A stretch of DNA of 64,000 nt, taken from contig NZ_CP054856.1 of the NCBI RefSeq assembly GCF_018417475.1, positions 4,574,209 to 4,638,208 of the forward strand. The letters run 5' to 3'. A program made the position numbers and the translations under genes. Positions 1 through 64,000 of the stretch are shown here, one piece after another. The DNA is from Novosphingobium decolorationis. GTDB taxonomy: Bacteria; Pseudomonadota; Alphaproteobacteria; Sphingomonadales; Sphingomonadaceae. The notes beneath the pieces are model-generated. The model was given only the letters and a program-made list of their open reading frames with translations. It was not told the origin of the DNA and searched no databases. Each line of letters starts with the position of its first letter. The first letter of the stretch is position 1.

Positions 1-379
1 GGTAATACTGGCCGTCGAGGCCGGTCCGCACGGTCACCAGGTCCGGATCGAGCGTACCGGCGTGCAGGACGCTGTCGGCAAGACTGGTGTCGACCAGCTG
101 GCGCCGCTCGAGCGCGTCGAGCCCGGCGACCGAAGCCCGGGCCGCCTCGTTGGCGGCCTGCTGCAGCGAATGGGCGGCCATGAACCAGCCGCCGTAGGTC
201 ACAACGCCCAGAAGCAGCATGATGAGGACGGGAAGGGCGAGCGCGGCCTCCACCAGGACCGCGCCGCCCGTGTGGGCGGGCAGGCGCCGGATCCGCGCCA
301 GGCGCCGCGCGACGGGAGCCAGAATGCGGCGAGGCCGCGCGTAACGTGGGTAAATGGCTCCTCCGATAGCCTTGGTCAT
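1..379 (-). CDS. TadE-like pilus assembly protein (3' end outside window)
   Basis: Reading leftward from an ATG at 379, an open frame of 126 codons runs off the window edge. After a basic N-terminal stretch comes a typical TadE/TadG pseudopilin-like segment (about residues 38-65): small residues and a Glu (GGAVLVEAALALPV), then a hydrophobic helix (LIMLLLGVV), then an Ala/Gln/Asn-rich amphipathic stretch (SLQQAANEAARASV). TadE-like proteins are bitopic inner-membrane minor pseudopilins of Flp/tight-adherence pili. A good ribosome site (AAGGAG) precedes the start. Other tad genes would be expected to the left, outside the window. The family call rests on the motif; whether it is TadE, TadF or TadG is not resolved. 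Confidence 0.72.
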   Translation of the reverse strand, partial: MTKAIGGAIYPRYARPRRILAPVARRLARIRRLPAHTGGAVLVEAALALPVLIMLLLGVVTYGGWFMAAHSLQQAANEAARASVAGLDALERRQLVDTSLADSVLHAGTLDPDLVTVRTGLDGQYY

Positions 380-569
380 CGTCTCTCTCCTTATCTCCAC
401 GTTCAGGATGCGCGCGGAATGCAAAGGAGAGTTTGCAGGTTCGGAAGGACCGTCCTTGTATTTTACACAGTGAGGCCTCGGGGAAATTCCCCCGGTTTTG
501 AGACTTTTGGTTGCCTGGTTAATTTCAGGAAAAGGTTTGGCCCCGTCATCCTTCGTATTGGACAGATGG

Positions 570-1064
570 TTACTGCAATTTTCTGTTTACCTCTATTTGT
601 CCCGCAATTCTGGGAGGGGCAGACGCCTTCCTCTCGAAATGCCAATACGCGAGCCCCGTGGGCACACCCCAAGTGATGCCGAATGCGCCACTCTTGAAGG
701 TCGCAAGGGTAAGTGGCCCCCAAGTCAGGCCGGTGAAAAGCCATAAGAAGATGAGCCCCGCCACGGCTCCACACAGTGCGGCGAGCAGAGCCATCCAGGG
801 GGCGTCGCGCCAGGGGCCCAAAAGTGCGCGGAGAGGCAGGCCGAAGAGACATAGCCCGAGTGCCGTGAAAGGGATGGCGAACGTGCCATACCCGGCGATG
901 AGAACCGGGATGATCCACGCTTCGTGTGCGGACGTGAACAAGGGCTTCGTTTCAACGCTGGCAATTGCCAGCAAGAACAGAGCCGTCCCCGCATAGGCTC
1001 CCACTGCTGCGGATTTGGCTAGGGTCGAAAAGCGGCTGTGGGTCGGGTAGTCGGGCACAGGCAT
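570..1064 (-). CDS. Hypothetical membrane protein, 164 aa
   Basis: I do not recognise a family. The protein has about four hydrophobic segments (roughly residues 17-37, 50-80, 90-112 and 124-141) with short loops and a charged C-terminal tail, so it is probably a small polytopic inner-membrane protein. The start is an ATG with only a weak ribosome-binding sequence. It stands alone, with a PAS regulator gene upstream on the same strand. Codon use and GC match the neighbours. A GC-rich hairpin lies about 80 bases past the stop but lacks a convincing T-run. Confidence 0.6.
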   Translation of the reverse strand: MPVPDYPTHSRFSTLAKSAAVGAYAGTALFLLAIASVETKPLFTSAHEAWIIPVLIAGYGTFAIPFTALGLCLFGLPLRALLGPWRDAPWMALLAALCGAVAGLIFLWLFTGLTWGPLTLATFKSGAFGITWGVPTGLAYWHFERKASAPPRIAGQIEVNRKLQ

Positions 1065-1162
1065 TGCTCAAGCTTGGAACACTGAGCCGGATCGGACAAT
1101 CTCCGGGCGGCTGGCCGCATCACGGCGGCACTCTGCATTTGCTCCGCTGCAGGCAGGTTGTT

Positions 1163-2044
1163 TCAGGCGCTGTCGCTCTCGTCGGTCAGGACGGCGATGG
1201 CACCTTCGCTGCCGTAGACCCCTTCGAGCTTCACCAGCGCCATGCACAGCGGGATCGTTTTGCCCCGGTTGGTGAGGAAGTGAGTGTGCAGGCGGACCGG
1301 CTCGCCGCCGCGCAGAACGCCTTCGAGCGCTTCGCGAAAGGTGACCTTGTCGGGCAGATCGACCAGGTCGGTGAGGGCGACGCCGATGAGACGCTCCTCG
1401 GGCAGGTCGAGCATTTCGCAGAAAGGGGCATCGACGCGGTCGATGGTGCCACGCACGGAGACGCGGGCATAGGCCACGCCGCCATGCTTGTTGAGCGCCT
1501 CGATCATGGCTTCCTTGACGTTGGCCTTGAAGTGGCGTTCCACCTCCTGGGTGATGTCGTGGAGGCGGATGGCCAGACGGTCCTCGAGCGGGAAGGTCTG
1601 GAAGCGTAGCCAGGCGTTCTCGACGAAGGGAGAGGGGATGTCGGCCATGTTCGGGTGCCCGTGCACCAGCGTCTGGCGGGCCTGGACTTCGAGCAGGCTG
1701 CCGCTGATGCAGGGCAGGGCCTCGATCAGGCTGGGGCCGATCAGCGTGCCGGGCTGCGACTTGGTCAGGGCGTGGGCATTGCGGTTGGCGTAGACGACAC
1801 GCATGTTCTCGTCGCAGGCGATGATGCCGTCGTCGATCCAGTCGGCCAGCGCGAAATTGGCCGATTCGTTGCGCTGGTTGGGGTTCTCGCCCGGTTCGCT
1901 GCCGCCAATCCGGTTCCACAGGTCAATCGGGCAAAGCACGTGCGTCTCGCGCCCGTGGTGGGTGATGAAAACCGGCGAATCGTGTGCTTCATCGCGAAAC
2001 CGCGCGAACTTGCGCACGAACTCGGCCGCTGAGACGTAGCCCAT
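1163..2044 (-). CDS. PAS-domain regulator with Phd/YefM antitoxin-like N-terminus
   Basis: This 293-residue protein (start chosen at the ATG at 2044; the frame is open back to 2098) begins with about 45 residues resembling the Phd/YefM antitoxin DNA-binding fold: VSAAEFVRKF, then PVFITHHGRETHVL and a 'PIDLWNRI' helix. It is followed by two PAS-like sensor modules (about 60-165 and 170-285); the first carries the hallmark 'WIDDGIIACDENMRVVYANRNA'-type start, split here between DGIIA and VVYANRNA. No kinase, GGDEF or output domain follows, so output is probably DNA binding through the N-terminus. No toxin gene is adjacent. Palindromes upstream (2194-2243) are candidate autoregulatory sites. Family assignment by motif; ligand unknown. 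Confidence 0.7.
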   Translation of the reverse strand: MGYVSAAEFVRKFARFRDEAHDSPVFITHHGRETHVLCPIDLWNRIGGSEPGENPNQRNESANFALADWIDDGIIACDENMRVVYANRNAHALTKSQPGTLIGPSLIEALPCISGSLLEVQARQTLVHGHPNMADIPSPFVENAWLRFQTFPLEDRLAIRLHDITQEVERHFKANVKEAMIEALNKHGGVAYARVSVRGTIDRVDAPFCEMLDLPEERLIGVALTDLVDLPDKVTFREALEGVLRGGEPVRLHTHFLTNRGKTIPLCMALVKLEGVYGSEGAIAVLTDESDSA

Positions 2045-2193
2045 ACCTGGCGTGCCCTCTTTCTCTCTCCAACCCGGCCTTGGCCAGGTCCACTGCAACG
2101 GGCAGCAGGGGTCTCGTGTGGTCCACGTTCACATGGATCCATGGCCCTGCTGCGTCTCGAACGTTGCGATCCCGAAGGGCAGGGTACGAGCCA

Positions 2194-2243
2194 AGTGTAT
2201 AACACTATTTTAAGATTTCGGGCAGCCACTATGATCCATAGTG
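2194..2243. promoter_or_regulatory. Two short palindromes upstream of the PAS regulator
   Basis: Within AT-rich sequence ahead of the PAS regulator lie two perfect dyads: AGTGT-ATA-ACACT (2194-2206) and CACTATG-ATC-CATAGTG (2227-2243). Both contain the hexamer CACTAT, repeated 24 bp apart. The arrangement suggests binding sites for a dimeric regulator, possibly the antitoxin-like protein itself. No mapped promoter; function inferred. Confidence 0.45.
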
Positions 2244-2282
2244 AACGTATTGGCCGCCTATGTGCCTCGTCCCAACGCAAAC

Positions 2283-2310
2283 GGGGCGGGCTGGATGTCC
2301 AGCCCGCCCC
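2283..2310 (-). terminator. Stem-loop terminator after icd
   Basis: A perfect 13-bp GC-rich inverted repeat with a two-base centre (about 12 bp as RNA) lies 37-64 bases past the icd stop. On the minus strand it is followed by a short T-rich stretch (GTTTGCGTT). It probably ends icd transcription before the PAS regulator gene. Confidence 0.7.
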
Positions 2311-2346
2311 GCGTGTCGGTTCCGATGAAGGAAGCCGGGTTTCGGC

Positions 2347-3576
2347 TTAGCCGAGGCCCTGGGCCTTCATTTCCTTCTCGAGGTTCTCGACGATCGCCTC
2401 GAAGAACTGCTCGGTGGTCATCCAGCTCTGATCCGGACCGATCAGGAGCGCGAGGTCCTTGGTCATCTTGCCGCTCTCGACAGTCTCGATGCAGACGCGC
2501 TCGAGGGTCTCGGCGAAAGCGACGACGTCCGGGGTGTTGTCGAACTTGCCGCGGTAGGAAAGGCCACGGGTCCAGGCGAAGATCGACGCGATCGGGTTGG
2601 TCGAAGTGGCCTTGCCCTGCTGGTGCTGGCGGTAGTGACGGGTCACGGTGCCGTGGGCAGCTTCGGCTTCAACGGTCTTGCCGTCGGGCGCCATGAGAAC
2701 CGAGGTCATGAGACCCAGCGAGCCGAAGCCCTGCGCAACCGTGTCCGACTGCACGTCGCCGTCGTAGTTCTTGCAGGCCCAGACGAACTTGCCCGACCAC
2801 TTGAGCGCCGAGGCGACCATGTCGTCGATCAGGCGGTGCTCGTAGGTGATGCCGGCTTCCTTGAACTTCTCGGCGAAGCCTTCGGTGTCGAACACTTCCT
2901 GGAACAGATCCTTGAAGCGGCCGTCGTAGGCCTTCATGATCGTGTTCTTGGTCGACAGGAACACCGGCCACTTGAGGTTGAGGCCGTAGTTGAACGAGGC
3001 GCGCGCGAAGTCGCGGATCGACTCGTCGAGGTTGTACATCGCCATGGCGACGCCCGGAGCCGGGAAGTCAAACACTTCCTTGTCGATGACCTGGCCGTCT
3101 TCGCCTTCGAACACGAGGCGCAGCTTGCCCGGGCCCGGGATCAGCGTGTCGGTGGCGCGGTACTGGTCACCGAAGGCGTGACGGCCGACCACGATGGGGT
3201 CGGTCCAGCCCGGAACCAGGCGGGGCACGTTGCTGATGACGATCGGCTCGCGGAAGACAACGCCGCCCAGGATGTTGCGGATCGTGCCGTTGGGCGAACG
3301 CCACATCTTCTTGAGGCTGAATTCCTCGACGCGGGCTTCGTCCGGGGTGATCGTGGCGCACTTGACGGCGACACCGTATTCCTTGGTGGCGTTGGCGGCG
3401 TCGACGGTGATCTGGTCGTCGGTCTCGTCACGCTTGGTGACCGAGAGATCGTAGTACTTCAGATCGATGTCGAGGTAGGGAAGGATCAGGCGTTCGCGGA
3501 TCCACTCCCAGATGATCTTGGTCATCTCATCGCCGTCCATTTCGACGATGGGGTTAACTACCTTGATTTTTGCCAT
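2347..3576 (-). CDS. icd: NADP-dependent isocitrate dehydrogenase
   Basis: The 409-residue protein is a full-length dimeric, eukaryote-like isocitrate dehydrogenase that oxidatively decarboxylates isocitrate to 2-oxoglutarate with NADP in the TCA cycle. Diagnostic segments include the N-terminal [13 protein letters not shown], substrate-binding [12 protein letters not shown], the NYDGDVQSD metal/substrate loop, and [17 protein letters not shown] near the NADP site, followed by [11 protein letters not shown]. The start at 3576 is preferred over an upstream in-frame codon because it opens with MAKIKV and has GGGGAG upstream. Monocistronic, closed by a strong hairpin. A Fur-box-like sequence about 120 bp upstream suggests iron-responsive control. 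Confidence 0.97.
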
Positions 3577-3693
3577 TCGAGAAAAGCTCCCCTGGGGTGA
3601 AGGTGGGTGAGAATTGGGCCGTCTCTTAGGCAGAGAGCGCCCGTATAGCAAGGCGGGTCTGTCCGGGCGTCCCGGAGCCCCTTGCAAGCTTGA

Positions 3694-3712
3694 GATAATG
3701 ATTTGCATTATC
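3694..3712. promoter_or_regulatory. Fur-box-like operator between icd and the Nudix gene
   Basis: The 19-mer GATAATGATTTGCATTATC matches the classical Fur box GATAATGATAATCATTATC at 16 of 19 positions; only the three central bases differ. The flanks extend it into an 8-bp perfect dyad (AGATAATG / CATTATCT). It is centred about 127 bp upstream of the icd start codon and about 150 bp upstream of the divergent Nudix start. A TATACG -10-like hexamer lies closer to icd (minus strand, 3647-3642) without a good -35, which would fit activator-dependent expression. In vivo occupancy is inferred. Confidence 0.6.
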
Positions 3713-3855
3713 TGATCTGCGCAAAGGCATGGTGAACGGCTACGGCGACCGGGTCTGCATCGATAGCGCCGGGATGCGGGGCGGCGAAGTGGCGGGAAGG
3801 CGGGCGCGGCGCGCGATTGCGCGGGTGCGGCTCTTCAGGCATCGCTGCGCGCACC

Positions 3856-4305
3856 ATGCGAATCCGCCGTGCCGCCCGCTTGCTTGTACTCGACGCGCAG
3901 TTGCGCGTTTTGCTGCTGCGCTTCGTCTTTCGTGAGGGCGCTTTGCGCGGAGGCGATTTCTGGGCGACGCCGGGGGGCGGGCTCGAGCCGGGCGAGGACT
4001 TCGCGCAGGCGGCCATGCGCGAACTGTTCGAGGAGACCGGCCTTGCGATGCCCGATCCCGGGCGCGAGGTGGCGCGGCGCACGGTGCGCTTCGTCATGCC
4101 CACGGGCGAGCCGGTGCAAAGCGAAGAGCGCTACTTCCTGGTGCGCCACGACGGTGCGGCGCTGTCGGCGCTCCATCGCACCGCGCTGGAGCAGGGCGCC
4201 ATAGCCGGGCACCGCTGGTGTCCTCGTGCCGAACTGGAGCGGCTGGACGAACAGGTCTGGCCCGAGGACCTTGCGGCCATGCTCGTCGATGCCGGAGTGT
4301 GGTGA
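3856..4305 (+). CDS. Nudix hydrolase
   Basis: A 149-residue Nudix protein starting at MRIRRAARLL. The Nudix box (G-x5-E-x7-REUxEExGU) is complete at residues 41-63: GGLEPGE, seven residues, then RELFEETGL. This is the Mg-binding site that cleaves nucleoside diphosphates linked to a second moiety. The substrate cannot be read from the sequence. Single-domain, of usual length. The tRNA-Val gene and its terminator follow on the opposite strand. Confidence 0.9.
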   Translation: MRIRRAARLLVLDAQLRVLLLRFVFREGALRGGDFWATPGGGLEPGEDFAQAAMRELFEETGLAMPDPGREVARRTVRFVMPTGEPVQSEERYFLVRHDGAALSALHRTALEQGAIAGHRWCPRAELERLDEQVWPEDLAAMLVDAGVW

Positions 4306-4333
4306 GCGGGGAAGAGCGCGCAAAGCCCCAAAC

Positions 4334-4365
4334 AAAAACCCCGCCTGGCTTTTCAGCCGGCGGGG
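4334..4365 (-). terminator. Terminator after tRNA-Val
   Basis: An 11-bp GC stem with one bulged base and a TTTC/GAAA loop (4339-4365) is followed on the minus strand by TTTTT. It sits 11 bases past the tRNA 3' end, so it is a Rho-independent terminator of tRNA-Val. Confidence 0.85.
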
Positions 4366-4375
4366 TCTTGCGGAA

Positions 4376-4450
4376 TGGTGGGCGTAGCAAGGATTGAACT
4401 TGCGACCCCTACGATGTCAACATAGTGCTCTACCACTGAGCTATACGCCC
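4376..4450 (-). tRNA. tRNA-Val(GAC)
   Basis: The minus strand folds into a complete cloverleaf: acceptor GGGCGTA/TACGCCC, D-arm with AGCTCAGTGGTAGAGC, anticodon stem CTATG/CGTAG with loop TTGACAT (anticodon GAC), and a T-arm with GTTCAATCC. Discriminator A is followed by an encoded CCA at 4378-4376. Confidence 0.96.
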
Positions 4451-4548
4451 ATTCCATTCGAGCGTTCCGAGAAGTTGTCCCCCTCGGTGGAGAGGCCCTC
4501 TAAAGGGGCTTCCGATTCTTGGCAAGGGCTTTTTTCAGAAAAATGTAA

Positions 4549-4923
4549 TCAGATCTGCGCGTGCTCGCTCAAACCGAACATTCGCTGCACTTCCAAGACG
4601 ATATCGCGCAGGTGGAAGGGCTTGGAGAGGACCTTGGCCTGGGGCGCCTCGCGGCTCGCGCGCAGCGATACGGCGGCAAAACCGGTAATGAACATGACCT
4701 TGGTGGCGGGCGCGATCTTGGCGCAGCGCTGGGCCAACTCGATGCCGTCCATCTCGGGCATGACGATGTCTGAGAGGAGCAGGTCGAAGCTGTCGCTTTC
4801 GAGGTGGGGCAGCGCTTGCGTGCCTCGGTCGACCGCGACGACGTCGTACCCGGCATTTTCCAGCGCGCGTGCAAGGTAGGTGCGCATGGCCTGATCGTCT
4901 TCGGCTAGGAGGATGCGGATCAT
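4549..4923 (-). CDS. cpdR: CpdR-like single-domain response regulator
   Basis: This is a stand-alone receiver domain of 124 residues, starting at MIRILLAEDD (ATG at 4923). The acidic pocket (E8-D9-D10), phospho-acceptor D52 within LLSDIVMPEMDG, T80 and K101 of the LSKPF motif are all present. The closest match I recognise is CpdR. In Caulobacter, unphosphorylated CpdR primes the ClpXP protease for cell-cycle substrates, and the CckA-ChpT relay phosphorylates it. No output domain and no partner kinase are nearby, as usual for this gene. It diverges from an N-formylglutamate amidohydrolase homologue. Assignment is by sequence resemblance. Confidence 0.85.
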   Translation of the reverse strand: MIRILLAEDDQAMRTYLARALENAGYDVVAVDRGTQALPHLESDSFDLLLSDIVMPEMDGIELAQRCAKIAPATKVMFITGFAAVSLRASREAPQAKVLSKPFHLRDIVLEVQRMFGLSEHAQI

Positions 4924-5218
4924 CTCTTGTTTTATTCCAACCTGGTGTTCGTGTGCGACCGCGAGGCGGTGTCTTGTGAAGCGGCCTCCCGATCCGATGT
5001 AATCGGACCAACCGCTCCAGATTATGGCTTCCCGCATATTCGGAATCATCAGGTGAATCCATCAAGCGGAAAAAATGCTCTGGGCGACTCGCCATAGCGC
5101 GGTTGGGGTTAAATTTCTTGCCCGGAATGGACCTCGGGCCCTGTCGGGGGAGGGCCTGTCCTGCAGGCCGTGCGACGGGGCTTTGACAGGGGCGCGGGAA
5201 CGGGGCAGCGTTCGCCGC

Positions 5219-6220
5219 ATGTCGCCTGTCCCCCATTCACCAGATTCGCCCTCCGGCCCGGATGCGCCGTCCCTCGCGCTTTCGGGAGGCAATGTGCCGG
5301 GGCATGCCGGGCGCCAGCCTGCCTACACGCTCCACGGCGGCGGTGCGGGGGAGATGCCGATCCTCTTGGCCGTGCCGCACGCGGGCAGGGCCTATCCCGA
5401 GGCGCTGCTGGGGGACCTGCGCGAAGCGGGGCAGGCCAGTGTGCGGCTGGAGGATCGCTTCGTCGATATTCTTGCGCGCGGCGTGGCCGAGGCAACCGGC
5501 GTCGACTTGCTCCTGGCCCACGCGCCGCGGGCGATGATCGATCTCAACCGCGCGCCCGAGGATGTCGACTGGGGCATGGTCGAACGCATGCCCGGCGAAA
5601 GGGTAGCGGGCGCATCGCGTGGAGTGCTTTCGCCGCGGGCGCGCAGTGGTCTTGGTCTCATTCCCCGGCGTCTGCCCGGTATTGGTGAATTGTGGCGCCG
5701 TTCGCTGCGCCGCGAGGAAGTCGAGGCCCGGATCGCGCAGGTCCATGCGCCCTACCACGCCGCGCTCGCGCAGCGTCTGGCGGAAATTCGCGCGCGCTGG
5801 GGCGTGGCGCTGCTGGTCGATCTGCATTCGATGCCGCCGCTCCAGGCCCGGCCCGGCCAGACCAGCGCCGAGATCGTGATCGGGGATCGCTTCGGGGCGA
5901 GTTGCCATGGCGCGGTCATCGCCGCGACCTTTGCCCATTTTGCCCGTTGCGGGCGCGCTGCAGCGCATAATCGGCCCTATGCCGGTGGCTATGTCCTCGA
6001 CCGTCATGCTGCGCCCCGTCGCGGCATTCACGCGCTCCAGGTCGAGATTGACCGGACGTGCTATCTCGATGCGCAGATGCGCACGCCGAGCGCGGGCGTG
6101 GACGTTCTGGTGGAGCAGCTTGCAGGCCTGGTGCGGGTCCAGGCTGCGGCGGTCATGGAGCTGGCGCGCCCGCGCGGGGCTGAGGAGGGCGGCGAGGATT
6201 GGCCGCTCGCCGCGCAGTAG
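5219..6220 (+). CDS. N-formylglutamate amidohydrolase family protein
   Basis: The 333-residue product (ATG at 5219) carries N-formylglutamate amidohydrolase family motifs: AVPHAGRAYPEALLG near the N-terminus, the DLNR block (MIDLNRAPEDVD), LLVDLHSMPP, IVIGDRFGASC, PYAGGYVLDRH and the ALQVEIDR segment. Characterised members hydrolyse N-formyl-L-glutamate, at the end of one histidine-degradation route, in a metal-dependent reaction. No hut genes are adjacent, so the physiological substrate is open. The first ~40 residues are low-complexity and may be partly untranslated. Confidence 0.85.
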   Translation: MSPVPHSPDSPSGPDAPSLALSGGNVPGHAGRQPAYTLHGGGAGEMPILLAVPHAGRAYPEALLGDLREAGQASVRLEDRFVDILARGVAEATGVDLLLAHAPRAMIDLNRAPEDVDWGMVERMPGERVAGASRGVLSPRARSGLGLIPRRLPGIGELWRRSLRREEVEARIAQVHAPYHAALAQRLAEIRARWGVALLVDLHSMPPLQARPGQTSAEIVIGDRFGASCHGAVIAATFAHFARCGRAAAHNRPYAGGYVLDRHAAPRRGIHALQVEIDRTCYLDAQMRTPSAGVDVLVEQLAGLVRVQAAAVMELARPRGAEEGGEDWPLAAQ

Positions 6221-6255
6221 CCAAACGAGGTCTGGCGCCTCGCGCAGGCAGACCT

Positions 6256-6287
6256 AAAAAAACCACCCCGCGCGACGCGCGAGGTGG
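6256..6287 (-). terminator. Intrinsic terminator of the predicted sRNA
   Basis: An 11-bp stem with one C-A mismatch and a 3-nt loop (6263-6287) is followed on the minus strand by seven T. It is oriented away from the downstream amidohydrolase gene, so it fits a separate minus-strand transcript. Confidence 0.8.
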
Positions 6288-6359
6288 CCAAGGTTCAGGG
6301 AGGAGGTGCACATCGAGTGCACCAGCCGATCGGGCCATGAGGGTAGCGCCGATCAGGCT
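6256..6359 (-). ncRNA. Predicted ~104-nt small RNA with CCUCCUCCC motif
   Basis: Four elements line up on the minus strand. (1) A sigma70-like promoter: TTGAAC, 16 bp, TATGTT. (2) Stem-loop 1 starts exactly at the predicted first base: AGCC(T)GATCGG pairs with CCGATCGGCT around a 15-nt C-rich loop. (3) Directly adjoining is stem-loop 2, GGTGCAC/GTGCACC with a 5-nt loop. (4) A single-stranded CCUCCUCCCU (6306-6297) is followed by an 11-bp terminator hairpin and seven T. The C-rich motif is complementary to Shine-Dalgarno sequences and recalls the alphaproteobacterial CcsR/cuckoo sRNAs, although there the motif usually lies in hairpin loops. No convincing ORF accounts for the region. Prediction only. 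Confidence 0.65.
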
Positions 6360-6365
6360 GGCTCC

Positions 6366-6393
6366 AACATAGCGAACCTTGTGCCGAGTTCAA
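6366..6393 (-). promoter_or_regulatory. Sigma70-like promoter of the predicted sRNA
   Basis: TTGAAC (6393-6388) and TATGTT (6371-6366) are separated by 16 bp. The expected start is near 6359, the first base of stem-loop 1. This lies beyond the sapC terminator, so it is independent of sapC. Confidence 0.6.
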
Positions 6394-6508
6394 GCGATTC
6401 TTCCACGCAAAAATTGCGCATCATGTCCAGTTAAAAAATCACGTGGTCGGATTATCAAATCCAATTGTGACATTTTTGTCATGAAGGGTTCGGTAACCTT
6501 CAAAAGCA

Positions 6509-6552
6509 GCGGCCCGGGCGGACTTCGCGTCTGCGTCGTCCACCCGGGCCGC
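6509..6552 (-). terminator. Terminator after sapC
   Basis: A 14-bp GC-rich stem with one mismatch (6509-6523 with 6538-6552) is followed on the minus strand by TGCTTTTG. It lies 72 bases past the sapC stop. Confidence 0.7.
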
Positions 6553-6624
6553 GGGTATTTCCGGTCGGGCGCGAGGCCCTAGAGGGGTGCCTGGGATCCG
6601 GCGTGCCGGGTCAGGGCGCCCCGG

Positions 6625-7410
6625 TCAGGCGTTCGCGGCGGGAGCCTGCGCGGGGGCCTGCGGGCCCTTGCCCTGCTGCATCTGGCGGCCGAAGATGTCG
6701 CGCACCAGGTCGAGCGAGAAGAGGTGGGCGTAGATCAGCGCGAGGAGGCCATTCTGGTTCCACTGGCGCAGGATGTCGCCACGCACTTCGCGCAGCTTGT
6801 TCTCGTCGACCATCTTGAAGCCGCGGTAGTTGAAGGGCTGGCCGCCGCCGATGTCGATGTTGAGCTCACCGTCCATGAGCAGGTCGTGCTTCTTGAGCTC
6901 GGCCATGAAGTTGCCGGTCTTCGAACCCGCCATCTCGAAGTTCTCGCAGAACTTGAGCATGTTCTTGGTGGTGTCGGTCGGTTGGCCGTCGGCGAACAGG
7001 GCCTCGCCTTCCTCGATCTCGCCGATCAGGTCGCTGCTGGGGTCCACGCAAAGCGAAAGCTCTTCGCTGTCCGGACGCAGGCGCGCGAGCATGAAGGGGT
7101 AGCGACGCGCGTAAGCGGGGATGTAGACCGGGTTGGGAACCGTGCCGTCGTCCTCGACGAAGACGTTGACGCCCTCGTTCATGCCCATCAGCGCGAGCGG
7201 GATCGGCTGGTCGGAGCCGGTGAAGATGATCGGGAAGTGGCGCTGCGCCTGCGGGAACTCTTCGACGGTCAGGGGAATCGAGTTTACCCCGGCCAGCCAG
7301 GTCGCCTTGTCGGTCGAACGCGTCTTCCAGCTTGCGTGCTGCTGCGAATTGAGCGGCACCAGATCCTTGTAGAACAAGGGAAGGGATGGATTCTGTGGCG
7401 CAGTGGCCAT
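6625..7410 (-). CDS. SapC family protein
   Basis: The 261-residue protein matches the SapC-like family: LFYKDLVPLNSQQHASWK near the start, HFPIIFTGSD, NVFVEDDG, then YIPAYARRYPF, followed by GEALFADG, NFMAELKKHDLL and the C-terminal LREVRGDILRQWNQNGLL region. SapC was first described as an S-layer-associated protein in Campylobacter. In sphingomonads it is often found near TonB receptors and carbohydrate genes, but its biochemical role is unknown. It has no signal peptide and ends in an Ala/Pro/Gln-rich tail. It is monocistronic here. Confidence 0.88.
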   Translation of the reverse strand: MATAPQNPSLPLFYKDLVPLNSQQHASWKTRSTDKATWLAGVNSIPLTVEEFPQAQRHFPIIFTGSDQPIPLALMGMNEGVNVFVEDDGTVPNPVYIPAYARRYPFMLARLRPDSEELSLCVDPSSDLIGEIEEGEALFADGQPTDTTKNMLKFCENFEMAGSKTGNFMAELKKHDLLMDGELNIDIGGGQPFNYRGFKMVDENKLREVRGDILRQWNQNGLLALIYAHLFSLDLVRDIFGRQMQQGKGPQAPAQAPAANA

Positions 7411-7516
7411 TGCAATACTCTCCGCGATCGAGGTTTCAAAAAAGATCAGCGCGTGGCTTTAGTGGCTTGATTGCGGCCGTGCAAGCCGAGGGTTCCCGCC
7501 ACTAGGGGACTTCTAC

Positions 7517-8953
7517 TCAGTTCATCAACTTACCCGGGTTGAGGAGACCTTGCGGATCGAGCGCGGACTTGACTGCGCGCAGCAGCCCGAGTGCCACCGG
7601 GTCGGCCAGCCGGGCCAGTTCGTCGCGCTTGAGCTGGCCGATCCCGTGCTCGGCCGAAATCGAACCGTGCCACTGCGTGACCAGATCATGGACGCGCGCG
7701 CTGATGGCCTTGGCCTCACCCGCATACCAGGTGGCGGGATCGACGCCTTGGGGGGCAATCATGTGGAAGTGGACATTGCCATCGCCCAGGTGCCCGAAGG
7801 CGACCGCGCGTGTGCCGGGCCATTCGGCTTCGAGCTGGGGGCTGACCGTTTCGATGAAGCGGGGCATGTCCGCCACGGGCACCGAGATGTCGTGCTGGAC
7901 GGCGGGCCCCTGGGCCCGCTCGGCGGGCGAGACGGATTCGCGCAAGGTCCAGAACGCCTCGGCCTGGGCCTCGCTGGCCGCGATCGTGGCATCAAGGACC
8001 ACCCCGTCCTCGAGCGCGCACGCCAGCGCGGCTTCGCACTGGTCGCGCAAGTCCGTATCCGATCCTGCGGGCGCATCGCGCGCCGCGACCGCTTCGATGA
8101 GCACATGCCAGGGCGCGCGCGTGGCCAATGGCGCGCGGGCCTCGGGAAGGTATTCGAGCACGTGGTCGAGGCAGGGCTGGGGCAGCACCTCAAAACCCTC
8201 GACCGCACCCGGGAGCGTCTCCTCGCAGCGATGGAGAAGTTGGCGCGCGGCACCCAGCGAGGGAGCCGCCGCCCAGATCACCACCCGCTCACCGATGGCG
8301 GGCGCAAGCTGCAGTGTTGCCGCCGTGACGATACCCAGCGTGCCTTCCGCGCCGATGAATAGCTGCTTGAGGTCGAAACCGCGGTTGTCCTTGCGCAGCG
8401 GCGTCAGCGCCGAATAGACCTCGCCGCTGGCCAGCACCGCCTCGATCCCCAGCACCATGGCGCGCATCGAGCCATGGCGCAGCACTTGCGTGCCGCCGGC
8501 GTTGGTCGAGATGAGCCCGCCTACGGTGGCCGAGCCCTTGCCGCCCAGTGTCAGGGGAAAGCGCAAGCCTAGTGCCTCGGCGGCTTCGTGCAGGCTCTGG
8601 AGCACGACACCCGCTCCGCAGGTAACCCGTTGCTCGGCGACGTCGATAGCGCCCATCGTGTTCATCCGGCGCAGCGAGACGAGGAGCTGTTTCCCATCGG
8701 GGGAGGGGGTGGCGCCCCCCGACATGCCGCTGTTGCCGCCCTGGGGGACGAGCGCCACGCGATGCGCTGCGCACAGCTTCACGAGCGCGCTCAGCTGGGC
8801 TGTGTCAGCCGGCGAGGCGAGGGCAAGGCAGGCGCCGTGAAAGCGGCCGCGCCAGTCGGTCGTCCAGGGCGCGGTCAGGTCTGCATCGCGGGTCAGGCCG
8901 CGCGGGCCAAGCAGGGCGTCGGCCTCGGCGAGGAAGGTGTCGAAGGTGCTCAT
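7517..8953 (-). CDS. FAD-binding oxidoreductase, D-2-hydroxyacid dehydrogenase type
   Basis: A 478-residue GlcD/D-2-hydroxyglutarate dehydrogenase-type flavoprotein. The PCMH FAD domain (about residues 35-215) shows PQGGNSGMSGGA, TLGGKGSATVGG, LISTNAGG and FIGAEGTLGIVT. The C-terminal substrate domain carries the metal-binding GHLGDGNVHFH and the SAEHGIGQLKRD motif, ending in LLNPGKLM. Members oxidise D-lactate, glycolate or D-2-hydroxyglutarate and pass electrons to quinones or an electron carrier. The exact substrate cannot be assigned. It stands alone between sapC and a convergent-facing small secreted protein gene. Confidence 0.92.
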   Translation of the reverse strand: MSTFDTFLAEADALLGPRGLTRDADLTAPWTTDWRGRFHGACLALASPADTAQLSALVKLCAAHRVALVPQGGNSGMSGGATPSPDGKQLLVSLRRMNTMGAIDVAEQRVTCGAGVVLQSLHEAAEALGLRFPLTLGGKGSATVGGLISTNAGGTQVLRHGSMRAMVLGIEAVLASGEVYSALTPLRKDNRGFDLKQLFIGAEGTLGIVTAATLQLAPAIGERVVIWAAAPSLGAARQLLHRCEETLPGAVEGFEVLPQPCLDHVLEYLPEARAPLATRAPWHVLIEAVAARDAPAGSDTDLRDQCEAALACALEDGVVLDATIAASEAQAEAFWTLRESVSPAERAQGPAVQHDISVPVADMPRFIETVSPQLEAEWPGTRAVAFGHLGDGNVHFHMIAPQGVDPATWYAGEAKAISARVHDLVTQWHGSISAEHGIGQLKRDELARLADPVALGLLRAVKSALDPQGLLNPGKLMN

Positions 8954-9102
8954 CTGCGCGGGTCTATGGCACAGCCCCCTGGCACTTTCATCCCTTCTTG
9001 CAGGAGCGCGCGGTTCGCGGGCGCAAGGTTCAGCAGGCGTTCAAGCTGTTGCGCTAGGGGTCGGCTTGCGGCATCACCGTGCGTCGGGGAAATGGGTCTG
9101 CA

Positions 9103-9693
9103 ATGAGTTTCACATCCGTCCTGCTGATACCGCTGGCGTTTCTGGCGCCGGCGTCCTCGGCCTTGCAGCCGCGGGACAGTGGGGCGTGGGGGCATGAGAC
9201 CACGCGTGCGCAGCTCTGGCCCGAAACGGTTGTTCCGGACGATGCGCCGGAGGCTCTTGCCTATCGCGAAGAGGAGATGCGCCGCGTGCAGCCGGAGCCG
9301 GCCTGGCAGGTGCGCATCGAGCGGCGCATGACGATCCGCATATCGCCACGTGGCCGGGCGCCGCTTCCCCCCGACATGCGCGGCATTGCCATGCCTGGCG
9401 GGCCGGGCGCGCCGCGCTACGAAGAGCGGCCCATGAGCAAGTGCGTTGCCGCTGCGGGAATCGCGGGGGTTCAGCCCGAACGCGGCAACCGCCTGATCTT
9501 CTTCATGCGTGACCGGCGCGTGGTGAGCGCGGAGCTCGACCATTCGTGCCGTGCCATGGATTTCTATTCCGGCTTCTATCTTGCGGGCAACGAAGACGGA
9601 AAGGTCTGCGTCAAGCGCGACAAGCTGCAATCGCGCAGTGGCACCAAATGCAGTCTGACCCGCATGCGCGAACTTGTCCGGATTCGGGACTGA
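9103..9693 (+). CDS. Hypothetical secreted protein, 196 aa
   Basis: The ATG at 9103 opens with a likely Sec signal (about residues 1-19: SFTSVLLIPLAFLAPASS). The mature part is Pro/Arg-rich, then has a compact C-terminal half with four Cys (around SKCVAAAG, DHSCRAMDF, GKVCVKRD, TKCSLTR) and a GNRLIFFMRDRRVVSAEL strand pattern. The paired cysteines suggest a disulfide-stabilised periplasmic domain. I do not recognise a named family. It precedes the DEAD-box helicase by about 150 bp. Confidence 0.65.
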   Translation: MSFTSVLLIPLAFLAPASSALQPRDSGAWGHETTRAQLWPETVVPDDAPEALAYREEEMRRVQPEPAWQVRIERRMTIRISPRGRAPLPPDMRGIAMPGGPGAPRYEERPMSKCVAAAGIAGVQPERGNRLIFFMRDRRVVSAELDHSCRAMDFYSGFYLAGNEDGKVCVKRDKLQSRSGTKCSLTRMRELVRIRD

Positions 9694-9846
9694 CGGCCAT
9701 TCGTCCGCGAGTTCTGCGGATTTCCTTGACTTTTGTGCACCAATCGGACTAGGGGCCCGCAATCGTGATGCGCGGGTCCCAAGCGGCCGGTGCATTGCCA
9801 AGAACACACGTTGTCCCGCATCCCTTATCCGGAAAACTGAGCGTAT

Positions 9847-11274
9847 ATGAGCTTTGCCGACCTCGGCCTGTCTGACGAATTGCTGCAAGCGGTGGAAGCC
9901 GCGGGCTACAGCGAACCGACCCCGATTCAGGCGCAGGCGATCCCGCCGGTCCTCATGATGAAGGACCTCATCGGGATTGCGCAGACCGGCACCGGCAAGA
10001 CCGCCAGTTTCGTTCTCCCGATGATCGACGTGCTCGCGCATGGCCGCCGCCGTGCGCTGATGCCGCGTTCGCTGATCCTGGAGCCGACGCGCGAACTCGC
10101 CGCGCAGGTGGCGGACAACTTCGTCAAGTACGGCAAGAACCACGACCTGCGCATGGCGCTGCTGATCGGCGGCGTCCAGATGGGCGAACAGGTCAAGGCG
10201 CTGCAGGAAGGCGTGGACGTCCTGATCGCGACGCCGGGCCGCCTGATGGACCTGTTCGAGCGGGGCAAGATCCTGCTTACGGGTTGCGAACTGCTGGTCA
10301 TCGACGAAGCCGACCGCATGCTCGACATGGGCTTCATCCCCGACATCGAGACGATCTGCTCGAAGCTGCCGACCAACCGCCAGACGCTGCTGTTCTCGGC
10401 AACGATGCCGCCGGTCATCAAGAAGCTGGCCGATCGCTTCCTCGAGAATCCCAAGTACATCGAAGTCGCCCGTCCGGCCTCGACCAACACCAACATCGCC
10501 CAGTTCAAGGTGCCGGTCACCGCGCGCAAGAAGCGCGAGACGCTGCGCGAGATCCTGCGCACCGACAACGTGTCGACCGCGATCATCTTCTGCAACCGCA
10601 AGACGACCGTGCGTGAACTGGCCAAGAACCTGAAGCAGAACGGTTTTGCTGCTGGCGAGATCCATGGCGACATGGACCAGTCCTCGCGCATCGCCGAGCT
10701 CGACTGCTTCAAGTCGGGTGAGATCAACATTCTCGTCGCCTCCGACGTCGCCGCACGCGGCCTCGACGTGAAGGGCGTGAGCCACGTCTTCAACTACGAC
10801 ACGCCCTGGCATCCGGACGATTACGTCCACCGCATTGGCCGCACCGGCCGTGGCGGCGCTTCGGGCCGGGCCTTCACCCTCGTGACCCCGGACGATGCCG
10901 AGGCCGTGGAGAACGTCGAGAAGCTGACCGGTGGGGTGATCCCGCTGTTCGGCGAGGTTGCGGACAGCGCAGAAGCCGCTCCCGCTGGCGAAAAGGCGGA
11001 AGCCGCGCCCGCGCCGCGCAAGCGCGCCAGCCGCTCGAAGACGTCCACCAGGACCGCTGCGGCTCCGGCCAAGGCGAAGCCCGCTCCCAAGGCGGCGGCC
11101 AAGCCCGCTCCGGCCCCCGTGGTCGAGGAGACGGTCGAGACTGAGGCTCCCGCTCCCAAGGGCCGCGTGCCGCGTCGCCGGGCCGAGCCTCCGGTAGCCG
11201 CGCCCGCGCTCGAAGCGGCGGGCGACTGGAACGGTCCGATCCCGGACTTCCTCGCGGTTTCCGCCATTTCCTGA
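9847..11274 (+). CDS. DEAD-box RNA helicase (RhlE type)
   Basis: All helicase motifs are present in order: Q-motif region TPIQAQAIP, Walker A AQTGTGKT, PTRELA, GG, TPGR, VIDEADRML, SAT, then RecA-2 motifs including IIFCNRK, ARGLDVKGV and HRIGRTGR. After about residue 370 comes a ~100-residue Ala/Pro/Lys-rich basic tail typical of RhlE-like proteins. It likely unwinds RNA duplexes in ribosome assembly or mRNA decay. It is 475 residues long. Assignment to RhlE rather than another DEAD subfamily is inferred from the GIAQTGTGKTASFVLP region and the tail. Confidence 0.94.
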   Translation: MSFADLGLSDELLQAVEAAGYSEPTPIQAQAIPPVLMMKDLIGIAQTGTGKTASFVLPMIDVLAHGRRRALMPRSLILEPTRELAAQVADNFVKYGKNHDLRMALLIGGVQMGEQVKALQEGVDVLIATPGRLMDLFERGKILLTGCELLVIDEADRMLDMGFIPDIETICSKLPTNRQTLLFSATMPPVIKKLADRFLENPKYIEVARPASTNTNIAQFKVPVTARKKRETLREILRTDNVSTAIIFCNRKTTVRELAKNLKQNGFAAGEIHGDMDQSSRIAELDCFKSGEINILVASDVAARGLDVKGVSHVFNYDTPWHPDDYVHRIGRTGRGGASGRAFTLVTPDDAEAVENVEKLTGGVIPLFGEVADSAEAAPAGEKAEAAPAPRKRASRSKTSTRTAAAPAKAKPAPKAAAKPAPAPVVEETVETEAPAPKGRVPRRRAEPPVAAPALEAAGDWNGPIPDFLAVSAIS

Positions 11275-11299
11275 AACGAGCGTCCGACTGGCGCGCGCC

Positions 11300-12841
11300 T
11301 CAGGTGGTGCGTGCCAGCTGGTACATGAGTTCGACGAAGCCCAGGCTCGCACGGGACATCCCGGCGACCTTGGGGTTGGTCGAATCGATCACGAAATATT
11401 CGTCAGGCGCATGTGCGCCGCTGCCATGGCCGATGCCGAACTGTGTTGCCGGAATGGAAACCGGAGGCGCGGTGAAGACGGCGCCCGGCCAGGATCCAGC
11501 AAGGCGCGGGAACAGGTTCGCCTTCACGCCCATCGCCGCATAGGCTTCTTTCTGGGCGCGGATCAGGCGGGCGTTTTCAGCGACTTCGGTGGGATCGTAG
11601 CCTCCGGTCACCTTCATCTCGACATCGGGAAAACCATGGGCGTCGAGGTGCGCGCGCAACTTGCGTTCGGCCTCGGCCCGGGTCTGGTTGGGGACCAGGC
11701 GCAGGTCCAGCTTGGCGGCCGCGCGCCCGGGCAGGATCGTCTTGCCTCCGGGCCCGGTGTACCCCGCGACAAGCCCCTCGATGTTGACCGTGGGCTGGCT
11801 CGCCTGGCGGGCGATGGCCGCCTCGAAGGGCAGGTCATCAATCCAGTGGGTGACCCCCATCATCGCCTTGACCTTGGCCTCGTCGGTGTTCGCCGCCGAC
11901 AGGGCGATCAGCTCCTTCTCGCGGGCGGTGAGCGGGCGCACGTTCTCGAACCAGCCGTCGATGACGGCGGTATTCCCGTCAGGCGTCACCAGCGTCTGGA
12001 GCGCCTGAACGAGGCGCCAGACCGGCGAATCGACGCTGGCCTTGTTGCTGGAATGGATGTCGCCGACCGGACCACGGCCCCAGGCTTCGCCGCTTGCAAT
12101 GAGTTCGAGTTCGACCACGCCCTTGGCACCCAGGTTGATCGAGACTTCGCCATCGGGCCCCTGCCAGCAGGCGGGAATGAAGATCCCGGCGCACTTCTTC
12201 AGCGCGGGAAGCACCTTGGGATGGGTGGCGAGCTGCTTGAAGTGGGGCGAGCCGATTTCCTCCTCCCCTTCTGCGACGAGGACGAGATTTACAGGCGGCC
12301 TGATCCCGGCCCGGCGCATCGCGTGCAGCCCGGCGAGCAGCGTTGCCTGTGGGCCCTTCTGGTTGATCGCCCCGCGTCCGACCAGCGCCTGGCCCCAGCC
12401 CGGCTTGGCGATGATATGTCCCTCAAGCGGAGGTGAGGACCACTCAGCCGGGTCGAACTGCTTCACATCGTACATGAAGTAGAGCCCAAGCGTTGTCTCG
12501 GCGCCGTTGTCCATGACCCCGAAGACGCCCGGAAATCCATCGGTCGGCACGACTTCGACGTTCTCGACCCCGGCCTCGCGGGCAAGGCGCGCCATCATCT
12601 GCGCGCCGTCGGGCATGTTGCGGTTCTCCGCCGCGATCGAGGGCAGTGCGATCCATTCGCGCAGTCGGGCGATGTCCGCCTCGCGGCCCGCCTCAAGCTG
12701 GCGCAGGATTGCGCCTTGCGGCGTGTCGGCGGCAAGCGCGCGCGCGGGAAAGCTCAGCGCGCCGAGCGCGGGCAGCAGCAGTGAGGTGCCCAGCAGGCGG
12801 CGGCGGTCGAGCGACGGCGTGGTCGCGGTCGTGGTGTTCAT
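11300..12841 (-). CDS. M20 peptidase-family protein with altered metal ligands, Tat signal
   Basis: A 513-residue M20 (dipeptidase-like) homologue; the start at 12841 is supported by GGAGGGGAGGA upstream. The N-terminus is a twin-arginine signal (LDRRRLLGTS, then Leu/Ala-rich). The overall M20 fold is recognisable: MYDVKQFDPAEW, GRGAINQKGP, AEGEEEIGS, DIHSSNK and the C-terminal GAHAPDEYF. The usual zinc ligands look replaced: M123 where GHYD normally has His, N160 where GRGxxD has the bridging Asp, and no Asp in the FIPACWQ segment. The glutamate motif and His263 remain. It may be a non-canonical or non-catalytic periplasmic member. It is followed by a divergent carboxylesterase gene. Confidence 0.85.
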   Translation of the reverse strand: MNTTTATTPSLDRRRLLGTSLLLPALGALSFPARALAADTPQGAILRQLEAGREADIARLREWIALPSIAAENRNMPDGAQMMARLAREAGVENVEVVPTDGFPGVFGVMDNGAETTLGLYFMYDVKQFDPAEWSSPPLEGHIIAKPGWGQALVGRGAINQKGPQATLLAGLHAMRRAGIRPPVNLVLVAEGEEEIGSPHFKQLATHPKVLPALKKCAGIFIPACWQGPDGEVSINLGAKGVVELELIASGEAWGRGPVGDIHSSNKASVDSPVWRLVQALQTLVTPDGNTAVIDGWFENVRPLTAREKELIALSAANTDEAKVKAMMGVTHWIDDLPFEAAIARQASQPTVNIEGLVAGYTGPGGKTILPGRAAAKLDLRLVPNQTRAEAERKLRAHLDAHGFPDVEMKVTGGYDPTEVAENARLIRAQKEAYAAMGVKANLFPRLAGSWPGAVFTAPPVSIPATQFGIGHGSGAHAPDEYFVIDSTNPKVAGMSRASLGFVELMYQLARTT

Positions 12842-13019
12842 GGCGGTCCTCCCCTCCGGACATGTGCTGCGCAGGATGCGCAGATGGTGGCGGGCTTGCA
12901 AGCCGGTCCATGGACAGCGCGCCTTTTTGCGCTTGCCTCCTGGCACGGGAACTCCACTCTGGCAGGTGCGATTGCAACGAACGGACGCGTCGACGTGCGT
13001 TCGAATGGAAGGGTTACTG

Positions 13020-14441
13020 ATGAAAATTCCGATGGTTATGTCCGCTCTCGTGCTTGCGGGGCTGAGCGTTGCGGCCAGCGCGCAGGGGAGTGCTCCCACG
13101 GCCAAGGTCGAGACAGGTACTCTGGCCGGTGTGGCACAGGACGGGGTCCTGAGCTGGAAGGGCATTCCCTTCGCGGCCCCGCCGACGGGGGATCTGCGCT
13201 GGCGCGCGCCGCAGCCCGCCAAGGCCTGGTCGGGTGTGCGCCAGGCGACGAGTTATGCCTCGGACTGCATGCAGAAGCCCTTTGGCGGCGATGCCGCGCC
13301 GCTCGGCACGCCGCCTGCGGAGGACTGCCTTTACGCCAATGTCTGGCGCCCGGAGAAGGCCGAGGGCAAGCTGCCCGTCCTGGTGTGGATCTATGGTGGT
13401 GGCTTCATCAATGGCGGGGCTTCGCCCGCGACCTATTCGGGGGCGGAACTCGCGAAGAAGGGCGTGCTTGTCTTCAGCTTCAATTACCGCATCGGGCGCT
13501 TCGGCTTCTTCGCGCATCCCGCGCTGACCAAGGCCGATCCCGATGACGGCAAGCTGGTCAACTACGGCTACATGGACCAGATCGCCGCGCTCGAATGGGT
13601 GAAGCGCAACATTGCGGCCTTCGGCGGTGACCCGGACAACGTGACGATTGCGGGCGAGAGTGCGGGCGGAAACTCGGTCGACAACCTGTTGACGCTTCCC
13701 GCGGCCAAGGGCCTGTTCGACAAGGCGGTGGTCATGTCGGGTGGCAACGGCAAGGGCTTTACCAAGTCGAGCATGGAGACCGCGCACGAGGCTGGCGTGG
13801 CCTTTGCGAAGAAGAAGGGGATCACCGGCACGGGCCCCGCCGCTCTGGAAAAGCTGCGCGCGCTCTCGGGCGAGGACGTGGTCGATGGCCTCAACCTCAT
13901 GGCGCTTTTTGCGCCGCAGGAAGGCCCTGTCACCTACACGCTGCCCGTCGTCGATGGTGTCACCGCCGCGCCCCAGCGTAGCAATTTCGAGAGCGGCGAC
14001 TTCGCGCATGTCCCGGTGATGATCGGCGCGACGGCCGCCGACATCGGCGGGGTCGAGGGGCAGATGGTCGCGGGTGCGCGCAAGCTGGCCAAGGTCATCG
14101 GCGATCAGGGCGTGCCGGTCTACGAGTACCGCTTCTCCTATGTCGCCGATTCGGTGGCCGCGCCCGGAGCCCAGCACGCGACCGACATCCCCTTCTTCTT
14201 CGATACGCAGAGTGCGAAGTATGGGGAGGAGACAAGCGTGCGCGACAACGCGATGGGTGATGCGATGAGCAGCTATCTGGTCAATTTCGCCAAGACCGGC
14301 GCGCCGTCCACCGGCTGGGGCCTGCCGGCGTGGAAGCCCTATGCCGAGGCGAACGGCCAGATCATGGACTTCGCAACCGACGGCAAGGTCCACTTCCGCG
14401 AGGACCCCTGGCAGGCCGAGATCGACGCCGCGGACATGTGA
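13020..14441 (+). CDS. Secreted type-B carboxylesterase
   Basis: A 473-residue protein with a Sec signal peptide (MKIPMVMSALVLAGLSVAAS, cleavage near AQG). Type-B carboxylesterase features: GIPFAAPPTGDLRWRAP, EDCLYANVW, the oxyanion segment WIYGGGFINGG, nucleophile elbow GESAGG, and a catalytic-His region QHATDIPFFF. It is somewhat shorter than typical 500-550-residue members, with a compressed region around residues 320-380. It should hydrolyse ester bonds of small or aromatic carboxylates in the periplasm. It diverges from the M20-like gene, which is also exported, so the pair may act on related extracytoplasmic substrates (inference). Confidence 0.9.
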   Translation: MKIPMVMSALVLAGLSVAASAQGSAPTAKVETGTLAGVAQDGVLSWKGIPFAAPPTGDLRWRAPQPAKAWSGVRQATSYASDCMQKPFGGDAAPLGTPPAEDCLYANVWRPEKAEGKLPVLVWIYGGGFINGGASPATYSGAELAKKGVLVFSFNYRIGRFGFFAHPALTKADPDDGKLVNYGYMDQIAALEWVKRNIAAFGGDPDNVTIAGESAGGNSVDNLLTLPAAKGLFDKAVVMSGGNGKGFTKSSMETAHEAGVAFAKKKGITGTGPAALEKLRALSGEDVVDGLNLMALFAPQEGPVTYTLPVVDGVTAAPQRSNFESGDFAHVPVMIGATAADIGGVEGQMVAGARKLAKVIGDQGVPVYEYRFSYVADSVAAPGAQHATDIPFFFDTQSAKYGEETSVRDNAMGDAMSSYLVNFAKTGAPSTGWGLPAWKPYAEANGQIMDFATDGKVHFREDPWQAEIDAADM

Positions 14442-14450
14442 CGATCGGAT

Positions 14451-14490
14451 AGAAAAGGGGCCGGAAGGGAAAACCTTTTCGGCCTTTTCT
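14451..14490. terminator. Bidirectional terminator between esterase and helicase genes
   Basis: AGAAAAGG pairs with CCTTTTCT at the base, continued by CCG/CGG and AAGG/CCTT above an internal loop. A/T-rich arms on both sides serve two convergent genes. Confidence 0.75.
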
Positions 14491-14499
14491 CAAAGTGTT

Positions 14500-16821
<2,322 letters not shown>

Positions 16822-17002
16822 ACGTGAACAACTAGGGAACGGATTAACCCGGTGCAAGGTCGCTTCGTCGCCGTCCCGGAACAATTCCCCCGGCCAATGC
16901 GTCGAAATGGAGTGATCGGCCCCGGGATGTACGGCGGTCCGCCAGCGCGGGAAGGCGGCTGCGGGCTGCGTGTAAGGGGCTTTAAGAAATGGGAGTAAGA
17001 TT

Positions 17003-17272
17003 ATGAAGAAAAGTCTTATTGCTTGCGCCGCTGCGGCGGCCGTACTGCCCCTTTGCGCTCAGGCGCAGAGCGCATCGGCATCTCCTGAGGTCGTCGAGAA
17101 GGACGCGCGCGGGGTGGCTGCGAAGGTTCGGGTCGAGGGCAAGGTCTACGACGTGTGCCGCGGTGAGGCCACTGATGGCTGTATCAATCCGCGCGAGGCC
17201 GGGCTCAACTTCGGCAACCGCCCGCTCGACCATTATCCCGAGGACAAGGGGCAGGAGATGCCCGCATCCTGA
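17003..17272 (+). CDS. Small secreted protein, 89 aa
   Basis: The gene has a strong ribosome site (GGGAG) and a clear Sec signal (MKKSLIACAAAAAVLPLCAQAQ). The mature ~67 residues contain two Cys (VCRGEATDGCINP), possibly a disulfide, and end in DHYPEDKGQEMPAS. I do not recognise a named family. It is a single gene closed by a strong terminator, so it is likely expressed independently. Predicted periplasmic. Confidence 0.75.
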   Translation: MKKSLIACAAAAAVLPLCAQAQSASASPEVVEKDARGVAAKVRVEGKVYDVCRGEATDGCINPREAGLNFGNRPLDHYPEDKGQEMPAS

Positions 17273-17298
17273 TTTCATCAGGACAGTTCCAGCAAAAA

Positions 17299-17326
17299 GG
17301 GCGCCGGTTCTTCCGGCGCCCTTTTT
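17299..17326. terminator. Bidirectional intrinsic terminator
   Basis: A perfect 9-bp stem GGGCGCCGG/CCGGCGCCC with loop TTCTT is flanked by AAAAA and TTTTT. It ends the small secreted-protein gene and also faces the 3' end of rsmD. Confidence 0.92.
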
Positions 17327-17357
17327 CGTTTCAAGAAAGTGCTTTGCGGCTTGTTCC

Positions 17358-17927
17358 TCAGACCTTGCGCAAGATGTGGAGGCGGGCCTTGCCGACATCG
17401 CGGGTCGCCTCGACCTCGAAGCCGCGCACGGAAATGCTCTCGTCCCGGGCGGTCTCGATCGAGACCCAGGTCGCTTCATTGATCCAGCCCAGCCGCGCCA
17501 GCTTGTCGGCCGCGACCGCGCCCGCGCCGGTGTCGTAGGGCGGGTCGAGCAGGACGAGATCGAGAGCCTCTTTCGCCGTTCCCAGCGCGAGCGCGGAGAC
17601 CGGGCGGACGTCGCTGCGGTCCTGCGCCTTGAGGTTGGCGATGTTGCGTCGGATCGCGCGGATCGCGGCGGCATCCTGGTCAACGAAGAGGCAATGCGCC
17701 GCCCCGCGCGAGAGCGCTTCGAGGCCAAGCGCGCCCGAGCCCGCGAAAAGGTCGGCCACCTTGAGCCCCTCGAAGGTGCCAAGCCGGCTCGCCAGCATCG
17801 AGAACAGCGTCTCGCGCGTGCGGTCGGCGGTGGGGCGGGTGGTGTCGCCCTCAGGAGTGGCGAGCTTGCGCCCGCGCCATTCGCCCGCGACGATGCGCAG
17901 GCCGGTCCGGGTGGCCGGTCCCTTCAT
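17358..17927 (-). CDS. rsmD: 16S rRNA (guanine(966)-N(2))-methyltransferase
   Basis: A 189-residue RsmD: N-terminal LRIVAGEWRGRKL and RPTADRTRETLFSML, SAM-binding DLFAGSGALGLEALSRG (59-75), and the N6/N2-methyltransferase catalytic DPPY at 128-131. It methylates G966 of 16S rRNA in assembled 30S subunits. It starts 13 bp after the rluB stop on the same strand, a common rluB-rsmD pairing in alphaproteobacteria, so the two are almost certainly co-transcribed. Confidence 0.95.
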   Translation of the reverse strand: MKGPATRTGLRIVAGEWRGRKLATPEGDTTRPTADRTRETLFSMLASRLGTFEGLKVADLFAGSGALGLEALSRGAAHCLFVDQDAAAIRAIRRNIANLKAQDRSDVRPVSALALGTAKEALDLVLLDPPYDTGAGAVAADKLARLGWINEATWVSIETARDESISVRGFEVEATRDVGKARLHILRKV

Positions 17928-17940
17928 GTCGTGTGCTCCC

Positions 17941-18939
17941 TCAGCCCTTGGCGCGGTCGATCTCGCGGCGGAAGCGGTCGAGCACTTTCGCGTCGATCTC
18001 GACGGCGGCGCCCTTGGGCAGCTCGTCGAGCGCGAAGGGGCCGTAACCGATGCGGATCAGGCGGCTGACCTTGAGGCCGAAGTGTTCGAGCACGCGGCGC
18101 ACTTCGCGGTTCTTGCCCTCGGTGAGCGTCATCTCGATCCAGCGGTTGCGCCCGGCGCCGCGCTCCATGTTGGCGTCGATCTTGCCGTAACGCACGCCGT
18201 CGATCTCGACGCCCTCGATGAGGCTTTCGAGCTGTTCCTGCGTGATGTCGCCGAAGGCGCGGGCGCGGTAGGTGCGCGGAACGCCGGTCGAGGGCAGTTC
18301 CAGCGCGCGCTTGAACTCGCCATCGTTGGTGAGCAGCAGCAGGCCTTCGGTGTTGAAGTCGAGGCGGCCCACCGGCATCACGCGGCCCGCATCCTTGGGC
18401 AGGGCGTTGCGCAGCGCGGCGTAGATGGTGGGGCGACCGGCCGGGTCGCGCTCGGCGGTGATGAGGCCTGCGGGCTTGTGGAAGGCGAACAGGCGCGTGG
18501 CGTCCGCTTCCTTGACCGGATTGCCATCGACGGTGACGCCCGCGAGCGAGGTCAGCACGGTCGAGGGGGTCTCGACCAGCTCATCGTTCAGCTTCACGCG
18601 GCCTTCGGCGATCATGCGCTCGGCCTCACGGCGGCTCGCAACCCCGGCGCGGGCCAGCAGCTTGGCGATGCGATCGCCTTCGCGCGCGGGCATGTTCGGG
18701 TCCTTGGGCGTGGGACCGGCAGGCCTGGGCTTGCCGAAGCTGCGCGGGCGCGAACCGGCGCCGCCCTTGCGTTCGTTGAAGGGGCCGTCGCGGCGGGGCT
18801 CGTCGGAGGAGCGGCCACCCGAACGGGGGCCACGCGAAGGGCCGCGAGCAGGGCCACGCCCTTCGGAGCGGCGCGAATCGGATCCGCGCGAATCGGATCC
18901 GTAGGAGGAGCCGCCGGATTTGCGAGGTGGTTTGGACAT
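17941..18939 (-). CDS. rluB: 23S rRNA pseudouridine synthase, RluB/RsuA family
   Basis: This 332-residue protein starts with a ~75-residue disordered Arg/Gly/Ser-rich extension, not seen in E. coli RluB. An S4 RNA-binding domain follows (DRIAKLLARAGVASRREAERM), then the RsuA-type synthase with the catalytic-Asp motif GRLDFNTEGLLLL and C-terminal EGKNREVRRVLEHFG. RluB makes pseudouridine 2605 in 23S rRNA. An in-frame start upstream (18972) is possible; 18939 is chosen because it begins the MSKPPRK tail. First gene of the rluB-rsmD pair. Confidence 0.92.
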   Translation of the reverse strand: MSKPPRKSGGSSYGSDSRGSDSRRSEGRGPARGPSRGPRSGGRSSDEPRRDGPFNERKGGAGSRPRSFGKPRPAGPTPKDPNMPAREGDRIAKLLARAGVASRREAERMIAEGRVKLNDELVETPSTVLTSLAGVTVDGNPVKEADATRLFAFHKPAGLITAERDPAGRPTIYAALRNALPKDAGRVMPVGRLDFNTEGLLLLTNDGEFKRALELPSTGVPRTYRARAFGDITQEQLESLIEGVEIDGVRYGKIDANMERGAGRNRWIEMTLTEGKNREVRRVLEHFGLKVSRLIRIGYGPFALDELPKGAAVEIDAKVLDRFRREIDRAKG

Positions 18940-19037
18940 CCGCCGCCCCATACCTGTTGATCGCGCCTTCATCCAGCCTTCCCTTCACGCGGCGCGTCGT
19001 TAAGTTGCGCGCATGATCATGACGAAAAGGATCGAGT

Positions 19038-20366
19038 GTGACCGCGCAGACGACTAACCAACGACGCGGCCTATGGAATTCGGTCCGGCCCTACATGGAA
19101 AAGGAGTCCGTCGCGGCCTTCATGCTGGGGGTGTCCTCGGGCTATCCCTTCGCGCTTCTGGCGGCGACGCTGACCACGCGCCTGGCGCAGGACGGGATCG
19201 AGAAATCGACGATCACGACCTTTGCGCTGGCCTTCTTCGTCTACAACCTCAAGCCGCTGTGGGCCTGGGTGATCGACGGAGTTTCGCTGCCCGTGATCGG
19301 ACGCCTGGGGCAGCGGGTCTCCTGGATGCTGGTGGTGGGGCTGCTCGTCATGGCCGCCAACCTCAACCTGGCGCTGGTCGATCCCGGCAAGGACATCGCC
19401 GGGACCGCGCTGGCGGCCGTCCTGATGGGGCTGGCGGGTGCGACGTTCGACATCGTGATCGACGCCTACCGCATCGAGACCCTGAAGCCTTACCAGCTGG
19501 GAACCGGCTCGGGGATGAGCCAGTATGGCTGGCGCATCGGTTCGGGGCTCGCCGCCTCGCTCGCGCTGGTCGTCGCGGCGCGTTCGGACTGGCACCTGGC
19601 CTATGCGGTCTGCGCGGTCTTCGCGCTGCCCGCGATGCTGACCGCGCTTATCGTGGGCGAGCCCGAGCGTCACAAGGTCGTGCGCGACAAGAAGGGCATG
19701 GGCGAGATCTGGGCCTCGATCGCGGGCCCCTTCGCCGAGTTCTTCCAGCGCAAGGGGGCTTTCCTCGTCCTGGCCTTCATCCTCGTTCACAAGATCGGCG
19801 ATACGCTGGCGAACCTGACCTTTCGCCTGCTGTTCGATGACCTTGGCTTCTCCAACGACGAGATCGCGCTCTACGACGTGGGGATCGGGTTCTGGGCGCT
19901 CATCGTCGGTGTGTTCGTGGGCGGCGTGATCTATGCGCGCATGGGCCTCAAGCGCTCGGTGCTGATTGCGCTGGTGCTGATGGCGGTCTCCAACCTCAGC
20001 TTCGCGATGCTGGCCGCTGCGGGTCACTCGAACGTGGGCATGGCGCTTGCCATCGGCTTCGAGAACTTTGCGAGCGGCTATGGCGGTGTGGTCGTGGTGG
20101 CCTACTTCTCGGCGCTCTGCGACCTGCGCTTCACGGCGGCCCAGTACGCGCTGATCTCGGCTGGGGCGAGCGTCGTCGGGCGCTTTCTCACCGGAACCAC
20201 GGCGGGCGCGCTGATCGAGGCGATGGGCTATGTGAACTTCTATCTGGCGACCACCGTGGCAGCCCTGCCGGGCATCGCGATCTTCGCGGTGATGATGGCG
20301 ACCGGCCTTGTCGACGATGCCATGGGCACGGCCGGCGAAGTGGGCGAGGGCGACGCGCGCGACTGA
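19038..20366 (+). CDS. AmpG-like MFS transporter
   Basis: A 442-residue membrane protein with about 12 hydrophobic segments, starting at a GTG with AAGGA upstream. Signature stretches such as GVSSGYPFALLAATL, FFVYNLKPLWAWVIDG, GLAGATFDIVIDAYRIE and GTGSGMSQYGWRIG match the AmpG/acetyl-CoA transporter branch. AmpG imports GlcNAc-anhydromuropeptides for cell-wall recycling. No beta-lactamase or amidase gene is nearby, so the substrate is inferred from family only. Divergent from rluB. Confidence 0.87.
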   Translation: MTAQTTNQRRGLWNSVRPYMEKESVAAFMLGVSSGYPFALLAATLTTRLAQDGIEKSTITTFALAFFVYNLKPLWAWVIDGVSLPVIGRLGQRVSWMLVVGLLVMAANLNLALVDPGKDIAGTALAAVLMGLAGATFDIVIDAYRIETLKPYQLGTGSGMSQYGWRIGSGLAASLALVVAARSDWHLAYAVCAVFALPAMLTALIVGEPERHKVVRDKKGMGEIWASIAGPFAEFFQRKGAFLVLAFILVHKIGDTLANLTFRLLFDDLGFSNDEIALYDVGIGFWALIVGVFVGGVIYARMGLKRSVLIALVLMAVSNLSFAMLAAAGHSNVGMALAIGFENFASGYGGVVVVAYFSALCDLRFTAAQYALISAGASVVGRFLTGTTAGALIEAMGYVNFYLATTVAALPGIAIFAVMMATGLVDDAMGTAGEVGEGDARD

Positions 20367-20388
20367 GCGCGCTGGCCCTCCCAGCCGC

Positions 20389-21726
20389 TCAGTCGGGAAG
20401 CTGGTGGTTCGCCGCCAGCACGGTGCCTGCAAGGTAGAGCGAGCCGCCGATAAGGACGACCTCGCCTTCCTTCACGTCGAGCCCTTCAAGGGCGGCACGC
20501 ACGCCTGCAGCGCTCGTTGCCTCGGGGGAGAGGGCGTAGTCGAAATCCTCCGCACCGTGCCACTCGTGGCCGGGAACCGGAACCACGGTTACGCTGGCGA
20601 GCTGAGCGGCGAGCGGACGGATCAGCGCGTAGGGGTCCTTGTTCGCGAGCATGCCGATGACGAGGTGGACGTACGGGCGCGGCTCGCGGAAATGCTGGGC
20701 AAGCGCGTTGCCCGCATCGGGGTTGTGCCCGCCATCGAGCCAGCACGGGGTGCCCTCGGGCAGCAGCGCAGTCAGCGGACCCGCCTCAAGCCGTTGCAGG
20801 CGCGCAGGCCAGCGCGCCCAGTCCATCGCCGCAGCGAGCGCGGCGTCGGGGATGGCAATCGCGTCCTGGTGGCGCAGCATGGCAACGGCAAGGCCTGCAT
20901 TGATCGTCTGGTGCGGACCGGAGAGGCGCGGGCGCGGCAGGTGCAGCAGGCCCTTGTGGTCCTGGTAGGAGAAGCCGTCCGGTTCGGGCGCGGTCGACCA
21001 GTCCGAGCCTGCGCGCACGACGTATGTCCCGGCGCGTTCGGCCTGGGCCTCCACGGTCTCGTTCATGCCCGGGCCGTAGCTCAGGGTGACGAGCGCGGCG
21101 CCCGCCTTGGCAATGCCCGCCTTCTCGAAGGCAATGCGCGCGAAAGGATCGTCCGGGGTGCCTTCGCTCGGCGAAAGCAGGAACTGCTCGTGGTCGATGC
21201 CCAGCGCCGCGATGCCGCAGACGAGGGGATCGGGAATGACATTGGTGGCATCGAGCCGCCCGCCCAGGCCCACCTCGAAGATGCAGGCGTCCGCAGGAAT
21301 GCGCGAGAATGCCAGGAAGGCGGCCGCTGTCGAAATCTCGAAGAAGCTGGCACCGATGCCGTGGGTCTCGGCCACGTCGAACACTTCGGCGAGCAATTCG
21401 GCGAGCAGCTCGTCCGAGATCAGTGTGCCCGCGACGCGGATGCGCTCGTTGAAGCGCACCAGGTGCGGGCTGGTGAAGACGTGGACGGTCTTGCCCGCCG
21501 CTTCGAGCGCGGCGCGCAGGAACGCGCAGGTCGATCCCTTGCCGTTGGTTCCCGCGACGTGGAAGACCGGCGGGAGCGCGCGCTCGGGATGGCCGAGATG
21601 CGCGCACAGGTCCTTGATGACGTCGAGCCCGAGGCGGCCCTGCGGGACCGACAGCGCGGCAAGACGGTCAAGCTGGGTCTGGACGGCCGGGGCTTCCGAG
21701 ACCGCGAAGTCGTTGGGGCGGGACAT
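20389..21726 (-). CDS. folC: Bifunctional folylpolyglutamate/dihydrofolate synthase
   Basis: A 445-residue Mur-ligase-family enzyme: P-loop VAGTNGKGSTCAF, HLVRFNERIR, VGLGGRLDATNVI, LDGGHNPDAGNAL. It adds glutamates to folates and, in bacteria, also makes dihydrofolate. It follows trpA on the same strand by 27 bp and is probably the last gene of the trpB-trpA-folC operon. In many alphaproteobacteria accD sits between trpA and folC; here it is absent from this spot. Confidence 0.95.
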   Translation of the reverse strand: MSRPNDFAVSEAPAVQTQLDRLAALSVPQGRLGLDVIKDLCAHLGHPERALPPVFHVAGTNGKGSTCAFLRAALEAAGKTVHVFTSPHLVRFNERIRVAGTLISDELLAELLAEVFDVAETHGIGASFFEISTAAAFLAFSRIPADACIFEVGLGGRLDATNVIPDPLVCGIAALGIDHEQFLLSPSEGTPDDPFARIAFEKAGIAKAGAALVTLSYGPGMNETVEAQAERAGTYVVRAGSDWSTAPEPDGFSYQDHKGLLHLPRPRLSGPHQTINAGLAVAMLRHQDAIAIPDAALAAAMDWARWPARLQRLEAGPLTALLPEGTPCWLDGGHNPDAGNALAQHFREPRPYVHLVIGMLANKDPYALIRPLAAQLASVTVVPVPGHEWHGAEDFDYALSPEATSAAGVRAALEGLDVKEGEVVLIGGSLYLAGTVLAANHQLPD

Positions 21727-21753
21727 GGCTGTTCGGGCGTGCCTTCAGGGCGC

Positions 21754-22530
21754 TCAGCGCGCGGAGTGGACGGCCTCGGCCAGCGCCGAGGTGAGTTCGC
21801 GCAAAGGCCCGGCGGCCTTGTCGCCATGCTCCTTGACGAGATCGACGAAGGCCGAGCCCACGACAACACCGTCCGCGACCTTGGCGATGGCGCTTGCCTG
21901 TTCGGGCGTACGCACACCGAAGCCAACCGCGACGGGAATGTCGCTGGCGGCCTTGAGCCTCGCCACGGCGTCCTCGATCGAGGTCTGGGCCGCGGTCTGC
22001 GTGCCGGTGATCCCGGCAACCGAGACGTAGTAGAGGAAGCCCGAGGAGCCTTCGAGAACGGCGGGAAGCCGCGCGGCGTCGGTGGTGGGGGTGGCCAGGC
22101 GGATCAGCGAGATCCCCGCAGCGCGCAGCGCCGGGCCGAGCTCGGCGTCCTCTTCGGGCGGAATGTCGACGCAGATCACACCGTCGACACCGGCCTTGGC
22201 GCATTCGGCGGCAAACCAGTCTGGCCCGCGCGCGATCATCGGGTTGGCGTAGCCCATCAGCACCAGCGGCACGTCCGGGTGGCGCTGGCGGAAGCCGGTG
22301 GCGAGCTCGAAGATGTCCTTGGTCTTCGTGCCCTTGCCGAGCGCGCGGATGTTGGCCTGCTGGATGGCATCGCCATCGGCCATGGGATCGGTGAAGGGCA
22401 TGCCCAGCTCGATCACGTCGGCGCCGCCCGCAACGAGCGCGTCGAGGTTGGCGGCGGTGTCCCCATCGCCCCCGGTGATGAAGGTGACGAGGGCCGGGCC
22501 CTTGGCGAAGGCGTTTTCGAAGCGGGTCAT
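21754..22530 (-). CDS. trpA: Tryptophan synthase alpha chain
   Basis: A 258-residue TIM barrel. It converts indole-3-glycerol phosphate to indole plus glyceraldehyde 3-phosphate, passing indole to TrpB. The catalytic Glu/Asp signature lies in VIELGMPFTDPMADGDAIQ, the phosphate-binding loops in YYVSVAGITGT and VAVGFGVRTPEQA. The start ATG at 22530 overlaps the stop of the small membrane protein gene upstream (TGATG), indicating translational coupling. Confidence 0.96.
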   Translation of the reverse strand: MTRFENAFAKGPALVTFITGGDGDTAANLDALVAGGADVIELGMPFTDPMADGDAIQQANIRALGKGTKTKDIFELATGFRQRHPDVPLVLMGYANPMIARGPDWFAAECAKAGVDGVICVDIPPEEDAELGPALRAAGISLIRLATPTTDAARLPAVLEGSSGFLYYVSVAGITGTQTAAQTSIEDAVARLKAASDIPVAVGFGVRTPEQASAIAKVADGVVVGSAFVDLVKEHGDKAAGPLRELTSALAEAVHSAR

Positions 22531-22778
22531 CAGGTAAACAGGCTCTTTCGGGTCATGCGAAGGATACCGGCAGTCAGGAATACGAAAATGCCGAGATAGC
22601 CCAGGCTGATGCCGATGTTCAGCCAGGTGCCCCTGAAGGCGAAGGCCCAGTAGTAGCGCGAGGACGAGAGGTCGATCGAGCGGCGCTGGACCAGTTCGGC
22701 GAAGACGAAGATGGCGGGAAAGACCGCCATCCACAGGATCAGGGCGTCGACCAGAGGCCGCTGCCAGCCCTTGGTCAC
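22530..22778 (-). CDS. Small two-helix membrane protein between trpB and trpA
   Basis: An 82-residue product from a GTG at 22778 that overlaps the trpB stop (GTGA); its own stop overlaps the trpA ATG (TGATG). It has two hydrophobic helices (about 10-30 and 52-74) joined by a polar loop with [14 protein letters not shown], and a basic C-terminus (RMTRKSLFT), so it is an integral inner-membrane protein. I recognise no family. The double overlap makes it almost certainly translated with the tryptophan synthase genes, but nothing ties it to tryptophan biochemistry. Confidence 0.82.
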
Positions 22779-24052
22779 AGCTCGACGTCCAGCGCCTCGG
22801 CCACCGTGAAGATGTCCTTGTCGCCGCGGCCCGAGACATTGACGACGAGAAGCTGGTCCTCGTCCATTTCGGCTGTGAGCTGGGGCAGGGCAGCGAGCGC
22901 GTGGGCGCTTTCGAGCGCGGGGATGATCCCCTCGAGCGCGCAGCACAGCTGGAAGGCTTCGAGCGCCTCGCCATCGGTGATCGGCACGTAGTCGACCCGG
23001 CCCGATTCGTGCAGCCAGGAATGCTCGGGGCCAAGGCCGGGATAATCGAGACCGGCCGAGATCGAGTGCGCCTCGGTGATCTGCCCGTCCTCGTCCTGGA
23101 GCAGGTAGGTCTTGTTGCCGTGCAGGATGCCGGGCTTGCCGCCCGTCAGCGAAGCGGCGTGCTTGTCGGTATCGACGCCGTGGCCGCCCGCCTCGATGCC
23201 GGTCATCTGGACGTCCGGATCGTCGAGGAAGGGATGGAACAGGCCGATCGCGTTCGAGCCCCCACCCACGGCCGCCACGAGACGGTCGGGCAGGCGGCCT
23301 TCCTTCTCCAGCATCTGCTCGCGCGTTTCCTTGCCGATGATCGACTGGAAGTCGCGCACGAGCTCGGGATAGGGGTGCGGACCGGCGGCGGTGCCGATAA
23401 TGTAGAAGGTGTCATGCACGTTCGCGACCCAGTGGCGCAGCGCATCGTTCATCGCGTCCTTCAGCGTCATCGCGCCGCTTGTCACGGGGACGACTTCGGC
23501 GCCCAGCAGCTTCATGCGGAAGACGTTGGGCTTCTGGCGCTCGACGTCGGTCGCGCCCATGAAGATCGTGCAAGGCAGGCCAAAGCGCGCCGCCACGGTC
23601 GCGGTCGCGACACCGTGCTGGCCCGCGCCCGTCTCGGCAATGATCTTCGTCTTGCCCATGCGCATCGCAAGCAGGATCTGGCCGATGCAGTTGTTGATCT
23701 TGTGCGCGCCGGTGTGGTTCAGCTCCTCGCGCTTGAAGTAGATCTTCGGGCCCTTTCCAGCGGGCGCCTTCGCGCGCCAGTGCTCGGTCATGCGCGGTGC
23801 GTAGTAGAGCGGGCTGGGGCGGCCGACGAAGTCCTTCATCAGCGAATCGAATTCCGACCAGAATGCGGGATCGTCCTGCGCCTTGCGGTACTCCTTCTCG
23901 AGATCGAGAATGAGCGGCATGAGCGTTTCGGCGACGTAGCGACCGCCGAACTGGCCGAAGTGGCCGGAGGCGTCGGGCAGGGCGCGCCACGAGTTCACCT
24001 GGTCGGCTGCCAGAGGGCTCGCGGGGCGGTTCACAGGCGTTTGGTCAGTCAT
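22775..24052 (-). CDS. trpB: Tryptophan synthase beta chain
   Basis: A 425-residue PLP enzyme joining indole and serine to make tryptophan. Diagnostic segments: [29 protein letters not shown], the PLP lysine in [12 protein letters not shown], the GAGQHG loop, and phosphate-binding GGGSNAIG. The C-terminal half contains [15 protein letters not shown]. First gene of the trpB-small protein-trpA-folC run. trpF lies 1.4 kb upstream on the same strand, separated by two opposite-strand genes. Confidence 0.97.
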
Positions 24053-24125
24053 AGTGAGGGCGGATTGGCAGAGCCGCGCGGACCTGTCCAGCGGGATCGC
24101 GTGCTGGGGAGGACCGCTGTGTTTT

Positions 24126-24171
24126 CAATTGCAAGGAGTGCAATTGCCGGCACATTCAATGCAATAATGTG
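24126..24171. promoter_or_regulatory. Pair of dyad elements in the trpB/omp divergent region
   Basis: CAATTGCA-AGGAG-TGCAATTG (24126-24146) is a perfect 8-bp dyad. CACATT-(9 bp)-AATGTG (24151-24171) is a second one, and both contain TTCAATxGCAA-like sequence. They lie 74-119 bp upstream of trpB and about 150-190 bp upstream of the divergent outer-membrane gene. Probable operators; regulator unknown. Confidence 0.45.
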
Positions 24172-24319
24172 TCTCGATGCCGCAGAATTGTGACGTCTTG
24201 AGGACAGAAAGGAATATTTCGTTCATCTGGCCGACAGGTTGGAAGGCGCAGCGGCGCTCCTGCCCCGCAAGAGGGACACCCCCCGCCGAGGGTCGGGGGT
24301 ACAACTGGAGTCTGTTTTT

Positions 24320-24787
24320 ATGCGTATTGCACTTGTTTCGCTCGCCGCTGCTGCGGTTGCTGCCGTCGCCACGCCCGCCATGGCGGACGAGATCCGCGTT
24401 GAAGGCCGCACCGGCATCATCTGGAACGGCAGCGGTGACGAAGCTGTCGCTGGCGTCGCTGCCGGCTACGACTACGACCTCACCAAGAACGTCTTCATCG
24501 GCGTCGAAGGTTCGGCCGACAAGATCCTGACCGACCACACCCGCGTCGCATGGGGCGCCGGTGGCCGCGCCGGTGTGAAGCTGTTCGAAGGCACCAAGAT
24601 CTACGGTTCGGCCGCATGGCAGTCGAAGCCCTGCCGCTTCTGCAACAGCTCGGTCAACCTGGGCGGCGGCGTGCAGCAGTCGCTCAACAAGAACTTCTAC
24701 GCGAAGGCCGAGTACAAGCACATGCTGATCGGTGACAACACCCCCGACGCAGACGTGGGTCTGGTCGGCGTTGGCGTGAAGTTCTGA
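24320..24787 (+). CDS. Small outer-membrane beta-barrel protein, copy 1
   Basis: A 155-residue protein: Sec signal (residues 1-22, ...ATPAMA), then alternating hydrophobic/polar strands (GVAAGYDYDLTKNVFIGVEG, KAEYKHMLIG) ending in VGVKF with a C-terminal Phe, the usual BAM insertion signal. Size and pattern suggest a small OmpA/opacity-type barrel. A Cys pair C105-x2-C108 (QSKPCRFC) lies in a predicted loop. Ribosome site GGAG, 9-bp spacer. It is paralogous to the next gene, which has the same length. It lies opposite to, and between, trpB and trpF. Confidence 0.8.
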   Translation: MRIALVSLAAAAVAAVATPAMADEIRVEGRTGIIWNGSGDEAVAGVAAGYDYDLTKNVFIGVEGSADKILTDHTRVAWGAGGRAGVKLFEGTKIYGSAAWQSKPCRFCNSSVNLGGGVQQSLNKNFYAKAEYKHMLIGDNTPDADVGLVGVGVKF

Positions 24788-24821
24788 TCGCCACATCCAT
24801 AGCCTGAGGGTCGCAACCCGG

Positions 24822-24865
24822 GCACGAAAGGGGCGCTTCGCAGGATTGCGGGGCGCCCTTTTTCG
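24822..24865 (+). terminator. Terminator between the two barrel genes
   Basis: GCACGAAA...GGGCGC pairs with GCGCCC...TTTCGTGC (about 24822-24867) and includes a T-run. It lies 35 bases past the copy-1 stop, so the two paralogues are probably separate transcription units. Confidence 0.75.
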
Positions 24866-25004
24866 TGCGTGCTCTTCCGCATCTGCCCCTTGATTTGCGC
24901 GGGAAACACCTGAGTTCGCGGCGCTCTTCAGGATGATAGCCTCTCCTTTCACTCGGGCCCGGCGCACGCTTGTGCACCTTGCCCTGACGGGAAAGGAAGA
25001 GGCG

Positions 25005-25472
25005 ATGCGGGGCAGGGCATGGGGAGGGCTTCTGGCTCTGGCAGTGGCGGGCCTTGCCAGTCCGGCGCATGCCGACGAGGCCTATGCCGAAGCTATCGGC
25101 GGCATCAGTTTCGGGCCTGAGGAAGACGCGGCGATCTTCGGCCTCGCGGCGGGCTATGACTGGGACCTCACCGAGACCATCTTCGTCGGGCTCGAGGCCA
25201 GCCTCGACAAGGAGATGGTCAAGGAGCGCCACGTGGCGCTGGGCATCGGCGTGCGCGCCGGGCTGGAAGTGACCGAGCGGGGCAAGGCCTTCGTCGGGCT
25301 CAACTACCAGTCCAAGGACTGCCCCCATTGCGAGGCGGCCTGGGGCTTCAGCGGCGGCTGGGAGCAGGAGATCGGTGAGCGGCTCTACCTCAAGGGCGAA
25401 TACAAGCACCTCGCAACCGAGCACGAAGGCGACAAGGAGATCCTCATCGCCGGGCTCGGCATCATGTTCTGA
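25005..25472 (+). CDS. Small outer-membrane beta-barrel protein, copy 2
   Basis: A 155-residue paralogue of the preceding protein: signal peptide to about residue 23 (SPAHA), then FGLAAGYDWDLTETIFVGLEA, the Cys pair C106-x2-C109 (QSKDCPHC), LYLKGEYKHLATEHEG and a C-terminal Phe (LGIMF). The two copies differ widely in sequence, but the spacing of strands, Cys pair and C-terminus is conserved, so the duplication is old. Start at 25005 with GGAAGAGG upstream. It ends four bases before the convergent trpF stop. Confidence 0.8.
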   Translation: MRGRAWGGLLALAVAGLASPAHADEAYAEAIGGISFGPEEDAAIFGLAAGYDWDLTETIFVGLEASLDKEMVKERHVALGIGVRAGLEVTERGKAFVGLNYQSKDCPHCEAAWGFSGGWEQEIGERLYLKGEYKHLATEHEGDKEILIAGLGIMF

Positions 25473-25476
25473 GCGA

Positions 25477-26115
25477 TCAGGCGCGCGCGGCCCGGCAGAA
25501 CGCCGCGATCCTGTCGGCGTCCTTGACGCCCGGCGCGCTCTCGACGCCCGAGGAGGTGTCGAGGAGCGGCGCGCCGGTGCGTGCAAGGGCCTCGGCGGCG
25601 TTGTCGGGGGTCAGCCCTCCGGCAAGCCCCCAGGCGACAGGGCCCTTCCAGTTGGCCACCAGCCGCCAGTCGAATTTCAGGCCCATCCCGCCCGGCAACG
25701 TTCCCTTGGGCGTCTTGGCATCGAACAGCACGCGGTCGATGGCCTGGGCATAGCCATGCGCCCTTGCCGCGTCCTCGGCCGTGGCGACCGGAAGCGCCTT
25801 CCACACCTCCACGCCGTGGCGCGCACGCAGCTGCGCGCAGCGCTCGGGCGTTTCGGAGCCATGAAGCTGGAGCACGTCGAGTTGGGCTGCGGCCAGTGCC
25901 TCGCCGATGGTCGCGTCGTCGGCATCGACGAAAAGCCCGACGCGCGCGATACGCCCCTGCGCGCGCTGCGAGAGAGCGGCGGCCTGTGCGCTCGTCACAT
26001 GGCGCGGGCTCTTTTCGAAGAACACGAAGCCGGCGTATTCCGCGTGCGCACGGATCGCGGCGTCGAGCGCGTCGCTTGTGGAGATACCGCAAATCTTGAT
26101 CGCCGGTGTTGGCAT
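25477..26115 (-). CDS. trpF: Phosphoribosylanthranilate isomerase
   Basis: A 212-residue TIM barrel catalysing the third step of tryptophan synthesis, the Amadori rearrangement of phosphoribosylanthranilate. Motifs: KICGIST with the catalytic Cys, YAGFVFFEKSPRHV, RVGLFVDADDA, VLQLHGSE, catalytic-Asp region DRVLFDAKTP, WGLAGGLTPDNAAEAL and DTSSGVESAPGVKD. Normally next to trpB; here two plus-strand outer-membrane genes intervene. Confidence 0.95.
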   Translation of the reverse strand: MPTPAIKICGISTSDALDAAIRAHAEYAGFVFFEKSPRHVTSAQAAALSQRAQGRIARVGLFVDADDATIGEALAAAQLDVLQLHGSETPERCAQLRARHGVEVWKALPVATAEDAARAHGYAQAIDRVLFDAKTPKGTLPGGMGLKFDWRLVANWKGPVAWGLAGGLTPDNAAEALARTGAPLLDTSSGVESAPGVKDADRIAAFCRAARA

Positions 26116-26184
26116 GGCCTGTCCGCTGGCTAGAGTGATCTCGGCTCTTCGCCCCCTGCCAGTTGCAACAAGGATCTCTTCGCA

Positions 26185-26607
26185 ATGAACCGTATCGCGC
26201 GCCTTCTAGTCCCATTTGCCGCCGCTGCAATGCTTGGCGGGTGCGGGATCAAGGAGTCCTTCGAGAAGGCGGACGCGGCCATCGCGCGGTTCCACGGCGA
26301 CCTTGATGCGGCCAACTACGCCCGTATCTGGACGCAGGCCGATCCGGAACTGCGCAAGGCGGGCGACAAGGCCGCGTTCGAGAAGCTGCTGGGCGCGGTT
26401 CACACCAAGCTTGGGGCGGTAAAGGAGACCAAGCAGGTGGGCTGGAACACCAACGCCTCGACCTCCGGTACCTATCTCACCGCGACCTACCAGACCACGT
26501 TCGAGAAAGGCACCGGGACCGAGCGCTTCACCTACCGCAAGGGGGACGAGGACGCGGTTACCCTGGTGAACTACGCCATCGATTCGCAGGACATGATGCT
26601 CAACTGA
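26185..26607 (+). CDS. Lipoprotein with a DUF4019-like fold
   Basis: A 140-residue product with a lipobox at LGGC (Cys20) after a hydrophobic signal, so it is probably lipid-anchored. The mature part (FHGDLDAANYARIWTQADPELRK, then EKLLGAVHTKLGAVKETK, then TYQTTFEKGTGTERFTYRK) resembles the small cystatin/NTF2-like lipoproteins annotated DUF4019 or DUF3887. Role unknown. Divergent from trpF and convergent with the SIMPL gene. Confidence 0.75.
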   Translation: MNRIARLLVPFAAAAMLGGCGIKESFEKADAAIARFHGDLDAANYARIWTQADPELRKAGDKAAFEKLLGAVHTKLGAVKETKQVGWNTNASTSGTYLTATYQTTFEKGTGTERFTYRKGDEDAVTLVNYAIDSQDMMLN

Positions 26608-26620
26608 GCAGAGGGGGCTC

Positions 26621-27373
26621 TTACGGTGCCAGTTCGAACTGGACCGAGACCTGCGCGGTGATGTCGAGTTCGCCCGCCGCGACCGGGGCTGGCGCGGGGG
26701 CTGCAGAGAGCCGAATCATGTCGCTCTTGGCCCGGATCTGCGGTGCATAGCCGCCCGCTTCGCTGATCGAGACAATTCGCACGACACGAAGGCCCGCCGC
26801 ACGGGCGTAAAGATCGGCGCGTTCACGCGCGGCCTTGATGGCCGCGGTGCGCGCTTCGTCCTGCGCCGCATCGGGCGAGGAAAGGCCGAAGTCGGGACCA
26901 TTGACCTCGTTCGCACCTGCCGAGACGAGCGCGTCGATCACGGCGCCGTAATTGTCGAGCTTGCGCTGGCGTACCAGGACGGTGTTGTTGACCTGGTAGC
27001 CGGTGATCGTACGCTCGTTCGCATCGTAGCCGCCGTCCGGGCGGCGTGCGGGCTGCGAATAGACCGGGCTCACGTTCAGATTGCTGGTCTGGATGTCCTT
27101 CTCGGCAATCCCCGCGCGCTTGAGTGCGGCAAAGACAGCGGTCATGCGCTGCGAGTTCTCGGCCAAAGCGGCGCTGGCGCTGGCGCCTTGCGTGGTGACG
27201 CCCGCGCGGAAGTTGGCCATGTCCGGCTCGCGGTTGGAGGAGCCTTCCGCGTTTACGCTCAGGAGCGTGTGGTTCGCCGCGATGGCTGGGGCTTCGGCCT
27301 GCTGGGCCTGGGCCAGCGCGGGAAGCGTCGCCAGTGTCGCGGCCGCAGCGGCCCAAAGAAGCTTCGATTTCAT
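26621..27373 (-). CDS. SIMPL domain-containing periplasmic protein
   Basis: A 250-residue protein with a Sec signal (MKSKLLWAAAAATLATLPALAQAQ). SIMPL/DUF541 features: NAEGSSNREPDMANFRAGVTTQG, NSQRMTAVFAALKRAGIAEKDIQTSNLNVSP, the YQVNNTVLVRQRKLD segment, and EARTAAIKAARERADLYA. Members such as E. coli YggE are linked to oxidative-stress tolerance; mechanism unknown. The ATG at 27373 is chosen over an in-frame GTG four codons earlier, which overlaps the ribosome site. Confidence 0.87.
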   Translation of the reverse strand: MKSKLLWAAAAATLATLPALAQAQQAEAPAIAANHTLLSVNAEGSSNREPDMANFRAGVTTQGASASAALAENSQRMTAVFAALKRAGIAEKDIQTSNLNVSPVYSQPARRPDGGYDANERTITGYQVNNTVLVRQRKLDNYGAVIDALVSAGANEVNGPDFGLSSPDAAQDEARTAAIKAARERADLYARAAGLRVVRIVSISEAGGYAPQIRAKSDMIRLSAAPAPAPVAAGELDITAQVSVQFELAP

Positions 27374-27580
27374 CGTCGTTTGCACTCCATCATCCTCTCA
27401 GAGCTTGTCCAACGACTTGGACGAGAGGATGTTTCGTGGCGATGAATGGAAGGTGCGTGGCACCGGATCAGAAGATGACGAAGAGGGTTTCGAGGGCCAT
27501 AGCCCTCGGGCTCGCGGAACGGGCGACCTCACCTTGTGCGCGCTGCATGGCGCGCGAACGGTAAAGTCGCCGATCTTGGC

Positions 27581-28258
27581 TTACAGCGTCTCTTCGATGG
27601 CCTTGGCGGCGGCGAGCGGATCTTCCGCGCCGCGGATCGGGCGGCCGACGACGAGCAGGCTCGCGCCGTTGTCGCGCGCCTCGCGCGGGGAGACGATGCG
27701 CTTCTGGTCCGCCAGCTTGCTGTCGGGCAGGCGCAGGCCGGGAACGACGAAGTAGCCGTCCTTCCACTGCTTGTGGATCGCGCCGACTTCGTGGCCCGAG
27801 CACACGATGCCATCGAGCCCGGCGGCCTGCGACAACTCGGCCAGGCGCAGCGCCTGTTCCATCGGATCGGCCGTGATGCCGATGGCCGAGAGGTCGTCGT
27901 TGTCGAGGCTGGTAAGGACGGTGACGGCCACGACCTTGGTGTTCTCGCCCGCGGCGGCCTTGGCATCTTCCATCATCGCGCGTCCGCCCGCGGCGTGGAT
28001 CGTCACCACGGCCGGGTTCAGCGTGTTGATCGCCTGCATCGCGGCGGCGACCGTGTTGGGGATGTCGTGGAGCTTGAGGTCGAGGAAGATGGGCAGGCCC
28101 ACCTTCTGGATCTCGCGCACGCCGTGGTGGCCGTGGGCGCAGAAGAATTCGAGGCCGAGCTTGATCCCGCCGACGTGGTCCTTGACCTTGCGGGCCAGCG
28201 CTTCGGCGGCGTCGAGGCGGGGGACGTCGAGTGCGAGGTAGACGGGATTGTTGCTCAT
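27581..28258 (-). CDS. pyrF: Orotidine 5'-phosphate decarboxylase
   Basis: A 225-residue barrel catalysing the last step of UMP synthesis. The catalytic DxKxxD array is in FLDLKLHDIPNTVA; also present are VYLALDVPRLDAA at the N-terminus and VVGRPIRGAEDP at the phosphate site. It starts four bases after the stop of the LapA-like gene, so the two are co-transcribed. lapA-pyrF adjacency is common in alphaproteobacteria. Confidence 0.95.
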   Translation of the reverse strand: MSNNPVYLALDVPRLDAAEALARKVKDHVGGIKLGLEFFCAHGHHGVREIQKVGLPIFLDLKLHDIPNTVAAAMQAINTLNPAVVTIHAAGGRAMMEDAKAAAGENTKVVAVTVLTSLDNDDLSAIGITADPMEQALRLAELSQAAGLDGIVCSGHEVGAIHKQWKDGYFVVPGLRLPDSKLADQKRIVSPREARDNGASLLVVGRPIRGAEDPLAAAKAIEETL

Positions 28259-28262
28259 GGGC

Positions 28263-28619
28263 TCAGGTATCCGGGGTCAGGGGTGTCGTTTGCGGTGACG
28301 TGTCAGGCCGGGGGGAGGTGGTGGCGCTGGCCGTGGGTTCCTCGGCGAGCGAGGGCATCGAGCTGGCGTGGAGCGCGTTCTCGAGGCTGGCGATGCGGCG
28401 GTTGAGGCGCCAGCGCACGGCCCGGAAGTACAGCCACACCGGCATCATGCCGAGCAGGAAGAAGAACAGCGCAACAAAGCCCACCGGCCAGTCGAAATGG
28501 ATGTAGTTGCCATCGTCCAATGGCCAGAAGTTCACCGGGACCTTGGTCCAGTTCATGGCGATGAAGGCGACCAGGATGGCCGTGGTCACGATCCAGGCGA
28601 TGGTGCGGACGGCTTTCAT
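28263..28619 (-). CDS. LapA-domain membrane protein (DUF1049)
   Basis: A 118-residue product with two hydrophobic segments (about 7-22 and 46-66) around a short periplasmic loop (NWTKVPVNFWPL), then a cytoplasmic tail with a coiled-coil-like stretch (RRIASLENAL). This topology and the NFWPLDDG loop match the LapA domain, described in E. coli as part of LPS-assembly regulation. Directly upstream of pyrF. Confidence 0.8.
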   Translation of the reverse strand: MKAVRTIAWIVTTAILVAFIAMNWTKVPVNFWPLDDGNYIHFDWPVGFVALFFFLLGMMPVWLYFRAVRWRLNRRIASLENALHASSMPSLAEEPTASATTSPRPDTSPQTTPLTPDT

Positions 28620-28759
28620 GGATGCTCCCGATGTTCGTGCCGTGCCGGACCCGGGCGGGTGCCCGGGCGCGGCGAAGCGCCGATGCTAGGACCGAAAACG
28701 GGGTAAGGGAAGGCCCCGGATCATCGGCCCTGCGGCATCGGCGCTGCGTGCATCGCGTC

Positions 28760-30073
<1,314 letters not shown>

Positions 30074-30238
30074 GCAAGACTCCTTTGGCTGACGCGGCGT
30101 CCGCTAGGGCCGCTTCGGGCGAAAGGCAAGTGCAAGGCGCGCGGCTACCCGATGAGCGGGGTTACTTTTTTGGCAGGAGCCTTCCGCGCGGCCACGCGCT
30201 TGGTCTAGGAACCCGCAGTCCCCGGTTGGAGAAATTTC

Positions 30239-31261
30239 GTGTCCCTGCGCCGCCTTGTACCCACTACCGCCGCCCTTGCCCTGGGCCTTCTAAGCGCTAG
30301 CGGAGCCAGCGCGCAGGACGTGGCGCCCTTGGGCAGCAACCTGGAGCGGTTCGCCTATCCCTGGCCGGAGAAGCGCTTTGGCGTGCGCGTGGGGGACGAG
30401 GACGCGCAGATGACCTTCATGGATGTCGCGCCCGCGCGGCCCAACGGGCAGAGCGTGGTTCTCCTCCACGGCAAGAACTTCTGCGCGGCGACCTGGGAGA
30501 GCACGGCGCGCGCGCTCCTGGCGGCTGGCTACCGGGTAATCGTCCCCGACCAGCTCGGCTTCTGCAAGTCCTCCAAGCCCGACAGCGCGCAGTACACGCT
30601 CGCGCTGATGGCCGATGCCACGCACCGCCTGTTGAAGGCACAGGGGGTGGAGAAGCCGATCGTGCTGGCCCACTCGACCGGCGGTATGCTGGCGCTGCGC
30701 TATGCCCTGATGTTCCCGGACGACACCTCGCGGCTGCTGCTGATCAATCCGCTGGGGCTTGTCGACCGGATGGAGCAGGGGGTGCCCTATGTGCCGCTCG
30801 ACAGGCTGATCGCGGCCGAACGCGCCAAGGGCCGCGCGTCGATCAAGGGTTATCAGCTGCGGACCTACTACCACGGCGAATGGCGTGCGGACTACGATCG
30901 CTGGGTCGACATGCTCGCCGGGCAATATGCGACTGAGGATGATGACGCAGTCGAGATCGCGCAGGCCAAGACCGCCGAGATGATCCTGACCCAGCCGGTG
31001 TCGCACGAGTTCGGCAATCTGAGGGTGCCCGTCACCCTGATGATTGGCCGGCTCGACACCACGACCTTCGGCAAGGGGCAGGCCCCCGACGCGGTGAAGG
31101 CGCGGCTGAGGCCCATTCCCGAGGTGGTCGAGGACGCTGCGGCGCGCATGCCCGAGGCGCGCATCGTCTGGTTCGAAGGACGCGGCCATTCGCCCCAGGT
31201 CGAGGCGCCGGACGAGTTCGAACCCCGCCTGATCCAGGCGCTGGAGAGCCCGGCGCCCTGA
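30239..31261 (+). CDS. Secreted alpha/beta hydrolase
   Basis: A 340-residue protein from a GTG start with a Sec signal (LVPTTAALALGLLSASGASAQ). Fold markers: oxyanion segment VVLLHGKNFCAATW, VIVPDQLGFCKSSKP, nucleophile elbow AHSTGG, acid-loop region MIGRLDTT and catalytic His in FEGRGHSPQVEAP. The closest neighbourhoods I know are epoxide/ester hydrolase-like exported enzymes. Substrate unknown. Convergent with the SLC13 gene, 15 bp apart. Confidence 0.88.
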   Translation: MSLRRLVPTTAALALGLLSASGASAQDVAPLGSNLERFAYPWPEKRFGVRVGDEDAQMTFMDVAPARPNGQSVVLLHGKNFCAATWESTARALLAAGYRVIVPDQLGFCKSSKPDSAQYTLALMADATHRLLKAQGVEKPIVLAHSTGGMLALRYALMFPDDTSRLLLINPLGLVDRMEQGVPYVPLDRLIAAERAKGRASIKGYQLRTYYHGEWRADYDRWVDMLAGQYATEDDDAVEIAQAKTAEMILTQPVSHEFGNLRVPVTLMIGRLDTTTFGKGQAPDAVKARLRPIPEVVEDAAARMPEARIVWFEGRGHSPQVEAPDEFEPRLIQALESPAP

Positions 31262-31276
31262 CCCTGTCTCCCCGGA

Positions 31277-33073
31277 TCAGAAGGGCCAGATCATCGGGAT
31301 CACGATCAGCGTCGTGATCGACACCAGGATCGTGAGCGGAAAGCCGTACTTGTAGAAGTCGGTGAACTTGTATCCGCCCGCGCTGTAGACGAGGGTGTTG
31401 GTCTGGTAGCCGATGGGCGTGAGGAAGCTGGCCGAGGCGGCAAACATCACCGCGACGACGAACGGGCGCGGGTCGACATGCAGCGCCTGGGCCAGCGTGA
31501 TCCCGATGGGGGTCACGACGACGGCCACCGCGTTGTTGGTGACAAGTTCGGTCAGGAACAGGCTGAGGAAGTAGATTGCGGCGAGGGCGGCAATCGGGCC
31601 CAGGCTGCCGAGCCAGGGCGTGGCCCAGCCGACGATGGTCTCGACCAGCCCGGAGCGTTCCAGCCCCGTGCCAATGGAAAGCATGGCCACGATCAGCGCG
31701 ATGATGCGCCAGTCGACCGAGCGGAAGGCTTCCTCGGGCTCCACGCAGCGCCCCGCAAGCACGACGGCGACGCCCATGACGGCGAGGCCCGCGAGCGGCA
31801 TGAGGTCGAACGAAGCGCCGAGGACCACGCCGAGCATTGTCGCAATCGCGATCCAGGCCTTGCTACGGCGAAAGCCGCGCGAGGTCGGCTCAGCGATGTT
31901 GACCAGCTGCTGGTCCTCGACGAGGCGGCGCAGGTCTTCGGGCGCGCCTTCGATCAGGAGTGTGTCGCCCACTTCAAGGGGGACGCGCTCGAAACGGTCC
32001 TCAAGGTTCGTGCCCTTGCGGTGGAGCGCAATGGGGTAGACGCCGTAGCGGCGGCGCAGGCGCAGCTCGAACAGGGTATGCCCGATGATCTCGGCGCCCG
32101 GAGCCAGCAGCGTTTCGGCCATGACCGAGTTGCGGGTCGAGAGCTGGACGAGGTGCGGGTCGGTGGTGGAGGCCGCGGTCATCGAGATGCGCCCGGCTTC
32201 CTTCAGGGACATGAGGTCGCTTGCAGACGTGCGCAGGACCAGGATGTCGCCTTCCTCCAGCGTCTGTGCGGCGAAATTGCGGCGCAGCGACTGGTCGCCG
32301 CGCAGCACGTCGACAAGGCGACGTTCGCTGCGCGAGAGCAGGTCGATGGTCTTGGGCGGCTGGCCGATATAGGGCGATCCCGCCTCGATGAAGATCGAGA
32401 CGACGAAGCGCTTGTTATCGCTCGCATTGCCCAGGCTCGCCACGGTCTGGCGTTCGGGAAGCAGCTTGTTCGACACGGCGAGCCAGATGACGCCGATGAT
32501 GGCCACGATGATGCCGACCGGCGCGATCTCGAAGAGGCCGAAGGGTTCAAGCCCTGCGCGGCGCGCGACGCCGTCGACAAGGATATTGGTCGAGGTCCCG
32601 AGCAGCGTGACGGTGCCGCCCAGAACGGCGGCGAAGGAAATCGGCATGAGTACGCGCGAGGCGGGAATGTCGAGCTCGCGGGCAATCGTCATGCCCACCG
32701 GGATCATCATCATCACCAGCGGTGTGTTGTTGGTGAAGGCCGAGATCGTCGCGATCAGGCCCAGGAACACGCACATGCACAGGAAGGGGCGCGTCCGGCC
32801 AAGCCCTGTAATGCAGGACGAGAAGAAGTCGAGCGCGCCGGTTCGCACCAGCGCCGAGGACATGATGAACATGCTCACGATCGTCAGCGGGGCGGGGTTG
32901 CCCATCGCTTCGAGCACGTCATCGGTCGCGATGATGCCCAGCAGGAGCAGAACCGCGACAAGGCCCAGCGCCACGACTTCGGGCGCGGCGAGCTCGAAGG
33001 CAAAGGCAAGGAAGAGGAGAACAAGCAACGGCGCCATGACGAGCGGTGAAGCCAGATCCAGACCGAAATGCAT
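31277..33073 (-). CDS. SLC13/DASS-type anion permease with TrkA-C domains
   Basis: A 598-residue transporter: a first half of transmembrane helices (SFTNNTPLV-type loop as SAFTNNTPLVMMMIPVG), then two cytosolic RCK-C/TrkA-C domains (about residues 205-290 and 300-385), then the second half with the matching TELVTNNAVAVVVTPIG motif and a final hydrophobic helix. This architecture is typical of bacterial SLC13 permeases for sulfate or dicarboxylates. No sulfur or C4-acid genes are adjacent, so the substrate is unassigned. Confidence 0.9.
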   Translation of the reverse strand: MHFGLDLASPLVMAPLLVLLFLAFAFELAAPEVVALGLVAVLLLLGIIATDDVLEAMGNPAPLTIVSMFIMSSALVRTGALDFFSSCITGLGRTRPFLCMCVFLGLIATISAFTNNTPLVMMMIPVGMTIARELDIPASRVLMPISFAAVLGGTVTLLGTSTNILVDGVARRAGLEPFGLFEIAPVGIIVAIIGVIWLAVSNKLLPERQTVASLGNASDNKRFVVSIFIEAGSPYIGQPPKTIDLLSRSERRLVDVLRGDQSLRRNFAAQTLEEGDILVLRTSASDLMSLKEAGRISMTAASTTDPHLVQLSTRNSVMAETLLAPGAEIIGHTLFELRLRRRYGVYPIALHRKGTNLEDRFERVPLEVGDTLLIEGAPEDLRRLVEDQQLVNIAEPTSRGFRRSKAWIAIATMLGVVLGASFDLMPLAGLAVMGVAVVLAGRCVEPEEAFRSVDWRIIALIVAMLSIGTGLERSGLVETIVGWATPWLGSLGPIAALAAIYFLSLFLTELVTNNAVAVVVTPIGITLAQALHVDPRPFVVAVMFAASASFLTPIGYQTNTLVYSAGGYKFTDFYKYGFPLTILVSITTLIVIPMIWPF

Positions 33074-33334
33074 CCATTCCCCTATCGATTACGCTGGGAA
33101 CCCAGCGCTTCGCGCAAGGGTCTAGCGACAATTGTGCAACGCGCAAAGGCTTTGTTTACTACTAAAAAAGTTGATTTGATTGCGGGGCCATTAGAAAAAG
33201 TTGGGGCCCGTTTCGTGCTCGCACTGGTGGCCGCACATGTGCGGGCGCCCCAGTCATTTCGCGGTTCCTTCCGCCTGTCGGATGCCGGGCGCTCTGTCCG
33301 CCTGCCGGGTTCAGTCGCAGGTGCAACCTGCCTT

Positions 33335-34105
33335 TTAGATCAGGCCCTTGGCGCGCAGTGACACATGCCCCTCGCGGCCGATCACGATATGGTCGTGGAC
33401 GGTGATGCCGAGCAGGCGCCCGGCCTCGGCGATGCGCGTCGTGATGTCGATGTCGGCGCGGCTGGGTTCGGGCGAGCCGGAGGGATGGTTATGGACCAGA
33501 ATGAGGGCGCTGGCCCCGATATCGAGGGCGCGGCGGATGACCTCGCGCGGGTGGATCGCGGCCTCGTCGATGGAGCCTTCGCCCACCAGGTCGTCGAGGA
33601 TGAGCATGTTCTTGGTGTTCAGGTAGAGCACGCGCACGCGTTCCAGCGTCAGGTGCGCCATATCTATGGTGAGGTAGTCGATCAGCGCTTGCCAGGAGCC
33701 GATCACGGGGGTCTCACGCACTTTCTGGCGGGCGAGCCGGGTTGCCGCGACGGTGACGATCCGCAGGGCTGCCGCGGTCGCCTCGCCCATGCCGGGGTGC
33801 AGCGCCAACGTGCGAGGATCGGCCTGGAGGACGCCTGCCAGCGTGCCGAAGCGGGCAAGAAGGCTTCGGGCAAGCGGCTTCATGTCGCGCCGGGGCACCG
33901 CTTGCATCAGAAGCAATTCAATCACTTCGTGGTCGGCAAGGGCCTCGTCTCCGCCGCCCAGCAGGCGCTGGCGTAGCCGCGTGCGGTGGCCCGAGGTATC
34001 GCTCCCTGCGTCTTTCGCCTTCGTCCTGTCGTGCGCAGCCTTCGTCTCGGCGCGCGCGGGCTGGCTTTCGGTCCGTTCAGGAAAGAGGGGGGTATCGTCT
34101 GCCAT
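33335..34105 (-). CDS. radC: RadC family JAMM-domain protein
   Basis: A 256-residue RadC-like protein starting at MADDTPLFPE. An N-terminal helix-hairpin-helix region (LALHPGMGEATAAALRI) precedes the JAMM/MPN+ domain with the metal motif VHNHPSGSPEPSRADIDIT and upstream Glu in LVGEGSIDEAAIHP. The historical link to DNA repair is doubtful and the cellular function of RadC is unresolved. Divergent from ydbH with only about 45 bp between starts. Confidence 0.9.
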   Translation of the reverse strand: MADDTPLFPERTESQPARAETKAAHDRTKAKDAGSDTSGHRTRLRQRLLGGGDEALADHEVIELLLMQAVPRRDMKPLARSLLARFGTLAGVLQADPRTLALHPGMGEATAAALRIVTVAATRLARQKVRETPVIGSWQALIDYLTIDMAHLTLERVRVLYLNTKNMLILDDLVGEGSIDEAAIHPREVIRRALDIGASALILVHNHPSGSPEPSRADIDITTRIAEAGRLLGITVHDHIVIGREGHVSLRAKGLI

Positions 34106-34149
34106 CGTTGGCTCTGACAATTGCCTTTCCGGCGCGCACAGCGCAAGTG

Positions 34150-37100
34150 ATGGAGCGCATGGCGCAAGACGAGTCCCTGGAAAGTAACGAAGAAGAGCGC
34201 GTTGCCGAGGAAGCGGCGCGGCCTGTCGCTGCGCGTCGGCGCCGGCGTCGGCGAATCGCTTTGGGCTTGGGTGTCGTCGGGGCCATGGCGCTTGGCAGCG
34301 CCTGGATCGCGCGCGAGGATATCGCCGACAATATTGTCCAGAGCGAACTTTCCGCGTTGGGGCTGCCAGCCACCTACGACATCGTCCAGATCGGGCCCGA
34401 CGAGCAGATCGTGCGCAATGTCGTGATCGGCGATCCGGCGCATCCCGACCTGACGATCGCGGAGGTGCGTGTGGCAACGCGGCTCACCTTCGGATTGCCC
34501 GGCCTTGGCCGCATCACTCTTGTGCGCCCGCGTCTCTATGGCCGAATGAAGAACGGCAGTGTCAGCTTCGGTTCGCTCGACAAGGTCCTCTTCGCCGATC
34601 CGCAGAGCACGGAGCCGACGCAGCTTCCCGATCTCGATCTTGCCGTGAAGGATGGCGGCGCGCTGCTCGTGACCGATGCGGGGCGGGTGGGGGTCAGCCT
34701 GGAAGGCGAGGGCGCCTTGCGCGGTGGTTTCGAAGGGGAGCTTGCCGCAAAAGCCCCCGCGCTGGCCTATGCGGGCTGCACCAGCGGTCCGCTGAGCCTT
34801 TACGGCAAGCTGTCCGTCGCGGCGGGGCGGCCGCGCCTGAAAGGGCCGTTGCGGCTGGAGGATTTCGCCTGCGAAGGGCAGGGGGCCTCACTCGCGAAGG
34901 CCGCGCTCGACCTCGACCTTGAGCTTGATGACACGCTGGACGGCGGCCGCGCCTCGCTGGGCCTTTCCGCGCAGCGCTTGCGCATGGCCGATGCCGGCGC
35001 CGCAGCGCTCGAGGGCTCCGCGCAGGTCACCTACCGGGGCGACAGTCTCAATGCGCGCTACGATCTGGCCGCAAGGGATCCGGGCGGTGCGCCGCTCCAT
35101 CTTTCCCGGCTTGAACTCAGCGGTACGGCCCGGGCGAGCGCGGGTTTCGATACGCTCTCGCTCGAAACCGACCTGTCGGGTGAGAACCTGCGGCCCGGTT
35201 CCGGGCTTGCTTCGGCCTTGCAGGACCTGGCGCGCACTACGCAAGGTTCCTTGGTCGCCGGGCTCGCGGACCAGATTCGCGTCAATCTTGCCCGCGAGCT
35301 GCGCGGGAGCACGCTCGAAGCGCGGCTCATCGCGCGCAGCAATGCGCGCGGACGCAGCGTGGTCGTGCCCCAGGCGCGGGTCCGGGCGCGCAGCGGTGAA
35401 AGCCTGCTCGAACTCTCGCGCATGCAGATGCTGTTGGCCGATGGCGCACCGCGCGTCTCGGGCAACTTCGTGACGTCGGGGCGCAGGTTGCCGCGCCTCA
35501 ACGGGCGCATGGAAACGCGCGATTCGGGCGAGACGGCCTTCCACGTGCAGATGGCCGATTACCGGGCGGGCGAGGACCATGTCGCTATCCCCGAGATGGT
35601 CCTGCGCCAGCGGGGCAATGGCGATCTGGATGTCGCGGGCGAAGTGCGGCTGGGCGGGGCGCTGCCGGGCGGATCAGTCCGCAACCTGCGTGTGCCGGTC
35701 TCGGGCCGCTGGAAGGGCAATGGCGATCTCGCGCTCTGGTCCTCGTGCACCACGGTCACGTTTGACGCTCTCACGATGGCGAACCTGACGCTCGATGCGA
35801 ACCGGCTTTCGCTGTGCCCGCCCAAGGGTCGGGCAATGGCACGCTACGATAGCGGCGGCTTTGCGTTCGCAGCGGGTACACCCGCGCTCGAACTTTCCGG
35901 TCATCTTGGCGAATCCGAGGTGCGGCTGGCGACCGGTCCTGTCGGCCTGGCCTATCCCGGAACGCTTGCGGCGCGCGATATCGCCGTGGCGTTGGGGCCC
36001 GAGGCGGCGCCCTCGCGCTTTGCCATCGCCAATCTGACGGCCGATCTCGCGGGCGATGTCGCGGGCACGTTTGAAAATGCGGACGTCGCGCTCGCGGCGG
36101 TGCCGCTCGATCTGCACGAGGTCGCCGGGAATTGGAGCTACGCCGGGGGTGTGCTGCGGCTCGACGATTCGCAGTTCGTACTTGTCGACAGGCAGAAGGA
36201 CGCCCGTTTCGAGCCGATGGTCGCGCGCGGCGCTTCGCTGGAGCTTGCCGACAACGTGATTTCTGCCTCGGCCCGATTGCGCGAACCGCAATCGGATCGC
36301 GCGGTGGGCCGTGTCGACATCGTCCATGACCTGGGCACCTTGCGTGGGCATGCGGATCTCGCGGTCGATGGGCTGACTTTTGGCGACAATCTTCAGCCCG
36401 AACAGCTGTCGACCAACCTGCGCGGTCTTGTCTCGCTCGTCGAGGGGACGGTGACGGGGACGGGTCGGATCGACTGGAGGGGCGATGCCGTCACCAGTCG
36501 CGGCCGCTTTGCTAGCGAAGGCCTTGATTTTGCAGCGCCCTTTGGACCCGTTGAGGGGCTGTCGGGCGAGGTTGTCTTCACCGACCTGCTCGGCATGGTC
36601 ACCGCCCCCGACCAGCGCCTTGCCGTCGCCTCGATCAATCCGGGTATCGAGGTCACGGACGGGGCGATCTCCTTCGAGATGCAGCCCGATCATCGCCTCG
36701 TCGTGAACGGGGCGAAGTGGCCGTTCATGGACGGAGAACTGACGCTCGCGCCCACCACGATGACGGTCGGGGCGGTCGAGACAAGGCGCTACACGCTGAA
36801 CGTGAAGGGTCTGAACGCGGCCAGCCTCGTGCGGCACATGGAACTCGACAATATCTCGGCGAGCGGCGTCTTCGATGGCCAGCTGCCGATTGTCTACGAC
36901 CAGAACGGCGCGCGGATCGAGAACGGCAGCCTTGTCGCGCGCGAGCCGGGCGGCAATGTCGCCTATGTCGGGGCGCTCAGTTACGAAGATCTCTCGACCA
37001 TGGGCAACTTTGCGTTCGATGCGCTCAAGTCGATTGATTACAAGACGATGGAAGTGACGCTCAACGGCTCGCTCTCGGGTGAAATCATCACCCAGCTGCG

Positions 37101-37365
37101 CTTTGCCGGGATCAGCCAGGGGACAGGAGCCACGCGCAATTTCCTGACCCGCCAGATCGCGAAGCTGCCGGTGCGCTTCATCGTCAATATCCAGGCGCCG
37201 TTCTTCCAGCTCTTTGGCAACATGCGCTCGCTCTACGATTCGAACTACGTGGTCGATCCGCGCGAGCTCGGCCTTGTTGCCAAGGACGGCAAATCCCAGG
37301 CGGGAGAGGGCGCTGTCGCTCCGTTCATCTCCATTCAGCCTCCAGTCAGCGAGGACACTCCATGA
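34150..37365 (+). CDS. ydbH: YdbH-family AsmA-like envelope protein
   Basis: About 1071 residues: cytoplasmic Arg-rich start (ARRRRRRR), one transmembrane helix (IALGLGVVGAMALGSAW), then a long periplasmic beta-rich region of repeating groove-type strands, with the conserved YdbH C-terminal domain (VEGLSGEVVFTDLLGM, INPGIEVTDG, LVARHMEL-type as LVRHMELDNISASGVFDG). In E. coli YdbH, with TamB and YhdP, helps move phospholipid from inner to outer membrane. It is followed by ynbE and ydbL in the E. coli order, which supports the call. The exact start is uncertain; ATGs at 34150 and 34159 are both possible. Confidence 0.9.
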   Translation: MERMAQDESLESNEEERVAEEAARPVAARRRRRRRIALGLGVVGAMALGSAWIAREDIADNIVQSELSALGLPATYDIVQIGPDEQIVRNVVIGDPAHPDLTIAEVRVATRLTFGLPGLGRITLVRPRLYGRMKNGSVSFGSLDKVLFADPQSTEPTQLPDLDLAVKDGGALLVTDAGRVGVSLEGEGALRGGFEGELAAKAPALAYAGCTSGPLSLYGKLSVAAGRPRLKGPLRLEDFACEGQGASLAKAALDLDLELDDTLDGGRASLGLSAQRLRMADAGAAALEGSAQVTYRGDSLNARYDLAARDPGGAPLHLSRLELSGTARASAGFDTLSLETDLSGENLRPGSGLASALQDLARTTQGSLVAGLADQIRVNLARELRGSTLEARLIARSNARGRSVVVPQARVRARSGESLLELSRMQMLLADGAPRVSGNFVTSGRRLPRLNGRMETRDSGETAFHVQMADYRAGEDHVAIPEMVLRQRGNGDLDVAGEVRLGGALPGGSVRNLRVPVSGRWKGNGDLALWSSCTTVTFDALTMANLTLDANRLSLCPPKGRAMARYDSGGFAFAAGTPALELSGHLGESEVRLATGPVGLAYPGTLAARDIAVALGPEAAPSRFAIANLTADLAGDVAGTFENADVALAAVPLDLHEVAGNWSYAGGVLRLDDSQFVLVDRQKDARFEPMVARGASLELADNVISASARLREPQSDRAVGRVDIVHDLGTLRGHADLAVDGLTFGDNLQPEQLSTNLRGLVSLVEGTVTGTGRIDWRGDAVTSRGRFASEGLDFAAPFGPVEGLSGEVVFTDLLGMVTAPDQRLAVASINPGIEVTDGAISFEMQPDHRLVVNGAKWPFMDGELTLAPTTMTVGAVETRRYTLNVKGLNAASLVRHMELDNISASGVFDGQLPIVYDQNGARIENGSLVAREPGGNVAYVGALSYEDLSTMGNFAFDALKSIDYKTMEVTLNGSLSGEIITQLRFAGISQGTGATRNFLTRQIAKLPVRFIVNIQAPFFQLFGNMRSLYDSNYVVDPRELGLVAKDGKSQAGEGAVAPFISIQPPVSEDTP

Positions 37366-37460
37366 TTACGTGTAATTTGACCACACCGCCCGTCGCTGCA
37401 AAAGGAACGCACACGGTTCGCCGGGCGAACCTGACGCAGGGCAAGGGAGTGAGGTCCGTG

Positions 37461-37646
37461 ATGCGGGCGATGGCACTGGCAGGATTGGGGCTGGGCGCGA
37501 TACCGACGCTGGGGGGCTGCGTGAACGTATCCGCACCCGACAAGCCCATCGTGATCGAGCTCAACATCAATATCCGCCAGGAGGTTATCTACCGATTGGC
37601 CGCCGATGCCGCGAACACCATTGAGGAAAATCCGGAGATCTTCTGA
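37461..37646 (+). CDS. ynbE: YnbE-like lipoprotein
   Basis: A 61-residue lipoprotein, the same length as E. coli YnbE. Signal sequence then lipobox LGGC (Cys20), followed by the family's conserved VNVSAPDKPIVIELNINI and QEVIYRL. An in-frame ATG at 37362 overlaps the ydbH stop, but it would place the Cys at residue 53, so 37461 with GAGG upstream is preferred. YnbE is thought to pair by strand addition with the YdbH C-terminus at the outer membrane. Its stop overlaps the ydbL start (TGATG). Confidence 0.88.
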   Translation: MRAMALAGLGLGAIPTLGGCVNVSAPDKPIVIELNINIRQEVIYRLAADAANTIEENPEIF

Positions 37647-38047
37647 TGCGCAGCCTTATCGAGAAACCCGTAGCCGCGGCGACGCTGGCCCTCGCCATGC
37701 TGGCGGGTCTGGGCATGGCGGCACCGGCTGGTGCCCAGTCGCGCGGCGAGGCCTATGCTGCCGCCAAGGCGCAAGGCCAGGTTGGTGAGCAGCGCAACGG
37801 CTATCTCGGGGTGGTCGGCGATCAGAGCGCGGACGTGCGTTCGATGGTGCGCGATATCAACAACAAGCGCCGCTCGATCTACACCTCGAAGGCCGCCAGC
37901 CTGTCGAGCACGATCGACGAGTACGCCTTTACCACAGCCTGCCGCCTGATCGCGGAAACCTCGCCTGGCGAGAAGTACGAGGGGCTCGACGGAAGTTGGA
38001 AGACACGCGGGAGCGGCGCGCCCGAACGCGATCCCAAGTGTCCCTGA
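37646..38047 (+). CDS. ydbL: YdbL family periplasmic protein (DUF1318)
   Basis: A 133-residue protein: signal peptide to about residue 30 (GMAAPAGAQ), then the DUF1318 core with AAKAQGQVGEQRNGYLGVV and DINNKRRSIYTSKA. In E. coli YdbL modulates assembly of the YdbH-YnbE bridge. Translationally coupled to ynbE by a one-base stop/start overlap. Last gene of the operon, with a hairpin 50 bases beyond. Confidence 0.9.
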   Translation: MRSLIEKPVAAATLALAMLAGLGMAAPAGAQSRGEAYAAAKAQGQVGEQRNGYLGVVGDQSADVRSMVRDINNKRRSIYTSKAASLSSTIDEYAFTTACRLIAETSPGEKYEGLDGSWKTRGSGAPERDPKCP

Positions 38048-38095
38048 ATACGGCGGATCCCATAGAACTTCTTTTCTTCGACTTAGGTCTCATGC

Positions 38096-38130
38096 AAAGG
38101 CTTTCTCCTGAAAAACGGGAGAGGGCCTTT
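38096..38130 (+). terminator. Terminator after the ydbH operon
   Basis: AAAGGC..TTCTCC pairs with GGAGAG..GCCTTT with small internal asymmetries, followed by a T-rich stretch (CGCTTTTGT). It separates ydbL from the atp operon. Confidence 0.65.
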
Positions 38131-38181
38131 CGCTTTTGTAGGACAATTCTATCGCGATGCGCGATGCCGCACTTTTGCGCG

Positions 38182-38317
38182 GCTGCGGAATTAGGTTATC
38201 GCTAACTTCCAATTCGCAGCGGGGCGCCGCGTCGGGGCTACCTGTGCAGATCGGTGGTTCGTCATGTGGCTGCCATGGTTGACTCGGGAAAAGCCCCACC
38301 CTAAGGGGTCGGCGCCC
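38182..38317 (+). promoter_or_regulatory. Structured leader ahead of the atp operon
   Basis: The 330-bp gap between ydbL and atpI holds no gene. Two RNA-like folds are visible. One is a hairpin at 38182-38220 (GCTGC/GCAGC, GAATT/AATTC, then GTTA-TCGC-TAAC at the tip). The other is a long-range 8-bp perfect GC stem, GGGCGCCG (38222-38229) with CGGCGCCC (38310-38317), closing a ~80-nt domain that contains CCCC/GGGG. No clear sigma70 promoter was found. Possible atp 5' leader element; unproven. Confidence 0.4.
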
Positions 38318-38375
38318 AAGACGGGCAACTGTCGAACGCGTCACTCGTTCCTGATTGATATAAGGAGCAAAGGAC

Positions 38376-38696
38376 ATGAGCGATAAGGACCCCGTCCAAG
38401 GCCCTGTTGGCGAGGATGCGCGCATCCGGGCGCTCGACGAGAGGTTGAAGGACCTCCGCGAACGCGAGGAAGTGCGCAACCAGCCGAAAGCAGGCGTGGA
38501 AGCCGATGAGAATTACCGCATCGGAAACCGCGTTCTTTCGGAGCTGCTGGGGGGAATTGCAGGTGGCCTGTTCCTGGGGTGGCTCATTGACCATTTCGCA
38601 GGTACAAGCCCTTGGGGTCTGTTGGGGATGATGTTCTTCGGAATATTCATTGCCTTCAGGAACATTATCCGGATTACGAACCGGCGCCCGGACTGA
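38376..38696 (+). CDS. atpI: ATP synthase protein I
   Basis: A 106-residue protein with a charged N-terminal half (possible coiled coil, IRALDERLKDLREREE) and two hydrophobic helices (about 56-73 and 79-96), the AtpF0-associated family. AtpI assists c-ring assembly or Mg/Ca transport in other bacteria. GGAG-type ribosome site (AAGGAGCAAAGGAC). First gene of the Fo cluster, 72 bp before atpB. Confidence 0.88.
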   Translation: MSDKDPVQGPVGEDARIRALDERLKDLREREEVRNQPKAGVEADENYRIGNRVLSELLGGIAGGLFLGWLIDHFAGTSPWGLLGMMFFGIFIAFRNIIRITNRRPD

Positions 38697-38768
38697 TCTC
38701 TCCATTCTTCGATGGGGCAAGGGGATCAGGCAAGGGCGCTGCCGTTCACAGGCGACAGGGATATTCGC

Positions 38769-39554
38769 GTGGCAGCCGAAGCGAAGGTCGATCCGATGCA
38801 CCAGTTCACCATCGAGCCGTTGTTCGGCTCGGGTCACTGGTCCATCGCGGGGTATAATATCGCCTTTACGAACAGTGCGCTCTGGATGGCGATTGCCACC
38901 GTGGCGCTTCTCATCTTCGTGGCGGGGGGCTCGAAGCGTCAGCTCGTTCCCGGTCGCTGGCAGATGGCGGTGGAAACCTTCACCGGGTTCGTGGACGGCA
39001 TGCTGGCCGCCAATGTCGGCCCCAACGGCAAGAAGTATGTCCCGTACATCTTCTCGCTCTTCATGTTCATTCTGTTCGCCAACGTCCTCGGTCTTCTTCC
39101 GATCGGCGTCCTGGGCCTGCACGCCTTCACGTTCACCAGCCACTTCTCGGCCACCGGTGTCCTGGCGATCATGTCCTTCGCGATCGTGCTGATCGTTGGC
39201 TTTGCGAAGCACAAGCTGCACTTCTTCTCGCTGTTCGTGCCGCACGGTACGCCCGCTGCGATGGTGGTTCCGATCTTCTTCGTCGAACTCGTCTCGTTCC
39301 TGGTGCGTCCGTTCAGCCTTGGCCTGCGTCTCTTCGTTGCGATGATGGCCGGCCACGTTCTGCTCGAAGTGCTCTCCAGCTTCGTGATCGACTCGGGCAA
39401 CGCCAACATCGGCCTCTTCGCCATTGCCGGCCTGCCCAGCTTCATCCTGATGATCGGCATCTGCGCTCTCGAGCTGCTCGTCGCCGGCATCCAGGCCTAC
39501 GTTTTCGCTCTTCTCACCTGCGTCTATCTCAACGACGCCGAGAATCTTCACTGA
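38769..39554 (+). CDS. atpB: ATP synthase Fo subunit a
   Basis: About 261 residues from a GTG at 38769 (AGGGA upstream); the frame is open to 38712. Multi-helix proton-channel subunit: LFANVLGLLPIG, the essential Arg in SLGLRLFVAMMAG, and the C-terminal GIQAYVFALLTCVYL. It works with the c-ring to translocate protons. Part of the atpI-B-E-b'-b operon; the F1 genes are not in the window, as usual in alphaproteobacteria. Confidence 0.95.
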   Translation: MAAEAKVDPMHQFTIEPLFGSGHWSIAGYNIAFTNSALWMAIATVALLIFVAGGSKRQLVPGRWQMAVETFTGFVDGMLAANVGPNGKKYVPYIFSLFMFILFANVLGLLPIGVLGLHAFTFTSHFSATGVLAIMSFAIVLIVGFAKHKLHFFSLFVPHGTPAAMVVPIFFVELVSFLVRPFSLGLRLFVAMMAGHVLLEVLSSFVIDSGNANIGLFAIAGLPSFILMIGICALELLVAGIQAYVFALLTCVYLNDAENLH

Positions 39555-39606
39555 TCTCAAGTTTTACCGCCTCAAACATTCGGGCATACCAAAGGGAGTT
39601 TTTGAA

Positions 39607-39834
39607 ATGGACGCAGAAGCTGCAAAGCTGCTTGGTGCAGGTTTCGCCGCTATCGGTGCTGGTCTCGCCTCGATCGGCGTGGGCAACGTGTTCGCCAAGT
39701 TCCTCGAAGGCGCGCTGCGCAACCCGGGTGCTGCCGACGCGCAGCAGGGCCGTCTCTTCATCGGCTTCGCCGGTGCCGAGCTTCTCGGTCTTCTCTCGTT
39801 CGTTATCGCGGCTCTGCTGATCTTCGCCGCGTAA
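39607..39834 (+). CDS. atpE: ATP synthase Fo subunit c
   Basis: A 75-residue two-helix hairpin: a Gly/Ala-rich first helix (GAGFAAIGAGLASIGVG), the polar loop ALRNPGA, and the proton-carrying Glu58 in GFAGAELLGLLSF. The motif lacks the extra polar ligands of sodium-type rings, so it is proton-coupled (inference). Strong ribosome site (AAAGGGAG). Followed by a long perfect hairpin. Confidence 0.97.
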   Translation: MDAEAAKLLGAGFAAIGAGLASIGVGNVFAKFLEGALRNPGAADAQQGRLFIGFAGAELLGLLSFVIAALLIFAA

Positions 39835-39865
39835 TCGCGGACTGATCCAGACCACACTGATCCGC

Positions 39866-39902
39866 ATCCGGCTGCCCTGACCCTTTGGTAGGGCAGCCGG
39901 AT
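39866..39902 (+). terminator. Intercistronic 13-bp hairpin after atpE
   Basis: A perfect 13-bp stem ATCCGGCTGCCCT / AGGGCAGCCGGAT with an 11-nt loop lies between atpE and the b' gene. There is no clean T-run, so it more likely stabilises atpE mRNA or partly attenuates, helping to give the excess of c over b subunits the enzyme needs. Function inferred. Confidence 0.6.
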
Positions 39903-39945
39903 CGCGGAACACTTTTTCCGGCCACCTCGACCACAGGGCTGACCC

Positions 39946-40440
39946 ATGCCTCAGATCGAACAGCTTGCCGCAACCTATTCCAGCCAGATCTTCTGGATGC
40001 TGGTGTTCTTCGGTTTCACCTTCTTCGTCATCGGACGGGGCATGGTTCCGAAGGTCATGGACACGGTTGCGAAGCGCGACACCCAGATTGCCGACGACCT
40101 CCTTGCCGCCGAACGCGCGCGCAAGCAGGCGGATGCCGAAGAGGAATCCTGGCGGGAGCGTGAAAACGCCAACCGCGCCAAGGCCCACGCCCTGATCGCC
40201 GAGGCCCGTGCCACGGCCGCGACCGAAACCGAGCAGCGCCTTGCCGCCGCCCAGGTCACGATCGACGGCAAGATCGCCGAAGCCGAGGCTGGCATTGCTG
40301 CCGCCCGCAAGGCCGCGGCAGACGAAATCGAAACGGTTGCAGCCGAAGCTGCCCGTGACATCATCGGCCGCGTTGCCGGTCTCTCGCTTGACGAGGGCCA
40401 GGTCCGCGCCGCCGTGAAGGAGAACCTGGTCCATGGCTGA
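39946..40440 (+). CDS. atpG: ATP synthase Fo subunit b'
   Basis: 164 residues: an N-terminal membrane helix (SSQIFWMLVFFGFTFFVIG) and a long Ala/Glu/Lys/Arg-rich coiled coil forming the peripheral stalk with subunit b. Split b/b' genes are typical of alphaproteobacteria and photosynthetic bacteria. It overlaps the next gene by 8 bp. In other genomes it is also named atpF2 or atpX. Confidence 0.93.
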   Translation: MPQIEQLAATYSSQIFWMLVFFGFTFFVIGRGMVPKVMDTVAKRDTQIADDLLAAERARKQADAEEESWRERENANRAKAHALIAEARATAATETEQRLAAAQVTIDGKIAEAEAGIAAARKAAADEIETVAAEAARDIIGRVAGLSLDEGQVRAAVKENLVHG

Positions 40441-41014
40441 TACCCCTGCCGTCCAGTCCTCCCTGGAGAACGAAGGCGCGCACGTCGAAGCGGCGGCCGA
40501 GACCCACGCGGGTGTCGAGCACCACGCCGAGCCGATGCTGCTGGGCGTAGCCCCGCCGGCCATGGTCGTCAGCGCCTCGATGCTGGTGCTTCTGGGCATC
40601 GCTCTGTGGAAGGGCGTTCCCAAGGCGATCGGCCGCGGTCTTGATTCGCGCATCGCGGACATCAAGGCCCAGCTCGAGGAAGCCAAGACCCTGCGCGCCG
40701 AGGCGGAAGCCCTGCGCAAGGAGTATGCCGACAAGATCGCCGGTGCCGAAAAGGACGCCGCCGAGATGCTCGAGCATGCCCGCAAGGAAGCGATCGCCAT
40801 CGTTGCCAAGGCCGAAACCGATACGGCGGACGTCATTGCCCGCCGCGAGAAGATGGCCGAAGACAAGATCGGTGCTGCCCAGCTCGCGGCCGTTGCGGAC
40901 CTTCGCGCCGTTGCTGCCGACGCGGCGACTGCCGCAGCGCGCGGTCTGATCGCAGGCAATCACTCGGCTGATGCCGACAAGGTTCTCGTCAACCAGGCGA
41001 TTTCCGGGATCTGA
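40433..41014 (+). CDS. atpF: ATP synthase Fo subunit b
   Basis: 193 residues: a ~45-residue N-terminal extension rich in Glu/Ala/His, a membrane helix (PPAMVVSASMLVLLGIALW) and a long coiled-coil domain (IKAQLEEAKTLRAEAEALRKEY). It pairs with b' in the stator. Last gene of the Fo operon, closed by a strong terminator. Confidence 0.95.
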   Translation: MADTPAVQSSLENEGAHVEAAAETHAGVEHHAEPMLLGVAPPAMVVSASMLVLLGIALWKGVPKAIGRGLDSRIADIKAQLEEAKTLRAEAEALRKEYADKIAGAEKDAAEMLEHARKEAIAIVAKAETDTADVIARREKMAEDKIGAAQLAAVADLRAVAADAATAAARGLIAGNHSADADKVLVNQAISGI

Positions 41015-41048
41015 TCGTCTCCGGAGGCCTTGCGATAATCCAACCACG

Positions 41049-41082
41049 AAAAAAGCCCCTGCCGATTGGCGGGGGCTTTTTT
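41049..41082. terminator. Bidirectional terminator after atpF
   Basis: GCCCCTGCC pairs with GGCGGGGGC (9 bp, one wobble) around loop GATT, with A6 and T6 on the flanks. It ends the atp operon and also lies 83 bases past the convergent MetE-like gene's stop. Confidence 0.93.
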
Positions 41083-41164
41083 CGTGTGCGTGGGAGAGTG
41101 GCCCGAGCGCCGGGGTGATGAGCGGCGCGCCAGTCCGAAGACCGGCGCGCAACACATTGTTGGA

Positions 41165-42259
41165 TCAGGCTTCGCCCCAGATGTCCTGGGCGACGTTGAC
41201 CACGAGTTCCAGCTTGCGGCGCTGGTCATCGACGGTCAGCGAGTTGCCGTGCTCGGTCGAGGAGAAACCGCACTGCGGCGCGATGCCGAGCTGGTCGATG
41301 TCGACGAACTTGCTGGCCGCTTCGAACTGGCGCTTGATGTCGTCCATCGATTCCAGTTCGGGCGTCTTGGTGGTGATGAAACCGGCCATGATGCGCTTGT
41401 CGCCCTTGGGCAGGAGTGCGAGCGGCTCGAGGCCACCGGCACGGTCGGTGTCGTATTCCATGAAGTAGATGTCGACATCGGTGCCGTTGAAGATGGCATC
41501 GGCCGCTGCATCGTAGCCGCCGGTCGCCGCGTAGGTCGACCGGAAGTTGCCGCGGCACATGTGCATGCCGATGGTCATGTCCGACGGACGGTCCTTGATC
41601 GCCTCGTTCAGCATCCAGGCGTAGTCGGTGATGAGCTGGTCGGGATCCTGGCCCATCGCCAGACGCTGTTCCCGCTGCTTGGGGTCGGCGAGGTAGGCGA
41701 AGAAGATGTCGTCCATCTGCAGGTAACGGCAGCCAGCGGCGTAGTAGGCCTCGACGGCGGCCTTGTAGGTCGCGGCGATGTCGGCCATCAGCACCTTCTG
41801 ATCACGGTACTTCTCGGGCAGCACGTCCGAGGGGTCGGTGCGGAAGTGCACGGCCGAGGGGCCGGGGATCGAGATCTTCGGGCAGACCGTGGTGTGGTCC
41901 TTCACGAAGGTGAAGTGTTCGAGCATCGGGTGATCGGCCGGGAAGCCCAGCGTGTCGGTGATGGTCGGGCGGATCGGGGGCAGGTCGACGCCGTGGAACT
42001 TCACGCCTTCATCGCGCGTGCGAAGTTCCATGCCATCAAGCATGCCCATGAAGTCGAAGTGCCAGAACGCGCGGCGCGCTTCGCCGTCGGTGACGACCTT
42101 GAGGCCGACGTCTTCCTGCATCTTGATCAGGTCGGGGATGGTCGCGTCTTCGGCGGCGCGCAGGATCGCGGCGTCGGCACCTTCGGCGCGGGCCTTGGCG
42201 ACGGGCTCGGGGCGAAGCAGGCTACCGACGTGGTCGGCGCGAAAGCGGGGTTTGGACAT
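41165..42259 (-). CDS. Cobalamin-independent methionine synthase-like protein (MetE C-terminal domain)
   Basis: A 364-residue single-domain protein corresponding to the catalytic half of MetE. It has FRADHVGSLLRP at the start, YLQMDDIFFAYL, MHMCRGNFRS (Zn-ligand His/Cys), a later Glu (FMEYDTDRAGG), and QCGFSSTEHGNSLT (second Cys). It lacks the N-terminal MetE domain, like the stand-alone 'UROD/MetE-like' proteins that use other methyl donors. The start at 42259 begins the conserved MSKPRFRADHVG. A long leader and an AT-rich operator precede it. Confidence 0.87.
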   Translation of the reverse strand: MSKPRFRADHVGSLLRPEPVAKARAEGADAAILRAAEDATIPDLIKMQEDVGLKVVTDGEARRAFWHFDFMGMLDGMELRTRDEGVKFHGVDLPPIRPTITDTLGFPADHPMLEHFTFVKDHTTVCPKISIPGPSAVHFRTDPSDVLPEKYRDQKVLMADIAATYKAAVEAYYAAGCRYLQMDDIFFAYLADPKQREQRLAMGQDPDQLITDYAWMLNEAIKDRPSDMTIGMHMCRGNFRSTYAATGGYDAAADAIFNGTDVDIYFMEYDTDRAGGLEPLALLPKGDKRIMAGFITTKTPELESMDDIKRQFEAASKFVDIDQLGIAPQCGFSSTEHGNSLTVDDQRRKLELVVNVAQDIWGEA

Positions 42260-42485
42260 GGACGTATGACCCTTCTTGCTGGTCCGTTGTGCGTGCGGCG
42301 AGGGGCCACACGCCTGTTCTGGCTCCGGCGGGCTGGGGCGTGTGCGGAATGTCGGAGGAAAGGCGTGGTTCCTTGGGGTAGGCCAGCCTTGCTCCGCGTC
42401 CGCAGGGCTCCTTGTGTCCCGGCGCGGTTCGTAATTTCGTGGTCGCGAGCCGGGCATGCTGCACTGCAGCGCCACGAACCGCGAC
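42260..42485 (-). promoter_or_regulatory. Long structured 5' leader of the MetE-like gene
   Basis: The predicted transcript start is near 42485, leaving about 225 nt untranslated. The most obvious fold is a perfect 10-bp stem CGCGGTTCGT / ACGAACCGCG enclosing ~46 nt with further self-complementary sequence (GCTGCA/TGCAGC). It does not match the SAM-II or cobalamin riboswitch conserved cores that I know. Possible regulatory leader of unknown class. Confidence 0.4.
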
Positions 42486-42491
42486 ACGTGC

Positions 42492-42520
42492 CTTAGAGCG
42501 CAGCGATGCGGCACCGTCAA
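42492..42520 (-). promoter_or_regulatory. Sigma70-like promoter of the MetE-like gene
   Basis: TTGACG (42520-42515), 17 bp, TCTAAG (42497-42492). The palindrome at 42526-42545 abuts its upstream side. Confidence 0.5.
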
Positions 42521-42525
42521 GGCGG

Positions 42526-42545
42526 ATATAAAGAGTTCTTTATAT
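42526..42545. promoter_or_regulatory. AT-rich palindromic operator upstream of the MetE-like gene
   Basis: Perfect 9-bp arms ATATAAAGA and TCTTTATAT around a 2-bp centre, in otherwise GC-rich DNA, five bases upstream of the predicted -35. The arms resemble the operator I recall for the ArsR-family SahR/SamR regulators of methionine-cycle genes. The remaining ~200 bp toward gloB (42546-42744) contains only a GC hairpin near 42709-42736 and no gene I can support. Confidence 0.55.
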
Positions 42546-42744
42546 GTGTTCTGCGGGCGGGGTCATGGCGCGGAGGCCCCTGAAACTTCGTCGTTTCCGT
42601 ATACTCACTGCCGGGGCGCGGGCTCCAGAGCGGGTGTACGGGCGCGGCCATGTGCGCTGTCCTGTGGAGCGAGCCTTCTTCGGCGTCACGGTCGGTTGAG
42701 GCAGGCTTGGGCGGGCGCTTGCGTATGTGCCCGCCCACCCTGGC

Positions 42745-43515
42745 TCAGAAGTTGTCCTTGGCGGCGCGAAGGGCGGCAAAGGTCGCGACCGGGTCGCCCA
42801 TGTGGCCGTCGGGGGCCCAGCGGGCCGAAAGGTCGGCATCGTCGGCGCGCAGGAAGGGGTTGGTCGCAAGTTCGCGCTGGAGCTTCGTCGGCACGGTGGG
42901 CAGGCCCTCGGCGCGCCAGCGGGCGATGTCCTCGCCATAGGCGGCAAGTTCGGCGTTGTCGGGATCGGCGTGAAGCGCGAACTTGAGATTCGCCTCGGTG
43001 TATTCGTGGGCGCAGTAGATCAGCGTGTCGGCCGGAAGCGCCTTGATTCGCTTGAGGCTGGTCCAGAACTGTTCAGGGTTGCCCTCGAACATGCGCCCGC
43101 AGCCCAGCGCGAAGAGGCTGTCGCCCACGAAAGCCATGCGCGCGCCGGCAAGCCAGTAAGCGCAGTGGCCCAGCGTATGGCCACCCACGTCGAGGACCTT
43201 GCCCTCGCGGTCGCCGATCGTGACGATGTCGCCCTGCCTGACCATCCGGTCGACGCCCTCGATCTTGCCCGCATCGCCTTCGGGCGCGGTGATCGTGCAA
43301 TTGGTGGCGGCCTTGATCGCCATGTTTCCGCCCGCGTGGTCGGGGTGCCAGTGGGTGTTCCAGATCTGGGTGATCTGCCAGCCCTTCTGGCCTGCCTGTT
43401 TCAGGTATTCCTCGGCGTCGGGCGTGTCGATGCACACCGTTTCGCCGTAGGCGCTGTCGTGCAGCAGGTAGCCGTAGTTGTCGTTCAGGCACGGAAACTG
43501 GTGAACTTCGAGCAT
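42745..43515 (-). CDS. gloB: Hydroxyacylglutathione hydrolase (glyoxalase II)
   Basis: A 256-residue metallo-beta-lactamase-fold enzyme that releases D-lactate and glutathione from S-lactoylglutathione. The dinuclear metal motif THWHPDHAGG (THxHxDH), GHTLGHCAYW, FVGDSLFALGCGRMFEG and CAHEYTEANLKFA are complete. The ATG at 43515 starts MLEVHQFPCLNDNYGYLL. The substrate-binding C-terminal helical domain is present. Confidence 0.95.
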   Translation of the reverse strand: MLEVHQFPCLNDNYGYLLHDSAYGETVCIDTPDAEEYLKQAGQKGWQITQIWNTHWHPDHAGGNMAIKAATNCTITAPEGDAGKIEGVDRMVRQGDIVTIGDREGKVLDVGGHTLGHCAYWLAGARMAFVGDSLFALGCGRMFEGNPEQFWTSLKRIKALPADTLIYCAHEYTEANLKFALHADPDNAELAAYGEDIARWRAEGLPTVPTKLQRELATNPFLRADDADLSARWAPDGHMGDPVATFAALRAAKDNF

Positions 43516-43598
43516 GGCGCTCCTCTCTCCTTGCGTGGTCTTGAGTCTAGGCAAAGGGTCCCAAGTGTCAAAGGAAGTCGGGACCTGGTCGCTTTGTC

Positions 43599-43967
43599 TC
43601 AGTGCACCGGGCGGCGCAGCAGCAGCAGAAAGGCGAGCGCGCCGATCAGGAGGACAGAGGCAACCGCCTGCGTCTGGAAGCTGATGTAGTGCACATAGCG
43701 GCTGATGAAGAACACGCAGACGAGCGAGCCCGCTGCGACCGCCGAGGTGTGCCCGAGGATCGACATCGGCGCGCGTTCCTCGGGTGTCATGGCGCGGGCC
43801 GTGCGCAAGGCGAGGACGAGCGCGAGCGCTTCCAGCCCCGCGACCAGCGCAAAGGCGGTTGGCGGCAGGAAGGCGGTGGCGATGGCGAGGGCGACGAAGA
43901 GGGCGCCAACGCGGTCGCGCCGGGCCTGGAGGAGTGTGCCGAGCGGGCTCTTGCGGGGATGGCTCAT
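43599..43967 (-). CDS. Hypothetical membrane protein, 122 aa
   Basis: Four hydrophobic segments are predicted (about 20-37, 39-56, 74-90 and 101-117), with a basic N-terminus (RKSPLG...RRDR) and a short C-terminal RRPVH. Unrecognised family; inner-membrane location expected. It lies 83 bp upstream of gloB on the same strand and may share its transcript. Confidence 0.6.
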   Translation of the reverse strand: MSHPRKSPLGTLLQARRDRVGALFVALAIATAFLPPTAFALVAGLEALALVLALRTARAMTPEERAPMSILGHTSAVAAGSLVCVFFISRYVHYISFQTQAVASVLLIGALAFLLLLRRPVH

Positions 43968-44135
43968 GGGGCTGCGTTAGGCCAGCCGGCATGGGAAGGC
44001 AAATGTCCGGGGCACACGTTTGAACCGTGTTTGTGGCGGTGTCGCAGACCTGACTTCAGGCTTCGAGGATGGTGGTCTGGGGACCGGCTCGGTCGCGTCG
44101 CGAAGCGGCCAGTTCGAGCGCCGCACGCACGCCGA

Positions 44136-44480
44136 TCAGGGGCATGAAGGCCATCGGGGGAATGCGCTCTTCCCCAAGGAACTGATCCAGGCCCAGATGA
44201 GGAAGAGAGCCAGCGTTGCTGCCAGGATGAGGCGGTATGACAGGGGCCAGGCCCCGCGCGCGACGGTGGCCACAGCGCCGGGGCCTGTACCGCTCATGCA
44301 GAGTGCCTGCACAAGGGTGACGATTCCGGCCACGATCCACAGGGCATATCCTGCGGCGCTGGACGCAAGCGGGCGGCCAAGCAGGGCGCAACCCATGGCA
44401 AATGCACACCAACCTATGAGCATTAGCGCGATGGCAAGGCCGTAGCGGCCAAAAAGGTTCACGGTCGCGGCTCGGGTCAT
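44136..44480 (-). CDS. Hypothetical membrane protein, 114 aa
   Basis: Three hydrophobic segments (about 13-34, 45-62 and 82-99) and two Cys in the membrane region. This frame was chosen over an overlapping 150-codon frame (44056-44508), whose product is Arg/His-rich and looks like an antisense artefact. No family recognised. It lies just past the rpsA terminator. Confidence 0.5.
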   Translation of the reverse strand: MTRAATVNLFGRYGLAIALMLIGWCAFAMGCALLGRPLASSAAGYALWIVAGIVTLVQALCMSGTGPGAVATVARGAWPLSYRLILAATLALFLIWAWISSLGKSAFPRWPSCP

Positions 44481-44509
44481 GCCGGGCAGGGTAATCGCGC
44501 AAACGCAAA

Positions 44510-44537
44510 AGCCCGCCCGGATTGCTCCGGACGGGCT
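44510..44537 (-). terminator. Terminator after rpsA
   Basis: A 12-bp stem with one mismatch (AGCCCG/CGGGCT and CCGGA/TCCGG) and loop TTGC. On the minus strand it is followed by TTTTGCGTTTG. It sits about 40 bases past the rpsA stop. Confidence 0.85.
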
Positions 44538-44575
44538 CTTGGTGATTTCAGCTTCGGTGAGGCTGAAAGGTCCGA

Positions 44576-46282
44576 TTAACGGCCCTTCAGAGCTTCGCCG
44601 AGGATGTCGCCGAGCGAAGCGCCCGAGTCCGACGAACCGTACTGCTCCACCGCTTCCTTCTCTTCGGCCAGCTGACGGGCCTTGACCGAGAAGTTCGGCT
44701 TCTTGGAACGGTCGAAACCGGTGACCATCGCGTCGAGCTTCTGGCCGACCTGGAAGCGGTCGGGGCGCTGCTCGTCACGGTCACGGCCGAGGTCCGAACG
44801 CTTGATGAAGCCGGTCGCGCCGTCTTCGCCAGCCTGGACTTCGAGACCGCCGTCGCGGACTTCGAGGACGGTGACGGTGACGGTTTCACCACGGCGCAGT
44901 GAGCTGCCACCGGTGACCGTGCCGCCAGCGGCCGGAGCGCCACGCTCGAGCTGCTTCATGCCGAGGCTGATGCGTTCCTTGTCGACGTCGACGTCGAGAA
45001 CCACGGCCTGGACGACCTCACCCTTGCGGTGCAGGGCCAGGGCGTCTTCACCCGAGATGCCCCATGCGATGTCGGACATGTGAACCATGCCGTCGACGTC
45101 GCCATCGAGGCCGATGAACAGGCCGAATTCGGTCGCGTTCTTGACTTCGCCTTCGACGGTCGAGCCAACCGGGTGACGCTCTGCAAAGCCTTCCCAGGGG
45201 TTCTGCTGAGCCTGCTTGAGGCCGAGCGAGATACGACGCTTGTCGGAGTCGACCTCGAGAACCATGACTTCGACTTCCTGCGAGGTCGAAACGATCTTGC
45301 CCGGGTGGACGTTCTTCTTGGTCCAGGACATTTCCGAAACGTGGACCAGGCCTTCGATGCCCGGCTCCAGCTCCACGAAGGCGCCGTATTCGGTGATGTT
45401 GGTGACCGTGCCCGAAAGCTTCGCGCCGACCGGGTACTTGACCGCTGCGCCTTCCCAGGGATCGCTTTCCAGCTGCTTCATGCCGAGGCTGATGCGCTGG
45501 GTGTCCTGGTTGATGCGGATGATCTGGACGGTGACGGTGTCGCCGATGGCGATCACTTCGCTCGGGTGGTTGACGCGCTTGTAGCTCATGTCGGTGACAT
45601 GGAGCAGGCCGTCGATACCGCCCAGGTCAACGAACGCACCGTAGTCGGTGATGTTCTTGACGACGCCGTCGATGACCTGGCCTTCGCTCAGCTTGTCGAT
45701 GAGCTCGCTGCGCTGTTCGGCGCGGGTCTCTTCGAGGACGGCGCGGCGCGACACGACGATGTTGCCACGGCGACGGTCCATCTTGAGGATCTGGAAGGGC
45801 TGGGGCACGTCCATCAGCGGGGTGACGTCGCGCACGGGGCGGATGTCGACCTGCGAGCCGGGGAGGAAGGCCACGGCGCCGTCGAGGTCGACGGTGAAGC
45901 CGCCCTTGACGCGGCCGAAGATCACGCCTTCGACGCGCTTGCCTTCACCGAATTCGTTCTCGAGCTTGTCCCAGGCGGCTTCGCGGCGGGCGCGGTCGCG
46001 CGACAGCATCGCTTCGCCGTCGGCGTTCTCGACGCGGTCGACGTAGACTTCGACTTCGTCGCCGACCTTGAGGCCGTGCTCGTCTTCACCGCGCGCGAAT
46101 TCGCGCAGCGGCACGCGGCCTTCGCTCTTGAGGCCTACGTCGATGACGGCCTTGTCGTTCTCGATTGCGGTGATCGTGCCCTTGACGACGCGGCCTTCGA
46201 AGCCGTCGTCAGCAACGCCACCGAGCTGCTCGTCGAGCATCGCCGCGAAATCGTCGCGGGTCGGATTGGCAGAAGTAGCCAT
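44576..46282 (-). CDS. rpsA: 30S ribosomal protein S1
   Basis: A 568-residue protein made of successive S1/OB repeats (about residues 30-100, 115-180, 200-270, 285-355, 372-442 and 459-530), e.g. GVVKNITDYGAFVDLGGIDGLLHVTDMS and VTNITEYGAFVELEPG. The start is at MATSANPTRDDFAAML (46282). S1 binds mRNA leaders for initiation. In most alphaproteobacteria the order is aroA-cmk-rpsA; here an oppositely oriented alcohol dehydrogenase gene lies between cmk and rpsA. Confidence 0.97.
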   Translation of the reverse strand: MATSANPTRDDFAAMLDEQLGGVADDGFEGRVVKGTITAIENDKAVIDVGLKSEGRVPLREFARGEDEHGLKVGDEVEVYVDRVENADGEAMLSRDRARREAAWDKLENEFGEGKRVEGVIFGRVKGGFTVDLDGAVAFLPGSQVDIRPVRDVTPLMDVPQPFQILKMDRRRGNIVVSRRAVLEETRAEQRSELIDKLSEGQVIDGVVKNITDYGAFVDLGGIDGLLHVTDMSYKRVNHPSEVIAIGDTVTVQIIRINQDTQRISLGMKQLESDPWEGAAVKYPVGAKLSGTVTNITEYGAFVELEPGIEGLVHVSEMSWTKKNVHPGKIVSTSQEVEVMVLEVDSDKRRISLGLKQAQQNPWEGFAERHPVGSTVEGEVKNATEFGLFIGLDGDVDGMVHMSDIAWGISGEDALALHRKGEVVQAVVLDVDVDKERISLGMKQLERGAPAAGGTVTGGSSLRRGETVTVTVLEVRDGGLEVQAGEDGATGFIKRSDLGRDRDEQRPDRFQVGQKLDAMVTGFDRSKKPNFSVKARQLAEEKEAVEQYGSSDSGASLGDILGEALKGR

Positions 46283-46633
46283 TAAGAGGTTATCCTCAGA
46301 TTGTACGTTTTTCCGGCCAGGCGGTTGTTTCCGCCGGTCTTTCTCCGCCATCCGCACCATTGCATCGGCGGGCCAAAAGGGCCGAACTGCCATGCAGGCC
46401 GGATACCTGCACAGCGCTCTTGGAGCCGACTGAACGGCCCCTCGAACCGGCGCGCCCTACGCGCGTGGGGCGGGAAATGCAAGGGAAATGGCGGGGTATG
46501 CGCAGGGGGGCGCAAATTTCCTGCGCGAGGGCGCTGGCAGGGCGGTTTCGCTTGATGTCTGTCAATCCACCGGAACGCGATCGGGCCTAAGTCGTTGAAT
46601 AGCTGCAAACATGATACGATCTGGAGAATTGCC
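46283..46633. other. Divergent intergenic region rpsA / alcohol dehydrogenase
   Basis: About 350 bp without a credible gene. A TTGACA hexamer on the minus strand (46565-46560) points toward rpsA but has no good -10 at standard spacing. On the plus side TTGAAT and TACGAT lie near 46594-46615 with too short a spacer. I see no strong hairpin or repeat. Confidence 0.3.
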
Positions 46634-47662
46634 ATGAAAGCCGTGCGCTTCATCGAGGGCGGCCGCCCGCCGGAAATCGTCGACATCGCGAAGCCCGAGC
46701 CGGGGCCCGGGGAAGTCCTCCTGCGGATCGGCGGCGCGGGTGTCTGCCACTCCGACCTTCACGTCCTCGATGGCGAGGTGCCGTTCAAGGGGCCCTTCAC
46801 GCTCGGCCATGAGAACGCAGGCTGGATCGAGGCGCTGGGGCAGGGCGTCACGGGCTGGAAGGAGGGCGATGCGGTCGCCGTCTACGGCCCCTGGGGCTGC
46901 GGTTCGTGCCACCACTGCCAGACCTCGGCGGAAAACTACTGCGAGAATCACGCCAGCCTGCCGACCTTTGGTGGCGGCCTGGGCTCCGACGGCGGCATGG
47001 CCGAATACATGATCGTGCCCGATCCGCGCCTGCTGGTGCCGCTGGGTGATCTCGATCCGGCGCAGGCCGCGCCGCTGAGCGATGCCGCTCTGACGCCCTA
47101 TCACGCGATCAGGGCGGCACAGGCCAAGCTGACGCCCGATGCGACCGTGCTCGTCACCGGCATCGGCGGGCTTGGGCAGATGGCGCTCCAGATCCTGAAG
47201 GCCACCTGCTCCTCGCGAATCGTGGCGGCCGATATCAGCGCGGACAAGCTGGAGACAGCGCGCAAGCTGGGCGCGGATGTCGTTGTCAATTCCGGCGCGA
47301 AGAGTGCCGAGGAGGAGATCCGTGATCTCGTCGGCGGGCGCGGCGTCACGGTGGCGCTCGACTTCGTGGGGGCGCAGGCGACGATCGACCTGGCGAGTTC
47401 GCTGATCGGGCGCGACAGCCGCCTCACGATCGTGGGTTTGGCGGGCGGAACGCTCAGCTACAATGCGAACACCATGCCCTATGGATCGCAGGTCATGGTT
47501 CCCTATTGGGGCACGCGGGCCGAACTGATCGAGGTCATCGCGCTGGCCCGTAGCGGGCAGATCAAGGCCGATATCGAAACGCACGACCTTGATGAGGCCG
47601 TCAAGGTCTATGACCGGCTGCGCGAGGGCAAGGTGCCAGGGCGCGCGGTGCTGGTACCCTGA
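46634..47662 (+). CDS. Zinc-dependent alcohol dehydrogenase (MDR family)
   Basis: A 342-residue medium-chain dehydrogenase: catalytic-zinc motif GVCHSDLHVLDG, GHENAGWIEALG, structural-zinc lobe with four Cys (CGSCHHCQ...YC), NAD-binding TGIGGLGQMALQIL followed by ADISADKLETA (acidic residue favouring NAD). Similar to NAD-dependent secondary-alcohol/propanol-type dehydrogenases. GGAG ribosome site. It lies opposite to, and inside, the usual aroA-cmk-rpsA cluster, bounded on the cmk side by a 20-bp perfect inverted repeat. Confidence 0.93.
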   Translation: MKAVRFIEGGRPPEIVDIAKPEPGPGEVLLRIGGAGVCHSDLHVLDGEVPFKGPFTLGHENAGWIEALGQGVTGWKEGDAVAVYGPWGCGSCHHCQTSAENYCENHASLPTFGGGLGSDGGMAEYMIVPDPRLLVPLGDLDPAQAAPLSDAALTPYHAIRAAQAKLTPDATVLVTGIGGLGQMALQILKATCSSRIVAADISADKLETARKLGADVVVNSGAKSAEEEIRDLVGGRGVTVALDFVGAQATIDLASSLIGRDSRLTIVGLAGGTLSYNANTMPYGSQVMVPYWGTRAELIEVIALARSGQIKADIETHDLDEAVKVYDRLREGKVPGRAVLVP

Positions 47663-47682
47663 CCCGGCGAACAAGGTCGAAA

Positions 47683-47729
47683 CATGAAGAAGGGGCCGCA
47701 AGCGCTATACTTGCGGCCCCTTCTTCATG
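47683..47729. terminator. 20-bp perfect inverted repeat between adh and cmk
   Basis: CATGAAGAAGGGGCCGCAAG at 47683-47702 and its exact complement at 47710-47729 enclose a 7-nt loop. It lies between the convergent adh and cmk genes and probably terminates both. T content is provided by the CTTCTTCATG arms rather than a T-run. Confidence 0.8.
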
Positions 47730-47750
47730 TTCTGTGTGATAAGGCGGGCG

Positions 47751-48374
47751 TTATCCTGCGCGGAAAGCCTCAACCGCGGCAATGGCAGCTGCGATGGCTT
47801 CCTCGCGGCGAAGGTCCGAGGTGTCGATTTCGACCGCGCCCTCGGCAATCACCAGCGGAGCGTCCTTGCGGCCCCGGTCGCGTTCGTCGCGCGCGGCGAG
47901 GTCTGCGGCGATTTCCTCGAGCGCGACGTCGCGGTTCTGTTCCTGCATTTCCAAGAAACGGCGCTGCGCACGGGCCTCGACGCTGGCGGTGACGAAGAGC
48001 TTGGCCTCGGCCTCGGGCGCGATGACGCTGGCGATGTCGCGCCCGTCGAGGACCGCGCCGCCCGGTTGCGTGGCAAAGCTGCGCTGGCGTTCATAGAGCG
48101 CCTGGCGCACGGGCGGGTGGATCGAGACGCGGCTTGCCAGCCCCCCGGTCACCTCCGAGCGAAGCTCCGGGTCGGCCAGTAGGTCGTCGGGGAACGCACA
48201 GGCCGCCAGCGCGTCCTCGGCGCTGTCGGGATTGCCTCCGTTCTTCGCGCACTGACGCCCGACCGCGCGGTAGAGCAGGCCCGTGTCGAGATGCGGCAGG
48301 CTGTAGTGCGCGGCCAGGGCCTTGGCGATGGTGCCCTTGCCCGAGGCGGTGGGGCCGTCGACGGCGATGATCAT
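47751..48374 (-). CDS. cmk: (d)CMP kinase
   Basis: A 207-residue P-loop kinase phosphorylating CMP and d[42 protein letters not shown], and the C-terminal [13 protein letters not shown]. Its ATG overlaps the aroA stop by four bases (ATGA), so it is translationally coupled to aroA. Confidence 0.96.
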
Positions 48375-49723
48375 GCGACAAGTCCTTCGAGCATCGATTC
48401 GAATACCGGGAAGCTGGTGGCAATGGGGCGGGTGTCGTCGACGAGCACGCCGTCCTGGCTTGCCACGCCCGCTACGGCCATCGACATGGCAATCCGGTGG
48501 TCGAGGTGCGTGGCGATCTCGATCCCTGCGCGGGTGCCGGGAAGGGGCTTGCCGCCGGTGCCGGTGATGACCAGGCCGTCCTCGCGCTCTTCCAGCGTGG
48601 CGCCAGCGGCCGTGAGGGCGCTCGCCATGACCGCAAGGCGGTCCGATTCCTTGACGCGCAGTTCATCGAGCCCGCTTGTCGTCGTCACGCCCTCGGCAAC
48701 CGAGGCGGCGACGAAGAGGGCGGGGAACTCGTCGATCATGCTCGGCGCCACGGCGGGGTCGACTTCGATGCCCTTGAGCGCGGAGTGGCGCACATGCAGG
48801 TCGGCAACCGGCTCGCCGCCGACGTCGCGTTCGTCGAGCTTCTCGATCTGGCCGCCCATTGCAATGAGTACGTCGACAATGCCGGCGCGCGTGGGATTGA
48901 GGCCCACGTTCTCGATCACGACATCGCTGCCCGGCGTGATGAGAGCGGCAACGAGGAAGAAAGCCGCCGAGGAGGGGTCTCCCGGGACCTCGATGGTCTG
49001 GGGCTTGAGTTCCGCTTCGCCGGTGAGGGTGATGATGCGCGTGCCGTCGGGCTGTGTTTCCACCTCAAGCTCAGCGCCGAAGCCCTTGAGCATGCGCTCG
49101 GAATGGTCGCGGGTGGGGACAGGCTCGATGACGGTGGTCTTGCCGGGCGTGTTGAGGCCGGCCAGCAGGATCGCGCTCTTCACCTGCGCTGAGGCGACGG
49201 GCAGCGTGTAGGTGATCGGCACGGCAGGGCTTGCGCCGCGCACGATGAGAGGCAGGCGCCCGCCTTCGCTCGCTTCGAAGCTGGCGCCCATCTGCGAGAG
49301 AGGATTGATCACCCGGTTCATCGGGCGCTTGGAGAGCGAATCATCGCCCGTGAAGCTGACGTTGATCGGGTGGCTGGCGACAAGCCCCATGAGCAGCCGG
49401 GTCGAGGTTCCCGAATTGCCCATGTCGAGCGGGCCCTGGGGCTGGAGGAGCGCGCCCACGCCCACGCCGCTGACCGTCCAGGCGCCTTCGCCCGTGCGCT
49501 CGACGGTCGCGCCCATGGCGCGCATCGCCGCGGCCGTGGCGAGAACGTCCTCGCCTTCCAGAAGGCCGGTGACCTTGGTTTCGCCGACCGCGAGCGCGCC
49601 CAGCATGATCGAGCGATGGCTGATCGACTTGTCGCCGGGCACGCGGATGCGGCCCTTGAGCGGGCCTTGCGCGGTGAAACGGCGCGGAGTGGCAGAGGCG
49701 GCGTCGTGGGCAGAGGAAGTCAC
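48371..49723 (-). CDS. aroA: 5-enolpyruvylshikimate-3-phosphate synthase
   Basis: About 450 residues from a GTG at 49723. It transfers enolpyruvate to shikimate 3-phosphate in the aromatic pathway. Motifs: [44 protein letters not shown], and [11 protein letters not shown]. The GNSGTSTR motif has Ala-free spacing, and the N-terminal loop pattern resembles the class II enzymes of other alphaproteobacteria (inference). First gene of aroA-cmk. Confidence 0.95.
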
Positions 49724-49965
49724 GGGCAGGGCGTCTTTCTGGGCTAGGCGAAGGGCGGAAAATCGCGGCGGCTTTTGACAGCGGCAGCGGCCCATGGCAA
49801 GGCGCGCGCCCTGATGTGGCTTCAATGCCTGATCGTGCGCCCTGCCTGCCGGCCCTTGTGCCGGTTCGTGCGTGGGTGCTTGATCTTGAAGCGGGGCCTT
49901 TCCATCATATAACGGATTTTTCCAGCGCCCGTGTCTTCGCGGGTCGCCCAAAACGAGGACATTTC

Positions 49966-50289
49966 ATGGCCAAACCTGAATGGGGCGCCAAGCACGGCTG
50001 CCCGAAATGCGGCACCCGTTTCTACGACCTGGGCAAGGACGACCCGGTGACCTGCATCGAATGCGGCCACACCTGGACGCCCGAGCCGGTGCTCAAGTCC
50101 AAGCAGCCGATCCCCTATGAGGAAGCGGAGAAGAAGGAAAAGGTCGAGGAGCAGGACAACGACCTGGCCGATGACGATCTGGACATCGATGACGACGGCG
50201 ATTCGCCCGACAACGATGTGGACCTGGGCGGCGACGACGACCTGGGCATCTCGAGCGGCGGCGACGACGACGACGAGCGCGACGAGTAA
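49966..50289 (+). CDS. FYDLN-family acidic zinc-ribbon protein
   Basis: A 107-residue protein of the alphaproteobacterial TIGR02300/FYDLN_acid family. The N-terminal zinc ribbon has C12-x2-C15 and C30-x2-C33 with the FYDL motif between (here FYDLG). The C-terminal half is extremely acidic (runs of Asp/Glu, DDDLDIDDDGD), so it is probably disordered. Function unknown. Ribosome site GAGG. Divergent from aroA. Confidence 0.9.
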   Translation: MAKPEWGAKHGCPKCGTRFYDLGKDDPVTCIECGHTWTPEPVLKSKQPIPYEEAEKKEKVEEQDNDLADDDLDIDDDGDSPDNDVDLGGDDDLGISSGGDDDDERDE

Positions 50290-50470
50290 GACGCGCTCCC
50301 CGGTGTGCCTCCCGGGAGCAGGTGGGTCGATGCCCCGCATAAGGGGGCATCGGCCGGCAGGCGCCGGTCACCCGGCGCGGCAAGGTTGGGCGCCAATGGT
50401 CAGGCAAGGGCTTGGAATTGGCGCAAATTCTGGCTTGAGCAGAAAAATTTCATTTTTTTGAAAAAAGTTC

Positions 50471-50565
50471 TTGCCAGCCTGACCGACCTACCCTAGATGG
50501 CGCTTCACCGGACGGGGCGACACTCCAAACGGTAACACAAACCGGCCTTCCCAGACCGGTTTTTC
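50471..50565 (+). promoter_or_regulatory. Promoter and early hairpin ahead of tRNA-Ala
   Basis: TTGCCA (50471-50476), 17 bp, TAGATG (50494-50499) makes a credible sigma70 promoter with a start near 50506. A 6-bp hairpin AACCGG/CCGGTT followed by five T ends at about 50565, 10 bases before the tRNA, so it may attenuate or yield a ~60-nt RNA. The rest of the gap after the FYDLN gene (50290-50470) holds two GC hairpins, GCTCCC/GGGAGC and CGATGCCCC/GGGGCATCG, that may terminate that gene. Confidence 0.45.
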
Positions 50566-50575
50566 GAAATGGCAC

Positions 50576-50651
<76 letters not shown>

Positions 50652-50730
50652 TTTCCCACCAGATGCCGCTTCTCGCAAGAGGGCGGCTTCTGTTGTATCA
50701 GTTTCGCGCGATGTGCGTACCACGCTGGTT

Positions 50731-50757
50731 GACGAGGTTTCGTCCACCGGCGTTTTT
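50731..50757 (+). repeat. Tandem leader element upstream of ffh, copy 1
   Basis: A hairpin GACGA-GGTT-TCGTC is followed by CACCGGCGTTTTT. It is repeated 53 bp downstream with paired (compensatory) changes in the stem. Confidence 0.6.
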
Positions 50758-50783
50758 CGCGTACTGTCCCGCATGCGTCGGTC

Positions 50784-50810
50784 GGCGAGGTTTCGCCCAC
50801 CGGCGTTTTT
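50784..50810 (+). repeat. Tandem leader element upstream of ffh, copy 2
   Basis: A hairpin GGCGA-GGTT-TCGCC followed by CACCGGCGTTTTT. Relative to copy 1 an A-T pair is a G-C pair, preserving the stem. A mutually exclusive 4-bp hairpin CGCC/GGCG directly before the T-run is also possible. Confidence 0.6.
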
Positions 50811-50868
50811 GGCGTTCGATGGGTCTCGTTGCTGTGCAAGGCGGGGCCTGTCAAAGAGGAGCAAGGTC

Positions 50869-52338
50869 ATGTTCGACAGCCTTTCCGATCGTCTCGGCGG
50901 TGTGTTCGACAAGCTGCGTGGCCGCGGCGCGCTCAAGGAGCAGGATGTCCGCGACGCCATGCGCGAGGTGCGCATCGCGCTGCTCGAGGCCGACGTTGCT
51001 CTTCCCGTCGTGCGCCGTTTCGTCGATCGCGTTACCGAAAAGGCCATTGGCCAGTCGGTGCTGCGTTCGGTCACGCCCGGCCAGCAGGTCGTCAAGATCG
51101 TCAACGACGAACTGATCGAGACCCTGGGCGGCGATGTGACGCCCGAACTGGACCTTGCCGCCAGCCCGCCCGTCGTCATCATGATGGTCGGTCTGCAGGG
51201 CTCGGGCAAGACCACCAGCACGGCGAAGATTTCCAAGCTTCTCAAGGACAAGCAGGGCAAGAAGGTCATGATGGCCTCGCTGGACGTGAACCGTCCGGCC
51301 GCCCAGGAGCAGCTCAAGGTCCTGGGTGAGCAGACCGGCGTTGCCACGCTTCCCATCATTGCCGGCCAGCAGCCGACCGAAATCGCCACCCGCGCGATGC
51401 AGGCCGCCAAGCTGCAGGCCGTCGATGTCCTCATGCTCGACACCGCGGGCCGTCTCCACGTCGACCAGCAGTTGATGGACGAGATGAAGGCGGTGGCCGC
51501 CATCGCCACCCCGCGCGAGACACTGCTCGTCGTCGACTCGCTGACGGGTCAGGACGCGGTCAACGTCGCGCAGAGCTTTGCGGGCGAAGTCGACCTTACC
51601 GGTGTCGTGCTGACCCGTATGGACGGCGATGCGCGCGGTGGTGCGGCGCTTTCGATGCGTGCGGTCACCGGCAAGCCCATCAAGTTCGCCGGTACCGGCG
51701 AAAAGATGGACGCGATCGAGGTCTTTCACCCGAGCCGCGTTGCCAACCGCATTCTCGGCATGGGCGACATCGTCTCGATGGTCGAGAAGGCCGCCGAGGC
51801 GGTCAAGGTCGAGGAGGCCGAAGAACTCGCCAAGCGCATGGAGCAGGGCAAGTTCGATCTCAACGACCTGCGCACCCAGCTTCGCCAGATGCAGAACATG
51901 GGCGGCCTCGGCATGCTGGCGGGCATGATGCCCGGCATGAAGAAGGCCAAGGCCGCGATGGCCGCCTCGAACATGGACGACAAGGTGCTGCTGCGCATGG
52001 AGGCGATCATCGGCTCCATGACCAAGAAGGAGCGGGCCAATCCCGCGCTTCTCAACGCCAAGCGCAAGATCCGCGTCGCCAACGGCTCGGGCACCCAGGT
52101 CCAGGACGTCAACAAGGTGCTCAAGATGCACCAGGAGATGTCCAAGGCCATGAAGCAGATCAAGAAGATGGGCGGCCTCAAGGGGCTGGCTGCGATGTTC
52201 GGCAAGGGTGGTCTCGATGCCGCGATGCCCGGCCTGGGCGGCCAGGGTCTGGGCGGCGGAGCCAAGGGCGGCTTGCCCGGGCTTGGCGGACCGGGCGGAG
52301 CCGGTGGTCCGGACCTCAGCAAGTTTCTGAAGAAATAA
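50869..52338 (+). CDS. ffh: Signal recognition particle protein Ffh
   Basis: A 489-residue SRP54 GTPase: N domain, G domain with VGLQGSGKTTSTAKIS, DVNRPAAQEQL, DTAGRLHVD, TRMDGDARGGAALS, and a Met-rich M domain (LGMLAGMMPGMKK, KRKIRVANGSG). The C-terminus is a Gly-rich tail. It binds 4.5S RNA and signal peptides for co-translational targeting. AGAGGAG ribosome site. Heads the ffh-rpsP-rimM-trmD-rplS cluster. The start at 50869 is the conserved MFDSLSDRLGGVF. Confidence 0.97.
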   Translation: MFDSLSDRLGGVFDKLRGRGALKEQDVRDAMREVRIALLEADVALPVVRRFVDRVTEKAIGQSVLRSVTPGQQVVKIVNDELIETLGGDVTPELDLAASPPVVIMMVGLQGSGKTTSTAKISKLLKDKQGKKVMMASLDVNRPAAQEQLKVLGEQTGVATLPIIAGQQPTEIATRAMQAAKLQAVDVLMLDTAGRLHVDQQLMDEMKAVAAIATPRETLLVVDSLTGQDAVNVAQSFAGEVDLTGVVLTRMDGDARGGAALSMRAVTGKPIKFAGTGEKMDAIEVFHPSRVANRILGMGDIVSMVEKAAEAVKVEEAEELAKRMEQGKFDLNDLRTQLRQMQNMGGLGMLAGMMPGMKKAKAAMAASNMDDKVLLRMEAIIGSMTKKERANPALLNAKRKIRVANGSGTQVQDVNKVLKMHQEMSKAMKQIKKMGGLKGLAAMFGKGGLDAAMPGLGGQGLGGGAKGGLPGLGGPGGAGGPDLSKFLKK

Positions 52339-52376
52339 TTCCAAACATTTGTAAGATTTAGAAGAAAGGTAATCTC

Positions 52377-52802
52377 ATGGCAGTTTCGATCCGTCTGTCG
52401 CGCGGTGGTGCGAAGAAGCGTCCCTACTACAAGATCGTCGTCGCCAACGCGACCGCACCGCGCGACGGCAAGTACCTGGAGCAGATCGGCACCTACAACC
52501 CGCTCCTCGCCAAGGACGACGAGAACCGCGTGAAGATCAACGGCGAGCGCGCTTCGTACTGGCTTTCCGTCGGCGCGCAGCCGACCGACCGCGTTGCACG
52601 CATGTTCGACAAGGCCGGCATCAAGGAGCGTCAGGCTACCAACAACCCCAAGAAGGGTGAGCCGGGCGACAAGGCCAAGGAACGCGCCGAGGAAAAGGCC
52701 GAGAAGGCTCGCGAAGCTGCTGAGGCTGCTGCTGCCGCTTCGGCCGCTCCCGCCGAGGAAGCTCCGGCTGCCGAAGCCACCGAGGAATCGACCGAGGCGT
52801 AA
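52377..52802 (+). CDS. rpsP: 30S ribosomal protein S16
   Basis: 141 residues: the conserved S16 core ([50 protein letters not shown]) followed by a ~60-residue Ala/Glu/Lys-rich tail that exceeds the usual 80-90-residue protein, as in many alphaproteobacteria. 38 bp after ffh. Confidence 0.96.
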
Positions 52803-52820
52803 GCCTTCGGGACACGGCAT

Positions 52821-53330
52821 ATGGCACACGACACGTCCGTCACCCTGGCCGCCGTCACCGGCGCGCACGGGGTGACGGGTGAAGTCCGCCTCAAGCTGTT
52901 TGGGGAAGGCGTGGCGGCGCTCAAGCGCTACCGCGCCTTCAACGATTCGGCCCTGACGCTCAAGAAGCTCAAGGACGACGGCAAGGGCGGGGCTATCGCC
53001 CGTTTCGAGGAAGTGACCGACCGTACCGCGGCCGAAAAGCTGCGCGGCACCGTCCTCACCGTTCCGCGCGCCGAGATGCCCGAGCTGGCGGACGGCGAAT
53101 ATTATCACGCCGACCTCATCGGTCTTCCCGCTGTCTCCGACACGGGCGAGGCCCTTGGCCGCGTCATTGCGGTCGAGAATTTCGGCGCGGGCGACGTGCT
53201 CGAGATCGAGCGTGCCGAGCGCGACGAGAAGGGCCGTATCCAGCGCTTCATGGTGCCCATGACCGAGGCCGCGGTGCCTTCCTGGGACGCCGAGAAGCTG
53301 GTGGTAACGGCCGCGTTCGCCGAGGATTGA
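52821..53330 (+). CDS. rimM: Ribosome maturation factor RimM
   Basis: 169 residues: N-terminal RimM domain (VTLAAVTGAHGVTGEVRLKLF) and PRC-barrel half (LADGEYYHADLIGLPAV, GRVIAVENFGAGDVLEIE, FMVPMTEAAVPSWD). It assists 30S head assembly around S19/S13. Between rpsP and trmD in the classic order. Confidence 0.95.
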   Translation: MAHDTSVTLAAVTGAHGVTGEVRLKLFGEGVAALKRYRAFNDSALTLKKLKDDGKGGAIARFEEVTDRTAAEKLRGTVLTVPRAEMPELADGEYYHADLIGLPAVSDTGEALGRVIAVENFGAGDVLEIERAERDEKGRIQRFMVPMTEAAVPSWDAEKLVVTAAFAED

Positions 53331-53413
53331 CCCCGGAGCCGAGCCGCCGCTGGCCGGGCATGGCCGTAAGCGGGCGGCTACGTGCATATCTTTGAATAGG
53401 AAGGCGTGCTCTC

Positions 53414-54151
53414 GTGACGTTCGCGGCCACCGTTCTCACACTCTATCCCGACATGTTCCCCGGGCCTCTGGGCATCAGCCTGGCGGGGCGTGCGCTCGAG
53501 CGCGGGGACTGGTCGATGGACGCGGTGCAGATCCGTGATTTCGCGACCGACAAGCATCGCACGGTCGATGATACGCCCGCAGGCGGCGGGGCGGGCATGG
53601 TGCTCAAGGTCGACGTGCTCGCGAGCGCGATCGACCACGCCCGAGCCACCAATCCGGGCGCGCCCGTTCTGGCGATGACGCCGCGCGGCACGCCGATCTC
53701 GCAGGAACGCGTTCGCGCGCTCGCGGCAGGTCCCGGCGCGATCATCCTGTGCGGCCGTTTCGAGGGCTTTGACGAGCGCATCTTCGAGGGTCGCGAGGTC
53801 GAGGAGATTTCGGTCGGCGATATCGTCCTGTCGGGCGGCGAATGCGCGGCTCTCATGGTACTGGACGCTTGCATTCGCCTGCTTCCCGGCGTAATGGGCG
53901 CGGCTTCCAGCGGTACCGAGGAATCGTTCGAGGACGGCCTTCTCGAGTACCCGCACTACACCCGACCCGTCGAATGGGAAGGGCGCACGATCCCTGAAGT
54001 GCTGCGATCGGGGGATCATGCGAAGATCGCAGCCTGGCGTAAGACCCAGGCGGAAGATCACACACGGTCACGCAGGCCGGACCTTTGGGAACGTCATGTC
54101 GACGTTCGGGACCGTCTGCCTCTGATGCGCGGCAAAAAGACGAAGGACTAG
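53414..54151 (+). CDS. trmD: tRNA (guanine(37)-N(1))-methyltransferase
   Basis: 245 residues from a GTG start. SPOUT-fold Trm[83 protein letters not shown]. It makes m1G37 in tRNAs to prevent frameshifting. It ends four bases before rplS starts. Confidence 0.96.
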
Positions 54152-54155
54152 GTTC

Positions 54156-54524
54156 ATGAACCTGATTCAGCAGATCGAGGCCGAGGAAATTGCCAAGGCC
54201 GCCAAGGAAATCCCGACCTTCCGCGCCGGTGACACCGTCAAGGTTGGTGTGAAGGTTGTCGAAGGCACCCGTACCCGCGTCCAGAACTTCGAAGGCGTCG
54301 TGATCGCGCGTTCGAACCGTGGCATGGGTTCGAACTTCACCGTTCGCAAGATGAGCTTCGGTGAAGGCGTGGAGCGCGTATTCCCGCTCTACTCGCCCAA
54401 CATCGACAGCATCACCGTCGTTCGCCGCGGTATCGTGCGTCGTGCCAAGCTGTACTACCTGCGTGGTCGTACCGGTAAGCGCGCCCGCATCGCCGAGCGT
54501 CGCGACGTGCGCACCGAAGGCTAA
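54156..54524 (+). CDS. rplS: 50S ribosomal protein L19
   Basis: 122 residues with the L19 signature: [58 protein letters not shown] and [15 protein letters not shown]. Last gene of the ffh-rplS cluster, followed by an intrinsic terminator. Confidence 0.97.
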
Positions 54525-54567
54525 TTCGGTCACATTCGTCCACGGCTCTGGCCTGGGACGGCAATCA

Positions 54568-54595
54568 GGCGGTTCGCATGCGAGCCGCCTTTTTT
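54568..54595 (+). terminator. Terminator after rplS
   Basis: GGCGGTTCGC/GCGAGCCGCC stem (10 bp, one wobble) with a small loop, followed by six T. Confidence 0.92.
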
Positions 54596-54881
54596 GTCCC
54601 CGGCGCAGGCGCTTGGGCAACCGGCAAATCCATGCAGTCACCGCATTGTCGCGTTCCCCGCGCAAATCCGGCGAATTTGCATGCCGGGCCGTGGCGCAAG
54701 TCCATGCTGCACTGCACAACGTGCTTCTGCATCTAAAATGGCGGAAAAACACGATAAACCGCGCTTTTTTGCCCGGTTTAGGCTTTGACAGCGTGACCAA
54801 AAACCGCTCAATTCCGTCTCCTCTTACGAGGCGAATCCAGCTTCCCATCACATCCTGTTCCACTGAAAGGTAGGGGGTATA
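54596..54881 (+). promoter_or_regulatory. Upstream region of the HU gene
   Basis: About 285 bp with no gene. A consensus -35 TTGACA lies at 54785-54790; candidate -10 sequences (TCAATT near 54808) are poor, so expression may rely on an activator or another sigma factor. The A/T-rich tract before it (AAATGGCGGAAAAACACG) could act as an UP-like element. A GGGGG-type ribosome site (AGGTAGGGGG) precedes the HU start. Confidence 0.45.
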
Positions 54882-55154
54882 ATGAACAAGAACGATCTCA
54901 TCAGCGCTGTCGCGGAAACCAGCGGTCTGACCCGCAACGATGCGACCAAGGCTGTCGAAGGCGTGTTCGACGCCATCACCGGCGCGCTGAAGAAGGGCGA
55001 CGAAGTGCGCCTCGTCGGCTTCGGCACCTTCTCGGTCGCCAAGCGCAAGGCCTCGACCGGCCGCAACCCGCGCACCGGCGAGCCGATGGAAATCGCGGCT
55101 TCGTCGCAGCCCAAGTTCAAGGCCGGCAAGGGCCTCAAGGACGCCGTCAACTAA
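54882..55154 (+). CDS. HU family DNA-binding protein
   Basis: A 90-residue histone-like protein: MNKNDLISAVAETSGLTRNDA, VRLVGFGTFSVAKRKA and the DNA-binding arm TGRNPRTGEPMEI, ending in KFKAGKGLKDAVN. It bends and compacts DNA. Alone in its transcription unit, with tandem hairpins downstream. HU beta-type is the likeliest; an IHF assignment is disfavoured by the arm sequence. Confidence 0.95.
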   Translation: MNKNDLISAVAETSGLTRNDATKAVEGVFDAITGALKKGDEVRLVGFGTFSVAKRKASTGRNPRTGEPMEIAASSQPKFKAGKGLKDAVN

Positions 55155-55199
55155 GACGTCCTTCAAGGGCCCGTAACGCCTCACGGGCCTTGTGAACGC

Positions 55200-55241
55200 A
55201 AAAACGCCGCTTTCCCCACGTGCGGAAAGCGGCGTTTTTTT
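55200..55241. terminator. Terminator after HU gene
   Basis: A 16-bp perfect stem (AAAAACGCCGCTTTCC with its complement) around an 8-nt loop, continuing into T7. A second hairpin (AGGGCCCGT/ACGGGCCT, about 55165-55192) precedes it. Confidence 0.93.
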
Positions 55242-55321
55242 GTGGGCGTCTGCTGTGAGGGGGCCGGAAAAGAGGAGGCTGTCAGGGGCGACACCGGTGG
55301 CGCCGCCCCTGAGCGCTGCCC

Positions 55322-56155
55322 TCAGGGCTCCAGTTGCAGGAGCGCGGTCGGGGCGGCCGGGATACGCGGATTGACCGCCCAGGTCAGCACCTGCATCGCG
55401 CCCTCGATGGTCGGCCCCTCGTCGGTGTTGTTGGCGAGGATCTTGCCATCGGTGTGGATGGTGAAGGTGCCATCGGCCAGTTCCGCCGGGCCACCGTCCT
55501 TGGACGGGCCGGACAGATTGCCTGGGATCAGGCCCGCTGCCGGCGAACTCGTGGCATCGGGGCCGAAGGTCGGCGCGTTGATGCGTACCGAGCCATCCTT
55601 GCGCGGAGTGATCTGCACGAAGGCGTTGGCCATCGGGAAGCCTTCGAAGGTCGGGAAGACGAAATCGTGGTCGAGGCGGCCCGAGACGGCGTAGTCGACG
55701 TCGAACACGCCGCCGCCCTTGTACGTGACCTTGTTCCAGCCCTGGCGGCGGCTCAGCTTGCGGGCTAGTTCATGGCCCGCTTCGGGATCGCTCGGGTCGA
55801 TACCGCCCAGAAGCGCACGCGCCGCGTCGGCATTCGAACCCTTCTTGGTAGCCCAATCCTCCTTCTGCTGGGCGATCTCATCTTCGGTGCAGGTTCGTTC
55901 CTCGAAGCTGTCCTCGTCGTAGCAGTCCTCGGGCTCGAAGGGTTGCGCGGCCTTGTCGGCCTCTTCCTTCAACGGGATCATGATGAGTTCGCCTGTGTAG
56001 CGGAAGGCGAAGCTGTGGTCCGCGTTGACATCGAGGCGCGAGGAGAAACGCCCCGGGGCAAAGAAGCACGCGGCGACGAGGAGGGTGGCGGCGCCCGCGG
56101 TCAGGACCGCGAGCGCACGACGTGCCTGATCGGCACGCGGGAAGGGGAGGTGCAT
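55322..56155 (-). CDS. Hypothetical lipoprotein, 277 aa
   Basis: Start ATG at 56155 with GGAG upstream. Basic N-terminus, hydrophobic helix and lipobox VAAC (about Cys30) in LLVAACFFAPG, so it is membrane-anchored by lipid. The mature protein has GRFSSRLDVNADHSFAFRYTGEL, a Cys pair within an acidic segment (PEDCYDEDSFEERTC), and mixed alpha/beta regions. I do not recognise a named family. The gene lies 34 bp past the RlmB-type gene and is probably co-transcribed with it. Confidence 0.7.
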   Translation of the reverse strand: MHLPFPRADQARRALAVLTAGAATLLVAACFFAPGRFSSRLDVNADHSFAFRYTGELIMIPLKEEADKAAQPFEPEDCYDEDSFEERTCTEDEIAQQKEDWATKKGSNADAARALLGGIDPSDPEAGHELARKLSRRQGWNKVTYKGGGVFDVDYAVSGRLDHDFVFPTFEGFPMANAFVQITPRKDGSVRINAPTFGPDATSSPAAGLIPGNLSGPSKDGGPAELADGTFTIHTDGKILANNTDEGPTIEGAMQVLTWAVNPRIPAAPTALLQLEP

Positions 56156-56189
56156 GACGAACGTCTCCGATGCGTGTTGGCGAGGCGCC

Positions 56190-56978
56190 TCAGCGCGTCG
56201 CGGCCGCGTAGAGAGCGATCGCGCCCGCATTGCTGACGTTGAGGCTTTCCATGTCCGAGGAGATCGGCAGCTTGGCGATCGCATCGCAGTGCTGGACGAT
56301 GTTGTGGCGCATGCCATCACCCTCGGCACCCAGAACGAGGCAGACGGGGCCTGCGGGCAGGGCCTCGGCCAGCGTCGATTCGGCTTCGCCATCGAGGCCA
56401 ATGCGCCAGTAGCCCGCTTCGGCGATCTCTTCGAGCGCGCGCGCGAGGTTCACGACCCGGATCCACGGCACGATTTCGAGCGCGCCCGAGGCCGATTTTG
56501 CCAGCGTTCCCGATTCGGGTGGCGCGTGGCGGTCCTGGGTGACGATGCAGCAGGCATTGAAGGCGGCCGCCGAACGCAGGATCGCGCCGACGTTATGCGG
56601 ATCTGTCACCTGGTCGAGGACGAGCACCGGGCGCGCGGGATCGTTGTCGAGGACGTCAGAGAGGAAAAAATCGTCGAGCGGCTCGCATTCCAGGACGAGG
56701 CCCTGGTGGGGGGCATCGCGTGCAACGAGTCGGGCAAGGTCGGGTGCCTCGGCCCATTCGACGGTGAAATCGACGGGCAATTCGCCATCAAGTGATTCGA
56801 CGCCTTCGCGAGTCGCCCAAAGTTTGCGGTGCTGGCGATTCGGATTCTTGAGCGCCGCCTCGACCGCATGGCGACCCCACAGGCGGACCATGCCGCTGCT
56901 CGCGCGCCCCGATCCCCGGCCGTTTTTCATGCGTCCGGCCCGGCCGCGCAGGGCTTTCCCCTGTCCGCGCTTGCTCAT
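56190..56978 (-). CDS. rlmB: SpoU-family rRNA 2'-O-methyltransferase (RlmB type)
   Basis: 262 residues from the ATG at 56978 (AAGGA upstream). Basic low-complexity start, the substrate-binding domain beginning with RLWGRHAVEAALKN, then the SPOUT/SpoU knot: LVLDQVTDPHNVGAILRSAAAF, CLVLGAEGDGM and SLNVSNAGAIALYAA. This pattern fits 23S rRNA Gm2251 methyltransferase. tRNA-Tyr follows divergently. Confidence 0.92.
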   Translation of the reverse strand: MSKRGQGKALRGRAGRMKNGRGSGRASSGMVRLWGRHAVEAALKNPNRQHRKLWATREGVESLDGELPVDFTVEWAEAPDLARLVARDAPHQGLVLECEPLDDFFLSDVLDNDPARPVLVLDQVTDPHNVGAILRSAAAFNACCIVTQDRHAPPESGTLAKSASGALEIVPWIRVVNLARALEEIAEAGYWRIGLDGEAESTLAEALPAGPVCLVLGAEGDGMRHNIVQHCDAIAKLPISSDMESLNVSNAGAIALYAAATR

Positions 56979-57153
56979 CTCGTGTGATCCTTTTTTCAAA
57001 AAAATTCAAATTATGTGCCGCTCCTGCCATTCGACCCATTGACAGGCAAGGCCGAGTTCGGCATTGGGCCGGTCCTCGGCAACGGGGGCGGCACTAAACG
57101 CTCTCGACCAACGAGATGATCTGAAAGGAAAATCTCAGCCAGATGACTGGTGT

Positions 57154-57239
57154 GGACAGGTGGCCGAGTGGTTAAAGGCAGCAGACTGTAAATCTGCCCG
57201 CGCAAGCGTACGTTGGTTCGAATCCAGCCCTGTCCACCA
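57154..57239 (+). tRNA. tRNA-Tyr(GUA)
   Basis: A class II tRNA with long variable arm: acceptor GGACAGG/CCTGTCC, D-arm GGCCGAGTGGTTAAAGGC, anticodon stem CAGA with loop CTGTAAA (anticodon GTA), variable stem CCGCGCAAGCG, T-arm GGTTCGAATCC, discriminator A, encoded CCA. A 7-bp hairpin GATCCGC/GCGGATC lies at 57273-57290. Confidence 0.97.
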
Positions 57240-57479
57240 CCAGCCCTTCTCTCGAAATCGCGATGACGAAGGGATCCGCTAAAGCGGATCGGGTGGCGGC
57301 TGAGCCCATGGCGCGGATGCCTTTATCAGCCCATTCTTCCAGATGAGTACGGCTTGCCAGCGGCAAGTGCCCAGGAACGGTTTTCCCTGGAGTGCAAGAC
57401 ACAGCTTTGCGCACGCTTTGCGGAACTTCCCGCGCGTGGCGGCATTGCGGTCTTGAACGCCACTCACTAGAGGAAACCG

Positions 57480-58229
57480 ATGTCCTCAGATATTCTCGAT
57501 AATCAGGGTCGTGGCGATGCCTCGTGGCAATGGCCGGCCATTCATCCCGAAGGGCGCAAGTTCGGCTCCATTGCCGGTGTCCTGGCGCTGGGCGTCTGGG
57601 TCCTGTTCGGACCCTGGTTCGGATGGCCGCTCGCCGTCCTGACCTTGTGCGTGCTCGCCTTCTTCCGCGATCCGCTGCGCGTGACGCCGCAGGATGAGCG
57701 CGCGATTGTCGCGCCGGCCGACGGCCTGGTGACGCTGATCCAGAAGGTCTCGCCGCCGCGCGAGCTGACCGTTGACGATGGCAGCGGCATGCCGCCGCTC
57801 TCCGACGCGCCGCTCACGCGCGTCTCGATCTTCATGAGTGTCTTCGACGTCCACATCAACCGCGCACCGATTGGCGGCACCGTCCGCCGCGTCATCTACA
57901 TCCCCGGCAAGTTCGTGAACGCCGATCTCGACAAGGCGAGCGAAGAAAACGAGCGTCAGCACATTCTCATCGAGCGCGGTGACGGTCAGCAGGTCTGCTT
58001 CACCCAGATCGCGGGGCTTGTCGCACGCCGCATCGTGCCGTTCGTGAAGCCCGGCGACATCATCGCCGCAGGCCAGCGCATCGGCCTTATCCGCTTCGGC
58101 AGCCGTGTCGACGTGTACCTTCCCGCCGGAACCGAGCCCAAGGTGCTCATGGGCCAGCGTATCGTCGCGGGTGAGACCGTGCTTGGCGAAATTGGTGCCG
58201 CCCCCATGATCGAGGGCATCTGCCAGTGA
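57480..58229 (+). CDS. psd: Phosphatidylserine decarboxylase
   Basis: A 249-residue Psd of the short, alphaproteobacterial type: membrane segment near 30-55, [26 protein letters not shown], and the self-cleavage Gly-Ser in [13 protein letters not shown], which generates the pyruvoyl group. It makes phosphatidylethanolamine from phosphatidylserine. Overlaps pssA by four bases, so the two PE-synthesis genes are coupled. Confidence 0.95.
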
Positions 58230-59101
58230 GCGAGGACGCGATTTCCCAGGCCGCCGCGCCCTCGGACGACACGCCGGGCCCGGACGGGGCTTCGGAATCG
58301 CGTGCCCGGCGCATGGCGCGCGGCCTTTCGCTGCGCGCGCTTGTGCCCAATGCCATTACCGCCGCGGCGCTCTGCTCGGGCCTGACCGGCATCCGTTTTG
58401 CCATTGCCGGGGATTTCGAAAAGTCGGTCCAGGCCGTCCTGCTGGCGGGCGTCCTCGATGGTATCGATGGCCGCGCGGCGCGCCTGCTCAAGGCGCAGTC
58501 GCGCTTCGGTGCCGAACTGGACAGCCTAGCCGACGCCATCTCGTTTGGTGTCGCGCCTGCGCTGATCGTCTATCTCTGGTCGCTTCATGCGCTGCCCAGC
58601 CTGGGCTGGATGGCGGCGCTGGCCTTTGCGATCTGCTGTGTGCTGCGACTTGCGCGTTTCAATGCGCGTCTTGATCTCGATGATCAGCCGCACAAGGCGG
58701 CAGGCTTCCTGACCGGCGTCCCGGCGCCGCTTGGGGCCGTGCTCGGCTTCCTGCCGCTGTGCCTGTGGATCGCGAGCGGAGAGCGCGACTTTGCCAATCC
58801 CATCGGCGTCAGCGTGTGGATGGTCCTGGCCGCCTTCCTGATGATCTCGAATATTCCGACGCTCAGCTGGTCGCGCCTGCGTCCCGCGCCGGGCGTGCGT
58901 CTTTTCGTCCTGGCCCTGGTCGGGTTGGTGATGGCAGCGCTCCTGGTCGAGCCCTGGCCCACGCTGGCGGTGCTCACCATCGGCTATCTGGCGCTGCTGC
59001 CCTATGGTCTGTTCGTCTACGCCAAGGTCAGGCGGCAAGGTCCATTGGCCGTGCCGGAGCCGGAACTCGACGAGCTTGACGAACCGCTTGGCCCATCGTG
59101 A
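58226..59101 (+). CDS. pssA: CDP-diacylglycerol-serine O-phosphatidyltransferase
   Basis: A 291-residue CDP-alcohol phosphatidyltransferase: eight-ish membrane helices and the catalytic motif [26 protein letters not shown] (read in two parts, DGIDGRAAR and GAELDSLAD). It makes phosphatidylserine for Psd. The N-terminal ~35 residues are polar and variable. Its last 74 bases overlap the oppositely oriented small membrane gene. Confidence 0.95.
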
Positions 59102-59300
59102 CAACGCGCCCGCGCTGCGTGTCGCCGTGCGGGGAAGGGCGTTCGATCACGGACCAGGACACGGTCAGCGTGGTGCTGCAGGCCTGAAGCTGGCGTGTCA
59201 GGCCACGCGCGGCCGCTGCGTACTCCAGCAGCGTTTTTCCGATCACCCATAGAGAGACAAGACCGGCGAGGGCGAAGAGGCTGGCGGCAAAGGCTGTCAT
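59028..59300 (-). CDS. Small single-pass membrane protein beside SOS-box cluster
   Basis: A 90-residue product with a strong ribosome site (AAAGGAAAC) and ATG at 59300. One N-terminal transmembrane helix (about residues 3-20, AFAASLFALAGLVSLWVI), then a polar, Arg/Ala-rich cytoplasmic or periplasmic tail. The 3' part is antisense to the end of pssA. The candidate LexA sites start 70 bp upstream. Small LexA-controlled membrane proteins such as Caulobacter SidA and DidA block division, so a similar role is possible, but there is no recognisable homology. Confidence 0.65.
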   Translation of the reverse strand: MTAFAASLFALAGLVSLWVIGKTLLEYAAAARGLTRQLQACSTTLTVSWSVIERPSPHGDTQRGRVVTMGQAVRQARRVPAPARPMDLAA

Positions 59301-59369
59301 GACCGTTTCCTTTCTCGCGCCCCGCAGCTGTGCGTGGGGCTGTGGATGACTTGTGGAAAACGCGAATCT

Positions 59370-59412
59370 GTTCTATCAATGTTCCAATGGCGTTCTTGTT
59401 CTATTTTTGTTC
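59370..59412. promoter_or_regulatory. Cluster of overlapping GTTC-N7-GTTC (LexA/SOS) boxes
   Basis: GTTC occurs at 59370, 59381 and 59392 with exactly seven bases between each, then again at 59398 and 59409, also N7 apart. That gives three matches to the alphaproteobacterial LexA consensus GTTC-N7-GTTC within 43 bp. A plus-strand promoter candidate (TTGTGG 59351-59356, 17 bp, TATCAA 59374-59379) overlaps the first box. Which flanking gene is controlled is not settled. Confidence 0.7.
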
Positions 59413-59517
59413 CCGTTGTGTCAAGCGGGAATTTGACGAGAGGGGCGCGATGCGTGCAGGGCGCCTCCTTGAAGGGCGCCGCGCCGCTGCGCCTTCATCC
59501 GCTTAGTTAGGGTTCCC

Positions 59518-59991
59518 ATGGTTGCCGACGGTTTGCCTCATCGCCTCATCACGCTCGACGGACTGTCGCAGTGGTGCGCGCTCAACGCCTTCACCGTGGA
59601 GGAGATCGGCGCGGACGAGGTGTTCCTGACCGATCAGACTACCGGGAGCGCCTGGTCCTTGTTCCGTGTGGAGGACTGGCTCCAGTTGAAGGGGCTCGTT
59701 CTCGAGGACGTCGAGCCTGAACTGCCGATGTGCCTGACGCTCGCCCGTCTGCACGACCGGCTGCTGGGTTGCCGCTTCTCCATCGATCAGCAGCACGGTG
59801 TCGTGATCGTCGCCGACTTTGCCCGCGCGGCGCAGTCGATGGAGGCGATCGGAGAGACGCTGCTGCAGATGCAGTCGATCATCGACCAGACCGTGGGGCT
59901 CCTGGAGGATGTCGTCGAGAGCGATGTCGCGGCCGACGAGTTTGCGATCGACCGCGCGTTCGGTGTCACGGGCTCGCTGCGGGTTCACTGA
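59518..59991 (+). CDS. Hypothetical protein, 157 aa (YbjN/chaperone-like fold possible)
   Basis: A soluble acidic protein from an ATG at 59518. The pattern of helix, strands and long C-terminal helices (LARLHDRLLGCRFSIDQQHGVVIVADF, then SMEAIGETLLQMQSII) recalls the YbjN/type III chaperone fold, but I cannot name the family with confidence. It lies downstream of the candidate SOS-box cluster and 220 bp before rpsB. Confidence 0.65.
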   Translation: MVADGLPHRLITLDGLSQWCALNAFTVEEIGADEVFLTDQTTGSAWSLFRVEDWLQLKGLVLEDVEPELPMCLTLARLHDRLLGCRFSIDQQHGVVIVADFARAAQSMEAIGETLLQMQSIIDQTVGLLEDVVESDVAADEFAIDRAFGVTGSLRVH

Positions 59992-60211
59992 ACGGGCTTT
60001 GGGGGCGCTGTTTGCATGCAGGTTCTGCATCCGGCCTTGCATCGCGGGGCGGATAGGTCTAAGGGCCGCCGCGTCCACTGATATGGATTCCTGAATTCGC
60101 AGGTTCCGATCAAGGGCGAATCCACATGGAAAGCGCACATACCGGTGCCGCAGCGGGTCTGATCCCCACGGTTCCAGCTTTCCAGAGGTACAACCGGAAA
60201 GGAATTTCTCT

Positions 60212-60967
60212 ATGGCGGCTCCTACCGTCACGATGCAGCAGCTCATCGAAGCTGGCGCCCACTTCGGCCACCAGACCCACCGCTGGAACCCGCGCATGAA
60301 GCCGTACATCTTCGGCGCGCGCAATGGCATCCACATCATCGACCTGTCGCAGACCGTGCCCCTGATGGCCCGCGCTCTCGACTTCGTCTCGGCCACCGTG
60401 CAGGCCGGCGGCAAGGTGCTCTTCGTCGGCACCAAGCGCCAGGCTCAGGAGCCGATCGCCCAGGCTGCGCGCGCCTGCGGTCAGCACTTCGTCAACCACC
60501 GCTGGCTGGGCGGCATGCTCACCAACTGGAAGACCATCTCGCAGTCGATCAAGCGCTTCAAGGCGCTCGAAGAGCAGCTCGCTGGCGACACCCACGGCCT
60601 CACCAAGAAGGAAATCCTTCAGCTCACCCGTGAGCGCGACAAGCTTGAGCTCTCGCTCGGCGGTATCCGCGACATGGGCGGCATCCCGGACGTGATGTTC
60701 GTGATCGACGCCAACAAGGAAGAGCTGGCCATCAAGGAAGCCAACGTCCTTGGCATTCCGGTCGTTGCCGTGCTCGACACCAACGTCAACCCGCAGGGCA
60801 TCGCCTTCCCGATCCCGGGCAACGACGACGCCAGCCGCGCTGTGCGCCTGTACTGTGACGCCATGGCGCAGGCCGCGACCAAGGGCGGCCAGGACGCTCT
60901 GGCCGACAGCGGTGTCGACATGGGCGCCATGGACGAGCCCGCCGCGGAAGTCGCTGTCGAGGCCTGA
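60212..60967 (+). CDS. rpsB: 30S ribosomal protein S2
   Basis: 251 residues with S2 signatures: [90 protein letters not shown]. The C-terminal extension after about 225 is Ala/Glu-rich. AAAGGA ribosome site. First of the rpsB-tsf pair. Confidence 0.97.
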
Positions 60968-61088
60968 TAGCCCGGCGACGGACGACACTTTCGTCATGGA
61001 ATTGTCGCGCGCCGGGTCCATGGGGCTCGGCGCGCACCTGTATTCAAGGCCGGTGATCCGGTCTGTACCAAACAAGAGGATTTGAGCG

Positions 61089-62015
61089 ATGGCTGCATAC
61101 ACCGCCGCAGACGTGAAGACCCTGCGCGAGCGCTCGGGCGCCGGCATGATGGATTGCAAGAAGGCCCTCGACGAAACCAACGGCGACATCGAAGCCGCGG
61201 TTGACGCGCTGCGCGCCAAGGGCCTGGCGGCTGCCGCCAAGAAGTCGAGCCGCACCGCGGCCGAAGGTCTCGTCGGCGTTGCCGTCGAAGGCACCAAGGG
61301 CGTTGCCGTCGAAGTGAACTCGGAAACCGACTTCGTTGCCAAGAACGACCAGTTCCAGGACTTCGTGCGCAAGACCACCGAAGTGGCTCTGGGCGTTGCG
61401 GGCGACGACATCGAGGCGCTCAAGGCTGCGGCCTACCCGGGCGGCGGCACCGTTGCCGACACGCTGACCAACAACGTGGCCACCATCGGCGAGAACCAGC
61501 AGGTTCGCCGCATGAAGACCGTGTCGGTCAAGCAGGGCGTCGTGGTTCCCTACATGCACAACGCGGCTGCGCCGAACCTCGGCAAGATCGGCGTTCTCGT
61601 GGCTCTCGAATCGGAAGCTCCGGCTGACGTTCTCGAAGGTCTGGGCAAGCAGATCGCGATGCACATCGCAGCCGCTTTCCCGCTCGCGCTGACCGCAGAC
61701 GACCTCGACGCCGAGCTGATCGCGCGTGAGCGCAAGATCGCCGAGGAAAAGGCCGCCGAATCGGGCAAGCCCGAAGCCGTCCAGGCCAAGATGGTCGACG
61801 GCGCGATCGCGAAGTATGCCAAGGAGAACGCTCTCCTGTCGCAGGTCTTCGTGATGGACAACAAGACGCCGATCCTTGAAGTCGTCAACGCGGCGGGCAA
61901 GGAAGCGGGCGCCAAGATCGAGCTGGTCGACTTCGTGCGCTACCAGCTGGGCGAAGGCATCGAGAAGGAAGTTTCGGACTTCGCCGCCGAAGTGGCCGCT
62001 GCTGCTGGCGTCTGA
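61089..62015 (+). CDS. tsf: Elongation factor Ts
   Basis: 308 residues: the N-terminal UBA-like domain ([19 protein letters not shown]) and EF-Tu contact region ([13 protein letters not shown]), with the C-terminal dimerisation module. It is the nucleotide-exchange factor for EF-Tu. The 121-nt spacer after rpsB contains a 7-bp stem CCCGGCG/CGCCGGG (60971-61016). Ends in an intrinsic terminator. Confidence 0.97.
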
Positions 62016-62039
62016 TCCTTCCGCGATCACGCACATTTG

Positions 62040-62075
62040 AAAAGGCCGCAGAAGCAATCGCTTCTGCGGCCTTTT
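62040..62075 (+). terminator. Terminator after tsf
   Basis: A perfect 16-bp stem AAAAGGCCGCAGAAGC with its complement around AATC, running into five T. Confidence 0.95.
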
Positions 62076-62176
62076 TCATGTCCGAAAAAGGGCGTGTGGC
62101 GGACTTGATCCGCACTCGGGACAGTGCAGGATCCGGGCCATCGGAGTGGACTGGGAAGAGGGGCTGGCAGGTGCTG

Positions 62177-62785
62177 ATGCGACGTCGTGTGATGATGGGA
62201 GTGGCCGCTATGGCCCTCGCCGGTCAGGGGCCCACGCAGGCGGCCGCTGCGGACCAGGAAGGGACGGGCACACTCGAGAAGCGCGCGGCGCTGGCGGATG
62301 GACTGGCGGGCGCCTTGAAGGCCTGTCGGCTCTGGGTGCTGCACCCGGACACCTGGGCGGCGGGCCCGGAACCTTTCCTCAAGGACGTGGGGCTTGGCGA
62401 TGCGATGGGGCAGGTCCGTTCTGTCGCCGATATCAATCAGCCGCCTGAGGCCTGGCGCGAAGGCAATGTCTATTGGCGTATCAACTCCTCGCCCGATGCG
62501 GGGTACGTTCTTGTGGTCTCGCACCGGATGCCGATCTGCCAGGTGACGGGCGGTGGGGATGCGGACCTGCAGCCCACCGTCGGAGAGGTCCTGGCGTCGC
62601 CGGAATTTGCTGAGGTCTGGCGCGAGGTCGATGAGGCGACGCGCGGCGACATGGTCTCGACCACCTTCGTCAGCCGCGAGGAACCGGATTTCACGATGGT
62701 GTTGAGCCGGGCGACTGCACCCGGTGCGCGGCGCGACCGGGTGCAGGTGATCGCCTCGGCCAGCTTCGCGCCGGCGGGCGAGTGA
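62177..62785 (+). CDS. Hypothetical secreted protein, 202 aa
   Basis: The ATG at 62177 begins a Sec-type signal (RRRVMMGVAAMALAG, cleavage near TQAAAA). The mature domain contains two Cys (KACRLWVLHPDTW and PICQVTGGGD) and repeated aromatic/acidic stretches (VYWRINSSPDAGYVLVVSH). No family recognised. Convergent with the NAD(P)-binding protein gene, with no gap. The frame is also open upstream to 62078, but without a signal-like start. Confidence 0.65.
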   Translation: MRRRVMMGVAAMALAGQGPTQAAAADQEGTGTLEKRAALADGLAGALKACRLWVLHPDTWAAGPEPFLKDVGLGDAMGQVRSVADINQPPEAWREGNVYWRINSSPDAGYVLVVSHRMPICQVTGGGDADLQPTVGEVLASPEFAEVWREVDEATRGDMVSTTFVSREEPDFTMVLSRATAPGARRDRVQVIASASFAPAGE

Positions 62786-63394
62786 TCAGTACGCGGCGGT
62801 GAAGCGCGCGCGGCTGTGCTCGTGGGCTTCGAGTTCGTCGACCATGGCGAGCGCGAAGTCGGCGAAGCTGATCTTGCTCTCGCCATTGGCATCGACGACG
62901 AGATCGTCGCCGCCCTTGCGGTAGTGCCCCTGGCGCTCGCCTTCGAAGATGATCATGGCGGGCGAGAAGAACGTCCAGTCGATATCGTCGGTGGCCTTGA
63001 GGTCATCAAGGAAGGCGATGCCGGCAAGGGCGGCGGGCTTCCAGTCGGCCGGGAATTCCGGGTTGTCGATCAGGCGTGCGCCATCCGCGCCCTTGAGGCT
63101 GGCCGCACCGCCGGTGACCAGGAAGCGCGTGACACCGGCTTCGCGCAGCGCTGCGAGCAGGATCTCGGCCTTGATCGTGTGGTGCAGGGCGCTGATGACT
63201 GCGTCGCTGCCCGCGATCAGCTTGGCAAGCTGCGCGGCGTCGCTGGCATCGCCCTTGGTCGGCACGATGCCGGCGGCTGCGGGGATGGCTTCGGGGTGGC
63301 GGGCGATGGCGATGACCTCATGGCCGCGAGCCGCCGCTTCCCTGGCGATCTCCGAACCGGCGTGGCCGCTGGCGCCCAGGACTGCAATCTTCAT
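62786..63394 (-). CDS. NAD(P)-binding (epimerase-like) protein
   Basis: A 202-residue Rossmann protein of the NAD(P)H-binding/YwnB-like group: dinucleotide motif VLGASGHAGSEIAREA, GDASDAAQLAKLIAGSDAVISAL, VTRFLVTGGAASL and FFSPAMIIFEGERQG. Often controlled by, and divergent from, an HxlR regulator, as here. AGGAG ribosome site. Substrate unknown; possibly quinone or flavin-related stress. Confidence 0.88.
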   Translation of the reverse strand: MKIAVLGASGHAGSEIAREAAARGHEVIAIARHPEAIPAAAGIVPTKGDASDAAQLAKLIAGSDAVISALHHTIKAEILLAALREAGVTRFLVTGGAASLKGADGARLIDNPEFPADWKPAALAGIAFLDDLKATDDIDWTFFSPAMIIFEGERQGHYRKGGDDLVVDANGESKISFADFALAMVDELEAHEHSRARFTAAY

Positions 63395-63416
63395 GGTGTA
63401 ACTCCTAAAGTGGTAT

Positions 63417-63430
63417 CTAGTGGTGACTAG
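63417..63430. promoter_or_regulatory. HxlR-type operator candidate
   Basis: CTAGT-GGTG-ACTAG is a perfect 5-bp dyad with flanking GGTATC on one side and GATATCC on the other (63412-63441), in the 56-bp gap between two divergent starts. The placement fits repression of the oxidoreductase gene and autoregulation of the regulator. Confidence 0.55.
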
Positions 63431-63450
63431 GTGTGATATCCCTAGCGCTT

Positions 63451-63885
63451 ATGCAAGAAGGCACTTTTTCCGCACCCGGTCACTCCGAGGTAACCGCCAG
63501 CCCTGTGGCCTCCCGTCCCGCGCCTGACGTGTTTGCGGCGGCCTGTCCGACCCGCCAGTTGCTCGACCGCGTGGCCGACAAGTGGAGCGTGCTAATCCTC
63601 ACGACGCTGGGCGCCGAGGAAATGCGCTTCAACGCGCTGCGACGCCGGATCGAGGGGATCTCGCAGAAGATGCTGAGCCAGACCCTGCGCACGCTCGAGC
63701 GCGACGGCCTGGTGGAGCGGCGCGTGGTGGCCAGCATCCCGGTTCGGGTCAGCTACGTGATCACACCGCTCGGCGCGGAACTGCTGAGCGCGCTGCAGGC
63801 GATGATCGACTGGGCCGAGCAGCGCATGGGCGCTGTGGCCGCCGCTCAGGCCGCTTTCGACCGGCGTCTTGCTTCGGTCAGCTAA
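63451..63885 (+). CDS. HxlR family transcriptional regulator
   Basis: A 144-residue regulator starting at MQEGTFSAPG. The HxlR winged helix is clear: ACPTRQLLDRVADKWSVLILTTLG, MRFNALRRRIEGISQKMLSQTLRTLERDGLVERRV, and a C-terminal VSYVITPLGAELLSAL. One Cys (CPTR), the residue redox-sensed in some members, is present before the DNA-binding domain. Probably controls the divergent NAD(P)-binding gene. Confidence 0.93.
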   Translation: MQEGTFSAPGHSEVTASPVASRPAPDVFAAACPTRQLLDRVADKWSVLILTTLGAEEMRFNALRRRIEGISQKMLSQTLRTLERDGLVERRVVASIPVRVSYVITPLGAELLSALQAMIDWAEQRMGAVAAAQAAFDRRLASVS

Positions 63886-63980
63886 GGTCACGTATCGCGA
63901 AGTATACGGCGGGAAATCTAAAGCCGCGCCCTTGGCAACGCGCGTGCGCGCTCCTAAAGCCCAACGGCCCCCCAAATTCA

Positions 63981-64000
63981 GGAGACCGTGCGGCGATGAG
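63981..64000 (+). promoter_or_regulatory. Ribosome site and possible start of a gene leaving the window
   Basis: AGGAG at 63980-63984 precedes an ATG at 63996. A gene on the plus strand may begin here, but only two codons are visible. A small dyad CGTAT/ATACG (63891-63908) lies upstream, just past the HxlR stop. Confidence 0.3.

Follow-up and report, generated by a model that had tools for sequence, protein, structure and literature searches.

We asked what occupies the interval between sapC and the converging gene for N-formylglutamate amidohydrolase (FGase) in Novosphingobium decolorationis, where an earlier note had proposed a small RNA that could form a distinct class. The window, that is, the whole 64,000-nt stretch analysed (GCF_018417475.1, NZ_CP054856.1, positions 4,574,209 to 4,638,208 of the forward strand; its genome is G000 below), very probably carries there a genuine gene for a small regulatory RNA: the sphingomonad copy of the MmgR/SuhB/SisA (alpha-r8) family at its usual place. 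The RNA is conserved, its structure covaries, its neighbouring genes are kept and it is related to that family. The features of the locus, in window positions, are:

5075 to 6220, plus strand: FGase (N-formylglutamate amidohydrolase) gene, converging on the RNA; longest open reading frame (PF05013, E 5e-63 on 5234-6217)
6256 to 6289, minus strand: predicted intrinsic terminator with seven T (terminator scan; helix cells 100% paired)
6290 to 6304, minus strand: predicted single-stranded seed UCCUCCCUGAACCUU (TCCTCCCTGAAC in 83 of 86 relatives; CTCCCTGAACCT in 86 of 86 loci)
6305 to 6323, minus strand: stem-loop 2 (GGUGCAC/GUGCACC), counterpart of the alpha-r8 hairpin (RNAalifold; RF00519 alignment)
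6326 to 6357, minus strand: stem-loop 1, the 5' hairpin (RNAalifold; covariation)
6337 to 6343, minus strand: CCCUCAU apical loop of stem-loop 1 (CCCTCAT in 84 of 86 relatives, CCCTCATGG in 83 of 86)
6256 to 6359, minus strand: alpha-r8 (RF00519-like) small RNA of about 104 nt, 5' end inferred
6366 to 6371, minus strand: putative -10 hexamer TATGTT, read from the sequence (TATCTT in 34 of 86 relatives, TATGTT in 11 of 86)
6388 to 6393, minus strand: putative -35 hexamer TTGAAC, read from the sequence (the best-scoring site has TTG at the corresponding position in 83 of 86 relatives)
6625 to 7410, minus strand: sapC gene, upstream of the RNA (PF07277, E 1.2e-72)

Conservation was surveyed by blastn in 148 genomes, 89 of them from the window's genus (its own included). 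Strong matches (E <= 1e-10) were found in 85 of these 89, giving 86 loci since one genome has two copies; three genomes (G001, G060 and G087; 83, 75 and 52% complete) yielded no blastn match and G051 (89% complete) a weak one only. Outside the genus, blastn gave just three weak matches (G094, G099 and G100). At every one of the 86 genus loci sapC is found upstream in the same orientation, and at 83 an FGase gene converges from downstream; no FGase was seen at L036, L037 and L086, the last two being short pieces. Both the stems and the C-rich motif, whose conservation in relatives the earlier note had set as the test of its proposal, are conserved.

The predicted fold of the RNA has an energy of -62 kcal/mol (z -7.05), and 0 of 200 shuffles did as well. 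RNAalifold, applied to an alignment of the 86 genus sequences (83 distinct rows; weak matches L087 to L090 left out), gave a consensus structure of 27 pairs, in which 96.6% of cells are paired (shuffled mean 88.0), 14 of the 27 pairs show double-sided changes (7.7 in shuffles) and the covariation score is 0.288 (0.128 shuffled). None of these three values was reached by any of 500 shuffles, a control inflated by the relatedness of the sequences, whereas sliding the partners, which preserves relatedness, reduces pairing to 35-47%. Stem 1 is the most variable (84.5% of cells paired), with double changes in all five lower pairs, and in the single-sequence fold its stem-loop reaches further (6362-6321); stem-loop 2 is paired in 98.4% of cells and has double changes in four pairs. 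The conserved stretch UCCUCCCU is unpaired in the consensus fold. The C-rich motif CCUCCUCCC had been described as single-stranded, but its first two C (6306 and 6305) are paired within stem-loop 2, and the predicted unpaired stretch is therefore UCCUCCCUGAACCUU (6304-6290). The site had also been said to lack any protein gene; six open reading frames overlap the RNA span (five of 32-76 aa and one of 116 aa ending at 6257), but the changes in the stems are compensatory, which favours an RNA over a protein at 6256-6359. A small RNA gene at about 6359-6256 of the minus strand is thus borne out by conservation, fold and covarying stems.

The RNA likely starts near 6359, as deduced from the position of the -10 hexamer; TSS-seq data exist for N. 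aromaticivorans DSM 12444 (GEO GSE150944), as reported in PMC7471390. By our own count 8 of the 12 consensus bases are present in the predicted sigma70-like promoter, which has a 16-nt spacer in the window copy, and a consensus scan, which needs 9 matching bases, found no strong consensus promoter. What stands of the promoter claim is its place: relatives keep TTG...TA in 83 of 86 cases, with a spacer of 17 in 75 of 86, at the best-scoring site of a scan that gave a bonus to TTG/TA. Scanned without the bonus, the mean best score was 7.70 against 6.83 in shuffled sequence, the highest of 20 mononucleotide shuffle rounds reaching 6.97; support for this putative promoter is positional. The predicted terminator (stem 6289-6261, seven T at 6262-6256, minus strand) is likewise present and conserved, but the terminator scan found 1 against 1.7 expected, so that taken alone it is no better than chance, and conservation carries the evidence for this candidate element. 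Separately, a G+C-rich inverted repeat seen by eye 3' of sapC, GGCCCGGGTGGAC...GTCCGCCCGGGCC at 6511-6550 of the minus strand, may be the sapC terminator.

Rfam's own cut-offs leave only three tRNAs in the window. A permissive search places RF00519, the alpha-r8 family, from hairpin 2 to the terminator, and RF00519 was the top Rfam match at the site in all seven loci searched. The window copy (L001) scores 35.9 bits (E 1.8e-5 for the genome), below the RF00519 cut-off of 41 bits; the other scores at the site are 37.1 (L030), 32.9 (L084), 31.2 (L002) and 21.3 bits (L079), and two loci from another family of the order, also beside FGase, exceed the cut-off at 54.3 (L087) and 46.6 bits (L089). 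Among 20 further Novosphingobium loci none passed, 9 matched at E <= 1 and 11 had no match; among 8 loci from other genera the corresponding figures were none, 6 and 2. The kinship is also one of anatomy and place. Like alpha-r8 RNAs (MmgR of Sinorhizobium meliloti, SisA-D of Caulobacter crescentus, SuhB of Sphingopyxis granuli), the window RNA lies beside FGase and consists of a hairpin, then unpaired UCCUCCCU, then a Rho-independent terminator, with the common core CUCCCURAACYU. As described in PMC12559287, alpha-r8 RNAs occur in all Alphaproteobacteria but Rickettsiales, have one copy beside FGase in most species and, following a weak hairpin, carry a 10-nt core that reads UUUCCUCCCU. The window RNA is identical to that core at 8 of 10 positions; its own 10-mer is CCUCCUCCCU, of which the first two bases sit in its 7-bp hairpin, and the full UUUCCUCCCU occurs in 0 of the 86 genus sequences. 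Its predicted length of about 104 nt, with a 5' hairpin, differs from the reported 77 nt of MmgR (PMC8401924) and 61 nt of Sphingopyxis SuhB (PMC6563040).

We then linked the genus copies to the family with a covariance model, R1, built from the 86 genus sequences, whose E-values are rough. R1 recovers L089 (E 1.5e-9), L087 (E 1e-8) and, at E <= 1, 26 of the order's best 30 RF00519 loci. It has matches in 75 of 99 genomes of the order, 98 of which have FGase; the FGase gene lies within 1 kb of the match in 54 of the 75 and is convergent and downstream in 53, and the remaining 21 comprise 13 with FGase farther along the same contig (12 of these 1.6-13 kb downstream) and 8 without FGase on the contig. 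The window's family has R1 matches in 22 of its 26 genomes, each beside FGase; G149, G158, G164 and G182 gave none in this search. Places found by R1 coincide with the RF00519 hits listed, all of at least 46.6 bits, in 0 of these 22 genomes versus 40 of 53 from other families; the syntenic gene, which mostly scores as alpha-r8 elsewhere, has therefore drifted in the window's family. Because of this drift the RNA was overlooked by database scoring, and annotation based on the cut-off will probably miss the FGase-linked copy there, since it scores below that threshold. We hold with good confidence that the locus is a stand-alone, trans-acting sRNA gene, namely the sphingomonad form of the FGase-linked alpha-r8 copy (SuhB/MmgR/SisA, RF00519). 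Literature searches judged by paper titles turned up no published description of this sphingomonad copy; the Lagares 2016 family survey may well list it.

A pattern scan of public genomes extended the picture to at least 119 stretches, mostly titled as sphingomonads. Among the 119 listed, 103 have sapC upstream, as many have FGase downstream and 90 have both, and about half of the neighbour misses fall near a stretch end. R1 matched 58 of 60 pattern loci tested at 1e-8 or better, missing L103 and L149. The 10-mers in 118 of the listed loci (L103 left out) are CCUCCUCCCU (47), UCUCCUCCCU (38), CCACCUCCCU (8), GUUCCUCCCU (7), UUUCCUCCCU (6) and others (12). Across the whole class, RF00519 matched in 40 of 76 genomes, and FGase lies within the retrieved stretch at 20 of 29 loci examined. 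Among side observations, six Sphingobium loci (L112, L153, L174, L184, L205 and L208) carry the RNA without a downstream FGase match, and L106, also Sphingobium, has FGase. L148 and L149 are titled Actinobacteria and Thermococcus; the title of L148 is doubtful, and L149 matched neither a neighbour gene nor the RNA model.

The likeliest mechanism, by analogy with what has been shown for Caulobacter SisA, would be Hfq-assisted pairing with Shine-Dalgarno sequences that lowers translation. The gene's own promoter would drive a transcript of about 104 nt, whose exposed UCCUCCCU would pair, with the help of Hfq, with the Shine-Dalgarno sequences of several mRNAs as in its relatives; this would lower translation of these mRNAs and might thereby tune carbon or storage metabolism, as the studied relatives do. 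Conservation of the motif supports the earlier suggestion that the C-rich stretch could act as an anti-Shine-Dalgarno sequence. SisA is reported to repress mRNAs via UUUCCUCCCU and to be sponged by the sRNA CrfA (PMC12559287), Sphingopyxis SuhB to act with Hfq on the thnR 5' UTR and to be high at fast growth (PMC6563040), and MmgR to reduce polyhydroxybutyrate storage (PMC8401924); in these three sources the family members studied are described as responding to the carbon source, the nitrogen source or the growth rate. Hfq is encoded in the window's genome, where two Hfq (PF17209) domains lie in tandem within a single 219-aa open frame (L299/L300, G000:C1:476045-476470, minus strand), and PMC3474761 mentions two hfq-like copies for N. 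aromaticivorans.

Candidate targets were sought in the window's genome by complementarity. AGGGAGGA stands 2-10 nt 5' of an ATG at 13 sites versus 1 in the reversed control, eight of them before open frames of at least 148 aa and five before frames of at most 25 aa. By Pfam, the eight longer frames encode two AraC-type regulators, a TauD-type dioxygenase, a cytochrome c, an M13 peptidase, ribosomal protein L9, an AAA protein and one product without a match. These genes are candidates only, because a good Shine-Dalgarno sequence looks identical, and the excess may reflect merely such sequences. Longer complementarity to the seed (GTTCAGGGAGGA, at most one mismatch) showed no enrichment, with 13 sites versus 23 in the reversed control.

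How firmly does the alpha-r8 assignment stand against other readings? That the RNA forms a distinct anti-Shine-Dalgarno class, or belongs to CcsR/cuckoo or ar14 (NfeR1) and merely resembles alpha-r8, would suit the C-rich CCUCCUCCC motif, the RF00519 score below cut-off and the weak ar14 matches of 26.6, 21.4 and 19.2 bits. Yet ar14 (RF02344), which is C-rich too, requires 58.8 bits, against 19.2 for the window copy and 26.6 at best. The rhizobial sRNAs SmelA075 and SmelA099, taken here together with the cuckoo/CcsR group, share CCUCCUCCC and the anti-Shine-Dalgarno character, but in them, as described in PMC3927594, the motif sits in three or four hairpin loops, whereas the window RNA has a single one, between hairpin 2 and the terminator, as in alpha-r8. 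None of 19 Rfam matches at E <= 10 is named CcsR or cuckoo, in a database that may hold no such family. Against a class of its own stand the rank of RF00519 at the site and the syntenic copies in other families that pass its cut-off; by covariance score, core sequence and place beside FGase the RNA groups with alpha-r8. Common synteny and core largely refute these readings, which we consider very unlikely, and the idea of a distinct class gives way to that of a diverged member of an already described family, sitting where that family is known to sit.

Two further readings accept the locus and dispute its action or its independence. The RNA might act mainly on another sRNA, as sponge or target, and not on mRNA start regions, given its two conserved C-rich unpaired sites and the pairing of Caulobacter alpha-r8 RNAs with the sRNA CrfA reported in PMC12559287. 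We judge this unlikely: the studied members repress mRNAs (SisA targets, PMC12559287; thnR by Sphingopyxis SuhB, PMC6563040), and the genome contains a single exact complement of GTTCAGGGAGGA, the RNA gene itself. Still less credible, and the least so of all, is the absence of an independent RNA, the element being a terminator or attenuator in the sapC-FGase interval, or else the 3' end of a sapC transcript. Although a bidirectional terminator would fit convergent genes, loop and seed are conserved as strongly as the stems, the promoter-like pair holds its position among relatives and the distance from sapC to the match differs from locus to locus.

Within the alpha-r8 reading, the apical loop of the 5' hairpin attracts attention. 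The loop CCCUCAUGG is found in 83 of 86 genus sequences, and its CCCUCAU is nearly invariant, matching the seed in constancy inside a lineage, with CCCCCCUUU instead in Sphingomonas, Sphingobium and others; of the 119 listed pattern loci, 48 have CCCUCAU, 58 CCCCC+UUU and 13 neither. The complement of the loop (GCCATGAGGGNAGC, at most one mismatch) occurs at 10 sites, including the RNA gene itself, versus 3 in the control, an excess that is suggestive only. Tentatively, the loop could be a second, independent regulatory site, making the RNA a two-site regulator whose second site is exchanged between lineages; if so, the exchanged loop perhaps reads a lineage-specific partner RNA. We also considered, and rejected, the idea that the 5' hairpin arose within the sphingomonads: single-sequence folds of 28 of 29 class-wide RF00519 loci (the 29th showed no seed), with starts not fixed and no shuffle control, mostly place a hairpin 5' of the alpha-r8 hairpin as well. 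The hairpin as such is therefore not special, and the special feature may be its frozen, lineage-specific loop.

Apart from its drifted score, paralogues and loop, the RNA is an unremarkable representative of a family already known. In those few alphaproteobacteria where they have been studied, alpha-r8 RNAs govern carbon storage and the switch from feast to famine, and the bacteria concerned here are in use as degraders of pollutants and lignin; the anatomy of the RNA, three diverged paralogues and the exchanged second loop offer a direct entry to post-transcriptional control of catabolism. The paralogues are three RF00519 copies over cut-off in the same genome (L091, L092 and L093 at G000:C1:2707241, 3290819 and 1521949), whose seed is AUCCUCUCCCAAA, unlike that of the window copy; under R1 at E <= 1, L092 scores 14.3 bits (E 0.087), and L091 and L093 give nothing. 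Elsewhere, RF00519 copies stand in tandem a few hundred bases apart, at G268:C25:248186-248452 and G309:C7:54432-55030.
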